Positions 1-47,412 of a stretch of 47,412 nt of DNA are shown in pieces. Positions within the stretch are counted from its first letter, which is position 1. The number at the start of each line of letters is the position of its first letter. Made by a program: the position numbers and the translations under genes. This DNA is from Desulfocapsaceae bacterium (GTDB lineage Bacteria; Desulfobacterota; Desulfobulbia; Desulfobulbales; Desulfocapsaceae): positions 1 to 47,412 of the forward strand of contig JAUSAB010000095.1 of the NCBI GenBank assembly GCA_030653035.1. Reading direction: 5' to 3'. The notes beneath the pieces are model-generated. The model had not been told where the DNA came from, did no database searches, and saw only the letters and a program-made list of their open reading frames with translations.

Positions 1-4
1 TCAT
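1..4 (-). other. Possible start of a fourth cassette gene (cut by window edge)
   Basis: Read on the - strand, the last bases of the window are ATGA, preceded by an A-rich stretch with one G. A cassette gene beginning here would fit the array. Only the putative start codon is visible, so this is a weak suggestion. Confidence 0.12.
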
Positions 5-31
5 CTTTTTTTAATGCGGTATTTATCCGAT

Positions 32-141
32 ACACAACGCCCCGGATGAGTAGCGCGTTGTTTGCGTCTACCTCGATCCATTTGATGTCCCGGAGTTTGA
101 TTTACCTTGATATTGGATCGTAGCAAAAGCGCTACTCATCC
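32..141. repeat. Imperfect attC-like palindrome at left edge
   Basis: Thirteen-base perfect inverted repeats (GGATGAGTAGCGC at 44-56 and its complement at 129-141) enclose a second inverted pair (CGATCCA at 74-80, TGGATCG at 114-120). The architecture of two paired blocks with unpaired bases between them resembles a long attC. ACACAAC at 32-38 could be an outer core site, but it matches the RYYYAAC consensus poorly. It may instead be a repeat inserted into the array. No gene is seen in positions 1-250. Confidence 0.4.
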
Positions 142-177
142 TTGGCGATGTCCCGCGAAGCGGGGACATCGCCAAGG
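140..177. repeat. 15-bp perfect hairpin beside third attC
   Basis: Positions 140-154 (CCTTGGCGATGTCCC) pair perfectly with 163-177, leaving an 8-base loop. The hairpin touches both the 44-141 palindrome and the inner arm of the third attC. It may be a transcription terminator for cassette 3 without a U tract, or part of an inserted element. Confidence 0.55.
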
Positions 178-257
178 GTAACCAGCGGCGGCCACTGAAC
201 TTAGCCGCGATTAGCGCAACGCTGCTCCCCGCCGTCTGGTTGACCCAATTGTTAGAA
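176..257 (-). other. attC of cassette 3 (left core unclear)
   Basis: GTTAGAA at 251-257 is, on the - strand, the core TTCTAAC, which is the exact reverse complement of the start of cassette 3 (joint at 971-977). On the - strand, the block AACCAG-A-CGGCGG pairs with CCGCCG-CTGGTT, and GGGT pairs with ACCC across one bulged base. This is the usual attC pattern of paired arms with an extrahelical base. The expected GTTRRRY at the far end is not recognisable and may be replaced by the neighbouring hairpin. Confidence 0.6.
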
Positions 258-303
258 ATATGCCGAGAATTGAATTGGTGCCGCGCTTATTTTATGTGGG
301 TTG

Positions 304-927
304 TTACAAAGAAGCCGACTTTGATCCTGACGAGGCTACTAGAGCGGATAGAAAGGCCTGATCCTCAAAGAGAATCTTCATGCCATTTTCAAGTGCACGG
401 TCAAGCGCGAGCTTCGCGTTATTTCCAGTAGCGAGTTGCGTATACGGCTCAACCCCTTGAGCAACAATCTGTTTTGAATAAAGTTGATCCCCATTTTTCG
501 ATTTCACAATAACCGACATATTGAGGTCAGCAATTGCATCACCAGAAAAGAAGCCAATTTTGTGGTCGTTGTAAAAACGTGTCAGATCGGCCGCAATTTT
601 AACAAACGCCGCATCTGAGCTAAGTTTGAAACCTCGAGACTGAAGCTCTTGCTCAATAGCCTTACGGATTGTCAATGCAACATCTTCAGTTGCAGTAATT
701 GGAGCCATCTCCATTCCATAACCATTCTTCTTGCAGCTAACCTTGCTCTTATCTGGTCTTTGATCTGCCACTTCTACATTTACAGAAACATTGTCTGCCC
801 CTGCGATTTTAGAAACTCCAGTCTGCTGATTATAATTAAGTGCAATCTGCTCTGTGGTAAGAGCGCATCCTGACAGGCTTGAAACAACAGCTACGCAAAA
901 TGTAAAAACAAGTATTTTACTGTTCAT
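304..927 (-). CDS. YajG-like lipoprotein, cassette 3
   Basis: A 207-residue protein that begins with a lipoprotein signal peptide. The lipobox LSGC puts the modified cysteine at residue 21, so the mature protein should be membrane-anchored. The rest resembles the YajG family of small Gram-negative lipoproteins (VSVNVEVADQRPDKS near residues 47-62, then an alternating beta/alpha body); the function of that family is not established. A good ribosome site (AGGAGAA) lies before the ATG at 925-927. The gene fills one integron cassette between the joint at 976 and an attC starting at 257. Family assignment is from pattern recognition only. Confidence 0.75.
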   Translation of the reverse strand: MNSKILVFTFCVAVVSSLSGCALTTEQIALNYNQQTGVSKIAGADNVSVNVEVADQRPDKSKVSCKKNGYGMEMAPITATEDVALTIRKAIEQELQSRGFKLSSDAAFVKIAADLTRFYNDHKIGFFSGDAIADLNMSVIVKSKNGDQLYSKQIVAQGVEPYTQLATGNNAKLALDRALENGMKILFEDQAFLSALVASSGSKSASL

Positions 928-970
928 GATCCGTGTCTTCTCCTTTTGTTTAAATTAACGACATTGAAAT

Positions 971-1076
971 TTCTAACGTTTCGGTTCACCCGACCGCAAA
1001 AGCGGCCAGATGAAGCCAGAGCTTGCCACAAAAACCGCGCCGATTTTGCAGGTCGGAGTGCAACCGATTGTTAGGC
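971..1076 (-). other. attC of cassette 2 (106 bp)
   Basis: On the - strand the site starts GCCTAAC (1076-1070) and ends GTTAGAA (977-971). Inside, CGGTTGCACTCCGACC pairs with GGTCGGGTGAACCG with small mismatches, which gives the L''/L' arms. The 5' core equals the reverse complement of the start of cassette 2 (GTTAGGC, 1860-1854 on the - strand). The HNH gene stops 6 bp before it. Confidence 0.88.
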
Positions 1077-1082
1077 ATGCCG

Positions 1083-1835
1083 TTACGAGTGCCCACTTTC
1101 CCTCCTCACTACGTTCGGATCGTCTACTCGGCAGACAGAGAGATGCAAGACATAGAAAGATGACGGCGGATTTACACCACCTTCCATACATTGCCTCTCT
1201 CTTGCGGCAAAGACCATGAATCCCTTCGACTTTAACTCAGCAATCTCGCCATCAATGGCCTTAGCTGCCCGGATCCGTTCTATTGGCTCCATCCCATCGC
1301 CGATGTCTCCCCAGTCAGAGACGTTCTGGATGAAACTACCTACTAGTTCGGTTTCCTCGTCATTGAGGCCTTCGCTGTAGTCGTGGTATGCACCCTGGCA
1401 GCCGATAGCGAGGCTTAGCAACTCTTTGCCGGATTGGATTGCTGGCAGTTGCTTGGGGATTTCGTTGCTGATTCGCTTAATACTAATGGAAGGGATTTGC
1501 GGATGGTCTTGGAGTTTAGTTTCAACCCATTTCTCGTGGTTCGATTTAATGACCCGCATTACATCGGCAGTATAGGTTTCCACCTGATCATCGACCATTT
1601 TGTGGTGGACACGGCAGAGCAACATCAAGTTCGAAAGGCTGTCTATGTCGGCCGCCGGATAGTCCGGGTCGTGACGAGGGCCGTCTTTTGCCCCCGAAAC
1701 GATATGGCATTCATCTCCGACAACAGACTCCGAATCCTTTTCCGTTTCATCCACAACGAGACCATGCCGACAAATCGCGCACCTGTTGCCGGATTTCGCC
1801 CATAAGATTTTTCGGTTCTTATCTGATATCGCCAT
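1083..1835 (-). CDS. HNH endonuclease, cassette 2
   Basis: A 250-residue protein with an N-terminal HNH nuclease module. A CxxC knuckle (C19, C22), the catalytic-type segment DECH (residues 41-44), an Asn in DSLSNL (N69) and a second knuckle CRVHH (C74, H77, H78) form the zinc-stabilised beta-beta-alpha metal fold. The C-terminal 150 residues match nothing I recognise and may choose the target. The frame is open up to 1937, but that part runs through the attC of the previous cassette. The ATG at 1833-1835 with GGAAG upstream is therefore the likely start. Standing alone in a cassette, it could be a phage-defence nuclease or a homing-type enzyme; the sequence does not decide. Confidence 0.82.
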   Translation of the reverse strand: MAISDKNRKILWAKSGNRCAICRHGLVVDETEKDSESVVGDECHIVSGAKDGPRHDPDYPAADIDSLSNLMLLCRVHHKMVDDQVETYTADVMRVIKSNHEKWVETKLQDHPQIPSISIKRISNEIPKQLPAIQSGKELLSLAIGCQGAYHDYSEGLNDEETELVGSFIQNVSDWGDIGDGMEPIERIRAAKAIDGEIAELKSKGFMVFAARERQCMEGGVNPPSSFYVLHLSVCRVDDPNVVRRESGHS

Positions 1836-1853
1836 TTGCGCTTCCGTGAGCAG

Positions 1854-1915
1854 GCCTAACGAATAGCTAACCGGCGCGCGGCTTTTGCGCGTCCGGGTTG
1901 AGCGTAGGGTTAGCT
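1854..1915 (-). other. attC of cassette 1 (62 bp)
   Basis: On the - strand the site runs from AGCTAAC (1915-1909) to GTTAGGC (1860-1854). The central arms CAACCCGGACGCGC and GCGCGCCGGTTAG pair around AAAAGCC. Its 5' core is the reverse complement of the cassette start GTTAGCT at the attI joint (2658-2652). The last codons of the cassette 1 gene lie inside the site. Confidence 0.88.
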
Positions 1916-2637
1916 GGTTCCGTGCCGTCCGTCGCATCTGTGCGAATTAGGCCAGTGTGATCTCCAACAGCAAGATTCGCTGGGATACCAGCAAAAAATA
2001 GACACAGTCTTGCCTTGATGTTGCTTTGTACAGTCGAGTCGGGGATAGATTCGCAAAGTCGGAGTGCTTCATTGAATTGTCGGTCCGTACGAAGTTTGTC
2101 AAAAAACTCTGTCATTAGCTTTCTAGCCTGATTGGATTGTGTGAAAAACAAAGCCGCAACCGCGTCAATGACTGTACCTGCAACTACACTGAGCACTGCA
2201 GTTGCGAGTTGAGCTCCAAAGACTAGTTGAAGCGCGCCGATGATAATGACAAGAAAGCCAACGCAACCTGCTCCAATGCTGAACCAGAAACTTATCCTAG
2301 ATTGCGCCAGCGAATTTGCGTGATATTGAATTAGTTGATTTACCTGCTCGGTTTCGAGAGCCACGCGAAGGTTTTCAAGCTTTTCCCGGGAGTCCTCTTT
2401 CAAGCCTTCAGCGATCCGTCGACGGGATTCGGTTACAAAGCTCGGAGCGGGCAACGATTCGCCTGGTTCTTGCGTGGAAATAGCTGGGCTTATCTCAAAA
2501 CCTTTGAGCTCTATCTTGGTCATCCTATCGGCAAGGGTTCGCACAAGTGGTTTTAACAAGAGAAGAACCGCCACGACGGTGACTGGTACAACCAGAAGTT
2601 TTGCGATTTCCAGCAATATGCCTATATCTGTTGGCAT
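1867..2637 (-). CDS. Three-segment membrane protein, cassette 1
   Basis: A 256-residue protein with one N-terminal transmembrane segment (about residues 7-29), a cytoplasmic helical stretch (75-112), and a tight pair of transmembrane segments (about 115-137 and 143-165) introduced by LAQSRISFWFS. The pair resembles the two-helix membrane domain found next to TRADD-N-like domains in predicted bacterial conflict systems; I give this match only moderate weight. The C-terminal 35 residues are polar and Pro/Asn-rich, and the stop lies inside the attC, so the tail may have been changed by cassette recombination. An excellent ribosome site (AAGGAGGTGAC) precedes the ATG. As first cassette it should be the best transcribed from Pc. 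Confidence 0.72.
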   Translation of the reverse strand: MPTDIGILLEIAKLLVVPVTVVAVLLLLKPLVRTLADRMTKIELKGFEISPAISTQEPGESLPAPSFVTESRRRIAEGLKEDSREKLENLRVALETEQVNQLIQYHANSLAQSRISFWFSIGAGCVGFLVIIIGALQLVFGAQLATAVLSVVAGTVIDAVAALFFTQSNQARKLMTEFFDKLRTDRQFNEALRLCESIPDSTVQSNIKARLCLFFAGIPANLAVGDHTGLIRTDATDGTEPANPTLNPDAQKPRAG

Positions 2638-2651
2638 GTCACCTCCTTGTC

Positions 2652-2658
2652 AGCTAAC
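2652..2658 (-). other. attI/cassette 1 joint (GTTAGCT on - strand)
   Basis: GTTAGCT on the - strand is the simple core where cassette 1 was inserted. Its reverse complement is the 5' core of the attC at 1909-1915. The joint lies 15 bp before the start codon of the first cassette gene and upstream of intI, exactly where attI is expected. Further attI binding sites upstream cannot be defined by eye. Confidence 0.75.
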
Positions 2659-2665
2659 AAGTTAT

Positions 2666-2695
2666 TCTATAGTTTCTGTATAATCCGCCACTCAA
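2666..2695 (-). promoter_or_regulatory. Candidate cassette promoter Pc
   Basis: On the - strand TTGAGT (2695-2690) and TATAGA (2671-2666) are separated by 18 bp and point into the cassette array. Transcription would begin almost at the attI joint. Position and direction fit a Pc; strength is unknown. Confidence 0.45.
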
Positions 2696-2794
2696 CTATC
2701 ATCACCTTTGTTTTAGAAATACGCAAAGATGTACAACACACACGATATGCTCCATTCCCCATATCCCAAGATGCCTGAATTCCATATAAATGGC

Positions 2795-2871
2795 TTGACA
2801 ATTTTTTTGCAAGTTGTTAGTTCTTTTTTCTGCATAACATACATTAATAAAGATTAATCGTGAAAGAGGAG
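2795..2871 (+). promoter_or_regulatory. Candidate intI promoter region and ribosome site
   Basis: TTGACA at 2795-2800 is a perfect -35, but the hexamer 17 bp downstream (TAGTTC) is a poor -10. AGAGGAG at 2865-2871 is a strong ribosome site, 8 bp before an ATG at 2880. It marks 2880 as the original start of intI. No LexA box of the classical CTGT-N8-ACAG type was seen. Confidence 0.4.
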
Positions 2872-2879
2872 AACCTTAC

Positions 2880-2975
2880 ATGTATGTCCTGCCTTTAACA
2901 TTGCAACACCGATTTACTGCATATCTGGGCAAGAAAGGAGTTCAAGACAGGCGTCAAGGCGAGTATCAGAAATGA
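2880..2975 (+). pseudogene. Cut-off N-terminus of IntI (31 codons, then TGA)
   Basis: ATG at 2880 has the strong ribosome site and opens a 31-codon frame (MYVLPLTLQHRFTAYLGKKG...) that ends in TGA at 2973-2975. It is in the same frame as the integrase that continues at 2976. The residues on each side (EYQK before, LRSYLDF after) read as one helix. Tyrosine recombinase N-terminal domains of this type usually have Trp here, as in W-L/V-R-x-Y/F-L. TGG to TGA is a single-base change. So the intact ancestral protein would be 498 residues, and the piece here is the orphaned start. Confidence 0.75.
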
Positions 2976-4376
2976 TTGAGGTCCTACCTCGATTTTTGTT
3001 TTAAATACCATATGGTTGCGGAGAACCAGGAGAGCTTGCCGGCATTTGTCAAGAAACTGCAGGACAAAAAGCAATCCTTGATACAACGGGAGCAGGCGGT
3101 CGAGTCCATAACAGCCTTTTACGAGCTTGGCAATGCGGATATACCCGGAACAGTCAAAGAGACGGCGATTCAAGCAAGACCTCTTCGGAATGAGCCCTCG
3201 GCAAACATTATAGAAAAAGAATATACCGGCCCAGATAAACCGGTGGTTCAGGGAAAACAGTCTCCGGTTACTGCAGCAACGCTCTCAAATGATTTGGGGC
3301 AATCACCTGACAAGGAAGTAAGTATCGCACCTCCCGTTACCTCCGAAAGTTTAGCGAGAATCCCGAAAAAGCCCACCGACATCCCCTCTCCTGCTAACAT
3401 GCCAGAATATGGCGCTTCCTGGCAGCAGGAGTATTCCCAATTGATCAACGAAATACATCTCCGTCATTATTCACCCAAGACCCTGAAGAGTTATCAGAGC
3501 AATGTCCGAAAGTTTCAGGCTTTCACCAGGAGCAAGCCGCCGGAATCACTCACAACGGATGATGTAAAGGAATTCCTGACCTTCCTGGCGGTGAAGAAGC
3601 AGGTTGCCGCGTCGACCCAAAATCTGGCTTTTAATTCCTTGTTGTTTTTTTACCGCCACATCCTGCACAAGGAATTCGGTAAGGTGGACGGTGTGGTCAG
3701 AGCCAAGAAACAACCCCATATCCCTGTCGTTTTATCACGGGAAGAAATCGATATGGTTCTGCAACACCTGGAGCCTCCCTACGACCTGATTGTGAAACTC
3801 CTTTATGGATGCGGGCTACGGCTTTTTGAGTGCATGGGGCTTCGGGTGCAATGTCTGAATTTTGACGCAGGGATCGTCACCGTTCACGATGGCAAGGGGC
3901 AGAAGGACCGGACGGTGCCGATGCCGCAATCGATTATACCGGAACTGCGGATTCAATTGGCAACATTAAAAGAACTCCACAGAGAAGATCAGCGCAAGGA
4001 ATATGCAGGGGTGTTTTTGGTGAATGCTCTGGAGAAAAAGTATAAAAATGCAGCCCGGGAGTTTATCTGGCAGTGGTTGTTCCCTGCCAAGCAATTGACC
4101 AGGGAGAATGGAACAGGAGAATTGCGGCGCTACCATCTGTATGTGACCCATGTGCAAAAGGCTATCAAGCGGGCAGCAGATGACGCGGGCGTCTGCAAGC
4201 GGGTCACCGCTCATACTTTTCGCCACAGTTTCGCCAGCCATCTCCTCCAGAAGAATTTTGATATCAGAACGATTCAGGAGTTGCTCGGGCACAGTGACGT
4301 GCGGACAACCATGATTTACACGCATACGGTAAAAAGCGTTACGCTGAAAGAGGTCAAAAGTCCGTTGGATTTTTAA
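2976..4376 (+). CDS. intI: Integron integrase IntI (interrupted near N-terminus)
   Basis: A tyrosine recombinase that would insert and excise gene cassettes at attI and attC. From the TTG at 2976 it has 466 residues: an extra N-terminal SAM-like segment (1-60), a variable linker, a core-binding domain (about 145-230) and the catalytic domain. The catalytic set is complete: R282, Lys in GKGQKDR, H413-xx-R416, H439 and nucleophile Y448. The segment with AAREFIWQWLFPA between the Lys and HxxR motifs is the insertion specific to integron integrases and separates IntI from XerCD. The true start is probably 2880, with TGA as codon 32. Product could be made only by readthrough, by reinitiation at the adjacent TTG, or from ATG 3012. 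Activity is uncertain. Confidence 0.85.
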   Translation: MRSYLDFCFKYHMVAENQESLPAFVKKLQDKKQSLIQREQAVESITAFYELGNADIPGTVKETAIQARPLRNEPSANIIEKEYTGPDKPVVQGKQSPVTAATLSNDLGQSPDKEVSIAPPVTSESLARIPKKPTDIPSPANMPEYGASWQQEYSQLINEIHLRHYSPKTLKSYQSNVRKFQAFTRSKPPESLTTDDVKEFLTFLAVKKQVAASTQNLAFNSLLFFYRHILHKEFGKVDGVVRAKKQPHIPVVLSREEIDMVLQHLEPPYDLIVKLLYGCGLRLFECMGLRVQCLNFDAGIVTVHDGKGQKDRTVPMPQSIIPELRIQLATLKELHREDQRKEYAGVFLVNALEKKYKNAAREFIWQWLFPAKQLTRENGTGELRRYHLYVTHVQKAIKRAADDAGVCKRVTAHTFRHSFASHLLQKNFDIRTIQELLGHSDVRTTMIYTHTVKSVTLKEVKSPLDF

Positions 4377-4525
4377 ACCTAAAAACGGCAGTTGGATATG
4401 ATGATTTTGCAATAACTTCTTACATGGCCATTTTTTCCCTCACCCCAGCCTTCTCCCTGAGGGACAAGGGCTGGGGATGAAGGGGAGCAGTATTTACATT
4501 ATAAAGTAACTGCCGTTTTTAGGTT
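4376..4525. mobile_element. MITE-like element with 18-bp terminal inverted repeats
   Basis: AACCTAAAAACGGCAGTT at 4376-4393 is repeated perfectly in inverse at 4508-4525. Between them lies a second inverted pair, CACCCCAGCC and GGCTGGGGATG, around 4442-4480. There is no coding capacity. The left end coincides with the last base of the intI stop codon. The structure fits a short non-autonomous element or an integron-associated inverted-repeat element; no clear target duplication is visible. Confidence 0.6.
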
Positions 4526-4552
4526 AAATAGTCATTTGCTGCCCCTCAAAAT

Positions 4553-4590
4553 AAAAAATCCTGTTCCAGTGAACTGGAACAGGATTTTTT
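4553..4590. terminator. Bidirectional intrinsic terminator
   Basis: CCTGTTCCAG (4560-4569) and CTGGAACAGG (4574-4583) form a perfect stem with loop TGAA, with A-rich sequence on the left and six T on the right. It can end transcripts of the leftward pyrophosphatase gene and rightward ones from intI. Confidence 0.92.
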
Positions 4591-4640
4591 CACTACAAAA
4601 CTTTCTTAAAGTTTACAGAAAGTTTCTTTCTTTTTTCAAA

Positions 4641-5570
4641 TTAACAACCACAGGCCTTCTGCAATGGTGGAACGGTCTGTTTCTTGCGGCTCATCATACC
4701 AGGAATCCACATGCAACCATTCTCAATTTTGCCACCAAAAGCCGTCTCAATCAAGGCAGGCTCATCGGAAAGAACAATCAGCTCGGTCCCTTCTTTGACA
4801 ACATCAGTAAGCATGAACAGAACAGAATGGCGGCCATCTTTCTTCACATCTTCCAGGGCCTTCAACAGATCAGCACGGATACCGGCAACCTGATCAAGGG
4901 CAGCAAGCTCCAACTGGCCAATACCCATTTTCTTGCCGTTCATATCAAAGTCCTTGTAGTCACGGAAGACAAGATCTTTCATGGCATAACCGTCAATGGA
5001 AGATTTGGCGCGGAGCATCTCCATGAACAACGCATCGGTATCATCCACACCGGCAGTTTTCTTCAACTCGGCCACAGCGGCCTTGTCGTCAGGAGTGCAG
5101 GTTGGGGACTTGAAGTTTACGGTGTCGCTGAGGATAGCGGAAAGCATGCCACCGGCAACATCTTTAGGGATAGCAACGCCTGCATCCTTGAACATCTTGT
5201 TGAGAACAGTACCGGTACAGCCCACAGGCTCGGCACGGAACAGGATCGGCTGATTGGTGGTGATGTCACCAATTTTATGATGATCAACAATGGCAACCAC
5301 CTCGGCAGAGGTGATGTTGGCTGGGGCCTGCCCAATATCACTGAAATCAACCAGGGCAACTTTCTGACCGGCAGCATCCATCATGGTCTCCGGAGCAGCA
5401 AGACCAAAGCGTTTCAGAACCACTGTTGACTCAGGATTGAGTTTGTCAGCAGCGATCTGCATACAGGCCTTGGCTGTCTGGCCCTGAGCATTAAGGAGCG
5501 CAGCAAAGGCAATGGCTGCGGTTACTGAATCGGTATCGGGGTTAGAGTGACCTACTACACAAATTGTCAT
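4641..5570 (-). CDS. ppaC: Manganese-dependent inorganic pyrophosphatase
   Basis: A 309-residue cytosolic enzyme that hydrolyses pyrophosphate to two phosphates, pulling biosynthetic reactions forward. In sulfate reducers the pyrophosphate released on sulfate activation makes such an enzyme important; that role here is inference. It is a family II (DHH) enzyme: metal ligands in GHSNPDTDS (H8, D12, D14), D75 in VDFSD, the DHH triad at 96-98, and the C-terminal DHHA2 substrate motif SRKKQ (294-298). Length is typical. The ATG at 5568-5570 has GGAGG upstream. The gene stands alone between a strong terminator and a long intergenic gap. Confidence 0.96.
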   Translation of the reverse strand: MTICVVGHSNPDTDSVTAAIAFAALLNAQGQTAKACMQIAADKLNPESTVVLKRFGLAAPETMMDAAGQKVALVDFSDIGQAPANITSAEVVAIVDHHKIGDITTNQPILFRAEPVGCTGTVLNKMFKDAGVAIPKDVAGGMLSAILSDTVNFKSPTCTPDDKAAVAELKKTAGVDDTDALFMEMLRAKSSIDGYAMKDLVFRDYKDFDMNGKKMGIGQLELAALDQVAGIRADLLKALEDVKKDGRHSVLFMLTDVVKEGTELIVLSDEPALIETAFGGKIENGCMWIPGMMSRKKQTVPPLQKACGC

Positions 5571-5646
5571 CGGGGTATTCCTCCATACATAAAGAATTAA
5601 TTAAACCGGCCAAAACGGACGATTTCCTATACTGCTTATTCCCTTT

Positions 5647-5675
5647 TTCATATTACCTATTATCTACATATACAA
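5647..5675 (-). promoter_or_regulatory. Candidate promoter for pyrophosphatase gene
   Basis: On the - strand TTGTAT (5675-5670) and TATGAA (5652-5647) are spaced by 17 bp, about 80 bp before the start codon. Matches to the sigma-70 consensus are moderate. Confidence 0.35.
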
Positions 5676-5822
5676 AATTCAGGATCTCTTTTTATCACAA
5701 TAAACTTTGCCAGTTTAGTGCCTTCACCAAAGGGAGTCAAGTAGAAAAAAGAGATAAAAATAGTTGATAAGTAATGCCACCAAACCATTATTCTGTCAAT
5801 AAAAGCTTCGTGACTTTACCCT

Positions 5823-5847
5823 GCCCCTCAAGTATACTTAAAGGGGC
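5823..5847. promoter_or_regulatory. Nested palindrome, possible operator
   Basis: GCCCCT at 5823 and AGGGGC ending at 5847 surround the perfect 10-bp palindrome AAGTATACTT (5830-5839). There is no T tract on either side, so a protein-binding site is more likely than a terminator. Confidence 0.4.
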
Positions 5848-6051
5848 GACATACAAAAACAATCGTCGTTGATACTGCTCCATTTTTGACCATTTTGGTA
5901 CGATGGCCATGCACACATGCTGAAAGTACTCTTGGGGGATTGATAAATGGCAACCTCCCAAATACGATTATTAGGGAACGACGGCCTGTATGGCAGACTC
6001 CCCTGACTTTTTGTAACCCTTCTTCCCTCCCAAAAACCATACGTGCCTATC

Positions 6052-6930
6052 ATGAAATTAACACCCAAACGCTCACCCTCCCTGCTTTTTCCTCTCGTTG
6101 TCCTGACCCTGGTGGCAGCAGGTGCATTCTGGTTTTTCTTTCATCGCAGCACCTCACAACCACCGCCACAACCACCTGCCGTCGCGGAAGGCATACTGAA
6201 CAATCCATTACCAACCCATCCTGCTGAGGAGACATTAGTCCCAGGAACACCCGGCACCCCACAGGATCAGGTTGTACCTATTCCTATTCCTGCCCTACCA
6301 ACCAAAGACGACCTGCCGCAAGCGATCGACAAAATCAAGGCATTTTACCAACACCTGGATCAGCAGCAATATATTCTGGCCCGTCACCTTGACGCCCCAA
6401 GCCATATCTATCTAACCAGACTGATCCAGAAACTGCTGGACACCCCGCCGGTTGTCACGCGAGAAACGGATGACCTCCTGACCATCCTTAAAAACAGCAC
6501 CCATCTCTTTCGCATCCTTGGCAAAGACAACATCCTGCTCAGTAAAGAAATCCTGATTCACGAAAAAAACAAAACAGAAGAGCTTATGGCAAACTATTTT
6601 CTCCTTACTGAGCATCCGGAGGCCTTCGACAAGGAGCTATCCCTTACAATTCCTGAAGACGCGCTCTATCAATATGCCTGTTTCTTTCTCAACACCATGG
6701 GGGGCAAACTTTATCTATCAAGAAGGGATTCTCTCACCCGCATGCTTGTCAGCTATTATGCCATCGTGCTCATCCACCGGTCAAACACTCAAGGCAAGAA
6801 CGCAAATGGCATCCAGCTCCAACCAACACTCGACCTCTTGACCTCCGAGATCGAAGAAGGAGGCAATTCCCTGCATTATAAAGAGGCATATCTCGACACT
6901 CTGTATGATCTGAAAGAAAAATATCAATAA
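6052..6930 (+). CDS. Unknown membrane-anchored protein with Pro-rich linker
   Basis: A 292-residue protein that I do not recognise. It has a basic N-terminus, one transmembrane segment (about residues 10-31), a proline-rich linker (about 36-95) and a mostly helical C-terminal domain of about 195 residues, which should lie outside the cytoplasm. No catalytic motif is seen. The frame also allows a GTG start at 6043. The ATG at 6052 gives the more typical short basic n-region, and neither has a good ribosome site. It lies 48 bp upstream of the AIM24-type gene and may be co-transcribed with it. Confidence 0.6.
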   Translation: MKLTPKRSPSLLFPLVVLTLVAAGAFWFFFHRSTSQPPPQPPAVAEGILNNPLPTHPAEETLVPGTPGTPQDQVVPIPIPALPTKDDLPQAIDKIKAFYQHLDQQQYILARHLDAPSHIYLTRLIQKLLDTPPVVTRETDDLLTILKNSTHLFRILGKDNILLSKEILIHEKNKTEELMANYFLLTEHPEAFDKELSLTIPEDALYQYACFFLNTMGGKLYLSRRDSLTRMLVSYYAIVLIHRSNTQGKNANGIQLQPTLDLLTSEIEEGGNSLHYKEAYLDTLYDLKEKYQ

Positions 6931-6978
6931 ACACTCTCAAGACCTCCAAAGTCACCTTCAAAATAAGGAATCACTATC

Positions 6979-7980
6979 ATGGATAACTGGTATGTTGCGC
7001 TGAATGGCGTACAACAGGGCCCTTTCAGTCAGGCCCAGATCCAGCAAGGACTGGCAGCAGGAATGTATACCCAAGACACGCTGGTCTGGCGTCAGGGTTT
7101 TGCCAACTGGCTGCCCCTGGCCCAGGCGCCGGCACTGCAACAACCCTCATTCACCCGGCCACCCGTCAATCTTGGTAGCAGACAGGCCGATGAGATCGAT
7201 TACCTGATCCATGGTAATGAGATGCAGTTTGTGGAGATTGAACTTGACCCCCAGGAAAGCGTTGTTGCCGAGGCCGGGGCCATGATGTACATGTCAGACG
7301 GCATCCAGATGGAGACCGTCTTTGGCGATGGCAGTCACAGCTCTGTGAGTGGCGGTTTTATGGACAAGATGCTGGGGGCCGGCAAACGGCTTATTACCGG
7401 CGAGAGTCTCTTCACCACCGTTTTCACCTTTATGGGCCAGGGTAAAGGAAAAGTGGCCTTTGCCGCCCCGTATCCCGGGAAAATCGTTCCACTCAATCTG
7501 AAAAATTACAACGGCAAGCTCATCTGTCAAAAATCCGCCTTTCTCTGTGCCGCCAAAGGTGTGGCCCTGGGGATCGCCTTCCAGAAAAAAATCGGCGTCG
7601 CCCTGTTTGGCGGTGAAGGTTTTATCATGCAGAAGCTGGAAGGCAACGGACTGACCTTTGTCCATGCCGGCGGCACGATCATTGAAAAAGAATTGCAGGC
7701 AGGAGAAACCCTGCGGGTGGACACAGGCTGCCTGGTCGCCCTAACCCAGACCGTGCAGTACGATATCGAGTTTGTTGGCGGCGTCAAATCAGCCCTCTTC
7801 GGCGGCGAAGGGTTCTTCTTTGCCACCCTGCGGGGACCAGGACACGTCTGGCTGCAATCCCTACCCTTCTCGCGCCTGGCTGGCCGTATCCATGAGGCAT
7901 CCCCCCAGAATAACGCCGGTTTCTCCACCAAGGGCGAAGGCTCGGTGCTGGGCGCGCTCGGCAATCTTCTACAGAAATGA
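6979..7980 (+). CDS. GYF-domain/AIM24 family protein
   Basis: A 333-residue protein. Residues 1-45 form a GYF_2-type domain (W4, Y5 and QQGPFS), a small fold that usually binds proline-rich peptides. Residues about 70-305 are an AIM24/TIGR00266 domain: repeated glycine-rich beta strands such as [17 protein letters not shown] and [11 protein letters not shown]. The biochemical role of bacterial AIM24 proteins is not established. The upstream gene encodes a protein with a proline-rich linker, so a GYF contact between the two is conceivable (inference). The ATG at 6979 has AAGGA upstream. Confidence 0.85.
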
Positions 7981-7994
7981 CATGAACATTCAAT

Positions 7995-8029
7995 GGTCGG
8001 GTCACGCTGCTGTCACGGCTAACCCGACC
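7995..8029. terminator. Hairpin between convergent genes
   Basis: GGTCGGGT (7995-8002) and ACCCGACC (8022-8029) pair in the 59-bp gap between two convergent genes. It lacks a long T run, so its efficiency as a terminator is doubtful. Confidence 0.5.
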
Positions 8030-8039
8030 TTGTTTGGCG

Positions 8040-8729
8040 TTATTCCTCCTCAATAAAACGACGCATCCCTTCACTGATGGTCAAGGCCGTGGCCAGCCTA
8101 TCCAGCCATGCCCTCTCCTCGGCAGTATCCACGACAACGGCCGACACCGCAAGACTATACATGGTCTGGGCAACACGCGGATCGTTAATCCCGGCTACCA
8201 ACTGCTCAATGGACTTGGGCGCATGCATCTCCGTCAAAACAAAACCTCGCTCTTCCTGACTGAGTCTCTGTCCTTGCAGTCTGGCCAGAATTTTCCCTTC
8301 CTCATCACTGTCCACCCCGCCATCCGCATGGGCCGCCGCGATCATCACCTGGATCAGTCGCAAGGCAAGCTCTTCCTCCTGCACAGAAGATGATTCTTTT
8401 CCTTGCAAAGGATTAACCAGGGTGCCAGGCAGCGGCGGAGGCACAACCGACGCAGCAGCAACAGGCGAAGCGCCATACCCGGGGGATGACGTTGGTGGAG
8501 GCGGCACAAGATGAGGGGAAGGCGGGGTTGCACCCTGCCCGCTCTTCAATATCTCATAGGCACCTACACCAAGGCCAATCGCCGTCATAAGACCCTGCCC
8601 TGACAGCAGCGTTGAAGTCAGAGAACGCATCATCCCGCCGCCATTGTGTTTTTTATGTTTTTTGTATCCACTGCCGGAGCCAACCATTTCTGCCATCATC
8701 TTTCCTAACAACTGTTCCGCATTAAACAT
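8040..8729 (-). CDS. TerB-like DUF533 (YebE-type) protein
   Basis: A 229-residue protein. The N-terminus holds a Gly/His/Lys-rich stretch (18-33) and a hydrophobic segment (about 43-62). A proline-rich linker (69-110) leads to an all-helical domain (about 115-229) of the DUF533/TerB type, recognisable by IAAAHADGGVDSDEEGKIL, an acidic metal-binding-like motif. YebE-type proteins sit in the inner membrane and have no assigned reaction. It converges on the AIM24 gene and has an isolated position. Start at ATG 8727-8729; the upstream GGAGGTGGTG gives a usable ribosome site. Confidence 0.8.
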   Translation of the reverse strand: MFNAEQLLGKMMAEMVGSGSGYKKHKKHNGGGMMRSLTSTLLSGQGLMTAIGLGVGAYEILKSGQGATPPSPHLVPPPPTSSPGYGASPVAAASVVPPPLPGTLVNPLQGKESSSVQEEELALRLIQVMIAAAHADGGVDSDEEGKILARLQGQRLSQEERGFVLTEMHAPKSIEQLVAGINDPRVAQTMYSLAVSAVVVDTAEERAWLDRLATALTISEGMRRFIEEE

Positions 8730-8827
8730 GACACCACCTCCATTTACCGCCCTAAGGGCCAGTTTTACTTTTGCATTTCTACTGAGCTCGTCTTTATAAA
8801 AAAAGCACCCAGTGCCTACTCCGGAAC

Positions 8828-9430
8828 TTATTTATAATTCTGCTTCCACTCCCATGGAGGCACAGGAGTATCCTGTTTCCATAGCCCACGCTTGGCCACC
8901 CCGGCCTCTTTTTCCAATCGCCGCCATTTTCGGCAAATCGGTTCTTTACAATAATAGATATGCACCCACGCCAACCCCTCTCTGAGCAACTCCTCATTGA
9001 GTGAATGCCCGCCAATATGAACCACTGCCACCAGACGGCCATATTTATCCCACTCCTTTGACCGTAACTCTACCCGCTGTCCCTCTACCCGTTGCCGGGT
9101 AAACTCTTTCGCCTGACGAGAAAAGTCCTGCTGCCATTCAGGGGCATCGATGCCAAAAAGACGGACACGCAGTTTTCTCCCTTGGTGCCTCACCTCAAGG
9201 GTATCACCATCAATCACCTTGACGACATCAGCCGAGAAGACATCATCATAACCATTTGTATTTGCCAAACATATTTCACACCCCAACACCAGCAGGGCTG
9301 ATAATACCCAGAAAACAAATCCCAAAGGCCATGATCGAGAGCACAATGTTTTACGCCACCCTTCCACACAACGATCCACAGTCCTTGACATCTTCTCCAG
9401 ATCGTTATAATTACAGAAGAAAGGTGGCAT
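8828..9430 (-). CDS. Membrane-anchored thermonuclease-like (SNase) protein
   Basis: A 200-residue protein with a staphylococcal-nuclease fold (about residues 65-190) behind an N-terminal hydrophobic anchor or signal (about 33-56), so the nuclease should act in the periplasm or outside. Active-site residues of the family are present: Asp in VIDGDTLEV, Arg, Asp and Glu in RLFGIDAPE, and Arg in DKYGRL. This family uses calcium to cut DNA and RNA; here it is a prediction. The ATG at 9430 has GGGAG six bases upstream. A second ATG at 9391 also has a GGAG but too close. A lone gene, divergent from the sigma-54 activator. Confidence 0.88.
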   Translation of the reverse strand: MPPFFCNYNDLEKMSRTVDRCVEGWRKTLCSRSWPLGFVFWVLSALLVLGCEICLANTNGYDDVFSADVVKVIDGDTLEVRHQGRKLRVRLFGIDAPEWQQDFSRQAKEFTRQRVEGQRVELRSKEWDKYGRLVAVVHIGGHSLNEELLREGLAWVHIYYCKEPICRKWRRLEKEAGVAKRGLWKQDTPVPPWEWKQNYK

Positions 9431-9561
9431 CTTATTCTCCCTTTTGATATGATATAAAGATATTCACTGCCCATCTCCTCAACGCAACCGGCTCCAGCTC
9501 GAATGCTGGCAAGCCGTTATCAAAAAACAACTGTAACATGGAAAAATAGTAACCAGCACAA

Positions 9562-9617
9562 GAGGTCGTAACTAAACGATTAAAAACAGAATGGTTGTTT
9601 CGTAACGGCCCCTAAAG
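9562..9617. repeat. Degenerate copy of the GCCGTAACGAAA palindrome family
   Basis: GGTCGTAACTAAAC and GTTTCGTAACGGCC at the ends of this segment are imperfect inverse repeats. The right arm ends CGGCCCCTAAAG, matching the ends of the copies near 23570 and 46075. It lies just before the sigma-54 activator gene. Confidence 0.5.
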
Positions 9618-9628
9618 ACCATAAAAAC

Positions 9629-11107
9629 ATGCAAGCACCCATTACTATACTTCTTGAAAAGAATGATCTCGAAAAAGCAGACCTGCTCAGCGATTATATC
9701 AAGGACAACAGCGCCTTTCATTGTAAACAATTCAAGACGGAAAAAGAACTTTTTTCCATCCTGAGCACATCTCCAGCTCCACTGCTCATCTACGACCTCA
9801 CCTCTCCAGAGGTTGAAACCAGGCTTGCCATACTCCAAAAAATCCACACAACCTACCCCGACCAGCTGATCATCGCCGTTATCCCTGATGGCGCCGATGA
9901 CCTCGTCGAATCGGTGCTGCAACTGGATCTCTTCTTTTACATCCATAAGCCCTATGATCCGGCCGAGATTCGTATTGCCCTGAAACGCGCCCAATCCAAA
10001 CTTGGCCGCCGCCTCACCTCGATACCAGGCAACGAACAACAGATCTCGACATCCTTCCATGGATTGATCGGTCAAAGTCAGTCCATGCGGCAACTCTTTG
10101 AGCTGATCACCAAGGTTGCCGATGACGAATTCGCAACTGTCCTGATCCGGGGAGAATCAGGGACCGGCAAAGAATTGGTGGCCAAGGCCATTCACACCCA
10201 CAGCAAACGGAGCAACAAAAATTTTGTGCCGGTCAACTGTGCCGCCATCCCTGATGACCTTCTGGAAAGTGAACTGTTCGGATACACCAAAGGCGCCTTT
10301 ACCGGCGCCTCGCAAAACAAGATAGGAAGGATAGAATACGCCGACGGCGGCACCCTCTTTCTCGACGAGATTGGTGACATGAAGCCCTTTCTCCAGGCAA
10401 AACTGCTGCGGGTCTTGCAGGAAAAAGAGTTTGAGCCGGTGGGCGGACTCAAGGCCTGTCCGGTGGACACCCGCATTGTCGCTGCCACCCATTGCAACCT
10501 GGAGCAATTAGTCAGTGAAGGAAAATTTCGGGAAGATTTATACTACCGCCTCAGTGTTATCCCCCTGACCATCCCTCCACTCAAGGAAAGAAGGGAAGAT
10601 ATCCCCCTGCTCCTCGAAGCCTTTATCCACACCTACTCAACCCAGCGTGGGCGCGCGCCTCTTACCTTTGTTCCCCATGCCGTAACGGCCCTGATGAATT
10701 ATGAATGGCGCGGCAATGTGCGGGAACTCGAGAATCTGGTTCAACACATGTCTATTCTTTTCAGTGGCATGAATGTGCGGATAGAGGATCTGCCGGAAAG
10801 ATTCACCATAGGCCTTGATCCTTCTTTTTTTATTGAACTGCCACCAGCGTCGGCAGCACAACAGGAAGAAAGGGCAGAACAAGCTGAAGCTGAAACAATC
10901 ATGACCGCCATGACCGATGTCAGTTGGGAGAGAGGTCAAGTGGACTTCAATGAGCTGATCAACGATTTTGAGAGGCAGCTCATCATCCAGGCGATGAAGA
11001 AGACCAGCGGCAATAAAAAAGAAGCCGCCAGATTGCTCAATTTAAAACGAACAACCTTGCTGGAAAAGATGAAAAAAAAAGAAATACAGGATATCTGGGA
11101 AGAATAA
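9629..11107 (+). CDS. Sigma-54 activator with degenerate receiver (FleQ/FlrC-like)
   Basis: A 492-residue regulator. It has a receiver-like domain (1-125), an AAA+ domain (about 145-385) with Walker A GESGTGKE (175-182), the sigma-54 contact loop GAFTGA (222-227) and Walker B GGTLFLDEI (240-248), and a Fis-type helix-turn-helix at the C-terminus (KKEAARLLNLKRTTLLEKM). The receiver keeps the phosphorylatable-type Asp (D56) and Lys (K107), but the acidic pair that binds Mg is replaced by Lys-Asn (11-12), so control by phosphorylation is doubtful. Position next to chemotaxis and flagellar genes suggests the flagellar master or class III activator. No -24/-12 site could be read upstream of the flagellar operons. 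Confidence 0.85.
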   Translation: MQAPITILLEKNDLEKADLLSDYIKDNSAFHCKQFKTEKELFSILSTSPAPLLIYDLTSPEVETRLAILQKIHTTYPDQLIIAVIPDGADDLVESVLQLDLFFYIHKPYDPAEIRIALKRAQSKLGRRLTSIPGNEQQISTSFHGLIGQSQSMRQLFELITKVADDEFATVLIRGESGTGKELVAKAIHTHSKRSNKNFVPVNCAAIPDDLLESELFGYTKGAFTGASQNKIGRIEYADGGTLFLDEIGDMKPFLQAKLLRVLQEKEFEPVGGLKACPVDTRIVAATHCNLEQLVSEGKFREDLYYRLSVIPLTIPPLKERREDIPLLLEAFIHTYSTQRGRAPLTFVPHAVTALMNYEWRGNVRELENLVQHMSILFSGMNVRIEDLPERFTIGLDPSFFIELPPASAAQQEERAEQAEAETIMTAMTDVSWERGQVDFNELINDFERQLIIQAMKKTSGNKKEAARLLNLKRTTLLEKMKKKEIQDIWEE

Positions 11108-11177
11108 CCCCGATAAACGGGATAAGTACCTTCACGAAATTCGTTTCAAAAAAGAAGAAACGAATTTCTAAGGTACT
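11108..11177. repeat. Hairpin repeat family H, copy 1
   Basis: CCCCGATAAACGGG (11108-11121) is followed by a long stem: AGTACCTT...GAAATTCGTTTC (11125-11147) pairs with GAAACGAATTTC...AAGGTACT (11157-11177). The leading palindrome and the stem-base motif are shared with copies after fliE and after fliI. It separates the convergent sigma-54 activator and CheC-like genes and can act as a terminator for both. Confidence 0.75.
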
Positions 11178-11185
11178 AAAGAGGG

Positions 11186-12928
11186 TTATGCGGCAAGCTT
11201 GACCGAGAGATGTTCAATTTTCTCCCCGATATCATCACGGGTTGCCGGGGTCAGAAGGATATCATTCACACCATATTTCACTGCGGTTATCACCTTGCTG
11301 CGAGTCCATCGCGGACCGGCAGCAATAAGAGGCAACGAACAGGCAGCGTTTATCTTGATGGCCAGCGCAAAGGCCTTTTCGTTCACATCACTCATTACCA
11401 ACAAAACAGCCTTCACTTCACCCGGCAAATAATCAGTTACGTTCTCCTTAAAGGAAAGAACCTTGGCGCTCAAATGACGCCGCTCCAGAACGGCCATGAT
11501 TTTTTCTGTCTCCAGCGCATCATTACTTACCACCAGGACATCAAAGGTCTGAGGCTCTGCACTCTCGGCCTTATCAACAGAGGGTGCCGCTTTTTTCTCT
11601 TCCGGCTGCTGCACAGGCGGTTGTTCTGCTTCCTGTTGTAAAATCCCATCGAGCTGCAACATGACCGCCGGGAAAAGCATCTGCATCTTTCCCATTGTCT
11701 TGCCGCCAATATTGAGCGTACTGCTGCTCATATAATAAAACTGATTCGGCATGGGCGCGTCAGAGTCAGTATCCACTTTCAGTGGTAGCACCTGCTCAAT
11801 ACCCGTCTTCACAAAACGAATTTTTTTGACATACTGCTCTTCAAAGATAGCGGAATAAACCCCGGAGACGATATTGGCAATTTCGCCATAAGCATCTTCG
11901 GTATCATCGCCAAAGGCCTCATCGATCACCACTTTTTCAAGTTCCCCAGCGGGTAGCATGATCAAGGTGCCACCAATATAAATAGCATCCTTCAACCCAA
12001 CAAAGAGATACCCGTTGCCTTGGACCTCACCTACCACATCCATATGGGCAAGAATCTGCTTGCCGGAGGCCTCATCCATAAAATAATCTTCTTTCGAGAC
12101 CAACCGACACTCTTGATCACTCAGCGCCACCTCCACGCCAAGCAGGGCGCCCATCTCAACCCCTATTTTTTGACGACACGATTCCAGCAGGGCGTCTACC
12201 CGTTTGCGATGTTTCTTGACGTCAAAATCAGGTGTTGCATTAACCGGTGGCGCAACAACGGCAGGTTCTGTTTTATCGCTATCTACCGCCTTGCCGGTCA
12301 CAGCATGTTCTTGCTTCGCTGACACCTCAGTTTCCGCAACAACCGTCGGCTCATCTTCTTCCAAACCAAAGGGTGCTGCCGGCAGCAACACGACAAGATC
12401 CCCCAGCTCCCGGCCATTGAGAATCATCCCGGTGACGATCTGATAATAAAGCTGATCAGGCACAGGTTCATCAGAACCGATATCCACCTTCAAGGGAAGA
12501 ATGAGCTCCTGGGTTTTTCTTACAAAACGGCAGTTTTCGGGAGACATCTCCTCAAAAACCTTGGTGTAAGACCCGGCTATAATATTGGCTATCTCGCCAT
12601 AGGAATCTTCCGTATCTTCGTCGTATTTTTCAGCGCTAATCACCTCGTCCAGCATGTTCTCCGGCAGCATAATCAAGGTGCCGCCAAGACGAATGGCATC
12701 TCTCATCTCAAGCAGAAGACAACCTTGACCCTCGACATCACCAGTAATATCAATCTTGACCACGACCTGTTTCCCCGACAACTGCTCAAAAGCGTCTTCC
12801 TTGGAAATAAATTGCCTGCGCAGATCAGAAAGAATAAAAGTCGCACCAATAAGGCCGCCGACCTCATCCTGAATCCGCGTACAGACAGATTCCAGTATCT
12901 TGTCAATTCGTTGTTGCGCTTTTTTCAT
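11186..12928 (-). CDS. Tandem CheC-like domains plus receiver-like C-terminus
   Basis: A 580-residue cytosolic protein with two homologous halves (about 1-190 and 238-430). Each carries the CheC/CheX/FliY phosphatase-type signature DTEDxYGEIANI; the putative catalytic pairs are E112/N115 and E349/N352. An acidic/Pro-rich linker leads to a third domain (about 468-580) with receiver-like folding (FDVLVVSNDALETEKIM, later GVNDILLTPATRDDI) but without a normal acidic pair or phospho-Asp. It is encoded downstream of cheY and two cheX genes, which suggests it acts on CheY-P. No strong ribosome site is seen before the ATG at 12926-12928. I know no named protein with this arrangement. Confidence 0.7.
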   Translation of the reverse strand: MKKAQQRIDKILESVCTRIQDEVGGLIGATFILSDLRRQFISKEDAFEQLSGKQVVVKIDITGDVEGQGCLLLEMRDAIRLGGTLIMLPENMLDEVISAEKYDEDTEDSYGEIANIIAGSYTKVFEEMSPENCRFVRKTQELILPLKVDIGSDEPVPDQLYYQIVTGMILNGRELGDLVVLLPAAPFGLEEDEPTVVAETEVSAKQEHAVTGKAVDSDKTEPAVVAPPVNATPDFDVKKHRKRVDALLESCRQKIGVEMGALLGVEVALSDQECRLVSKEDYFMDEASGKQILAHMDVVGEVQGNGYLFVGLKDAIYIGGTLIMLPAGELEKVVIDEAFGDDTEDAYGEIANIVSGVYSAIFEEQYVKKIRFVKTGIEQVLPLKVDTDSDAPMPNQFYYMSSSTLNIGGKTMGKMQMLFPAVMLQLDGILQQEAEQPPVQQPEEKKAAPSVDKAESAEPQTFDVLVVSNDALETEKIMAVLERRHLSAKVLSFKENVTDYLPGEVKAVLLVMSDVNEKAFALAIKINAACSLPLIAAGPRWTRSKVITAVKYGVNDILLTPATRDDIGEKIEHLSVKLAA

Positions 12929-13028
12929 AATTTATGCTGATACAAGCAAGAGAGAGGAGGTGTAAGGTTCAGCAGGTACTTAGTTCTTATGATATCGGCA
13001 AGAAACCAAAAAAGTTAAATCACCTCCG

Positions 13029-13052
13029 GCAAATCCGGTGGCTTACCATAAA
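13029..13052 (-). terminator. Weak hairpin in cheX/CheC-like gap
   Basis: On the - strand CCACCGG-ATTTG-CCGGAGGTG is a stem with one bulge, followed about 7 bp on by a T-rich run. It lies in the 165-bp gap and may reduce transcription into the CheC-like gene. Confidence 0.35.
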
Positions 13053-13093
13053 AAGGTTAATAAACAGAGAGCAACAGGGCGGTCCGCACATCT

Positions 13094-13555
13094 TTAACTA
13101 TTCACGATATATTTAAGTTCCACCAGAAACGCCCCCTGCTCCATAGTAAAAGGCACCGCCACCCGTCTTGCGCCCACCATCCCGCCGACACGATAAGATT
13201 TACCAATAATTGATGTGGGAATGGCAAGTTCAATCTTCAAATCATATCCGGCAAAGGCCGTCTTCAGATTTCCGGCTATCATATTGGCGATCTCACCAAT
13301 AGCATCTTTCACATCTTCATTCAACTCATCAACGTCCACACCCAGAAAGCCGCCGGTAATCGCCATGGCCACCGCTGCGGGACAATGCACTGCCAGCATT
13401 CCTCGGATATCACCCCCCAGGCCCAGCATGGCGGTGATGTTTGATTCGACCTCTCCCCCGGCCCCATCCACAGGATCTCCAACCACAAGATCCATCATCA
13501 GCATGGTGGAAAAAACATCCGTGGTAGCGCCTATAATATCCTGCCCTATATTCAT
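13094..13555 (-). CDS. cheX: CheX-family CheY-P phosphatase, paralogue B
   Basis: A 153-residue cytosolic protein of the CheX family, which dephosphorylates CheY-P. The catalytic-type motif GEIANMIAGN supplies E88 and N91. The N-terminus (IGATTDVFSTMLMMD) is the typical alpha-1 helix. About half of its residues match the neighbouring paralogue at 13655, pointing to a tandem duplication. It is the third gene of the cheY-cheX-cheX series and is 99 bp downstream of its sister. Start ATG 13555 has GGAAAG directly upstream. Which response regulator each CheX serves cannot be told from sequence. Confidence 0.88.
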   Translation of the reverse strand: MNIGQDIIGATTDVFSTMLMMDLVVGDPVDGAGGEVESNITAMLGLGGDIRGMLAVHCPAAVAMAITGGFLGVDVDELNEDVKDAIGEIANMIAGNLKTAFAGYDLKIELAIPTSIIGKSYRVGGMVGARRVAVPFTMEQGAFLVELKYIVNS

Positions 13556-13654
13556 CTTTCCATTCTTCCTTACTTTATAAAATCAATAATTACGCGTACA
13601 GGAAAAGCTGGCAACGCGAAACCAATAAACTGAAGGGTAATTTGGGTCAGGTTA

Positions 13655-14110
13655 TTACTTTTCAAGCTGCAGTTCGACTAAAAACCTGCCTTGCTCTGTT
13701 TTAAACGGCAAGATAACCAGATCAACATCGGTAGTGGCTTTAAAACCATATTCATGACCGGCAATGGTTGACGGCAGAGAGAGAGCAATATCTCTGCCGT
13801 TCTGCGTCAGAATAGTTTTTACATTGCCACCCAGCATATTGGCAAGCTCTCCCACCGCATCACGAACATCATCATTTATTGCGTCAACATCCATCCCCAG
13901 AAAACTACTGGTAATAGCAATGGCCACATGGTTCGGAATGTGGATCGCCAACACCCCTTTGTGGGTTCCGGCCAGACCAATCATCCCCGTAATCGTATCA
14001 CAAAGGGTACCACTGGCCGTCAATGGTGGCCCATCAACAGAGACATCCATCATCACCATAGTGGTAAAGATTTCTATGGTTGATTCAATAATCTTCTCAC
14101 TGATATCCAT
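13655..14110 (-). CDS. cheX: CheX-family CheY-P phosphatase, paralogue A
   Basis: A 151-residue CheX with the same E88/N91 motif (GELANMLGGN). The N-terminus IIESTIEIFTTMVMMDV is typical of the family. It starts 11 bp after the cheY stop with AAAGGTG as ribosome site, so it is surely in one operon with cheY. That pairing supports the prediction that it removes phosphate from this CheY. CheX normally works as a dimer in the cytosol near the switch or receptor arrays. Confidence 0.9.
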   Translation of the reverse strand: MDISEKIIESTIEIFTTMVMMDVSVDGPPLTASGTLCDTITGMIGLAGTHKGVLAIHIPNHVAIAITSSFLGMDVDAINDDVRDAVGELANMLGGNVKTILTQNGRDIALSLPSTIAGHEYGFKATTDVDLVILPFKTEQGRFLVELQLEK

Positions 14111-14121
14111 AAAGCACCTTT

Positions 14122-14496
14122 TTATTTGAGAAACGGCCCTAGGACCTCATTCACCATATCCGGAGTAAAGGGTTTTTTTATCGCCCCTATCGCCCCCAAA
14201 GATTTTGCTTCACCAATAATATCCTCGCCTGTCTCGGTTGAAATCATAAATACCGGAATATTTTTCATATTGGCACGAGTAGCCTTTTCCCTGAGAAAGG
14301 CAATTCCGTCCATATTGGGCATGTTAATATCACTGAGTACGATATCCACAGATTCCTTTTCGAGCACCTCAAGGGCCTGCAAGCCATCTGCCGCCTCAAA
14401 GATATTATCAAACTCAATGCCCGCCTGACGCAGGGATCTACCCACAATCTTCCGCATCGTGCTTGAATCGTCCACCAATAAAACATTATTTCCCAT
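14122..14496 (-). CDS. cheY: Chemotaxis response regulator CheY
   Basis: A 124-residue single-domain receiver that carries the signal to the flagellar switch (FliM/FliN) when phosphorylated. All key positions are present: acidic pair D9/D10, phospho-acceptor D56 in SDINMP, the hydroxyl residue in MISTET, and Lys in KKPF (108). The frame is open to a TTG at 14508, but GGAGG falls inside that extension, 5 bp before the ATG at 14496. The ATG is therefore the start. First gene of a leftward operon with two cheX genes and the CheC-like gene. No cheA, cheW or receptor gene is in the window. Confidence 0.95.
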   Translation of the reverse strand: MGNNVLLVDDSSTMRKIVGRSLRQAGIEFDNIFEAADGLQALEVLEKESVDIVLSDINMPNMDGIAFLREKATRANMKNIPVFMISTETGEDIIGEAKSLGAIGAIKKPFTPDMVNEVLGPFLK

Positions 14497-14731
14497 CTTA
14501 ACCTCCAATAAATTATTATTATTTCTTACATAAGAAATTCATAAGAAATTCAATTGCTCAATTTTATAATACTATATTTTAGCCAATTATTCTTTTTTTC
14601 GTCAATGCTAATCATAAACAGAAACATAAAAAGTCTCAAGGCAACACCTTTCCCGGTCTTCAATAGTTAAAAAACACAAAAAGGAACGATACTTGCATGA
14701 AAAATGCAAAACTTATCCTCCATACTCTATC
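14497..14731. promoter_or_regulatory. Divergent promoter region, cheY / flagellar locus
   Basis: A very A/T-rich 235-bp gap. It contains the inverted repeat TTTCTTA-CA-TAAGAAA (14522-14537), overlapping an exact tandem 11-bp repeat CATAAGAAATT (14529-14550). This is one helical turn apart, as in many operators. TATAAT at 14565 could be a -10 for the rightward operon, but no good -35 is seen. Confidence 0.5.
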
Positions 14732-14735
14732 ATGA
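14697..14735 (+). CDS. Possible 12-codon leader ORF
   Basis: ATG at 14697 opens a 12-codon frame (MKNAKLILHTLS) whose TGA overlaps the ATG of the TPR gene in the form ATGA. AAGGA at 14681-14685 is the only ribosome site in reach. Translational coupling would explain why the TPR gene itself lacks one. Alternatively the TPR gene starts at TTG 14693, which is spaced 7 bp from the same site. Confidence 0.3.
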   Translation: MKNAKLILHTLS

Positions 14736-17161
14736 AAAAAACACTTCTCATCGTTTTCATAACAACTCTGACGGCTGCCCTGACAGCCATTGCCGGATAT
14801 GCCTCGCCCCCGTCGATTCTCACAAAAATCCACAAGGGCTACAGCGGCAGGAATATGCAACTCTCCTGCTCTTTTAACTCTGTCCCCCAATACACTGTCA
14901 GCAATAAGGAAAAACGCATAGATCTAACACTGAAGAACACTCTTTCTGCCGACGATCTCGTTATTCCCGAGACCGACGACAAAATAGTCAAAATTTTGTC
15001 ACTCGCCCACGATAACGCTACAACTATTTCGATCTTTTTCCGTTATCCGCCGCAAAAGGTAAAAGTTGTTCCCGGAAACAAGGACAACGAATTACTCCTC
15101 AACGTCACTCTGGGGAACGAATTCACGGCCACCCTGCCTACTTTTTCCAGTCAACAGCAAGGCGGCTCAGATTCACAACAAAAGACCAAGGATTCATCCA
15201 ACCCGGCTCAGACATGTCCCTACTCCGGAAACTGGAAGAATTTCTTCAAAGAGTATGAGGCCGATCTCCAGATTGAACCCGCCGTACAGTTTTCCTTTGC
15301 CCCCTTTCCTGCCATCACCCTGCTTCTCCCTGAAAAGAAAAACAATGCTGCGATCCTGCCGGCTGCAATCATTGAAGGTGCCAAACAAAACCTCTGGAAT
15401 GATCTGGCACCGTTGATCATTGAACAGATCAACCAGGAAAAAGATCCTGAAATCAGGAAAAAACTGATCTTAACCTACGGCGACATCCTCTTGCGGGCCG
15501 GCAACTCACAAGAGGCATACAAACAATTCTATCTGCTCTCGACACAATACGCCACCGAACCTATCGGCACCCTGGCAAGATATCTTCTTTTACGCCTGCA
15601 GGCAGAATACACCGACCCCTATCTGGCTGATGTTGAATTAAAAAACCTCGAATTGACATTAGACAAGAAGGATCCTCTCATCCCCTATCTGTTCATAACC
15701 CAAGTCGAAATCGCCTTGGCGACCAAGCAATTTAAACAGATGTGCACCTTGCTGGAAAAAGATGACATCTTTTCTCCTGCCCAAATTGCCCCGACAAAGG
15801 CCTTGCGCCAGGCAGATTGCTGGCGGAACACCGGCGAATTGATCAAGGCCCAGGCCAGCTATCAACTCCTCGATAAATCCGGCGCCCTGGCAGAAAACAG
15901 CACCTCGCTCAATGGCTATTGCAGCGTCCTCTATCGCCACAAACAATTCAAACAAGCATTTGACTGCTATGATCGGCTGGCGAAACAGTCCTCAACCAAC
16001 ACCAAAAACTATCTTGACATGATCAGTTTCCGCAAGGCCATGGCCAAGCTCCACTTCACACCAGAAACCAAGATGCTCAACGATTTTGCCGAGATCGAAT
16101 TAACCTATCCCGACACTGAGGCAGGAATCAGGGCCGCCATCAAAGAGACGGATATCAAATTGTTGACCATGAAAGGCTGGGAAAAAACAGCCCTGGCCCA
16201 CTACCAGACTCTTGCAGAAACAGCACCAATTCTGTCCATCCGAGAAGAGACGGCTTTCAAGGTGGTTCTTGTTTACCAGATACTTGACCAGAAAACCAAG
16301 AGCGTTGAGCTGCTCATGAATTTCATCAAGGAATTCCAGCACGGGGCGCTGCATAACACAGCCCTGGCCCTGCTTATCGAGACGATGCCCAACCTCCTGA
16401 AGGAACACATTAAAAACGGTAAGTACATTGAGGCCCTGGTCCTGGCCAAACAAAGCAAATTTCTTTTTGTTAAAAACTGGATCAACATCAGCCTGCTAGC
16501 CGACATGGCCGAGGCATACAGTCAGCTTGGTTTTTTCAATGAGGCAACGAAAACATACCTCTATCTTCTGGATATCAGCACCAAGGAAAACAGAGGACCC
16601 TATTACCTCCCTTTAATCAAACTCGCCTACGAACAGGGAGACTCAGAGACGGTTGAGGGATATGCAGACCAATACGCGGCCGCGTATCCAGCAGGCCCGG
16701 ACCTGGAAGAGATCCTCTATATACGCCTGCAAAACCTCATGAGCCACAACCAATACAAAGAGGCCCTTGCCCTGTTATCCGGCAAGACATTCAAAGACCC
16801 CAGGTTTAAAGGTATTCAAGCATCTCTTTCTTTTCATCTCAATGACTATGCCAAGGCAAAGACCATTCTTGAAGAGCTGAAAATCACGCCGGACACCAAA
16901 CAAACCGACGCCCTTTTCATGCTGGCGGAGAGCGTCTATCAACTAGGTGACCGCAAGCGGGCAGAGGAACTCTTTACCCCTTTGCAACAAAATACCGCCC
17001 ACAAGGATCAGGCGCTGTTCAGACTGGCGGAAATTGCCCGGCAAAATGGCCAAAAAGAAAGCGCGCTAAAACTTTTCACCCAGATTGTCGAAAAAGGAAA
17101 AGACCCTTTGTGGAAAAGATTGGCCAAAAAAGAACTGGAGCTTACCGCGTTAAGCAAATGA
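14732..17161 (+). CDS. Secreted TPR-repeat protein upstream of flgB
   Basis: An 809-residue protein with a signal peptide (MKKTLLIVFITT..., cleavage probably after GYAS). A beta-rich N-terminal domain (about 35-130) looks like the AMIN-type domains of periplasmic envelope proteins. It is followed by a long array of helical tetratricopeptide-like repeats (about 215-805), for example SLSFHLNDYAKAKTILEELK. It should be a periplasmic scaffold. It is the first gene before flgB with a 45-bp gap, so a role in basal-body or envelope assembly is plausible but not proved. The start is uncertain: ATG 14732 is chosen because it gives a standard signal peptide; TTG 14693 would add 13 residues. Confidence 0.75.
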   Translation: MKKTLLIVFITTLTAALTAIAGYASPPSILTKIHKGYSGRNMQLSCSFNSVPQYTVSNKEKRIDLTLKNTLSADDLVIPETDDKIVKILSLAHDNATTISIFFRYPPQKVKVVPGNKDNELLLNVTLGNEFTATLPTFSSQQQGGSDSQQKTKDSSNPAQTCPYSGNWKNFFKEYEADLQIEPAVQFSFAPFPAITLLLPEKKNNAAILPAAIIEGAKQNLWNDLAPLIIEQINQEKDPEIRKKLILTYGDILLRAGNSQEAYKQFYLLSTQYATEPIGTLARYLLLRLQAEYTDPYLADVELKNLELTLDKKDPLIPYLFITQVEIALATKQFKQMCTLLEKDDIFSPAQIAPTKALRQADCWRNTGELIKAQASYQLLDKSGALAENSTSLNGYCSVLYRHKQFKQAFDCYDRLAKQSSTNTKNYLDMISFRKAMAKLHFTPETKMLNDFAEIELTYPDTEAGIRAAIKETDIKLLTMKGWEKTALAHYQTLAETAPILSIREETAFKVVLVYQILDQKTKSVELLMNFIKEFQHGALHNTALALLIETMPNLLKEHIKNGKYIEALVLAKQSKFLFVKNWINISLLADMAEAYSQLGFFNEATKTYLYLLDISTKENRGPYYLPLIKLAYEQGDSETVEGYADQYAAAYPAGPDLEEILYIRLQNLMSHNQYKEALALLSGKTFKDPRFKGIQASLSFHLNDYAKAKTILEELKITPDTKQTDALFMLAESVYQLGDRKRAEELFTPLQQNTAHKDQALFRLAEIARQNGQKESALKLFTQIVEKGKDPLWKRLAKKELELTALSK

Positions 17162-17206
17162 TAACAAAAAGCACTAAAAACTTGACAAACAACGGAGGCG
17201 CTCCCC

Positions 17207-17617
17207 ATGGACAGACTTTCTCTTTTTGACTCCAATTTCCACCTGTTAAAAAAAACACTGGATCTGCGCTCTGCCAATCAACGGGTTATTGCTGCCAACA
17301 TTGCCAATGCCGACACCCCAGGCTACGCCCCAGCCCGTTTTGAGTTTGAGCAGGAACTCCAACAGGCAATCCATGGCAAAGGTTTGACACCGGCCACCCA
17401 TCCGGGCCATATCCCTATTGGCGCCTCCGATCTGGACAGCGTCACCGGCACCATTACCAAGACTCAGGACACAACAGGCATAGGTGATCAAAACGGCGTC
17501 AGTGTCGATCAGGAGATGCTCAACCTCTCAAAAAACGAGCTCATCTATGAAACGGCAGCCCAGTTACTCAAGAAAAAACTCTCTCTATTAAGCTACGTTG
17601 TCCAGGGCGGGCAATAA
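17207..17617 (+). CDS. flgB: Flagellar proximal rod protein FlgB
   Basis: 136 residues. FlgB forms part of the proximal rod that crosses the periplasm, exported by the flagellar type III system. The N-terminus shows the rod/hook pattern ANQRVIAANIANADTPGYAPARF (about 24-46), and the C-terminus ends with the helical NELIYETAAQLLKKKLS segment typical of FlgB. GGAGG lies 8 bp before the ATG. It heads the flgB-flgC-fliE group with 25-bp and 14-bp gaps. Confidence 0.97.
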   Translation: MDRLSLFDSNFHLLKKTLDLRSANQRVIAANIANADTPGYAPARFEFEQELQQAIHGKGLTPATHPGHIPIGASDLDSVTGTITKTQDTTGIGDQNGVSVDQEMLNLSKNELIYETAAQLLKKKLSLLSYVVQGGQ

Positions 17618-17642
17618 CAGAAGACCATAAAAGGAGACCATA

Positions 17643-18068
17643 ATGGATATCTTCAACACATTTGACGTGAGTTCCTCAGCCCTCAAGGCCCAAAGGATTC
17701 GTCTCGACACCATCAGTTCCAATCTGGCCAACGTGGAGACGACCTCCACCCCGGAAGGCGGGCCATACAAGAAAAAATCCGTCTATTTTCAAAGCCGGCC
17801 GCTTTCCTTCAATGATCACCTGGACGGAAAACTCAAAAATACCATCCAGGGGGTTGAGGTCACAAAAATCCTGGAAGACCAGGAAGAACCCCAGAAAATC
17901 TATAACCCGTCCCATCCCGATGCGGGAGATGATGGATATGTTGCCATGCCCAATGTCAATGTGTTAAAAGAAATGGTTGATATGACTTCGGCCACAAGGG
18001 CTTACGAGGCCAACACCACGGTCATCAAATCTGCCAAAAGAATGGCATTAAAAGCGCTTGAGATATAG
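17643..18068 (+). CDS. flgC: Flagellar proximal rod protein FlgC
   Basis: 141 residues. A rod subunit that assembles with FlgB and FlgF. N-terminal motif SSSALKAQRIRLDTISSNLANVETT and the C-terminal MVDMTSATRAYEANTTVIKSAKRM are diagnostic of FlgC. GGAGA is placed ahead of the ATG. Length is normal. Confidence 0.97.
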   Translation: MDIFNTFDVSSSALKAQRIRLDTISSNLANVETTSTPEGGPYKKKSVYFQSRPLSFNDHLDGKLKNTIQGVEVTKILEDQEEPQKIYNPSHPDAGDDGYVAMPNVNVLKEMVDMTSATRAYEANTTVIKSAKRMALKALEI

Positions 18069-18082
18069 GGAGATAACAGACC

Positions 18083-18379
18083 ATGAGTATACAGATCACC
18101 GGAGCCGGAGCATACCTGCCCCTGCGCGGGGCAGACACCAGCGCTGTCTCCACCGCCAAAAGTGGGTTTGCCGACATCATGAAATCCACCATTCAACAGG
18201 TAAACCAGGCCCAGAACACGGGCGAGCAAGCCATTGAAAAACTTAACACCGGTAACGCAGACAGCCTGCACGAAGTGATGCTTGCCGTTGAAGAAGCGGA
18301 TATCTCCCTGAAGATGCTGGTCCAGATGCGGAACAAGGCCCTCACAGCCTACGAAGAAGTGATGCGGATGCAGATTTAG
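18083..18379 (+). CDS. fliE: MS-ring/rod adaptor FliE
   Basis: 98 residues. FliE joins the MS ring to the rod and is the first exported substrate. The C-terminal DSLHEVMLAVEEADISLKMLVQMRNKALTAYEEVMRMQ is the conserved FliE helical region. The stop codon TAG is built into the first arm of the hairpin that follows, so the end of the gene and the repeat element overlap. Confidence 0.96.
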   Translation: MSIQITGAGAYLPLRGADTSAVSTAKSGFADIMKSTIQQVNQAQNTGEQAIEKLNTGNADSLHEVMLAVEEADISLKMLVQMRNKALTAYEEVMRMQI

Positions 18380-18450
18380 TGCCTTACAGATTATTTTCTT
18401 GTTTTTTTGCAAGAGAATAATCTGTAAGGCACTTATCCCGTTTACCGGGG
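18378..18450. repeat. Hairpin repeat family H, copy 2
   Basis: AGTGCCTTACAGATTATTTT (from 18378) pairs with its inverse ending at 18433, a stem of about 24 bp with one mismatch and an 8-bp T-rich loop. It is followed by CCCGTTTACCGGGG (18437-18450). Same sequence as copy 3 but in the opposite orientation. Located between fliE and fliF, where it may attenuate transcription. Confidence 0.85.
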
Positions 18451-18549
18451 TTGGAACTTGTCCATCATAATCAGGTTGCAGGTTGAGGTTTAGCCTATCC
18501 TGAATAGTTTACAGGTTCAAGTTAACGGATTAACAAAAAGGTCCTCTTT

Positions 18550-20172
18550 ATGGCAGACGAAAATATGGCTTCGCCACTTAACAGAAATGCGGTGCAATCA
18601 GCACCTCCCGAGCGTAAAAACCTCCTGACACTGATCAGCGAATGGCCGCTATCCCGCAAAATAGCGTTAGGTGCCGTCGCCTTTATCTCTATCGCCCTGT
18701 TTGCAGTCATCATCATCCAGTCACAAACAGCCGCAAACCAACTCCTGTATGCCAACCTGAATGAAACGGATGCTGGTTCGGTGGTCAACTGGCTCAAGGG
18801 ACAGAAGATTCCGTATCAGTTGAAAAATGAGGGCAAAAACATCTGGGTTCCGGCAGACAAACTTTATGAAAGCCGTCTTGCCCTTGCCGCAAGCGGCCTG
18901 CCTTCAGGGGGGGGGATTGGTTTTGAGATATTCGACAAACAGAGTTTTGCCCTCACCGATTTTGTCCAGAAGGTGAATTACACCCGGGCCCTGCAAGGAG
19001 AACTCTCGAGAACCATCGCCTCGTTAGCCCCGGTTGAGGCCACCCGCGTCCATCTGGCCCTGCCTGAAAAACGCCTTTTTGAAAACCAGCAGAAAGCGGC
19101 AACCGCCTCAGTTATTGTCACCCTGAAGTCTGGAAGAACACTGGACAAAGGACAGGTGCAGGGAATCATTCACCTGGTGGCAGGATCAGTGACTGGCCTG
19201 ACCCCTGAAAATGTCAAGATCATCGATGCCTCCGGCAAGGTCCTCAGCACCAACGAAAAAGACAATTCCGACCAGAGCGTCTCCCTCGACATGCTTGCCT
19301 TCCAGCAGGAAGTTGAGCACCGGATGGAGACCCGGGCCCTGAATCTACTCGACAAAACCCTGGGTGTGGACAAGTCCATGGTCAGGGTGACCGCAACCCT
19401 GGATTTCGCCAAAGTTGAAAAGACCCAGGAGCTTTTTGACGCTGATGACCCGGTTATCCGCAGCGAACAAATGCAGGAGGAAAAAAGTGGCGGCAAGACC
19501 AGTGGCGGTGTGCCTGGCGTTGAATCCAACCTGCAGGGCAACACGGCTGACAAGGCAAGCAGCAATCCTGCGGACAGCAAAATATCCCGCACCACCAATT
19601 ATGAGATCAGCAAAACGATCAGCAAAACCGTCAATCCTATTGGCGGCGTCACCAAACTCTCGGTGTCCATCCTGGTAGCTGATAAAACCATCCCCGGCAA
19701 AGACAAGGAACCGGCCACCACCCAACCGCGCTCCGAAGAGGAACTCAAGTCCCTGGAAAACATGGTCTCCAGCGCCCTGGGACTTGCAAAAACGCGGGGA
19801 GACAGCATCAACATTGTCTCTTTACCCTTTACCGAGACCCCCAAAGATGCCGTCGCCATAACCGAGGCCGCACCGGCCAAGATGCTGTACGAATATCTCC
19901 CCTTTATAAAATATGGCCTGATGGCCATCGGCGCCCTGTTCTTTTACTTTCTCCTGATCCGGCCTCTGATCAAAACGATGAAAGGAGAAGTGACCCAGCA
20001 TAACAAGACCGTAGCCGATCTGGAGCGGGAGCAGGCCACCCCGTTGCCGCTTGTCGAAGAACCTCTGCCTGAAATCATCCCCGACGAAATGATCCTGCAC
20101 TTGCGCAAAGAGATCGCCCGCAACCAGGTGCCAACAGCCTATATTGTCAAGAACTGGATACAGGAAGGATAA
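18550..20172 (+). CDS. fliF: Flagellar MS-ring protein FliF
   Basis: 540 residues. FliF builds the membrane ring on which the motor is assembled. Two transmembrane segments frame a large periplasmic part: about 38-58 and 450-470. The ring-building motif region YESRLALAASGLPSGGGIGFEIFD (about 101-126) and QGELSRTIASLAPVEATRVHLALPE are conserved. The cytoplasmic C-terminal tail (LPEIIPDEMILHLRKEIARNQVPTAYIVKNWIQ) binds FliG. It is followed 3 bp later by fliG. A loop at about 315-350 is rich in Gly, Ser and Asn. Confidence 0.97.
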   Translation: MADENMASPLNRNAVQSAPPERKNLLTLISEWPLSRKIALGAVAFISIALFAVIIIQSQTAANQLLYANLNETDAGSVVNWLKGQKIPYQLKNEGKNIWVPADKLYESRLALAASGLPSGGGIGFEIFDKQSFALTDFVQKVNYTRALQGELSRTIASLAPVEATRVHLALPEKRLFENQQKAATASVIVTLKSGRTLDKGQVQGIIHLVAGSVTGLTPENVKIIDASGKVLSTNEKDNSDQSVSLDMLAFQQEVEHRMETRALNLLDKTLGVDKSMVRVTATLDFAKVEKTQELFDADDPVIRSEQMQEEKSGGKTSGGVPGVESNLQGNTADKASSNPADSKISRTTNYEISKTISKTVNPIGGVTKLSVSILVADKTIPGKDKEPATTQPRSEEELKSLENMVSSALGLAKTRGDSINIVSLPFTETPKDAVAITEAAPAKMLYEYLPFIKYGLMAIGALFFYFLLIRPLIKTMKGEVTQHNKTVADLEREQATPLPLVEEPLPEIIPDEMILHLRKEIARNQVPTAYIVKNWIQEG

Positions 20173-20175
20173 TTC

Positions 20176-21183
20176 ATGAGCATCAAGACCCTTACCGGAC
20201 TCAACAAGGCAGCAGTCCTGCTCATCTGTCTCGGTGACGAGGCCACATCCAAAGTTTTTGAGGAACTGACTGACGATGAGATCCGCCAGTTAACCCGGAC
20301 TATGGCTACCATTGACCATATTCCCGAGAACATCAAAGACAAGGTCTTCGCCAGTTACGCCGAGACCCAGCGTGATCTTGCCGGTCTTTTTGTCAAAGGT
20401 GCCGAGTTTGCCAAAAAGGCCATTGCATCTTCAGGCTCTGATGAGCGTATTGCTGCACTGATGGAACAATTTGTTTCAGGCACCGAATCCCGTCCTCTCG
20501 AGACCATTGCCCTGATGCAACCCAAAATGGTTGCCGGACTCCTGGAAAAAGAACATCCCCAGACCATGGCCCTGATCCTGTCCACACAGCATGTAGAACA
20601 TGCCAGCGAGATCCTTGCTCATCTGCCTGAAGAGGTGCGGGCCGATGTGATCTACCGAATTGCCAAGATCGAAAAAGTCTCCACCGATGTACTCGCCCGC
20701 ATTGAAGATGCCCTACATCGTGAAATCGGTCTTGTCGCCGGTAAAGAGCAGAAGCAGGTCGGCGGCATGGACAAGGTGGTGGACCTGCTGGACCATCTGA
20801 AAAACAGTATGGATGCTGAGATCCTTGAGACCATCGAACAGACCGACCCGGACATGGCCGAAGAGATCCGCAAACGGATGTTCACCTTTGAAAATCTGGT
20901 GGCACTCGACGGCAGGTCGCTGCAGATGATCCTGCGTGAGGTCAGCAACGACTCGCTGACCCTGGCGCTGAAGACCGCATCTGACGAAATGAAAGAAAAG
21001 ATCTTTGCCAATATGTCTTCCCGCGCCGCCGATATGATCCGGGATGACCTCGAGGCCATGGGGCCGGTGCGCCTCTCTGAGGTTGAAACCATGCAGCAGA
21101 CCATCGTCAAGATTGCTATGAAACTGCAGGAAGAAGGCAAGCTGGTACTTGGTTCTGGAAGTGGCGGTGAGAAGCTTGTCTAA
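20176..21183 (+). CDS. fliG: Motor switch protein FliG
   Basis: 335 residues, the usual length. FliG sits on FliF and transmits torque from the stator. N-terminal LTGLNKAAVLLICLGDEATSKVFEELTDDEI, the middle-domain MVAGLLEKEHPQTMALILS with the EHPQ motif, and the C-terminal charged torque helix DGRSLQMILREVSNDSLTLALKTASDE are all present. The gene overlaps the start of fliH by 17 bp if fliH begins at GTG 21167. Confidence 0.98.
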   Translation: MSIKTLTGLNKAAVLLICLGDEATSKVFEELTDDEIRQLTRTMATIDHIPENIKDKVFASYAETQRDLAGLFVKGAEFAKKAIASSGSDERIAALMEQFVSGTESRPLETIALMQPKMVAGLLEKEHPQTMALILSTQHVEHASEILAHLPEEVRADVIYRIAKIEKVSTDVLARIEDALHREIGLVAGKEQKQVGGMDKVVDLLDHLKNSMDAEILETIEQTDPDMAEEIRKRMFTFENLVALDGRSLQMILREVSNDSLTLALKTASDEMKEKIFANMSSRAADMIRDDLEAMGPVRLSEVETMQQTIVKIAMKLQEEGKLVLGSGSGGEKLV

Positions 21184-21982
21184 GGTTTACAAAAACACTT
21201 CCAAATTCGTGCCAGAGCAGATCTTGCCTCGTCAGGATCACCCATCTGAACAGGCTTGGCAGGATATGGGGGCGGGACCGTCTTCCCGACACGAGCAGCA
21301 GGGGTCATTTGTCCCTGACAAAACCAATGGGCAGGAAATAATTACAGACGCCCTCTCTTTCACTCCCCAACACCATACAAACAGCGAGAACAATCTTTCC
21401 CATGATCACCTCATAGAAGCTGAAAAGAACAGGGATAAAACGCCTGCCACTGCCATCGACCTGGAGCTGATCCGCCGGGAGGCCTTTGCTGAAGGTGTGC
21501 TTACGGGAAGACGCCAGGCGGACGAAGATTTCGGAACCTCCGCCGGCGCTCTACAGGCGGCCTGCAATCAATTAGCCCACCTCCATGAAACAATATTACT
21601 AAACAATACCAAGGAGATGCATTCATTAGTCATAGGAATCGCCGAAAAGATCATCCGCCATTCGATACATGAGCAGAGCGACACAATTCTTGCCACTATC
21701 GAAGAGGCTATTCGCCGGGCCGTTAAATCAGAAGAGTTCGAGATCCGGGTGAACCCGGAAGATCTGGAGATCATCAAACAAAAAAAACAAGAGATCATCG
21801 ATGAAATAAGCGGGCTCAACAATATTGTCCTCAAGGCGGACAAATCCGTTGAACGAGGCGGCTGTCTCCTGGAATCAGTAAATTGCACCGTTGATGCCAC
21901 TATTTCCAGCCAGTTACAGGTGATCAACGAGGCCCTGCAATCAAACCAGAACACCGACACCTCTTTTCCTGAAGAGCCATAA
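21167..21982 (+). CDS. fliH: Flagellar ATPase regulator FliH
   Basis: About 271 residues. FliH holds the FliI ATPase at the C ring and inhibits it. The N-terminal 95 residues are low-complexity and poorly conserved. The middle (EAFAEGVLTGRRQADEDF) and C-terminal domain (IAEKIIRHSIHEQSDTILATIEEAIRRA, then IRVNPEDLEIIK) are typical of FliH/YscL. The frame is open from a TTG at 21149; GTG 21167 is chosen since GGAAG lies about 5 bp before it, but this start is not certain. Confidence 0.88.
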   Translation: MRSLSKVYKNTSKFVPEQILPRQDHPSEQAWQDMGAGPSSRHEQQGSFVPDKTNGQEIITDALSFTPQHHTNSENNLSHDHLIEAEKNRDKTPATAIDLELIRREAFAEGVLTGRRQADEDFGTSAGALQAACNQLAHLHETILLNNTKEMHSLVIGIAEKIIRHSIHEQSDTILATIEEAIRRAVKSEEFEIRVNPEDLEIIKQKKQEIIDEISGLNNIVLKADKSVERGGCLLESVNCTVDATISSQLQVINEALQSNQNTDTSFPEEP

Positions 21983-21996
21983 GGGGCATCCTGACA

Positions 21997-23364
21997 ATGA
22001 CTTCCGCCTCCTCCACCATCGCCAGACTTAACCCCATCAAGGTATGGGGAAAAGTCTCCCGCATTGTCGGGCTTGTGGTCGAAGGATACTGCCCTGCCTC
22101 TTCAATTGGTTCCCTTTGCCAAATCTCTCCGCTGGACAAGAACAGCAAACCGGTGATGGCCGAGATCGTCGGCTTCAAGGATTCCCGCGCCCTGCTCATG
22201 CCGCTGGGCGAACTGCGCGGATTGGGGCCTGGCAGCCAGATCAGGGTCATCAAAGACAGCGCCACCATCCATGTGGGCGACACCCTACTCGGACGGGTCA
22301 TTGATGCCATGGAGCATCCCCTGGACGGACTCCCCACCCCCTTACTGACCCATGAAAAACCGATTTATTCTCTGCCGCCAGGGCCGATGCAAAGGACCAA
22401 CATCTCCGAAGTCCTGGATCTTGGCATCCGTTCCATTAATGGTCTGACTACCTGCGGCATGGGACAGCGGATGGGGATCATGGCAGGCTCCGGTGTCGGG
22501 AAAAGTGTTTTGCTCGGCATGATGGCTAAATACGCCAGGGCGGATGTCAACGTCATAGCCCTGATTGGTGAACGCGGCCGTGAGGTCCGGGAATTTATCG
22601 AACGCGATCTGGGCAAAGAGGGTCTGGCCCGTTCGGTGATCGTGGTGGTCACCTCGGATCAATCTCCGCTGCTGCGGATGCGTGGAGCCTTTGTGGCCAC
22701 GGCCATTGCCGAATTCTTTTGTGGTCAGGGCAAAAATGTCCTGCTGATGATGGACTCGGTAACCCGCTTTGCCATGGCCATGCGCGAGATTGGTCTGGCC
22801 ATTGGCGAGCCGCCCACCACCAAGGGCTACACCCCATCGGTCTTTGCCACCCTCCCCAAACTCCTGGAGCGAGCCGGCCGATTCAGCGGCAAAGGATCCA
22901 TCACCGGGCTCTACACGGTACTGGTGGATGGTGACGATATGACCGAACCTGTTGCCGACTCAGTCCGCTCCATTCTCGACGGCCATATTGTCCTGTCCCG
23001 GGCCATTGCCGCCAAAAATCACTGGCCGGCCATTGACATTCTCAACTCAACCAGCCGGGTAATGCGGGATATCGTCTCACCTCGCCACACAGAACTCGCG
23101 GGGCAGGCCCGCAGTATCCTGGCAACCTACAAAGAGGCCGAAGATCTCATCAATATCGGTGCCTATGCCAAGGGATCAAATCCCAATATTGATCATGCCA
23201 TCACCAGAATCGACGCCATCAACGATTTCCTGCAACAGGGTATCAACGAAACAACCCCCTTGAAACAAGCCATTGAGCAACTCGGCGAGTTGCTCAGCGG
23301 CAGAAGGGATGATACCCAGCAAAAAAGAGACCGTCGAAGTGAAGACCACCACGATGGGCGCTAA
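21997..23364 (+). CDS. fliI: Flagellum-specific export ATPase FliI
   Basis: 455 residues. FliI is the F1-beta-like ATPase of the type III export apparatus; it unfolds and delivers substrates with FliH and FliJ. Walker A AGSGVGKS at about 163-170, a Walker B at NVLLMMDS, and the GERGREVREF motif confirm the family. Starts 14 bp after fliH. Its 3' end is separated from fliJ by 240 bp filled with repeat elements, which is unusual for this operon. Confidence 0.97.
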   Translation: MTSASSTIARLNPIKVWGKVSRIVGLVVEGYCPASSIGSLCQISPLDKNSKPVMAEIVGFKDSRALLMPLGELRGLGPGSQIRVIKDSATIHVGDTLLGRVIDAMEHPLDGLPTPLLTHEKPIYSLPPGPMQRTNISEVLDLGIRSINGLTTCGMGQRMGIMAGSGVGKSVLLGMMAKYARADVNVIALIGERGREVREFIERDLGKEGLARSVIVVVTSDQSPLLRMRGAFVATAIAEFFCGQGKNVLLMMDSVTRFAMAMREIGLAIGEPPTTKGYTPSVFATLPKLLERAGRFSGKGSITGLYTVLVDGDDMTEPVADSVRSILDGHIVLSRAIAAKNHWPAIDILNSTSRVMRDIVSPRHTELAGQARSILATYKEAEDLINIGAYAKGSNPNIDHAITRIDAINDFLQQGINETTPLKQAIEQLGELLSGRRDDTQQKRDRRSEDHHDGR

Positions 23365-23396
23365 TAACTGCCTGGCAACTGACCGGAATCGTCTAA

Positions 23397-23472
23397 CCCC
23401 GGTAAACGGGCTTAGTGCCTTACAGATTATTTTCTTGCAAAAAAACAAGAACATAATCTGTAAGGCACTAAG
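23397..23472. repeat. Hairpin repeat family H, copy 3
   Basis: CCCCGGTAAACGGG (23397-23410) is followed by the stem CTTAGTGCCTTACAG... (from 23411) paired with its inverse ending at 23472. Arms of about 26 bp have one mismatch and an A-rich loop. The arms are the same sequence as copy 2, in opposite orientation. Located between fliI and fliJ. Confidence 0.85.
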
Positions 23473-23489
23473 CCGTTGTAAAAAATAAC

Positions 23490-23574
23490 AAGGCCAATCG
23501 GCTAATTGAAACGGCATAAGGAGCCGTAACGAAATGAATAAAAATGGCCATGATATTTCGCAACGGCTCCTAAT
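23490..23574. repeat. Palindrome family GCCGTAACGAAA, copy between fliI and fliJ
   Basis: AGGAGCCGTAACGAAAT (from about 23519) pairs with ATTTCGCAACGGCTCCT ending near 23572, with two mismatches. It is preceded by CGGCATAAGG, the same lead-in as in the tandem copies at 45891 and 46015. A degenerate second arm pair is visible at 23490-23515. Confidence 0.75.
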
Positions 23575-23604
23575 CTTGTATTACCATGCTGCCACCAACA
23601 GACC

Positions 23605-24039
23605 ATGAAGCCCTTTACCCTCGACGCGGTACTTCAACACCGGAAAAGCCTTGAAGACCAGGCGGCCTATCATCTGGTCAAGGCCCGGGAAGAAGAAAGA
23701 GACGCCCAACGCCAACTGAACGATGAAGAAGAGATCCTGAAGGCCCTGATTGAGACCATGGCCCGCGAGCAAACGCTCGGGATTGAAGTAGTCAAACTGG
23801 CACAATTTGAGCAACGGATCATCCTGATTGGCAAGCAGGTCCAGACGTTACAGGCCCTCCTGCAGAAGAAACAAGAGGCCTTAAACCGGGCCCAGAAATA
23901 CTTGATCGCCAAGAGCAAAGATCGCAAGATCATGGAAACCCTGCAACAAAAACAAAATGAGGCCTGGCGGCAGTATCTGAATAAAAAAGAGACGGCCACC
24001 CTTGATGAGGTTGCCGTCATCTTTCACAACAGGGAATAA
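23605..24039 (+). CDS. fliJ: Flagellar export chaperone FliJ
   Basis: 144 residues, almost entirely a charged two-helix coiled coil, as expected for FliJ, which links FliI to the export gate and escorts chaperones. The N-terminus MKPFTLDAVLQHRKSLEDQA is family-like (F-x-L-x-x-V-L-x-x-R). No good ribosome site is visible before the ATG. Position after fliI and before a motE-like gene supports the call. Confidence 0.88.
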   Translation: MKPFTLDAVLQHRKSLEDQAAYHLVKAREEERDAQRQLNDEEEILKALIETMAREQTLGIEVVKLAQFEQRIILIGKQVQTLQALLQKKQEALNRAQKYLIAKSKDRKIMETLQQKQNEAWRQYLNKKETATLDEVAVIFHNRE

Positions 24040-24119
24040 GCTATAACCGTTTATTATTTCTCATTTTTTCAAGAATCCATCATTACCTCTCCCCCAACCT
24101 TTACCTCGGCGGCCCTATT

Positions 24120-24701
24120 ATGAAAAAAACATTCTTCATCTTTTTCCTGTTCTGTTTATCCTTGACAGTCGGCCCCTATCTGATGGCATCGCTGGCTGCG
24201 GAGGAGCAACACAAGGCAACAGCACCGGAAGTCACGCCAACACCCCCAACAGAGATACCCGAGGGAAAATCCTTTTCCTCGGTGGAAGAACGCCGGATCT
24301 ACTCCACTCTTGAACAGGAACGAGCTGGTTTGCAGGAAAAGATAAAAGTATTGGCCGACAGGGAAAAGGAGCTAAAGACCCTGGAGCAAGAGGTCGATAA
24401 GAAATTTGAGCAATTGGAGAAAAAAACCCAGGAGCTCAAAAAGGTGCAACAAAAAACAGAAGAGCTCCTGGCCCAGAAAAATCAGGCAGAGCTGAAAAAG
24501 ATTCAGGAATTGAGCAATATTTACGCCAAGATGTCCCCAGAAAAAGCTGCTCTTGCCCTCAGCAGTTTGAATGATCAACAATTAGCCGCCGACCTTATTG
24601 CCAACATGAAGACAAAATCAGCGGCCAAGATAATGGAACAACTGGACAAGATGAAAGTATCCACCTTGACTACAACCTTATCCACCCTGGCACCCAAATA
24701 A
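24120..24701 (+). CDS. MotE-like periplasmic protein (MgtE-N-like fold)
   Basis: 193 residues with a signal or anchor segment (about 3-26), a short Pro/Thr-rich stretch, a strong coiled coil (about 55-125) and a C-terminal helical domain (IYAKMSPEKAALALSSLNDQQLAADLIANMKTKSAAKIMEQLD) of the MgtE N-terminal type. Similar genes occur between fliJ and fliK in many bacteria. One of them, MotE, is a chaperone for the stator protein MotC in Sinorhizobium. The role here may be a structural periplasmic one; no stator gene is nearby. Confidence 0.75.
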   Translation: MKKTFFIFFLFCLSLTVGPYLMASLAAEEQHKATAPEVTPTPPTEIPEGKSFSSVEERRIYSTLEQERAGLQEKIKVLADREKELKTLEQEVDKKFEQLEKKTQELKKVQQKTEELLAQKNQAELKKIQELSNIYAKMSPEKAALALSSLNDQQLAADLIANMKTKSAAKIMEQLDKMKVSTLTTTLSTLAPK

Positions 24702-24710
24702 GGTATTAAT

Positions 24711-26324
24711 ATGGAAGCATCCCTTTTAGCTGTCACTCCGACGCCAAAGCCACCACAGGATACGTCGGTACCAACAACCCAGACGACAGATGATGCCTCT
24801 CCTTTTACCGATTTTTTATCAACGGCCATAACCGCCACCAAAGCCCCCCAGAAAGAGAAAAAAGAGCTGGATCCTGAGGCCGCCTCAGCATCCGATCCCA
24901 GTCAACAAGAAATGTCCATGGCTGCGGCATTAGCGGCTCTTTCTTTTCAGGATTTTCCAGCCCTTGCCACTGATCAGCCTGCCCCAGAACAGGAGGTGGC
25001 CCCAACTCTTACCCTGGGCGACCTCAAACAACTCCAGACAATACTCACTGTTAATGGGAAGAATGTTACAGGACTGAACCCTGGCGACCTCAAACACCTC
25101 CAGGCAATGCTGGCTACTAATGGACAGAATGCTACAAGGCTGACCACAGACGACCTCAAACAATTCCAGGCAATGCTGGCTGCTAACGGGCAGAATGTGA
25201 CAGGGCTGACAACAGACGACCTCAAACAATTCCAGGCAATGCTGGCTGCTAACGGGCAAAATGCTACAAGGCTGACCACAGACGACCTCAAACAATTCCA
25301 GGCAATGCTGGCTACTAACGGGCAAAATGTGATAGGGCTGAAACCAGAAGCCACCAAAAACCAAACAACATCCACTCTCAACAAAACCGAAGCCCTTGTC
25401 AACCAACAACTCCAGGCTATTCTGAACGGTAAGTCCAAGGACACCTTGAGCATCGACACTTCTCACCAGTCTGCATCGACCGAGTCCCTGAACACATTGT
25501 CATCTCCTTACCTGAAATCCGTTGACAACACCTCCAATGGCTCTCTTCCACCTGTTCATATGGCCATGCTCGAAGGTACAGGTGCGGGAGTCAAAGAAAC
25601 GGACACCGGCAAAGCTGTCCGTCAAACCGTCACAGAGCAATTTCTGCATACAAAATTCGATGGTCTGGTTGATAAAAACAATACTAAAAATCAACAACAA
25701 GACAACGGACGGCAAGAGAATAGTCAAAATCAACAAAACGCTGCCACTGCGACACTGACCTCATCGCTGAACACGAATGAGCAAACAGGTCAGTTCAATC
25801 TCGCCGCACTTGGAGTTCCAGTCTCCGCTGCAACGACGGTAAACACCCCTGTCACTCACCCTGCGGCGCTATCATCAAGCGTTCCCGTTCCCGCCGAAGA
25901 ACTTATCAGTCATCTTGTTGACCGTTTCAGTACCAATCCCCGCCTGCAGACCAGCAAGATAAGTCTGAATCTCAATCCAGCCGAACTGGGAGCGCTCAAA
26001 ATTGAGATTCAGGTCAAAGGAGACTCGATCAAGGCCCATATTGTTGCAGGCAGTCAACAGATCCAGGACACCATTGAAAAAAATATGCCCAGGCTCCGCA
26101 GCATCCTTGAGCAGCAGGGGTTCACAATTGAAGATTTCCAAGTAACTCTGGAGTCAACAAATCCTGACGCCAATAATTTTTTCCAGCAACAATTTTCTTC
26201 CAGACAAGATTCGGGACCACATACAACACTTGCCGGCAGCGAAGATTCTTTTGATCTCTCTCTGAATTCAGCAGAAGCCATGCTCAACGCCCCCAAAGAC
26301 TCAGGCGTTAACCTGAGCATATAA
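24711..26324 (+). CDS. fliK: Hook-length control protein FliK with internal repeats
   Basis: 537 residues. FliK is the secreted ruler that ends hook growth and switches export specificity. The C-terminal domain (about 400-490; LNPAELGALKIEIQVKGDSIKAHI, then LRSILEQQGF) is the conserved Flg_hook switch domain. The long N-terminal part is disordered and Gln/Asn/Thr-rich. It contains five tandem 22-residue repeats (residues 100-209) with consensus DDLKQFQAMLAxNGQN. Start 9 bp after the motE-like gene. Ruler length is set by the N-terminal region in known FliK proteins, so repeat number could alter hook length. Confidence 0.93.
   Translation: MEASLLAVTPTPKPPQDTSVPTTQTTDDASPFTDFLSTAITATKAPQKEKKELDPEAASASDPSQQEMSMAAALAALSFQDFPALATDQPAPEQEVAPTLTLGDLKQLQTILTVNGKNVTGLNPGDLKHLQAMLATNGQNATRLTTDDLKQFQAMLAANGQNVTGLTTDDLKQFQAMLAANGQNATRLTTDDLKQFQAMLATNGQNVIGLKPEATKNQTTSTLNKTEALVNQQLQAILNGKSKDTLSIDTSHQSASTESLNTLSSPYLKSVDNTSNGSLPPVHMAMLEGTGAGVKETDTGKAVRQTVTEQFLHTKFDGLVDKNNTKNQQQDNGRQENSQNQQNAATATLTSSLNTNEQTGQFNLAALGVPVSAATTVNTPVTHPAALSSSVPVPAEELISHLVDRFSTNPRLQTSKISLNLNPAELGALKIEIQVKGDSIKAHIVAGSQQIQDTIEKNMPRLRSILEQQGFTIEDFQVTLESTNPDANNFFQQQFSSRQDSGPHTTLAGSEDSFDLSLNSAEAMLNAPKDSGVNLSI
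25008..25337 (+). repeat. Five tandem 66-bp repeats inside fliK
   Basis: Five in-frame units of 66 bp, each coding for 22 residues. Units 3, 4 and 5 are almost identical at the DNA level (GACGACCTCAAACAATTCCA recurs exactly). Units 1 and 2 are diverged, which suggests recent expansion at the 3' end. Units alternate between endings NVTG/NATR, hinting at a duplicated two-unit block. Confidence 0.97.
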
Positions 26325-26335
26325 GTGAGACAGCC

Positions 26336-27166
26336 ATGACCATTACACCCGCCGACACCTATACATTCCCCACCTCAAAAGCCACCAGCACCAGTACTAC
26401 CGGCACATCCACTGTTGCCAAAAAAGATACCGTCATGGGAAAAGATGACTTTCTCTCCCTGCTGGTGGCGCAATTAAAAAATCAGGATCCACTCGAACCC
26501 GAAGACCCCACGGCATTTACCGCCCAGCTCGCCCAGTTCAGTTCTCTGGAGCAACTTGCCAACCTGAATACAACCATGGAAGGGCTGACTACGGCCCAGG
26601 CCAATTCCGCACGGCTCTCATCTCTGAGCCTGATCGGCAAGGATATCACCTATAATGGCAGTACGGTTACCCTTGAAGGCAAACCCGTCGAGATTGGCTA
26701 TCAACTGGATGGTACCGCCTCCAGTGTCACCCTCTCCATTCAGGATGCCAATGGGAAAACAGTCCGCACTATACAGGCGGCGGACACAGAGCTGAAAGCC
26801 GGCAACCATTTTATCTCCTGGGACGGTAAAGACCAGGAGGGGAATCTCCTTGCCAACGGCAAGTACACGCTTGTCCTGCAAGCCAGCGCCGCCGGAGAGG
26901 GCGCCAGTATTGCCGCCGCTCCTCTCGTCAGATCAGTAGTAACAGGCATTGATCTAAGCAGTGGCATAATTACCACCAGGGCCGGTGAGGTTCTTTTTAA
27001 AAATATCATCGGGGTCATGGAGCCAAACAGCAACACCCTGGCAGCAGCCACCCTTACAAATACCACCAACACTACAACAACTACTGGGACTACTCCCACC
27101 ACAAGCAATGAGCAGACAGCACAACGCATTATTGATGAATATATTTTACGACTCCGACAACATTAA
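26336..27166 (+). CDS. flgD: Hook-cap scaffold protein FlgD
   Basis: 276 residues. FlgD caps the growing hook. The conserved N-terminal segment MGKDDFLSLLVAQLKNQDPLEPEDPTAFTAQLAQFSSLEQ (about 34-73) is diagnostic. A FlgD Ig-like domain (DANGKTVRTIQAAD...GNHFISWDGKDQEGNLLANGKYTL) follows. The C-terminal end is Thr/Asn-rich. Starts 11 bp after fliK. Confidence 0.96.
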   Translation: MTITPADTYTFPTSKATSTSTTGTSTVAKKDTVMGKDDFLSLLVAQLKNQDPLEPEDPTAFTAQLAQFSSLEQLANLNTTMEGLTTAQANSARLSSLSLIGKDITYNGSTVTLEGKPVEIGYQLDGTASSVTLSIQDANGKTVRTIQAADTELKAGNHFISWDGKDQEGNLLANGKYTLVLQASAAGEGASIAAAPLVRSVVTGIDLSSGIITTRAGEVLFKNIIGVMEPNSNTLAAATLTNTTNTTTTTGTTPTTSNEQTAQRIIDEYILRLRQH

Positions 27167-27243
27167 ACCGGCAGCAAGCAAGCCGTTGTAACAAACCAAC
27201 CGTACCATCCATATGGCAAGAACGGCACAAGGAGGCTTCAACC

Positions 27244-28533
27244 ATGGGCATCACAAGCGCACTTTACAGCGGAGTCAGCGGACTCAACACCAACTCACAG
27301 GCCATGAGCGTTATCGGTAACAATCTGGCCAACACCAACACCGTTGGTTTCAAAGGTTCACGTACCATTTTTTCTGACCTGCTCTCCAGCACGGTCTTCG
27401 GCTCTGGAGGTGCGTCTCAGGTAGGACGTGGTGTCGGTATGTCCAAGGTTGACAGTATCTTCAGTCAGGGCACCTTTGAGTCGACTTCGTCTGACACCGA
27501 TCTGGCCATTGAAGGGGACTCCTTCTTCATGCTGAAAGAGATCGGTAACAACAGCACTTTTTATTCTCGGGCCGGTGCCTTTCGTTTTGACGAAGCAGGC
27601 TATCTGGTAAACCCGGAAGGACTGCGGGTTCAGGGCAAGGGCTATGACGCCGCCGGTCAACTCATCGCCGGTGATCCAACTGACATTCAGGTGATGAACA
27701 CGGGACTGATCCCGGCCAAGGCCACCAGTACCCTGACCATCAACAGCAATCTCGACGCCAGCACCGTAGCCATTCCTGCAGCCACTGCTTTTGATCCGGC
27801 CATCAGCACCACCTATGACTACGCCTCCTCCACCCAGGTCTATGATACTCTGGGCAACCCGCATCTGGTGACCACCTATTTCCGCAAAGACCCAGTCACG
27901 GCCAACACATGGAACTGGTACTGGAGCGCGCAAGACGACTCCGTCCCCCCTCTCCCCCTTGGCAATGCAGCCGGAAGCGCCCCTGCGGGATCGATCACTT
28001 TTACCGCTACCGGCGAACTCGATACGACCATTGCTGGCAACGGGACCGGGACCATTGCCGCAGCCGCGCTTAACTGGAATAATGGTTCCACCCCCACCGG
28101 CATAGCCTTGACTTTTGACACCACGCAATTCAATAATGCGTCAAAGGTTATTTCTCAAGACCAGAACGGGTACGGATCAGGCAGTCTCACGAATGTAACC
28201 ATCAATAACGACGGTGTTGTTATCGCCTCTTACTCCAATGGTGAACAGACAAAAATCGCCAATATTACTCTGGCCAAATTCACCAACCCCAATGGCCTGA
28301 ACCTGGTGGGCAGCAACCTGTTTACAGCCTCTGACACCTCCGGCTCACCCCGTATCGGCCTCCCTGGCCCGGAGCTGGGCAAGGTCTTCACCAACTCTCT
28401 GGAACAGTCCAATGTGGATATGGGCAAGGAGTTTGTAAACATGATCACAGTGCAACGCGGTTTTCAGGCAAACTCAAAAATCATCACCACCGTTGACGAA
28501 CTACTGGGAGAGCTGATCAATCTCAAACGATAA
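27244..28533 (+). CDS. flgE: Flagellar hook protein FlgE
   Basis: 429 residues. The N-terminal hook/rod motif ALYSGVSGLNTNSQAMSVIGNNLANTNTVGFK and the C-terminal SNVDMGKEFVNMITVQRGFQANSKIITTVDELLGELINLKR are typical of FlgE, with a longer variable middle than flgG/flgF. AAGGAGG lies 9 bp before the ATG. It is followed by two hairpins, so it ends the first flagellar transcription unit. Confidence 0.97.
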   Translation: MGITSALYSGVSGLNTNSQAMSVIGNNLANTNTVGFKGSRTIFSDLLSSTVFGSGGASQVGRGVGMSKVDSIFSQGTFESTSSDTDLAIEGDSFFMLKEIGNNSTFYSRAGAFRFDEAGYLVNPEGLRVQGKGYDAAGQLIAGDPTDIQVMNTGLIPAKATSTLTINSNLDASTVAIPAATAFDPAISTTYDYASSTQVYDTLGNPHLVTTYFRKDPVTANTWNWYWSAQDDSVPPLPLGNAAGSAPAGSITFTATGELDTTIAGNGTGTIAAAALNWNNGSTPTGIALTFDTTQFNNASKVISQDQNGYGSGSLTNVTINNDGVVIASYSNGEQTKIANITLAKFTNPNGLNLVGSNLFTASDTSGSPRIGLPGPELGKVFTNSLEQSNVDMGKEFVNMITVQRGFQANSKIITTVDELLGELINLKR

Positions 28534-28540
28534 AAATCAA

Positions 28541-28594
28541 AAAGCCGTAACGAAACAATTTCTCTCTTAAAAACTCTTTCGTTACGGCTTTTAT
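28541..28594. terminator. GCCGTAACGAAA palindrome after flgE, likely terminator
   Basis: AAAGCCGTAACGAAA and TTTCGTTACGGCTTT form a perfect 15-bp stem around about 21 bases, ending in T-rich sequence. It is a member of the dispersed palindrome family. Confidence 0.75.
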
Positions 28595-28660
28595 GCCATT
28601 CCAGCCATGCAAATGGCCATGTTATTTATTCATAATAGCCAAGTCAAAATATTGACCACA

Positions 28661-28699
28661 AAAAAAGGGAACTGGATTTAATAACCAGTTCCCTTTTTT
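28661..28699. terminator. Strong intrinsic terminator before fliL unit
   Basis: GGGAACTGG (28667-28675) and CCAGTTCCC (28685-28693) form a perfect stem, flanked by A6 on the left and T6 on the right, so it can work in both directions. It implies that fliL and following genes have their own promoter in 28700-28890. That stretch holds no gene I can support. Confidence 0.9.
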
Positions 28700-28911
28700 A
28701 TGGTCGTCCTCAAAAAATACATTTCCCCTCTCTTACCTGCCCTGCGACAAATCCTGCTCAACAGAAAATATTCTGGAACAGAATATGCATACTTGAGTTT
28801 TGAACAACAAGACCGTATGATGAATGGAATTGAATTTTCTTTACACAAAAAGCATTTGCGAACTTCCCGATTATTTTTTTTAATCATTTCAACATAAAGG
28901 AATCACCAGCC

Positions 28912-29517
28912 ATGGCTGACGACAAAGCCCCTAAAAAACCTGAGAACATCGCTGTTGACCCGGGAGCTAAGAAGAAAAAGCTTATCATCATTGGCGGAGC
29001 CGCCTTAGTGCTTCTGATCGCCCTCGGGATCACTGCCTTTTTTCTTCTGAAAAAACACGCCCCGGAGACGGGCAAGGAAAAGCATGGTGAGACAGCGGCA
29101 GACGTTCACGTCCCGGAGCTGAATCCACCTGCAGCCATTGGCCCGATGATTGAGATCAAAGATTTTATTGTCAATATCATCAGTGAGGGAGAGCGGCACT
29201 ATGTAAAGGCCGCCATCACCATTGAACTCATCGACAATCCTGCCGTTAGCACCGGTACTGTCAGTAGTGGTGGCGCCCACGGTGGTGGTGGCAGCAAAAC
29301 AGCAACCGGCAACGACCTGGCCAAGGAAGAGGCCACCCAGCGCATGCCCCAGATTCGCGACAGCATCCTCCTGTTGATTGGCAATAAAACCTATGAAGAA
29401 CTCCAGGACCTGCAAGGGAAAAAACAGCTCAAGGCGGAACTGACCAGCAAACTCAACTCGATCCTGCACAATGGCAAGGTAAAAGAAATCTATTTCACAG
29501 ATTTTGTGGTTCAATAA
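28912..29517 (+). CDS. fliL: Flagellar basal-body protein FliL
   Basis: 201 residues. FliL surrounds the stator in the inner membrane. One transmembrane segment at about 24-46 follows a Lys-rich cytoplasmic tail. The periplasmic FliL domain shows IEIKDFIVNIISEGERHYVKAAITIEL and, at the end, KLNSILHNGKVKEIYFTDFVVQ. A Gly/His/Ser-rich insert (about residues 116-131) interrupts the domain. AAAGGAATCACC precedes the ATG. First gene after the terminator, opening the fliL-to-fliA unit. Confidence 0.95.
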   Translation: MADDKAPKKPENIAVDPGAKKKKLIIIGGAALVLLIALGITAFFLLKKHAPETGKEKHGETAADVHVPELNPPAAIGPMIEIKDFIVNIISEGERHYVKAAITIELIDNPAVSTGTVSSGGAHGGGGSKTATGNDLAKEEATQRMPQIRDSILLLIGNKTYEELQDLQGKKQLKAELTSKLNSILHNGKVKEIYFTDFVVQ

Positions 29518-29589
29518 CTGATCAAACAAACAGTCTTTCAGCTTGTTAACCAAAAGACTACAGACTACACAACCTTCACAGGGACAGCA

Positions 29590-30573
29590 GTGGAACCAAT
29601 TCTTTCCAGACAAGAAATTGCAGATCTCCTGAGCGCCATTAAGAAAGGCCAGGTCACCACCGAAGCGGCGATGCCGGAGCAATCCGCCAAATTCACCAAT
29701 GCCGAATCAGTCAATCTCCTGCAGATGGCAAACAAAAACAGTTGCCAACTGCGAATCCCCAATTTTGATATCATTCTCGACACCTTTGCCCAAAACTATT
29801 CTATATCCCTCACCAACCAGCTCCAGCGAACCTTTACCATCAGTCGCATCGGCATAGAATGCTCACTTTTTAACACATTCATGACCGCCCAAAAAAACTC
29901 CGGGGCCATTGGCGTTCTCAATCTTGACCCCTTAAAATATGGAGCTCTGTTCATTCTGGATCAACAGCTTTCTTTCACTCTCATTGAGATCATGCTGGGC
30001 GCATCCAGTGAGTTGGACCCTCTGAAGCTGGATCGAAAACCGACAACCATTGAGCTCAATATCCTCAAATCAGTCATGACCAAGGCCTGCGAGGACCTGA
30101 GCAAGGCCATGAAACCGCTGACAACCCTCAATTCCTCACTCATCAAGGTCGAGAGCAACTCCAGACTGGTCTCTATCACCGATCCCGATGCCGAGGTTGT
30201 TGTTGGTCGTTTTAAGATCCAGATCGGCAGCCTTTCCGGAGAATTAAACATGCTTTTCCCGGTAGCCACCCTTGAGCCCCTTAAAGAACGGCTCAGAGAT
30301 CTGCTCTCCGTCAGGACCAGCAATTTTGGAGAATGGTCTGAACGTATACTCGATGAGATCCTGGCAATGGAAACCTCAATCATTGCCCAATCAGGGACCC
30401 TCACCCTGCCCCTGAGCAAGGTGCTCTCTTTAAAAAAAGGTGACATTATCCCACTTGATTACGACCCCAATTCTCCACTAAAGGTACTCGTTGAGGACAA
30501 CCTGAAATTTTTTGCAAGACCTGGTCTCTACGCCGGGAAACGAGCGATCAGCCTGACCGGCGCCTACGAATAA
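29590..30573 (+). CDS. fliM: Motor switch protein FliM
   Basis: 327 residues, GTG start. FliM forms the C ring and is the docking site of CheY-P. The N-terminal EPILSRQEIADLLSAI is the conserved region that binds CheY, and LRIPNFDIILDTFAQNYSISLTNQLQRTFTI begins the middle CheC-like domain. The C-terminal SpoA domain carries the pattern LPLSKVLSLKKGDIIPLDYDPN. The usual LSQDEID motif is replaced by LSRQEIA, a modest change. Confidence 0.96.
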   Translation: MEPILSRQEIADLLSAIKKGQVTTEAAMPEQSAKFTNAESVNLLQMANKNSCQLRIPNFDIILDTFAQNYSISLTNQLQRTFTISRIGIECSLFNTFMTAQKNSGAIGVLNLDPLKYGALFILDQQLSFTLIEIMLGASSELDPLKLDRKPTTIELNILKSVMTKACEDLSKAMKPLTTLNSSLIKVESNSRLVSITDPDAEVVVGRFKIQIGSLSGELNMLFPVATLEPLKERLRDLLSVRTSNFGEWSERILDEILAMETSIIAQSGTLTLPLSKVLSLKKGDIIPLDYDPNSPLKVLVEDNLKFFARPGLYAGKRAISLTGAYE

Positions 30574-30640
30574 GCCGTTGCTACAGATCAATTCAAAACC
30601 ATGCAACTGGCCGGAACAACATAAAATCCGTAACCGAATG

Positions 30641-30668
30641 AGTGAAAGAGCATGGGTGCTCTTTCACT
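30641..30668. repeat. Hairpin between fliM and fliN
   Basis: AGTGAAAGAGC and GCTCTTTCACT form a perfect 11-bp stem with a 6-bp loop. It sits in a segment (30574-30680) with fragments of the GCCGTAACGAAA family (AAGCCGTTG at 30573, ATCCGTAACCGAA at 30626, GACCCCTAAAAAG at 30672). It is about 40 bp before fliN. Confidence 0.7.
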
Positions 30669-30705
30669 AATGACCCCTAAAAAGTAAACCCTGGAATGAA
30701 TACGT

Positions 30706-31095
30706 ATGAGCAATATGAACGGAAGGCCAGACCCGGACGAGCTGAAAGATCTTCTGCAAACCGATGAAAGCAACCCGACAAACCTTGGGGCACACAGCAG
30801 ACAAGCTACCGGGTCACACACAGGAAATAGCGCCAACCGTGGCCTTGAATTCCTCTATGATGTCCCCCTGCAGATCTCTGTCGAAGTTGGGCGCAGCAAG
30901 ATTTTGCTGCGCGACCTTTTGAAGATGGGCGAGGGCTATGTTATCGAGCTCGACAAACTGGCAGGCGAGCCTTTGGACCTCTATGTCAATAACCGCCTGA
31001 TTGCCAGAGGTGAGGCAGTTATGGTGGGAGACAAATTCGGCATCAGATTGACAGATGTAATCAGCACCGCTGATCGCGTCGAGAATCTTGGCTAA
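30706..31095 (+). CDS. fliN: Motor switch protein FliN
   Basis: 129 residues. The conserved SpoA domain at the C-terminus (about 46-125: LYDVPLQISVEVGRSKILLRDLLKMGEGYVIELDKLAGEPLDLYVNNRLIARGEAVMVGDKFGIRLTDVI) is unmistakable. Together with FliM it forms the C-ring base and receives export cargo from FliH. The N-terminal 45 residues are polar and unconserved. Confidence 0.97.
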   Translation: MSNMNGRPDPDELKDLLQTDESNPTNLGAHSRQATGSHTGNSANRGLEFLYDVPLQISVEVGRSKILLRDLLKMGEGYVIELDKLAGEPLDLYVNNRLIARGEAVMVGDKFGIRLTDVISTADRVENLG

Positions 31096-31146
31096 ACGGC
31101 GGAAACAAAAGAATTTAAAAAGCGACTAAAAAGAGAATCCTGTCAA

Positions 31147-31557
31147 ATGCGCCCGCTTCTATCCCTCATCATCTTCTCGCTATCGGTAACAAATGCCCTT
31201 GCCGGCGGCGGAGCAGAGCCCCCTTTTTCTCTTGCCGCTACACTCAGACTTATCTGGGGGCTGCTCATTGTCCTTGGCGCCCTCCTTGTTGTGTATGCCC
31301 TGGCCAAAAAAAAACTTTCTTTCCTTACCGGCGATGGCGGCAAGGGCGCCATCGCCATTATTGAGATGCGCCATCTAATGCCCAGAAAATCACTCTGCCT
31401 GGTCAAGGTCCGAGATCAGGAATATCTTCTGGGACTTGGCAACGATCAGATCAACCTGATTGCCGTCATTAACCCACCAGATACCAAGGATTTTGTCGCA
31501 ACACTTGCAACTGCGGAATCGGATAATCATGACAACACCCATGACAGCGTACTCTAA
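31147..31557 (+). CDS. fliO: Flagellar export-gate assembly factor FliO
   Basis: 136 residues, with a signal-like N-terminus, one strong transmembrane segment (about 34-54) and a short cytoplasmic beta domain (IAIIEMRHLMPRKSLCLVKVRDQEYLLGLG), all features of FliO, which helps assemble the FliP ring. Its 3' end overlaps the fliP start by 29 bp. Confidence 0.9.
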   Translation: MRPLLSLIIFSLSVTNALAGGGAEPPFSLAATLRLIWGLLIVLGALLVVYALAKKKLSFLTGDGGKGAIAIIEMRHLMPRKSLCLVKVRDQEYLLGLGNDQINLIAVINPPDTKDFVATLATAESDNHDNTHDSVL

Positions 31558-32311
31558 ACAACCCGGCACAGCCCTGCTGATATGCGGATTGGCGCTGGGG
31601 GCGGCCCTTCTTGCCCCCACTCCATGTCCTGCCGTGGGCCTGCCCACCATCACCTTCGGGGTAGCCGATGCCAATACCCCTGAGCAGGTATCAACAGCCA
31701 TCCAGGTGCTCTTCCTCCTGACCATCCTCTCGATTGCCCCGGCCATTCTGCTCATGACCACCTGCTTTACCCGTATCGTCATCGTACTCGGCTTTATCCG
31801 TCAGGCCATGGGCACTCAGAACATGCCACCCACCCAGATCATTATCGGGCTGGCCCTGTTTCTCTCTTTCTTTATCATGTCACCCACCCTCAACACCATC
31901 AATGAAAAGGCCCTGCAGCCCTACATGAAAAAGACGATCACCCAGGAACAGGCCCTGGAACAGGCCATTGCCCCTATGCGTGCCTTTATGTTCTCGCAGG
32001 TAAAGGAGGCAGAATTGACCCTTCTTTCTGACATCACCCTTAAAAACAAGCCCTTTGACCAAAACGATATCCCCACCATGACCCTGATCCCGGCCTTCAT
32101 GCTTTCCGAGCTGAAAAGGTCGTTCCAGATGGGATTCATGATCTATGTCCCCTTTCTGGTCATTGATATGGTGGTTGCCTCAGTCCTCATGTCCATGGGC
32201 ATGATGATGCTGCCGCCGGTCATCATTTCCATGCCCTTTAAACTGCTGCTTTTTGTACTGGTCGATGGCTGGGGACTGATTGTCGGATCGCTGGTACAGA
32301 GTTTCAAATGA
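31529..32311 (+). CDS. fliP: Flagellar export-gate protein FliP
   Basis: 260 residues with a cleavable-type signal peptide, as is usual for FliP. Conserved ATCFTRIVIVLGFIRQAMGTQNMPPTQIIIGLALFLS-type region (here TTCFTRIVIVLGFIRQAMGT) and the C-terminal FMLSELKRSFQMGFMIYVPFLVIDMVVASVLMSMGMMMLPPVIISMPFKLLLFVLVDGW. Start ATG 31529 is chosen over in-frame codons upstream and a second ATG at 31541. Confidence 0.96.
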   Translation: MTTPMTAYSKQPGTALLICGLALGAALLAPTPCPAVGLPTITFGVADANTPEQVSTAIQVLFLLTILSIAPAILLMTTCFTRIVIVLGFIRQAMGTQNMPPTQIIIGLALFLSFFIMSPTLNTINEKALQPYMKKTITQEQALEQAIAPMRAFMFSQVKEAELTLLSDITLKNKPFDQNDIPTMTLIPAFMLSELKRSFQMGFMIYVPFLVIDMVVASVLMSMGMMMLPPVIISMPFKLLLFVLVDGWGLIVGSLVQSFK

Positions 32312-32313
32312 CA

Positions 32314-32397
32314 AGGCTGAAGACTGAAGGCGAAAACCCGAAAGTTTCCAAAAATAAAGTCTTTACTCTTTATCCTTCTACCTTCAGCTTTCAGCCT
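32314..32397. repeat. Imperfect inverted repeat between fliP and fliQ
   Basis: AGGCTGAAGACTGAAGG (32314-32330) is nearly the inverse of CCTTCAGCTTTCAGCCT (32381-32397). The same AGGCTGAAGG motif occurs as a triple direct repeat between flgF and flgG. Confidence 0.65.
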
Positions 32398-32423
32398 AAC
32401 AACCTTCCAATGTGAAATCACCC

Positions 32424-32687
32424 ATGACTCCTGAATTTGTCATCGATATCGCCAGAAAGGCCATCCAGACCACCCTCCTGATCTCCGCCCCCATGTTGCT
32501 GTCAGGGCTGATCATCGGACTCCTTGTCTCCATCTTCCAGGCCGCCACCCAGATCAACGAACAGACCATGACCTTTATCCCCAAACTCATTGTGGTCTTT
32601 CTCTCTCTGCTCATTTTTGCCCCCTGGATCATGCACACCATGACCGCTTTCACCCTGGGTCTTTTTGAATCCATGGCCAGTTTTTAA
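32424..32687 (+). CDS. fliQ: Flagellar export-gate protein FliQ
   Basis: 87 residues, two transmembrane segments, typical FliQ (TPEFVIDIARKAIQTTLLISAPMLLSGLIIGLLVSIFQAATQINEQTMTFIPK). Part of the FliP5-FliQ4-FliR1 export pore. The frame opens at GTG 32412, but ATG 32424 gives the standard N-terminus. Confidence 0.96.
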   Translation: MTPEFVIDIARKAIQTTLLISAPMLLSGLIIGLLVSIFQAATQINEQTMTFIPKLIVVFLSLLIFAPWIMHTMTAFTLGLFESMASF

Positions 32688-32704
32688 CACCAATCCGAAC
32701 CCCC

Positions 32705-33493
32705 GTGGATCTTCAACTTATTCCCGTTACTCAATTCCAGATCTTCCTGATCTGCACGGCCAGGGTCGCCGGATTTATGGGCGCCATCCCTGTCTATTTT
32801 GGCACCCAGACCCCGGCCAGGATCAAGGTCTGCCTGGTCTTTGCCATCTCTTTACTCCTTTTCCCAATCCTCTCGCCCGCACTGCCAAAAATTGACCTGA
32901 GCCTGATCTCCTTTCTCCTGCTCACCATTAATGAGACCCTTTTAGGCCTGCTTCTTGGCCTTATGTCTCGCCTGATCTTTACCACCGTTGAGTTTGGCGG
33001 CACAATCATAGGCTACCAGATGGGTTTTGCCGCTGCCAATGTCTTTGACCCCCAGCATGAAAGCCAGATCTCCCTGATCTCCCAGTTCCAGAATGTCTTT
33101 GCCATTCTCATCTTCCTGGCGCTCGATGGTCACCATATCTTCATCAAGACTGCCGCCAGATCTTACCAACTCCTGCCCCCTGGAAATCTGAATCTGGCAG
33201 GTGAGGCAATTCCTTATCTCATGGAACTTACCTCCAGGATGTTTGCATTAGGCGTCCAGTTCAGCGCCCCTGTTCTTGCCGTCCTCCTGCTTTCAGGACT
33301 TATCCTCGGCATCCTGGCCCGCGTCTTTCCCCAGCTCAATGTCTTCATGCTTTCCTTTCCCTTAAACATCGGCATCTCTTTTGTTGTCATTGCTTTGACT
33401 CTTGACATGGTCGCCAGCCTGTTAAGACGGGAATTTGACGCTCTCGGGGAACGTATTCTCACCGTGCTTCAATATCTACAAGCAGGTGGATAG
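32705..33493 (+). CDS. fliR: Flagellar export-gate protein FliR
   Basis: 262 residues with GTG start; about six hydrophobic segments. QFQIFLICTARVAGFMGAIPVYFG at the N-terminus, EFGGTIIGYQMGFAAANVFDPQ in the middle and PQLNVFMLSFPLNIGISF near the end are conserved FliR segments. It lies 17 bp after fliQ. Confidence 0.96.
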   Translation: MDLQLIPVTQFQIFLICTARVAGFMGAIPVYFGTQTPARIKVCLVFAISLLLFPILSPALPKIDLSLISFLLLTINETLLGLLLGLMSRLIFTTVEFGGTIIGYQMGFAAANVFDPQHESQISLISQFQNVFAILIFLALDGHHIFIKTAARSYQLLPPGNLNLAGEAIPYLMELTSRMFALGVQFSAPVLAVLLLSGLILGILARVFPQLNVFMLSFPLNIGISFVVIALTLDMVASLLRREFDALGERILTVLQYLQAGG

Positions 33494-33529
33494 CCTGTAG
33501 TTTTGTTTCAACAACCTATGTGAGCAACC

Positions 33530-34600
33530 ATGGCCGATGATGCCCCTACCGGGGGAGAACGCACAGAAGACCCGTCAGCGAAGCGGCGGGAAGATTTTCG
33601 TCAAAAAGGCCAGGTTGCCCAAAGTAAAGAGGTCCAGACCGCGGCCCTCTTCAGCCTGGCCCTGCTCTTCTGGCTCTTCTACATGCCGCAGTTCTGGAAC
33701 GGACTTATCACCCTGGTATCCTCGATCTGGAAGTCCACTTGGGAGTTCCAGGGCACACCATCAGAAATAATGGGGCTGTCCATTCATGTCACCAAAGAAA
33801 TGGCCCTTCTGTTGATCCCTCTTTTTTTACTGGTGATGATCATTGGGTTTTTCTCCAGTTTTTTCCAGTTTGGCTGGCTGCTCACCACCAAACCCCTCAT
33901 CCCTGATTTCAGCAAACTCGACCCCTTTACCGGCATTGGCCGTCTTTTTTCCAAACGATCGCTGATAGAAAGTATCAAGTCCATTGCCAAGGTCACACTC
34001 ATCGGCTGGATCGCCTTCTCGACTGTGATGGCAAAATTCAACGAGGCCCTGATCCTGGTAGATACCGACACCAACGCCACCATGCTTTTTCTGGCCAGGA
34101 CTGCGGCCTTGATCCTGGCCAAGATCTGCGCCCTGCTCATACTCCTTGGCTTTATCGACTTTCTCTATGTCCGCTGGGAGATGGAAGAAAAACTGAAAAT
34201 GACCAAACAGGAACAAAAGGAAGAGTTTAAAGAAAGCGAGGGCGACCCCCATATCAAGGCCCAGATCAGGGCCCTGCAACAACAGATGGCCAAAAAACGG
34301 ATGATGGCGGAAGTCCCCAAGGCCGACGCGGTTATCACCAATCCGACCCATCTCGCAGTCGCCATAAAGTATGATTCCACAACAATGGTGGCCCCCATCG
34401 TCGTTGCTAAAGGCGCTGATTTTGTGGCCATGCGTATCCGCGAGATCGCCAGGGAAAACAATATCCCCTTAGTCGAAAACCCTCCAGTGGCCCGATTATT
34501 GCATAAACTTGACTTGGGTGCCGCAATCCCCGAAGAGATGTTCAAGGCAGTAGCTGAGATTCTGGCCCATATCTATTCACTCAAAGGCAAGCATAACTAA
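33530..34600 (+). CDS. flhB: Export specificity-switch protein FlhB
   Basis: 356 residues. Four transmembrane segments in residues 30-215 and a cytoplasmic domain with the self-cleaving NPTH motif (residues 271-274), where cleavage between Asn and Pro, together with FliK, switches export from rod/hook to filament subunits. N-terminal GERTEDPSAKRREDFRQKGQVAQSKEV is the conserved TEPPT-type segment. Confidence 0.97.
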   Translation: MADDAPTGGERTEDPSAKRREDFRQKGQVAQSKEVQTAALFSLALLFWLFYMPQFWNGLITLVSSIWKSTWEFQGTPSEIMGLSIHVTKEMALLLIPLFLLVMIIGFFSSFFQFGWLLTTKPLIPDFSKLDPFTGIGRLFSKRSLIESIKSIAKVTLIGWIAFSTVMAKFNEALILVDTDTNATMLFLARTAALILAKICALLILLGFIDFLYVRWEMEEKLKMTKQEQKEEFKESEGDPHIKAQIRALQQQMAKKRMMAEVPKADAVITNPTHLAVAIKYDSTTMVAPIVVAKGADFVAMRIREIARENNIPLVENPPVARLLHKLDLGAAIPEEMFKAVAEILAHIYSLKGKHN

Positions 34601-34688
34601 GCAAACGGACAGACTGTAGCCGGTCAGGGAGTTAGCTGACAGACTAAAACACCACAGATTAACCAACCTGGGTAATCAAGAAACCACG

Positions 34689-36785
34689 ATGGAACTGACA
34701 GAAAAACAACAGCTATTCAGCGGACTGCAATGGCGCGCCATGTTGCAGCGCACTGATATCATGGCGGCGGTAGGCATGGTCTCTATCCTGATGATCATGA
34801 TCATTCCCCTGCCGGCGATTCTGCTCGACCTCCTTCTTTCCACCAATATCACCATTGCCCTGCTGATCATGGTCATCAGCCTCTACACAGTCAGGGCCAC
34901 CGACTTCTCGATCTTTCCGGCAATCCTGCTCGCCACCACCCTGTTCCGTCTGGCCCTGAATGTGGCATCCACCAGGCTGATCCTCCTGCGGGGTGACGAG
35001 GGTCCGGGGGCAGCTGGTGCTGTCATTGAATCCTTCGGCCAATTTGTCGTCGGCGGTAACTATGTAGTTGGGCTGGTAATCTTTGCCATCCTGGTTCTGA
35101 TCAATTTCATGGTTATCACCAAAGGCGCCGGACGCGTGGCCGAGGTTGCAGCCAGGTTCACCCTTGATGCCATGCCCGGCAAACAGATGGCCATTGATGC
35201 CGATCTCAATGCCGGAATGATCAATGAAACCGAGGCCAGAAAAAGACGTGAACTGATTTCAGCTGAGGCCAGCTTCCACGGAGCCATGGACGGTGCCTCC
35301 AAGTTTGTCAAGGGAGACGCCATTGCCGGTATCATTATCACTTTTATCAACATCGGCGCCGGCTTCATCATCGGCGTTCTCCAAAAAGGCATGCCCATGG
35401 CCGAGGCCGCAAAAAATTACACTATCCTCACCGTAGGGGATGGTCTGGTCGGACAGGTTCCAGCGCTCATCATCTCCACTGCAGCCGGTCTGCTCGTCAC
35501 CAGGTCATCGGGCGACAACGACTTTGGCGCCGATATCAAGATTCAGTTCAGCCGCTATTCCATCGCCCTCTGGGTGGTTTCCGGAATGTTGCTCGTTTTT
35601 GCCCTCATTCCCGGTTTTCCCTTTGTCCCTTTCATGCTGTTGGCCATTTCTCTGGCGATCTTCGCCTGGCAGTTGGATCAAAACAAGCTGAAGGCCGCTG
35701 CCGTCGTGGCCGAGAAGCCCAAAGAAGTGGCCATGCCGGTGGCCGAGAGCTACGAAGAGATGCTCAATGTTGATCTGCTCGAACTTGAGGTCGGATACGG
35801 CCTGATTCCCTTTGTCGATTCCGCCCAGAACGGTGAATTGCTCACCCGCATCTTGTCCATCCGTAAACAGTTCGCCATCAACAATGGTTTTATTGTGCCT
35901 CCCGTTCATATCAAGGACAATCTCCAGCTCAATCCCAACCAGTACACCCTGGCCCTCAAAGGAATCAAAATCGCCGAGGCCGAGATGCTGCCCGGCCACT
36001 ACATGGCTATGGACCCTGGTATGGTGACCGAAACGATCAAGGGTATTGCCACCACCGAGCCCGCCTTTGGCCTGCCCGCCATCTGGATTACCGAAGACAA
36101 GAAAGAGCGGGCCCAGATTGCCGGATACACCGTTGTTGACTGCACCACGGTCATGGCCACCCACATCAGCGAGATTATCAAACAACATGGCCATGAGCTG
36201 ATTGGCCGCCAGGAGGTACAGAATTTGCTCGACAACCTGGGCAAGACCTATCCAAAACTGGTGGAAGAACTGGTCCCCTCGATTCTCTCCCTCGGCACCA
36301 TCATGCGCATCCTCCAGAATCTCCTGGCAGAAGGGGTCTCCATTCGCGATCTGCGCACCATCCTGGAAACCATGGCCGACTGGGCCCCCCTGACCCGCGA
36401 CCCGGATGTCCTCACCGAATATGTGCGTCATGCCCTAGCCCGGACCATCAGCGCCGGACTGGCCACTAACGGTGTCATCCCACTGATCACCCTGGCCAAA
36501 CCGGTGGAGGATGTTATCAGCAAATCCATTCAACACAAAGAGTCGGGCAGCTACCTGGCCATAGATCCCCATATAGCCCAGGTTATTCTTGACTCCATCG
36601 GCGAGGCCATCACCTTGTTCAGTGGCGGCCAGCGGCCGACTCTGCTCTCGGCGCCCCAGATCCGACCCCATGTGCGTAAACTGACCGAACGCTACTACCC
36701 TTCTCTTGTGGTGCTCTCCCATAACGAGATCACCCCGAACCTGAAAGTTCGCTCTCTTGCCACCGTGACCCTCGATGCAAGTTAA
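34689..36785 (+). CDS. flhA: Flagellar export-gate protein FlhA
   Basis: 698 residues: about eight transmembrane segments in the first 330 and a large cytoplasmic domain that forms the nonameric ring for export substrates. The conserved loop after TM4 (RFTLDAMPGKQMAIDADLNAGMINETEARKRR, about 157-188) is diagnostic. Its stop overlaps flhF by 11 bp, so the two are probably translationally coupled. Confidence 0.98.
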   Translation: MELTEKQQLFSGLQWRAMLQRTDIMAAVGMVSILMIMIIPLPAILLDLLLSTNITIALLIMVISLYTVRATDFSIFPAILLATTLFRLALNVASTRLILLRGDEGPGAAGAVIESFGQFVVGGNYVVGLVIFAILVLINFMVITKGAGRVAEVAARFTLDAMPGKQMAIDADLNAGMINETEARKRRELISAEASFHGAMDGASKFVKGDAIAGIIITFINIGAGFIIGVLQKGMPMAEAAKNYTILTVGDGLVGQVPALIISTAAGLLVTRSSGDNDFGADIKIQFSRYSIALWVVSGMLLVFALIPGFPFVPFMLLAISLAIFAWQLDQNKLKAAAVVAEKPKEVAMPVAESYEEMLNVDLLELEVGYGLIPFVDSAQNGELLTRILSIRKQFAINNGFIVPPVHIKDNLQLNPNQYTLALKGIKIAEAEMLPGHYMAMDPGMVTETIKGIATTEPAFGLPAIWITEDKKERAQIAGYTVVDCTTVMATHISEIIKQHGHELIGRQEVQNLLDNLGKTYPKLVEELVPSILSLGTIMRILQNLLAEGVSIRDLRTILETMADWAPLTRDPDVLTEYVRHALARTISAGLATNGVIPLITLAKPVEDVISKSIQHKESGSYLAIDPHIAQVILDSIGEAITLFSGGQRPTLLSAPQIRPHVRKLTERYYPSLVVLSHNEITPNLKVRSLATVTLDAS

Positions 36786-38232
36786 GATCTTTGAATCAAC
36801 AGATATGGCCTCGGGCCTGAAACTGGTCAAAGAGACTCTGGGCGCCGATGCCCTGATCCTCTCCACCCGCACCATCCGCAGCGGCAAACTGGGCCTTCTG
36901 GGCAGACCTATCCTTGAGATCACTGCGGCCGTCGATGCGCCCTGGCCAGAGGCAAAACAACAACTGCCCCCCCCGACTGCTCCCTTGCCCAGACCCAGGA
37001 AAAAAGCCTTCACCCAGTGGGCTGACGACACTGTTCTACCCAGGACACAATCACGACCAGGACAGGCCATTACCTATGACTCCCAGTTCCGTATTCACCA
37101 GGAACCCGAAGACACTGGGTCGCTTCGGCCAGGCAAGCACAGTGAAACCGAAACTCCGCCCGTGATTCCCTCGGCATCAGGACAGACAAGCAAAGCAAGA
37201 CAAAGCCCCCGGCCTGATCAGTCATCGGTCTCCCGACAAATGGTCGGTTCCTCCAGGGAAACTCACCCGGAGATGCACAATGAGCTGGACGAGCTGAAAG
37301 AAATGGTAAAGAAGCTTGGACTGGAGATGTCGCGCATAAGTGCCTCCGGCGCTGGCCAGCAACACGGCAATCCACCTGAACAGCCACCCGCCGCACCCAC
37401 GGACCAGACTCCGGACAGCAAAGATGACGCCCCCCCCGCCCAATTCCTCTCTCTACTCATGGCGCAAGGCATAAGTGAACCCACGGCCCAAGCAATCAGT
37501 GCGCGCGCCCAGAGCACACTGTCATCAACAGGCAACGTTTCTTCATCCCACACGGCCCTGCTTAAGAATATTATCAGCGACCTCATGCACGTTGCCCCGC
37601 CGCTCGCATCAGGAAAAAAGAACCAGCGCCGGATTGCCCTGGTCGGTCCAACAGGCGTCGGCAAGACAACTACCCTGGCCAAGATTGCCGCCCACTATCT
37701 GAGCAATTTTTCCAGCTCCATTGCCCTGATCACCATCGATACCTACCGGATCGCCGCCGTTGAACAACTCAAGGTCTATGGCGCCATCATGAATCTGCCG
37801 GTAGAAGTGGTAATCAGCCCGGAACAACTGGAGCAGGCGTTATCGCGCCATCACGACAAAGAACTCATCCTGATTGACACGGCGGGACGGAGCCCCAGAG
37901 ACACCCTGTGCATCGAAGAACTCGCCACTTTTCTCCGACCGGATCTTGATATTGACAAGCACCTTGTTCTCTCTGCAACAACACGAAGGACAGAGCTTTT
38001 CGAGGCCATCAAACGATTTGACCAGCTGGGGATCGACAACACCATTATCACCAAGACCGATGAATGCGCAACCCTGGGAGTGATACTCGACATCCTGATG
38101 GATGACAGGGACGACATGATCCCTTTCTCTTGGATCACCAACGGCCAACGGGTGCCCGAAGATCTTCTGACCGCCAGCCGTGAACTCATGGCCGAGTTGA
38201 TAATGCCCCATGCTACCGGAAATAACCCATGA
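36775..38232 (+). CDS. flhF: SRP-type GTPase FlhF
   Basis: 485 residues. FlhF places the flagellum at the cell pole. N-terminal basic/Pro-rich B domain, a long variable linker (about 60-270), and the NG GTPase domain with P-loop GPTGVGKTTT (about 289-298), TIDTYRIAAVEQL, LIDTAGRSP and TKTDE. The 4-bp ATGA overlap with flhG indicates coupled translation. Confidence 0.96.
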   Translation: MQVKIFESTDMASGLKLVKETLGADALILSTRTIRSGKLGLLGRPILEITAAVDAPWPEAKQQLPPPTAPLPRPRKKAFTQWADDTVLPRTQSRPGQAITYDSQFRIHQEPEDTGSLRPGKHSETETPPVIPSASGQTSKARQSPRPDQSSVSRQMVGSSRETHPEMHNELDELKEMVKKLGLEMSRISASGAGQQHGNPPEQPPAAPTDQTPDSKDDAPPAQFLSLLMAQGISEPTAQAISARAQSTLSSTGNVSSSHTALLKNIISDLMHVAPPLASGKKNQRRIALVGPTGVGKTTTLAKIAAHYLSNFSSSIALITIDTYRIAAVEQLKVYGAIMNLPVEVVISPEQLEQALSRHHDKELILIDTAGRSPRDTLCIEELATFLRPDLDIDKHLVLSATTRRTELFEAIKRFDQLGIDNTIITKTDECATLGVILDILMDDRDDMIPFSWITNGQRVPEDLLTASRELMAELIMPHATGNNP

Positions 38233-39134
38233 ACCATAACAATCCAATAATGACAGACCAGGCAACCACACTTCGCGCCATGGGGGCCGCAGCTGCTCCC
38301 TCTCCGGCTTCCGAGAAAAATCGAGCCACCCGGGTCTACGCCATTACCAGCGGCAAGGGCGGAGTCGGTAAGACCGCAGTCACCGCCAATATCGCTGTGG
38401 CTCTGGCCGGGCTTGGCAAAAAAGTCCTGATCCTTGACGCCGACCTGGGACTTGCCAATATTGACGTGGTATTTGGCCTGGCCCCCAAATACAATCTCAA
38501 TCATTTCTTCGCCGGTGAGCAGGAGCTGAGTGCCGTTCTGATAGAAGGCCCCGGCGGTGTCAAAATTTTGCCAGCAGGATCAGGCGTCCAGAATTTTACC
38601 CGGCTCGATTCCCTGCAGAAGCAAAGACTGCTGGATGGACTCGACCTGATGCATAACGATTTTGATTTTGTGCTGATTGATACCGAGGCAGGTATCTCTG
38701 AAAATGTCACTTATTTCAACACCGCCGCCCAGGAGATCCTGGTAGTCACCACCCCTGACCCCACCGCCATCACCGATGCCTATGCCCTGATGAAGCTGCT
38801 TTCCACCCAATACCATGAAAAGCGGTTCAATCTGGTGGTCAATCAGGTCCAGACCGACGAAGAGGCACTGGACGTGTACCGGAAACTGACCATGGTTTCC
38901 AATCGCTATCTTGACATCTCCATTGACTTCCTGGGCTCAATCCCGGCAGACCGTCAAATGATTGACGCCATCAGGAAACAGAAGGTGATTGTGGAACTCT
39001 ACCCCACCTCCCGGATCACCGCTGCCTTTACCCAACTGGCCGGAACCTTATGCTCGGAACAGATCACGTGTGCGCCTAAGGGTGGAATCCAGTTTTTCTG
39101 GAAAAGGCTCCTTGATTTTGGCAGCAGGAGTTAA
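38229..39134 (+). CDS. flhG: MinD-like ATPase FlhG (FleN/YlxH)
   Basis: 301 residues. FlhG limits flagellar number by acting on FlhF and, in some species, on the FleQ-type activator. Deviant Walker A SGKGGVGKTAV (about 41-51), LILDADLGLANIDV and a C-terminal amphipathic membrane-targeting helix. The N-terminal DQATTLR (residues 10-16) fits the DQAxxLR motif that stimulates the FlhF GTPase. Confidence 0.96.
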   Translation: MNHNNPIMTDQATTLRAMGAAAAPSPASEKNRATRVYAITSGKGGVGKTAVTANIAVALAGLGKKVLILDADLGLANIDVVFGLAPKYNLNHFFAGEQELSAVLIEGPGGVKILPAGSGVQNFTRLDSLQKQRLLDGLDLMHNDFDFVLIDTEAGISENVTYFNTAAQEILVVTTPDPTAITDAYALMKLLSTQYHEKRFNLVVNQVQTDEEALDVYRKLTMVSNRYLDISIDFLGSIPADRQMIDAIRKQKVIVELYPTSRITAAFTQLAGTLCSEQITCAPKGGIQFFWKRLLDFGSRS

Positions 39135-39136
39135 CC

Positions 39137-39874
39137 ATGGTCTATAATGCCCCTCCCCTGGATGATCATTCCGCGCTGATCAGAGACAACCTGTACCTCG
39201 TCGATATCCTTGTAGGCAGGATGGTCACCCAGGTTCCGTCTTTCATGAACAAGGATGACATGCGCAGCGCCGGTATGCTGGGGCTGATCGATGCCGCCAA
39301 CAAGTTCGATCCCAGCAAAAACATCCTGTTCAAGACCTTTGCCGAATACCGAATCAGGGGTGCGATCCTTGATGAGATGCGCAAGCTTGACTGGTTTTCC
39401 CGTTCTCTGCGCGAAAAACAGAGCAACCTCAGCCGCACCATGACCAGACTGGAACGCAAGCTGGGCAGGACCCCGGAAGAAGAAGAAATGGCCCAGGCCA
39501 TGGAGATCAGCCTGGAGGAATACCAGCAGATCCTGGGCGAGGTCAGCCATCTTGGCTGCGTCAGCCTGAATGAAACCCTTGACAACTCTGAAGATGGCGT
39601 CTCCTTTCTTGACTCCCTTGTCGACAAACGCTCAGACCTCTCCCCGGCCTCTCGGTTAGAAAACAAAGAGCTAACCAAGATAATGGCAAGCATTTTGCAA
39701 GAGCTCTCTGAAAAGGAACGATTGGTCATCTCTCTCTATTACTACGAAGAACTGACACAGAAAGAGATCGCTGAGGTCCTGGATGTTTCGGAAGGTAGAA
39801 TATCCCAACTACACAGTCAGGCCTTGCTCAAATTGAAGACCAAGGTCCAGATGAGACTTGGGAGTAGGGAATAA
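39137..39874 (+). CDS. fliA: Flagellar sigma factor FliA (sigma-28)
   Basis: 245 residues. Directs RNA polymerase to late flagellar promoters after FlgM is exported. Regions 2 (DMRSAGMLGLIDAANKFDPSKNILFKTFAEYRIRGAILDEMRKLDW), 3 and 4 (LSEKERLVISLYYYEELTQKEIAEVLDVSEGRISQLHSQALLKLK) are complete. It starts 2 bp after the flhG stop. FlgM, its inhibitor, is encoded at 46839. Confidence 0.98.
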   Translation: MVYNAPPLDDHSALIRDNLYLVDILVGRMVTQVPSFMNKDDMRSAGMLGLIDAANKFDPSKNILFKTFAEYRIRGAILDEMRKLDWFSRSLREKQSNLSRTMTRLERKLGRTPEEEEMAQAMEISLEEYQQILGEVSHLGCVSLNETLDNSEDGVSFLDSLVDKRSDLSPASRLENKELTKIMASILQELSEKERLVISLYYYEELTQKEIAEVLDVSEGRISQLHSQALLKLKTKVQMRLGSRE

Positions 39875-39923
39875 AAAATCAGGATTCAGGAATTCAATAG
39901 TTAACTTTCTTCATTTAACGACA

Positions 39924-40625
39924 ATGACCACTTACTCTCTCGCCATCCTGCTGATAAGCATCCTGTTCTGCATAATAAGCACTGTGTTGGCAATCATGCT
40001 CAAGCGGTCAAACAACAACCAGGAAAAGCTGCTTGCCCAGATGCGGACAGCCCTGGAGGCCAGGCAAGACAACACCGAGAATCAAAATGAGCAAAAAGAC
40101 TCCTGCCAGACAGTAAATATCTTTGACGACAATCTGCGCACGGCGGAACTGACCACCAGACTGCAACATCCTCGCCTGACCGTACAGCACTGCGGTTCTT
40201 CCCCTACCACTCCTGAGCGCTACTGTTATATCCAATCAATGGTTGAGAAAGGAATGAATACCGAGGAGATCGCATCCATGCTCTCCATGTCCCTGCATGA
40301 AACCACGCAACTTGTCACCCTGATCAAGATGGCGCGTCAACCGCAACCATGTAACAAAGAACACCTGCCATTGCAGGAAATTGCTGGCAGCCAGGACATA
40401 CAGCCCGCAACACTTACGCAATCCGGCAGACAAGACAACAAGAAACAGACTCCAGCTCCAAAGCAATCTGGTGCTATCAATAAATCCATTAAACTTGCCC
40501 GGTGGCTTAAAGGACGCGCAATTAGCCCTTACCTGCGGAAACAAAGCAGCCGGGAACCACCTCCCCACCCACTGCCACGAGATCAAGGGACCCCTTATCT
40601 CCCTGCACCAACGGGATACACGTAA
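39924..40625 (+). CDS. Small membrane protein with helix-turn-helix-like segment (DUF2802/DUF6115-like)
   Basis: 233 residues. One N-terminal transmembrane segment (about 4-24), a polar coiled region, and a helical segment YIQSMVEKGMNTEEIASMLSMSLHETTQLVTLIKM (about 105-139) that resembles the small domain found in proteins encoded directly after fliA in many bacteria (DUF2802/DUF6115 type, function unknown). The C-terminal 90 residues are basic, Gln/Pro-rich and probably disordered. ATG 39924 is preferred over the upstream in-frame start, which overlaps fliA. Confidence 0.65.
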   Translation: MTTYSLAILLISILFCIISTVLAIMLKRSNNNQEKLLAQMRTALEARQDNTENQNEQKDSCQTVNIFDDNLRTAELTTRLQHPRLTVQHCGSSPTTPERYCYIQSMVEKGMNTEEIASMLSMSLHETTQLVTLIKMARQPQPCNKEHLPLQEIAGSQDIQPATLTQSGRQDNKKQTPAPKQSGAINKSIKLARWLKGRAISPYLRKQSSREPPPHPLPRDQGTPYLPAPTGYT

Positions 40626-40708
40626 GAAACTTGCCAAACTGACAGCAGCAGGGGCACTTTCCTTGCAGATCTTAAGAAACAGGTAAGCTCTGTCGATAAG
40701 AGAACAGG

Positions 40709-40760
40709 TATAATACTGAAAGGACTTGTGCCCCGTAAAGGAAGTCCTCTTGGGGCACAA
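40709..40760 (+). promoter_or_regulatory. flgF leader: -10 element and overlapping stems
   Basis: TATAAT at 40709-40714 is a perfect -10, without a clear -35. The predicted transcript would begin near 40721, at a segment with two interlocked stems: AGGACTT (40721-40727) with AAGTCCT (40742-40748), and GTGCCCC (40728-40734) with GGGGCAC (40752-40758). They form either a pseudoknot or mutually exclusive hairpins. flgF starts 57 bp further on. Confidence 0.5.
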
Positions 40761-40816
40761 TGGAAGACTTAAACCTTTTCGCGACGACATCAACCTTTAC
40801 CTTTTGAGAAAACCTT

Positions 40817-41566
40817 ATGGTATCAGGTAAATATAGTGCCCTCTCCGGAGCTGTTGCCCGTGAACAGAGCATGGCGAACATTGCCGCCAATCTGGCCAAT
40901 GTCAACACCACCGGCTATAAAAAGGCAAATGTCAGTTTCGAGTCCCTGCTGCAAGGGGCCAAACAGACCAATGAGGCCAAGGGTATTAATTATAGCCGCA
41001 TCAAGGGCAACTTTACCGAATTTAGCTCTGGGCCAATGGTCGAAACCGGCAACCCGCTTGACATGGCGATCCATGGGGATGGTTTTTTTAAGGTACAGGG
41101 TCCAAACGGCGTACTCTACACCCGGCGCGGCGACTTTGTCTTAGACCAGAACGGCAATCTGCAAACCAGTAATGGCATGGCGGTACTCGATGGCTCCAAT
41201 GGACCGATCAATATCCCGGACACCACTATCAGTCAAATTTCCATAAGCAGTCTTGGTGAAATATCGACAATGGGACGTGACGGCAGCCGGTCGGTTGTCG
41301 GCAGCATTGGCGTCGTCACCATCAATGATACCAGCAAGCTGAAACGAGAGGCTGACACCACCTTTTCCCTGCAAGCAGACGGGCAGGAGACCGTTGCCAC
41401 CGAACCTACGCTCGTTATTGGCAACCTGGAAACATCCAATGTCAATATGACTGAGGAAATGACCATGATGATTGACAGTCTCAGGACCTTTGAGACCTAC
41501 CATAAGGTCTTGAAAAGCTACTCCGATCTCGGCCAGAAGCAGGACGAACTGGGCAGCCTTGGATAA
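40817..41566 (+). CDS. flgF: Flagellar rod protein FlgF
   Basis: 249 residues. MVSGKYSALSGAVAREQSMANIAANLANVNTTGYKK at the N-terminus and ETSNVNMTEEMTMMIDSLRTFETYHKVLKSYSDL at the C-terminus, with the shorter FlgF middle domain. It starts a new group of genes after the fliA region. FlgF is the proximal-rod component adjacent to FlgG. Confidence 0.93.
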   Translation: MVSGKYSALSGAVAREQSMANIAANLANVNTTGYKKANVSFESLLQGAKQTNEAKGINYSRIKGNFTEFSSGPMVETGNPLDMAIHGDGFFKVQGPNGVLYTRRGDFVLDQNGNLQTSNGMAVLDGSNGPINIPDTTISQISISSLGEISTMGRDGSRSVVGSIGVVTINDTSKLKREADTTFSLQADGQETVATEPTLVIGNLETSNVNMTEEMTMMIDSLRTFETYHKVLKSYSDLGQKQDELGSLG

Positions 41567-41567
41567 C

Positions 41568-41588
41568 AGGCTGAAGGCTGAAGGCTGA
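41568..41588 (+). repeat. Triple AGGCTGA direct repeat between flgF and flgG
   Basis: Three exact head-to-tail copies of a 7-bp unit. A partial inverse (AACCTTCACCCTTCGCCT) occurs near 41702. The same motif family is present between fliP and fliQ. The 182-bp gap to flgG otherwise shows nothing. Confidence 0.85.
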
Positions 41589-41748
41589 AGAACCAATTTT
41601 ATGGGCCTAAGATGTAAAGAGAAGACCACTCGGCAGAAATTAAGCTTAAGGCTGCATATTGAAGCGTGAAAAAAATATCACATTGAATGTTTTGACTTTA
41701 AAACCTTCACCCTTCGCCTCTTAACCTTTTTTATCAAGGATAAATAAA

Positions 41749-42534
41749 ATGATTCGCTCACTCTGGACCGGTACCACCGGCATGACTAGTCAGCAGCTCA
41801 ACATGGACGTCATTGCCAATAATCTGGCCAATGTCGCGACGACTGGATTCAAAAAAAGCAGGGCTGATTTTCAGGATCTCATGTATCAGATCATGAAGGT
41901 TCCAGGAAGTAAATCTTCGGCAGACACTGAGTCGCCAACCGGCATCCAGGTCGGCTTGGGCGTCCGCCCTGCCGCTGTGCAGAAGGTTTTCACCGAAGGG
42001 GACATCATCCAGACGGGAAATGAACTGGATGTGGCCATTGAAGGCTCCGGTTTTTTTCAGGTTGAGATGCCCAACGGGACAACTGCGTACACACGGTCCG
42101 GGGCATTCAAAAGAGACAGCAATGGACGCCTGACCACTTCGGATGGCTACCCCATTCTCCCGGCAATCACCATTCCTGATGGTTCCCGGCAGGTTACCAT
42201 CAGTGAAACCGGTGTAGTCAGCGCCATTATCGGAACAGATACCGTCAGTACCGAGGTAGGCGCCTTGGAGACCGCGACATTCACTAACAATGCCGGTTTG
42301 ACCGCCATTGGCCGCAACCTCTTTGTTGAATCAGCGGCATCCGGCACCGCCCAGACCGCAATCCCCGGCAATGACGGCTATGGCACCCTGGCCCAGAACT
42401 ATATTGAAGGTTCAAACGTAAATATTGTCGAAGAGATGGCCTCTATGATTACCACTCAACGGGCCTATGAGATCAACTCCAAGTCCATCACGACATCCGA
42501 TGAGATGATGAAGACCACCAACAACCTGATTTAA
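41749..42534 (+). CDS. flgG: Distal rod protein FlgG
   Basis: 261 residues, the standard length. IRSLWTGTTGMTSQQLNMDVIANNLANVATTGFKKSRADFQDL and GFFQVEMPNGTTAYTRSGAFKRDSNGRLTTSDGYPI are strongly FlgG-like; the C-terminus ends EMASMITTQRAYEINSKSITTSDEMMKTTNNL. Builds the distal rod through the P and L rings. Confidence 0.98.
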   Translation: MIRSLWTGTTGMTSQQLNMDVIANNLANVATTGFKKSRADFQDLMYQIMKVPGSKSSADTESPTGIQVGLGVRPAAVQKVFTEGDIIQTGNELDVAIEGSGFFQVEMPNGTTAYTRSGAFKRDSNGRLTTSDGYPILPAITIPDGSRQVTISETGVVSAIIGTDTVSTEVGALETATFTNNAGLTAIGRNLFVESAASGTAQTAIPGNDGYGTLAQNYIEGSNVNIVEEMASMITTQRAYEINSKSITTSDEMMKTTNNLI

Positions 42535-42574
42535 GTACTGAAAGCGAACACCTAATGTTTTGTACCAATCAGCC

Positions 42575-43582
42575 ATGACAACAGAATATACAGGACAAGA
42601 TGGCCTCTCCGGCCGAAGATCAAGCAAGGGTGCAGGCATACTCTTGCTGTTCATCACCTTACTATTTTCGGGGATAGCCTCCCCGTGTCATGCTTTTGAC
42701 GTCACCTTCCGCTCAACTGCCACGGTATCAGGCTCATCAGTCACCCTGGCCGACATTGCCGACCTGGACGATCATTCCGAACTGGCAAACGCCCTGGCCA
42801 AACAGACAGTCGCAACAAGCCCTGAAGCCGGACAAAAAAACATCCTGGATTCCAACAGTATTATCCACAAACTGACCAAAACAATTACCGCACCAACTGA
42901 AATCAAATGGCGCGGGGCAGGAACTGTGACCATCGAACGCCAAGGGGTCACGGTTACTCCTCACAGCATCCAGGAAGTCATTGAGACCTACATTGCAAAA
43001 CATGCCACATCCTTGCCTGGCGCCAAATACACCTTTACCCCCAAAGACCCGCCATTGCCTTTTCTGGTTCCGGTCGGAGACCTGCAGTGGGAGGTAATTC
43101 CCTCAACACCAGGGATTATCGGCAGCAACCGCTTTTCCCTTATTGGCCGCATTGATACTCAGGTCGTTAAAAATTTCTCCGTCCGCGGCACTCTGGAGGT
43201 CTCAGCTCCAGTGGCCGTAGCCGTTTCCAATCTTCGCCGCGACGACATCATCACCGAAACTCAGATTCACATGGTCCCCCAAGATATCTCTACCCTCAAA
43301 GCTCCTTGCCTGCAAGCAAGTCAGGTTGTCGGCAAAAATCTTCTTCGAAGTATCAAGGCTGGCTCGGTGATCGATCTGGCATCCATTGAATTTCCGCCGA
43401 TGGTCAAGAAAGGAACCCCGGTCAAAATTTTTTGCCAAAAAAACGGCATAGAACTGACCGCCACAGGTATCGCCAAAACAGACGGCAAACAAGATCAGAT
43501 CATCAAGGTCAAAAACATCAGTTCTGACAAAGAGATCTTCGGCCGTGTAACAGCTCCGGGACTTGTTGAGGTACAAATCTGA
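42575..43582 (+). CDS. flgA: P-ring assembly chaperone FlgA
   Basis: 335 residues from ATG 42575. A signal peptide after a 27-residue basic n-region (hydrophobic core about 24-43), two middle domains and a C-terminal SAF-type domain (VSNLRRDDIITETQIHMVPQDIS, then KNLLRSIKAGSVIDLASIE and FGRVTAPGLVEVQI). FlgA helps FlgI polymerise in the periplasm. flgH follows one base after the stop. Confidence 0.93.
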   Translation: MTTEYTGQDGLSGRRSSKGAGILLLFITLLFSGIASPCHAFDVTFRSTATVSGSSVTLADIADLDDHSELANALAKQTVATSPEAGQKNILDSNSIIHKLTKTITAPTEIKWRGAGTVTIERQGVTVTPHSIQEVIETYIAKHATSLPGAKYTFTPKDPPLPFLVPVGDLQWEVIPSTPGIIGSNRFSLIGRIDTQVVKNFSVRGTLEVSAPVAVAVSNLRRDDIITETQIHMVPQDISTLKAPCLQASQVVGKNLLRSIKAGSVIDLASIEFPPMVKKGTPVKIFCQKNGIELTATGIAKTDGKQDQIIKVKNISSDKEIFGRVTAPGLVEVQI

Positions 43583-43583
43583 C

Positions 43584-44270
43584 ATGAAATACTTCTTTAT
43601 TATACTGCTGTCAGCCGCACTTCTGACATCCTGCGCCAAACCACAGGAACACATCGTAAATATCCCTGAGCCCCTGGAAGAGGTTCAAACTGACACAAAC
43701 AAAGCAACCTCAGACGGCTCGCTCTGGCCAGGCGAACAACATTCCCTGTATGCCGATCACAAGGCCCGAACCACAGGAGATATGGTAACCATCACAATCG
43801 TGGAGAAAGCCAGCGCCAGCAAAGAGGCATCCACCGACTCAGGGCGAAGCAGCAGCCTGTCTGCCTCTATCCCCAACTTTCTCGGCCTTGAAAATTCAAC
43901 CACCCTGGCCCAAAATCCCAATATTGATCTTGCCACCCTGCTCAAGGCAGATTTCGCCAATTCCTTCAAGGGCAATGGTAAGACTGTACGCAAGGAAGAC
44001 CTTGTCGCCTCGCTCACCACCCAGGTCATTCAGGTTTACCCCAATGGCAACCTAAAGATCCGTGGCGGCAAAGAGGTTCAGGTCAACGACGAGACACAGG
44101 TCATTTATCTGACCGGTATTGTCCGCCCTGTGGACATCATGGCCAACAACACGATTGATTCAAGTCATGTCCTGAATGCCAGGATCTCCTACACCGGTAA
44201 GGGCGCGATCAGCGACAAACAGAGTCCGGGATGGATGACTCGTGCGATAGACAATGTCTGGCCATTCTGA
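43584..44270 (+). CDS. flgH: L-ring lipoprotein FlgH
   Basis: 228 residues. A lipoprotein signal with lipobox LLTSC (Cys17) anchors the ring in the outer membrane. Conserved SLYADHKARTTGDMVTITIVEKASASKEA, then LKADFANSFKGNGKTVRKEDLVASLTTQVIQVYPNGNLKIRGGKEV. Presence of FlgH shows that the cell has an outer membrane. Confidence 0.97.
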   Translation: MKYFFIILLSAALLTSCAKPQEHIVNIPEPLEEVQTDTNKATSDGSLWPGEQHSLYADHKARTTGDMVTITIVEKASASKEASTDSGRSSSLSASIPNFLGLENSTTLAQNPNIDLATLLKADFANSFKGNGKTVRKEDLVASLTTQVIQVYPNGNLKIRGGKEVQVNDETQVIYLTGIVRPVDIMANNTIDSSHVLNARISYTGKGAISDKQSPGWMTRAIDNVWPF

Positions 44271-44311
44271 TGCAGAAGGTAAAAGTTGAAATTTGCAAGG
44301 TAAATACTTTC

Positions 44312-45424
44312 ATGAAAACCATAAAATTCCTCAGTATTTTTCTATTTTTTTCGGCAGTCATGGCCCAGACCGCATCGGGAACCAGGATCAAAGATATCGC
44401 CCAACTTGGTGGCGTCCGTGAAAATCAACTGAGCGGTTATGGACTGGTGACCGGCCTTGCCGGAACCGGCGATGACCCACAAAAAGTCTCTTTCACCCGA
44501 CAGGCCCTCTATAATATGATGGTGCGACAAGGGATCACCATCAACCCGGTAGATTTCGCGAAGATCAAATCAAAGAATGTGGCGGCTGTCATGGTCACTG
44601 CTGCCCTCCCCCCTTTTGCCAAACCAGGCTCCACCATTGATATCCAGGTTGCCTCTATCGGCGATGCAGTCAGTCTGGCCGGTGGCAATCTGCTGATGAC
44701 GGCCTTGAAAGGACCGGACGGCAAGGTCTATGCCGTCGCTCAGGGCCCCATGACCATCAGCGCCTTCTCCTTCGGCGGCAAGGCAGCCAAGGCCCAGAAG
44801 AATCATCCCACAGTGGGCCGCATTGCCAATGGGGCCATCATTGAACAATCAGTACCGGTGGCCCTCGGTCAAAACGGCACCCTCTCCTACCGCCTTCGTG
44901 CCTCAGATTTTACCACCGCCTCACACATGAGCGACGCGATCAACGCAAGCTTTGGCGAGGGCACGGCCGTCCCCATTGATTCAACCACCGTTAACGTGAC
45001 CATCCCCGAGGCCAACAAAGAGCAGCCAGTCCCGTTCATTGCCAAACTGGAGGCGCTCGACATCAAGGTTGACACCAACGCCAAGGTCGTCATCAATGAA
45101 CGTACCGGCACCATTGTCATGGGTCAGGACGTACGACTTTCAACAGTCGCGGTTTCCCATGGAAATCTCTCGATTGTCATCAAAGAGTCGGCAGATGTGG
45201 TCCAGCCCAACCCTCTGGCGCCTGGTGAAACCGTTATCATCCCCAAAAGCACCGTTAAAATCACCGAAGATGAAGGCGGGCTCCTGGTGGTTAAAGAAGG
45301 CGTCAGCATCAGCGCCGTCGCCGACGCCCTCAATGCCATTGGCGCCACACCCAGAGACCTGATTGCCATTTTTGAGGCCATCAAGGCCGCCGGCGCCATG
45401 CAAGGCGAGCTCGTTGTTTTATAA
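44312..45424 (+). CDS. flgI: P-ring protein FlgI
   Basis: 370 residues with signal peptide (MKTIKFLSIFLFFSAVMAQTASG). GTRIKDIAQLGGVRENQLSGYGLVTGLAGTGD is diagnostic for FlgI; the C-terminus ends with DLIAIFEAIKAAGAMQGELVVL. The frame is open upstream, overlapping flgH by 40 bp. The ATG at 44312 with AAGG upstream gives a normal signal peptide. Confidence 0.97.
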   Translation: MKTIKFLSIFLFFSAVMAQTASGTRIKDIAQLGGVRENQLSGYGLVTGLAGTGDDPQKVSFTRQALYNMMVRQGITINPVDFAKIKSKNVAAVMVTAALPPFAKPGSTIDIQVASIGDAVSLAGGNLLMTALKGPDGKVYAVAQGPMTISAFSFGGKAAKAQKNHPTVGRIANGAIIEQSVPVALGQNGTLSYRLRASDFTTASHMSDAINASFGEGTAVPIDSTTVNVTIPEANKEQPVPFIAKLEALDIKVDTNAKVVINERTGTIVMGQDVRLSTVAVSHGNLSIVIKESADVVQPNPLAPGETVIIPKSTVKITEDEGGLLVVKEGVSISAVADALNAIGATPRDLIAIFEAIKAAGAMQGELVVL

Positions 45425-45441
45425 TAGCAAAAGGATTACCC

Positions 45442-45762
45442 ATGTCATCATCCATTACTTCAGCTAAAATTCCTGTAGCCGCTGGCACCACAAACAAAAT
45501 CACCCCCAAGACCAGCAAAAATCTGCAAGCACTCCGAAAATCCTGCCGCGATTTCGAGGCAATCTATACCCAGGAAATGTACAAGGCCATGCGTAAGACT
45601 GTACCTGACGGCGGTATTTTTGATAATAAAAATATGGCCAATGGACTCTACAAGGAGATGCTGGACATGGAAATAGCCAAGATCGCGGCTGCCGGCAAGG
45701 GAAACGGCATTGGCGAGGCCATGTACCAGCAGATGAAAGGCAAGATAGAAAACAAAAAATAA
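45442..45762 (+). CDS. flgJ: FlgJ-type rod-binding protein without muramidase domain
   Basis: 106 residues. Corresponds to only the N-terminal rod-cap domain of FlgJ (LRKSCRDFEAIYTQEMYKAMRKTVPDGGIFDNKNMANGLYKEMLDMEIAKIAAAGKGNGIGEAMYQQM). The C-terminal peptidoglycan hydrolase of enterobacterial FlgJ is missing, as in many other phyla, so a separate cell-wall enzyme must open the wall. AAAGGATTACCC before the ATG. Confidence 0.93.
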   Translation: MSSSITSAKIPVAAGTTNKITPKTSKNLQALRKSCRDFEAIYTQEMYKAMRKTVPDGGIFDNKNMANGLYKEMLDMEIAKIAAAGKGNGIGEAMYQQMKGKIENKK

Positions 45763-45768
45763 GCGTAA

Positions 45769-45800
45769 CAATGATTATTTCGTAACGGCTGCCACGCCAT
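45769..45800. repeat. GCCGTAACGAAA-family fragment after flgJ
   Basis: AGCGTAACAATGA and TTATTTCGTAACGGCT lie as imperfect inverse arms directly after the flgJ stop codon. It is a short member of the family. Confidence 0.55.
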
Positions 45801-45840
45801 CTTTCAAAAAATACTACAGCTCTTTATGTGGTATCTGCCG

Positions 45841-46068
45841 GACGCCACTCAAAGAAACAGCCGGTAAAAATTGGCTGTTTCTTTGAAGCGGCATAAGGTG
45901 CCGTAATAAAATAAGCAAAAAAAAACACTGCTTATTTCATAAAAATCACTTGATTGCTATCGGCCAGACGCCACTCAAAGAGACAGCCGATAAAAATTGG
46001 CTGTCTCTTTGAAGCGGCATAAGGTGCCGTAATAAAATAAGCAAAAAAAAACACTGCTTATTTCATAA
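45841..46068. repeat. 102-bp sequence in tandem, 126-bp period, with covarying hairpin
   Basis: Copy 1 (45841-45942) and copy 2 (45967-46068) differ at only three positions. Each contains a 13-bp stem (CAAAGAAACAGCC / GGCTGTTTCTTTG in copy 1). A45856-T45879 in copy 1 is G45982-C46005 in copy 2, so the pairing is kept. The third change is in the loop. A second hairpin follows; AGGTGCCGT...AAATAAGCA pairs with TGCTTATTT...ACGGCACCT (to 46077) in copy 2, while copy 1 lacks the outer arm. No gene lies in 45763-46204. Confidence 0.9.
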
Positions 46069-46111
46069 CGGCACCTAAAGTTTTTTTCCTCTCCTGACGA
46101 TACTGTTTATA

Positions 46112-46149
46112 ACAGGAGATTGAATAAACTCCTGATAAGCAGCTATACT
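46112..46149 (+). promoter_or_regulatory. Candidate promoter for the gene at 46205 and flgMN
   Basis: TTGAAT (46120-46125) and TATACT (46144-46149) are 18 bp apart. The inverted repeat CAGGAG...CTCCTG (about 46113-46133) overlaps the -35 region and may be an operator. A sigma-28 consensus is not evident. Confidence 0.4.
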
Positions 46150-46204
46150 CCCTTTATCATCCTCCAGCATGGACGCTTGGAGAACAACGCAAGGAGGCGG
46201 AAAA

Positions 46205-46807
46205 ATGACGACTTCGATCAGCAGTCAGGCCCACATCGACCCCAAAATATTGCAGCAACACAACAAAAATCTCCAGCCTGCGGAGAATCAGATATCTGCG
46301 TTTGAACAACATGGCAAAGAAGGCGAGCAAGCCGCAAATAAAAAGATTACCGTCAGCGACACCGTCACCATCAACCAAAAGGCCGAGACAACAGTAACCT
46401 ACTCAAGCTCTCTGACCATGGGACAAAATTTCAAAGGCGATGGTTTTGATCTTCTGCGTGGCCTGGTACTCAATATGCTCAAAGAGCAGGGTATTGATTT
46501 TAAAATTGCCAATGGCGACCAGGAAATAGACATCAGTAAACTGACTCAGAAAGATGCACAGGCACTTATTGCCGATGACGGCTATTTTGGAGTTGATAAA
46601 ACCTCTAGTCGTATTGTAGATTTCGCCATTGCTACGGCGGGCGGTGATCCATCCAAACTGGCAGCGATTAAAGAGGGAGTGGACAAGGGATTTAACGAGG
46701 CACTGAAGGCCTTTGGCGGACAGCTTCCCGACATCTCCTACAAGACCTATGATGCCGTAATGAAAAAACTTGATGCCTGGGCAGAAAACGCAACTTCTGG
46801 CCAATAA
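46205..46807 (+). CDS. Unknown protein upstream of flgM
   Basis: 200 residues, no signal peptide or membrane segment. The N-terminal half is polar and probably disordered. The C-terminal half (about 95-195) is a compact helical domain with the pattern DAQALIADDGYFGVDKTS, then RIVDFAIATAGGDPSKLAAIKEGVDKGF, and FGGQLPDISYKTYDAVMKKLD. I have seen similar domains in uncharacterised proteins of flagellated bacteria (DUF5610-like) but cannot name a function. AAGGAGG is 7 bp before ATG 46205, which decides the start. Co-orientation with flgM 31 bp downstream suggests a flagellar link. Confidence 0.65.
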   Translation: MTTSISSQAHIDPKILQQHNKNLQPAENQISAFEQHGKEGEQAANKKITVSDTVTINQKAETTVTYSSSLTMGQNFKGDGFDLLRGLVLNMLKEQGIDFKIANGDQEIDISKLTQKDAQALIADDGYFGVDKTSSRIVDFAIATAGGDPSKLAAIKEGVDKGFNEALKAFGGQLPDISYKTYDAVMKKLDAWAENATSGQ

Positions 46808-46838
46808 GCAATCATAAGACAATATTGCAGGTGCTATT

Positions 46839-47135
46839 ATGAGTATAGAATTTTTTGGAGTAGGCGGACTTGGCCAGATCGGCGCAATGAAAAAGGCTGA
46901 AAAGGCACAGGCAAGCAAAAAACCAGGAGAAAGCCAGGGGAAGGATCAGGTGCAATTTTCATCCGTCCTGCAAGATGTGCAGAAGGCACAGGCAAGTGGA
47001 GGTACTATGCAAACCCAGCGGAACGAACGGGTCCAGGAACTCAAGGCCCAGATTGCCGATGGTTCCTATCAGCCTGACCTGAATAAGGTTGCCAGTAGTC
47101 TGATGCAGTTCCTCCTTGAGGAGAAACAATCATGA
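46839..47135 (+). CDS. flgM: Anti-sigma-28 factor FlgM
   Basis: 98 residues. FlgM binds FliA until the hook is complete and is then exported. The C-terminal sigma-binding helices are recognisable: RNERVQELKAQIADGSYQPDLNKVASSLMQFLLEE. The N-terminal half is unstructured as in the family. Overlaps flgN by 4 bp (ATGA). Confidence 0.92.
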   Translation: MSIEFFGVGGLGQIGAMKKAEKAQASKKPGESQGKDQVQFSSVLQDVQKAQASGGTMQTQRNERVQELKAQIADGSYQPDLNKVASSLMQFLLEEKQS

Positions 47136-47412
47136 CCACCCAAAGAACCCATGACTATCTCGTCCGTCTGCGCAACCTGATTATTGAAGAGAGAGAATAC
47201 GCCAAAGCCATGAACCTTCCGGCCATGGCCCAGGTCATGGCCGAGAAAGAGGAACTCTTGCAGATCCTCGCCCATGTGCAAACTCTCGACCCGGCAGACA
47301 AGGGGATCGCCACGCAAATCCGCCATGAAAACCGGCGTAACGCCTATCTGTTCAAGGCCACTCTGGGCTGGATTCGCGAGACCATGGAATTTTTTGGCAA
47401 ACGAACCGTCAC
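47132..47412 (+). CDS. flgN: Export chaperone FlgN (cut by window edge)
   Basis: The first 93 codons of a helical protein overlap the flgM stop. LVRLRNLIIEEREYAKAMNLPAMAQVMAEKEELLQIL followed by IRHENRRNAYLFKATLGWIRETMEFF matches the FlgN pattern. FlgN escorts the hook-filament junction proteins FlgK and FlgL, whose genes would be expected just past the right edge. Confidence 0.85.
   Translation, partial: MTTQRTHDYLVRLRNLIIEEREYAKAMNLPAMAQVMAEKEELLQILAHVQTLDPADKGIATQIRHENRRNAYLFKATLGWIRETMEFFGKRTV

Follow-up and report, generated by a model that had tools for sequence, protein, structure and literature searches.

A protein with repeated CheC/FliY-type units and a pseudo-receiver tail, encoded in a chemotaxis operon of a Desulfocapsaceae bacterium

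CheC, CheX, FliY, the middle domain of FliM and the pseudo-receivers are the described systems closest to the protein analysed here. CheC has two E-x-x-N sites within one domain, FliY sits at the motor by being part of the C-ring, and FliM is not known to have a catalytic E-xx-N. In CheY, β4, α4 and β5 lie at or beside the FliM-binding face, α5 is part of the same face, and receivers make contacts through their β4/α4/β5 side. According to excerpts from PMC3035606, an acidic residue of the CheC/CheX/FliY phosphatases contacts the Lys of the receiver in a salt bridge, and an Asn orients the water onto the phospho-Asp. Excerpts from PMC8235581 state that CheX works as a homodimer and that two Desulfuromonas strains have three cheX genes each, with a cheX-bearing cluster upstream of flagellar genes. 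A 2025 perspective describes the switching of bacterial pseudo-receivers as a mystery (excerpts from PMC12632262).

We analysed a window of 47,412 nucleotides, the whole stretch of DNA presented here, in which a gene on the minus strand (11186-12928) encodes, from an ATG start, a protein of 580 aa with two CheC/FliY-type units and a pseudo-receiver tail; all features of this gene given below are on the minus strand. Unit 1 (residues 3-190, 12359-12922; alignment A2) and unit 2 (residues 239-427, 11648-12214; structure model) matched the family profile with 275 and 288 bits, respectively. The units are ~188 aa each and share 43% identity. Their sites, D108-S-Y-G-E112-I-A-N115 (12584-12607) and D345-A-Y-G-E349-I-A-N352 (11873-11896), follow the pattern D-xxx-E-xx-N with the pairs E112/N115 and E349/N352, and E-x-A-N is present exactly twice in the protein (at E112 and E349), that is, one site per unit. 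Judged by composition, the linker between the units (12215-12358) is V/A/E/P-rich and the linker before the tail (11546-11647) is Q/E/A/P-rich. The tail itself (residues 462-580, 11189-11545) was delimited with receiver profiles and alignments, and W541-T542-R543 (11300-11308) stands at the start of its α4, the W and the T being invariant in 88/88 tails. The ORF as listed has no N-terminal extension before unit 1; because unit 1 begins at residue 3, this ORF contains no FliY-like N-terminal FliM-like CheY-binding peptide. The full-length model was poor (pLDDT 50.8; alignment A3, 11 rows).

Upstream of the gene, and likewise on the minus strand, are two cheX genes (13094-13555 and 13655-14110; PF13690, 83.6 and 81.8 bits, respectively) and a cheY whose active site is intact in the alignment (14122-14508; PF00072, 87 bits), which is the operon that the earlier note had claimed. 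The NCBIfam CheY model gave this cheY 88.7 bits, below that model's cut-off of 189, and the gene is listed with a TTG start, an ATG lying four codons further in. The operon CheX and the unit share the motif helix (hhalign 94%) over 30 columns only. The gap between the multi-unit gene and the nearer cheX is 165 bases long (12929-13093), and its folded part (12935-13080) did not exceed shuffled sequences in stability (z -0.26). From the plus strand, a sigma-54 activator gene (9629-11107), identified by a Pfam-type match and by synteny, converges on the multi-unit gene; the N-terminus of the activator matches receivers weakly. A strong hairpin lies between the convergent 3' ends (11125-11177; -32 kcal/mol and z -6.9 for the stretch 11105-11185). 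The usual layout in the order consists of a nuclease gene and the sigma-54 activator converging on the multi-unit gene, followed by cheX, cheX and cheY, and beyond cheY, divergently, by a TPR protein, flgB and flgC. The two families outside the order that we denote f39 and f115 have cheY, cheX, the multi-unit gene, TPR, flgB and flgC in one direction. In the window, the TPR protein (14693-17161) is large, has an apparent signal peptide by eye and is located between the che operon and flgB; it is kept next to flgB in many loci, those of f39/f115 included. Two further ORFs, at 6979-7980 and 8040-8729, resemble GYF/AIM24-type and TerB-like proteins by eye.

We compared the units with known families and folds. 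The Pfam CheX model PF13690 matched two stretches of the protein (37.2 bits for the whole protein; cut-off 27), and the CheC model PF04509 gave 20.2 bits, below its cut-off of 22. At E values up to 1, the protein had no match to the FliN-type C-terminal domain (FliMN_C, PF01052), and CheZ (PF04344) was absent among its matches. In the PDB, the unit profile gave weak matches (E 0.014-0.39) to CheX, to CheC and to a FliY entry that its depositors labelled a CheC/FliN fusion, and it matched nothing in the window's own single FliM sequence (0.8%). An AlphaFold2 model of unit 2 (residues 237-430; 22-row alignment) reached a pLDDT of 83.9 and a pTM of 0.82, with the E-x-x-N motif on a helix. In a Foldseek search with this model, entries of CheX, CheC, FliY and FliM or C-ring complexes filled the top 33 rows; all rows beyond them had E values of 0.04 or worse. 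The VIA-align Z scores were 19.2 for the FliM middle domain, 17.1 for FliY, 16.0 for CheC and 12.2 for CheX, and the first unrelated row scored 4.7. Profile and predicted fold thus support the assignment of the unit to the CheC/CheX/FliY superfamily, and from the model the unit is best described as the large fold of FliM-middle/FliY/CheC size with one catalytic site, not the smaller CheX fold. The earlier note had described two CheC-like domains with an E-xx-N pair each. Both pairs are present, the repeats fall in the CheC/CheX/FliY superfamily and not in an unrelated family, and the model of unit 2 has a CheC/FliM-type fold; one active site per unit sets the units apart from the two-site CheC. 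As the units are often paired, an intramolecular CheX-like dimer of both units was considered; it is not supported, as one- and three-unit members exist; the fold of unit 2, nearer to full-size CheC/FliM than to CheX, also speaks against such a pairing.

The family is present in 73/193 genomes of the order, which shows that the architecture did not arise by chance in the window alone. A 74th candidate carrier, G115, was dropped: its match scored 20 bits, and the search for a tail in it was negative. Outside the order, a clear tail (at least 69 bits, the next best match having 44 bits) was found in 13 genomes of five families, with 395 genomes sampled from the phylum; weak matches (at most 44 bits) in 91 further phylum genomes were dropped as presumed ordinary response regulators, three of these loci having been inspected. 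A second collection gave ten records of named relatives, labelled Desulfobulbaceae, Desulfocapsaceae or Desulfocapsa. Within the order, 14 genomes have three units, 49 have two and 4 have one; three others have the tail with a unit remnant (G112, by eye) or without a unit (G155 and G173), and the remaining carriers are G036, in which unknown bases split unit and tail, and G166 and G186, which are cut by contig ends. The phylum members have two units in families f112, f74 and f95 (one in G558) and one unit in f39 and f115.

A tree of 162 units, with the root placed by hand on f39/f115 and with weakly supported deeper branches, contained a unit 1 clade and a last-unit clade for families f1 and f12 (support 0.991 and 0.951, respectively). 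These separate clades indicate that the duplication predates the f1-f12 split. Among the middle units of the three-unit proteins, 4 group with unit 1 and 10 with the last unit. The units of f95, f112 and f74 pair inside their own family (support 0.982, 0.793 and 0.995, respectively), a pattern suggestive of additional, independent duplications or of sequence conversion. None of these clades includes the four units of G145 and G190. The ancestral form, as read from these sequences, was probably one unit plus the pseudo-receiver.

The acidic residue and the Asn of the site are intact in 153/153 units outside the CheW-less genomes. These comprise 137/137 units of the 63/63 CheW-positive order genomes with units and 16/16 units from 11 of the 13 carriers found elsewhere in the phylum; the CheW search covered the genomes of the order. 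The count leaves out G186 (84% complete, gene cut by the contig end, motif intact), a second copy of the gene at a contig end in G177, and the phylum members G487 and G387, whose units show both residues by eye; G166, whose first unit is cut, was counted with one unit.

With regard to the tail, Pfam gave no match for it in the single protein sequence. A profile of 23 tails matched CheY homologues in the PDB with a best E value of 1.5e-7 and PleD with 6e-6. With hhalign, a profile of 88 tails aligned end-to-end with a set of 118 ordinary receivers taken from the examined loci (98%, E 2.7e-13), and the f39/f115 tails alone aligned with them better still (99%, E 1.7e-17). The receiver homology of the tail rests on these profiles, the fold search having been confined to the unit 2 model, and they confirm the degenerate receiver-like domain proposed earlier. 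In every alignment looked at, the position of the receiver Lys falls on T560 of the window protein and that of the receiver Thr on G538; across the family these positions are Thr in 75/88 tails and Gly in 72/88, respectively; the acidic pair is replaced by S468-N469 in the window tail. By eye, the f39/f115 tails retain the Lys ahead of the Pro. The alignments disagree on the phospho-Asp column: hhalign with the 118 receivers gave V511 (Val 66, Ile 12 and Gly 5 of 88 in the family), hmmsearch with CheY gave M512 (Met in 73/88 tails), and hhalign with 14 CheYs as well as hmmalign of the window gave D514 (Glu 43 and Asp 24 of 88). The phospho-Asp position is most likely Val511 or Met512, and the tail is probably, not certainly, aspartate-less. 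Residue 514 (11387-11389) is acidic and would be a built-in acidic mimic if it stood at the phospho-Asp column. As Lys and Thr are gone, phosphorylation of the tail is unlikely under any alignment, so that the label "pseudo-receiver" is safe.

Seven positions (P533, W541, T542, A549, G553, I557 and P561) are invariant in 88/88 tails. By secondary-structure elements, which were taken from the low-confidence full-length model, β4, α4 and β5 are among the most conserved (mean entropy 0.83, 0.74 and 1.08 bits, respectively), and α1 and α5 are variable (2.52 and 2.02 bits).

Nine flagellated genomes (G022, G066, G112, G145, G155, G173, G174, G190 and G192) that have lost chemotaxis genes served as a natural experiment. 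Their best matches to the operon cheY did not exceed 62 bits or 42% identity, whereas the four control genomes gave 209-263 bits with 80-99% identity, and no cheX above the cut-off was found in any of the nine. CheW is missing in 8/9; the exception, G155, has CheW-family matches but lacks cheX, the operon cheY and the unit. In 3/9 genomes (G112, G155 and G173), all that is left of the unit is a remnant, or the unit has disappeared. The six CheW-less flagellated genomes that keep units have lost the catalytic Asn in 8/9 units; the sole unit of G192 keeps both E and N but has lost P89 and G119. We tallied losses over nine columns that are at least 97% conserved in the other 153 units. Among the 9 units, N115 was lost in 8, G119, one turn on, in 7, P89 in 4 and D108 in 2; E112, L85 and E22 were lost in 1 each, and P183 and A78 in 0. 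The loss is thus concentrated in these sequences on the active-site helix rather than spread across the fold.

The tail is retained in all nine genomes, and the sigma-54 activator still adjoins it in all nine. For six genome pairs with a CheW-less member, identity is lower by 0.17-0.25 in the last unit than in the tail, compared with unit-tail identity differences of -0.10 to +0.13 in 17 chemotactic pairs, all of these pairs being picked by hand and overlapping. Between G066 and G174, the identity is 0.62 for the unit (dN/dS 0.22) and 0.87 for the tail (dN/dS 0.07). In these comparisons the relaxation affects the unit, not the tail. The nine genomes represent five genera only (g7, g9, g12, g24 and g60), and the counts are not independent. 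Unit decay with tail retention after the loss of chemotaxis suggests that the protein has two separable jobs. The earlier note had proposed that the fusion holds CheY-P through its own pseudo-receiver. This proposal is not supported: retention of the tail in nine genomes without the operon CheY points to another function of the tail there, and docking of a unit on its own tail in the known substrate mode is unlikely because the tail mostly lacks the receiver Lys of the salt bridge, having Thr in 75/88 cases. The "switchable scaffold" proposed alongside is a possible role of the fusion.

The multi-unit protein follows the flagellum: it occurs in 73/74 FliM-positive genomes of f1, f4 and f12 and in 0/7 f1 genomes without FliM. 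Homologues of the sigma-54 activator with at least 61% identity (at least 400 bits) were found in 12/12 flagellated genomes tested from f1, f4, f12, f95 and f112; in the 13 FliM-less f1/f12 genomes tested, no match exceeded 285 bits. The best match in three f39/f115 genomes tested had 302-354 bits, and within the 16-kb stretches of the f39/f115 loci no activator was found beside the multi-unit gene. The f4 genome G003 is flagellated and has a close activator homologue; the tail was looked for there and not found. The f39/f115 loci and G003 weaken the idea that the activator is the universal partner of the tail. In many f1 loci the activator is ~490 aa long with an N-terminal receiver-like part; in f12 loci and some f1 loci it begins at the AAA+ domain and has 351-378 aa. 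CheZ exceeded the cut-off in 60/193 order genomes and in 0/73 carriers of the multi-unit protein (the match in G160, 21 bits, is below the cut-off); this exclusion follows clades, and inheritance alone may account for it. The FliM of the window is encoded at 29590-30573, and with PF02154 the FliM of the carrier families (E ~1e-17 to 1e-38, and one fragment) scores lower than that of most remaining families in the order (E ~1e-51 to 1e-58, fragments aside).

Because E and N are kept while chemotaxis lasts and the Asn decays once it is lost, CheY-P hydrolysis is the best reading of the units, and we infer it strongly from the sequences. We propose that the protein is a multi-site CheY-P phosphatase of the flagellar system that docks through its tail, and assign this reading a probability of roughly 0.6. 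As in CheC/CheX/FliY, E112 and E349 would be the acidic residues that contact the Lys of CheY-P, with N115 and N352 orienting the attacking water toward the phospho-Asp; units joined by linkers would provide one to three such sites per molecule. Constant docking is the likeliest role of the tail judging from its conservation pattern: a pseudo-receiver without phosphorylation residues would keep the protein permanently docked by way of the conserved β4/α4/β5 region. The docked partner would be linked to the flagellum, either the switch or the neighbouring sigma-54 activator, and the FliM N-terminus and the flagellum-linked sigma-54 activator are accordingly our candidates. A broader version, a two-output flagellar hub, is put forward tentatively and at less than even odds: the units, after repeated multiplication to between one and three, would reset CheY-P, and the tail would independently serve the flagellar switch, assembly or sigma-54 transcription and survive the loss of chemotaxis alone, as a flagellar gene.

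The phosphatase reading has a sub-case in which the pseudo-receiver, as a mimic of active CheY, would attach to the FliM N-terminal peptide and so bring the phosphatase to the motor, where FliY is present as part of the C-ring. The conservation of β4, α4 and β5 in the tail fits this sub-case, as does the peptide EIADLL, with which the window FliM starts and which is kept in FliM of G112 and G173, which have lost the operon CheY and CheW and are the two genomes among the nine that were looked at for the peptide. However, the α5 of the tail is variable, and the kept peptide proves nothing, since FlhG also binds the FliM N-terminus (excerpts from PMC12826062); we consider the sub-case possible but doubtful. 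That the tail is a passive remnant without a role, retained by accident or because its 3' end overlaps the convergent gene, is very improbable: the genes are convergent and their ORFs do overlap in some loci (e.g. L061 and L059), but seven positions are invariant in 88/88 tails, the dN/dS of the tail is 0.07 against 0.22 for the adjacent unit in G066/G174, and tail-only genes exist in G155 and G173.

The units might instead bind CheY-P and hydrolyse it slowly or never, the protein being a sink or sensor of CheY-P whose pseudo-receiver relays to flagellar transcription, through the convergent sigma-54 activator, or to assembly. Such a relay would suit the adjacency of tail and activator in 9/9 genomes without the operon CheY, and the activators of f12, which start at the AAA+ part (351-378 aa, against ~490 aa in many f1 loci), make a partner in trans sensible; moreover, the operon already holds two CheX proteins. 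A mere binder, however, need not keep the catalytic Asn, which is kept in 153/153 units outside the CheW-less genomes, and the relay to the activator is further opposed by the 16-kb stretches of the f39/f115 loci, in which no activator was found, and by G003, in which a close activator homologue is present and the tail was not found. We regard the sink or sensor as unlikely and retain the CheY-P phosphatase with a docking tail as the main reading.

The same gene occurs with and without units and with and without chemotaxis genes, which makes the role of the tail testable alone. Unit number is a trait that changed several times in evolution. The protein draws attention to the set of CheY-P phosphatases in those flagellated sulfur bacteria for which the CheZ search was negative; if the hub reading were true, a chemotaxis phosphatase would be physically part of flagellar control and would replace CheZ in this lineage. 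In the open-access papers searched, we found no description of CheC/CheX repeats joined to a pseudo-receiver, and the claim that the architecture is undescribed extends to these papers only. The protein is a new architecture inside the known CheC/CheX/FliY superfamily.

Compared with the known systems, the highest structural similarity of the unit is to the FliM middle domain (Z 19.2), from which the multi-unit protein differs in having the catalytic E-xx-N and no C-terminal FliN-type domain. CheX (1squ, 3hm4 and 3hzh) shares the motif helix and the Pfam CheX match over the cut-off, but it has 150-159 residues against ~188 aa in the unit and a lower Z (12.2). With CheC of Thermotoga maritima (1xkr) the unit shares the fold (Z 16.0) and an E-x-x-N helix aligned weakly by profile (E 0.014); unlike CheC, it has one site per unit, and its Pfam CheC score is under the cut-off. 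The tail shares with other pseudo-receivers, including the aspartate-less receivers (ALR), receiver homology without the active-site Lys and Thr (definitions as in excerpts from PMC12632262), and is distinguished from them by its place C-terminal to phosphatase units and by the signature W-T-R...A-x-K-Y-G..D-I-L-x-T-P-A. FliY of Thermotoga maritima (4hyn) has in common with the multi-unit protein the whole-length unit fold (Z 17.1, 177 residues aligned) and the flagellar linkage, whereas the multi-unit protein has one E-xx-N site per unit, repeated units, and a pseudo-receiver replacing the C-terminal FliN-type domain.
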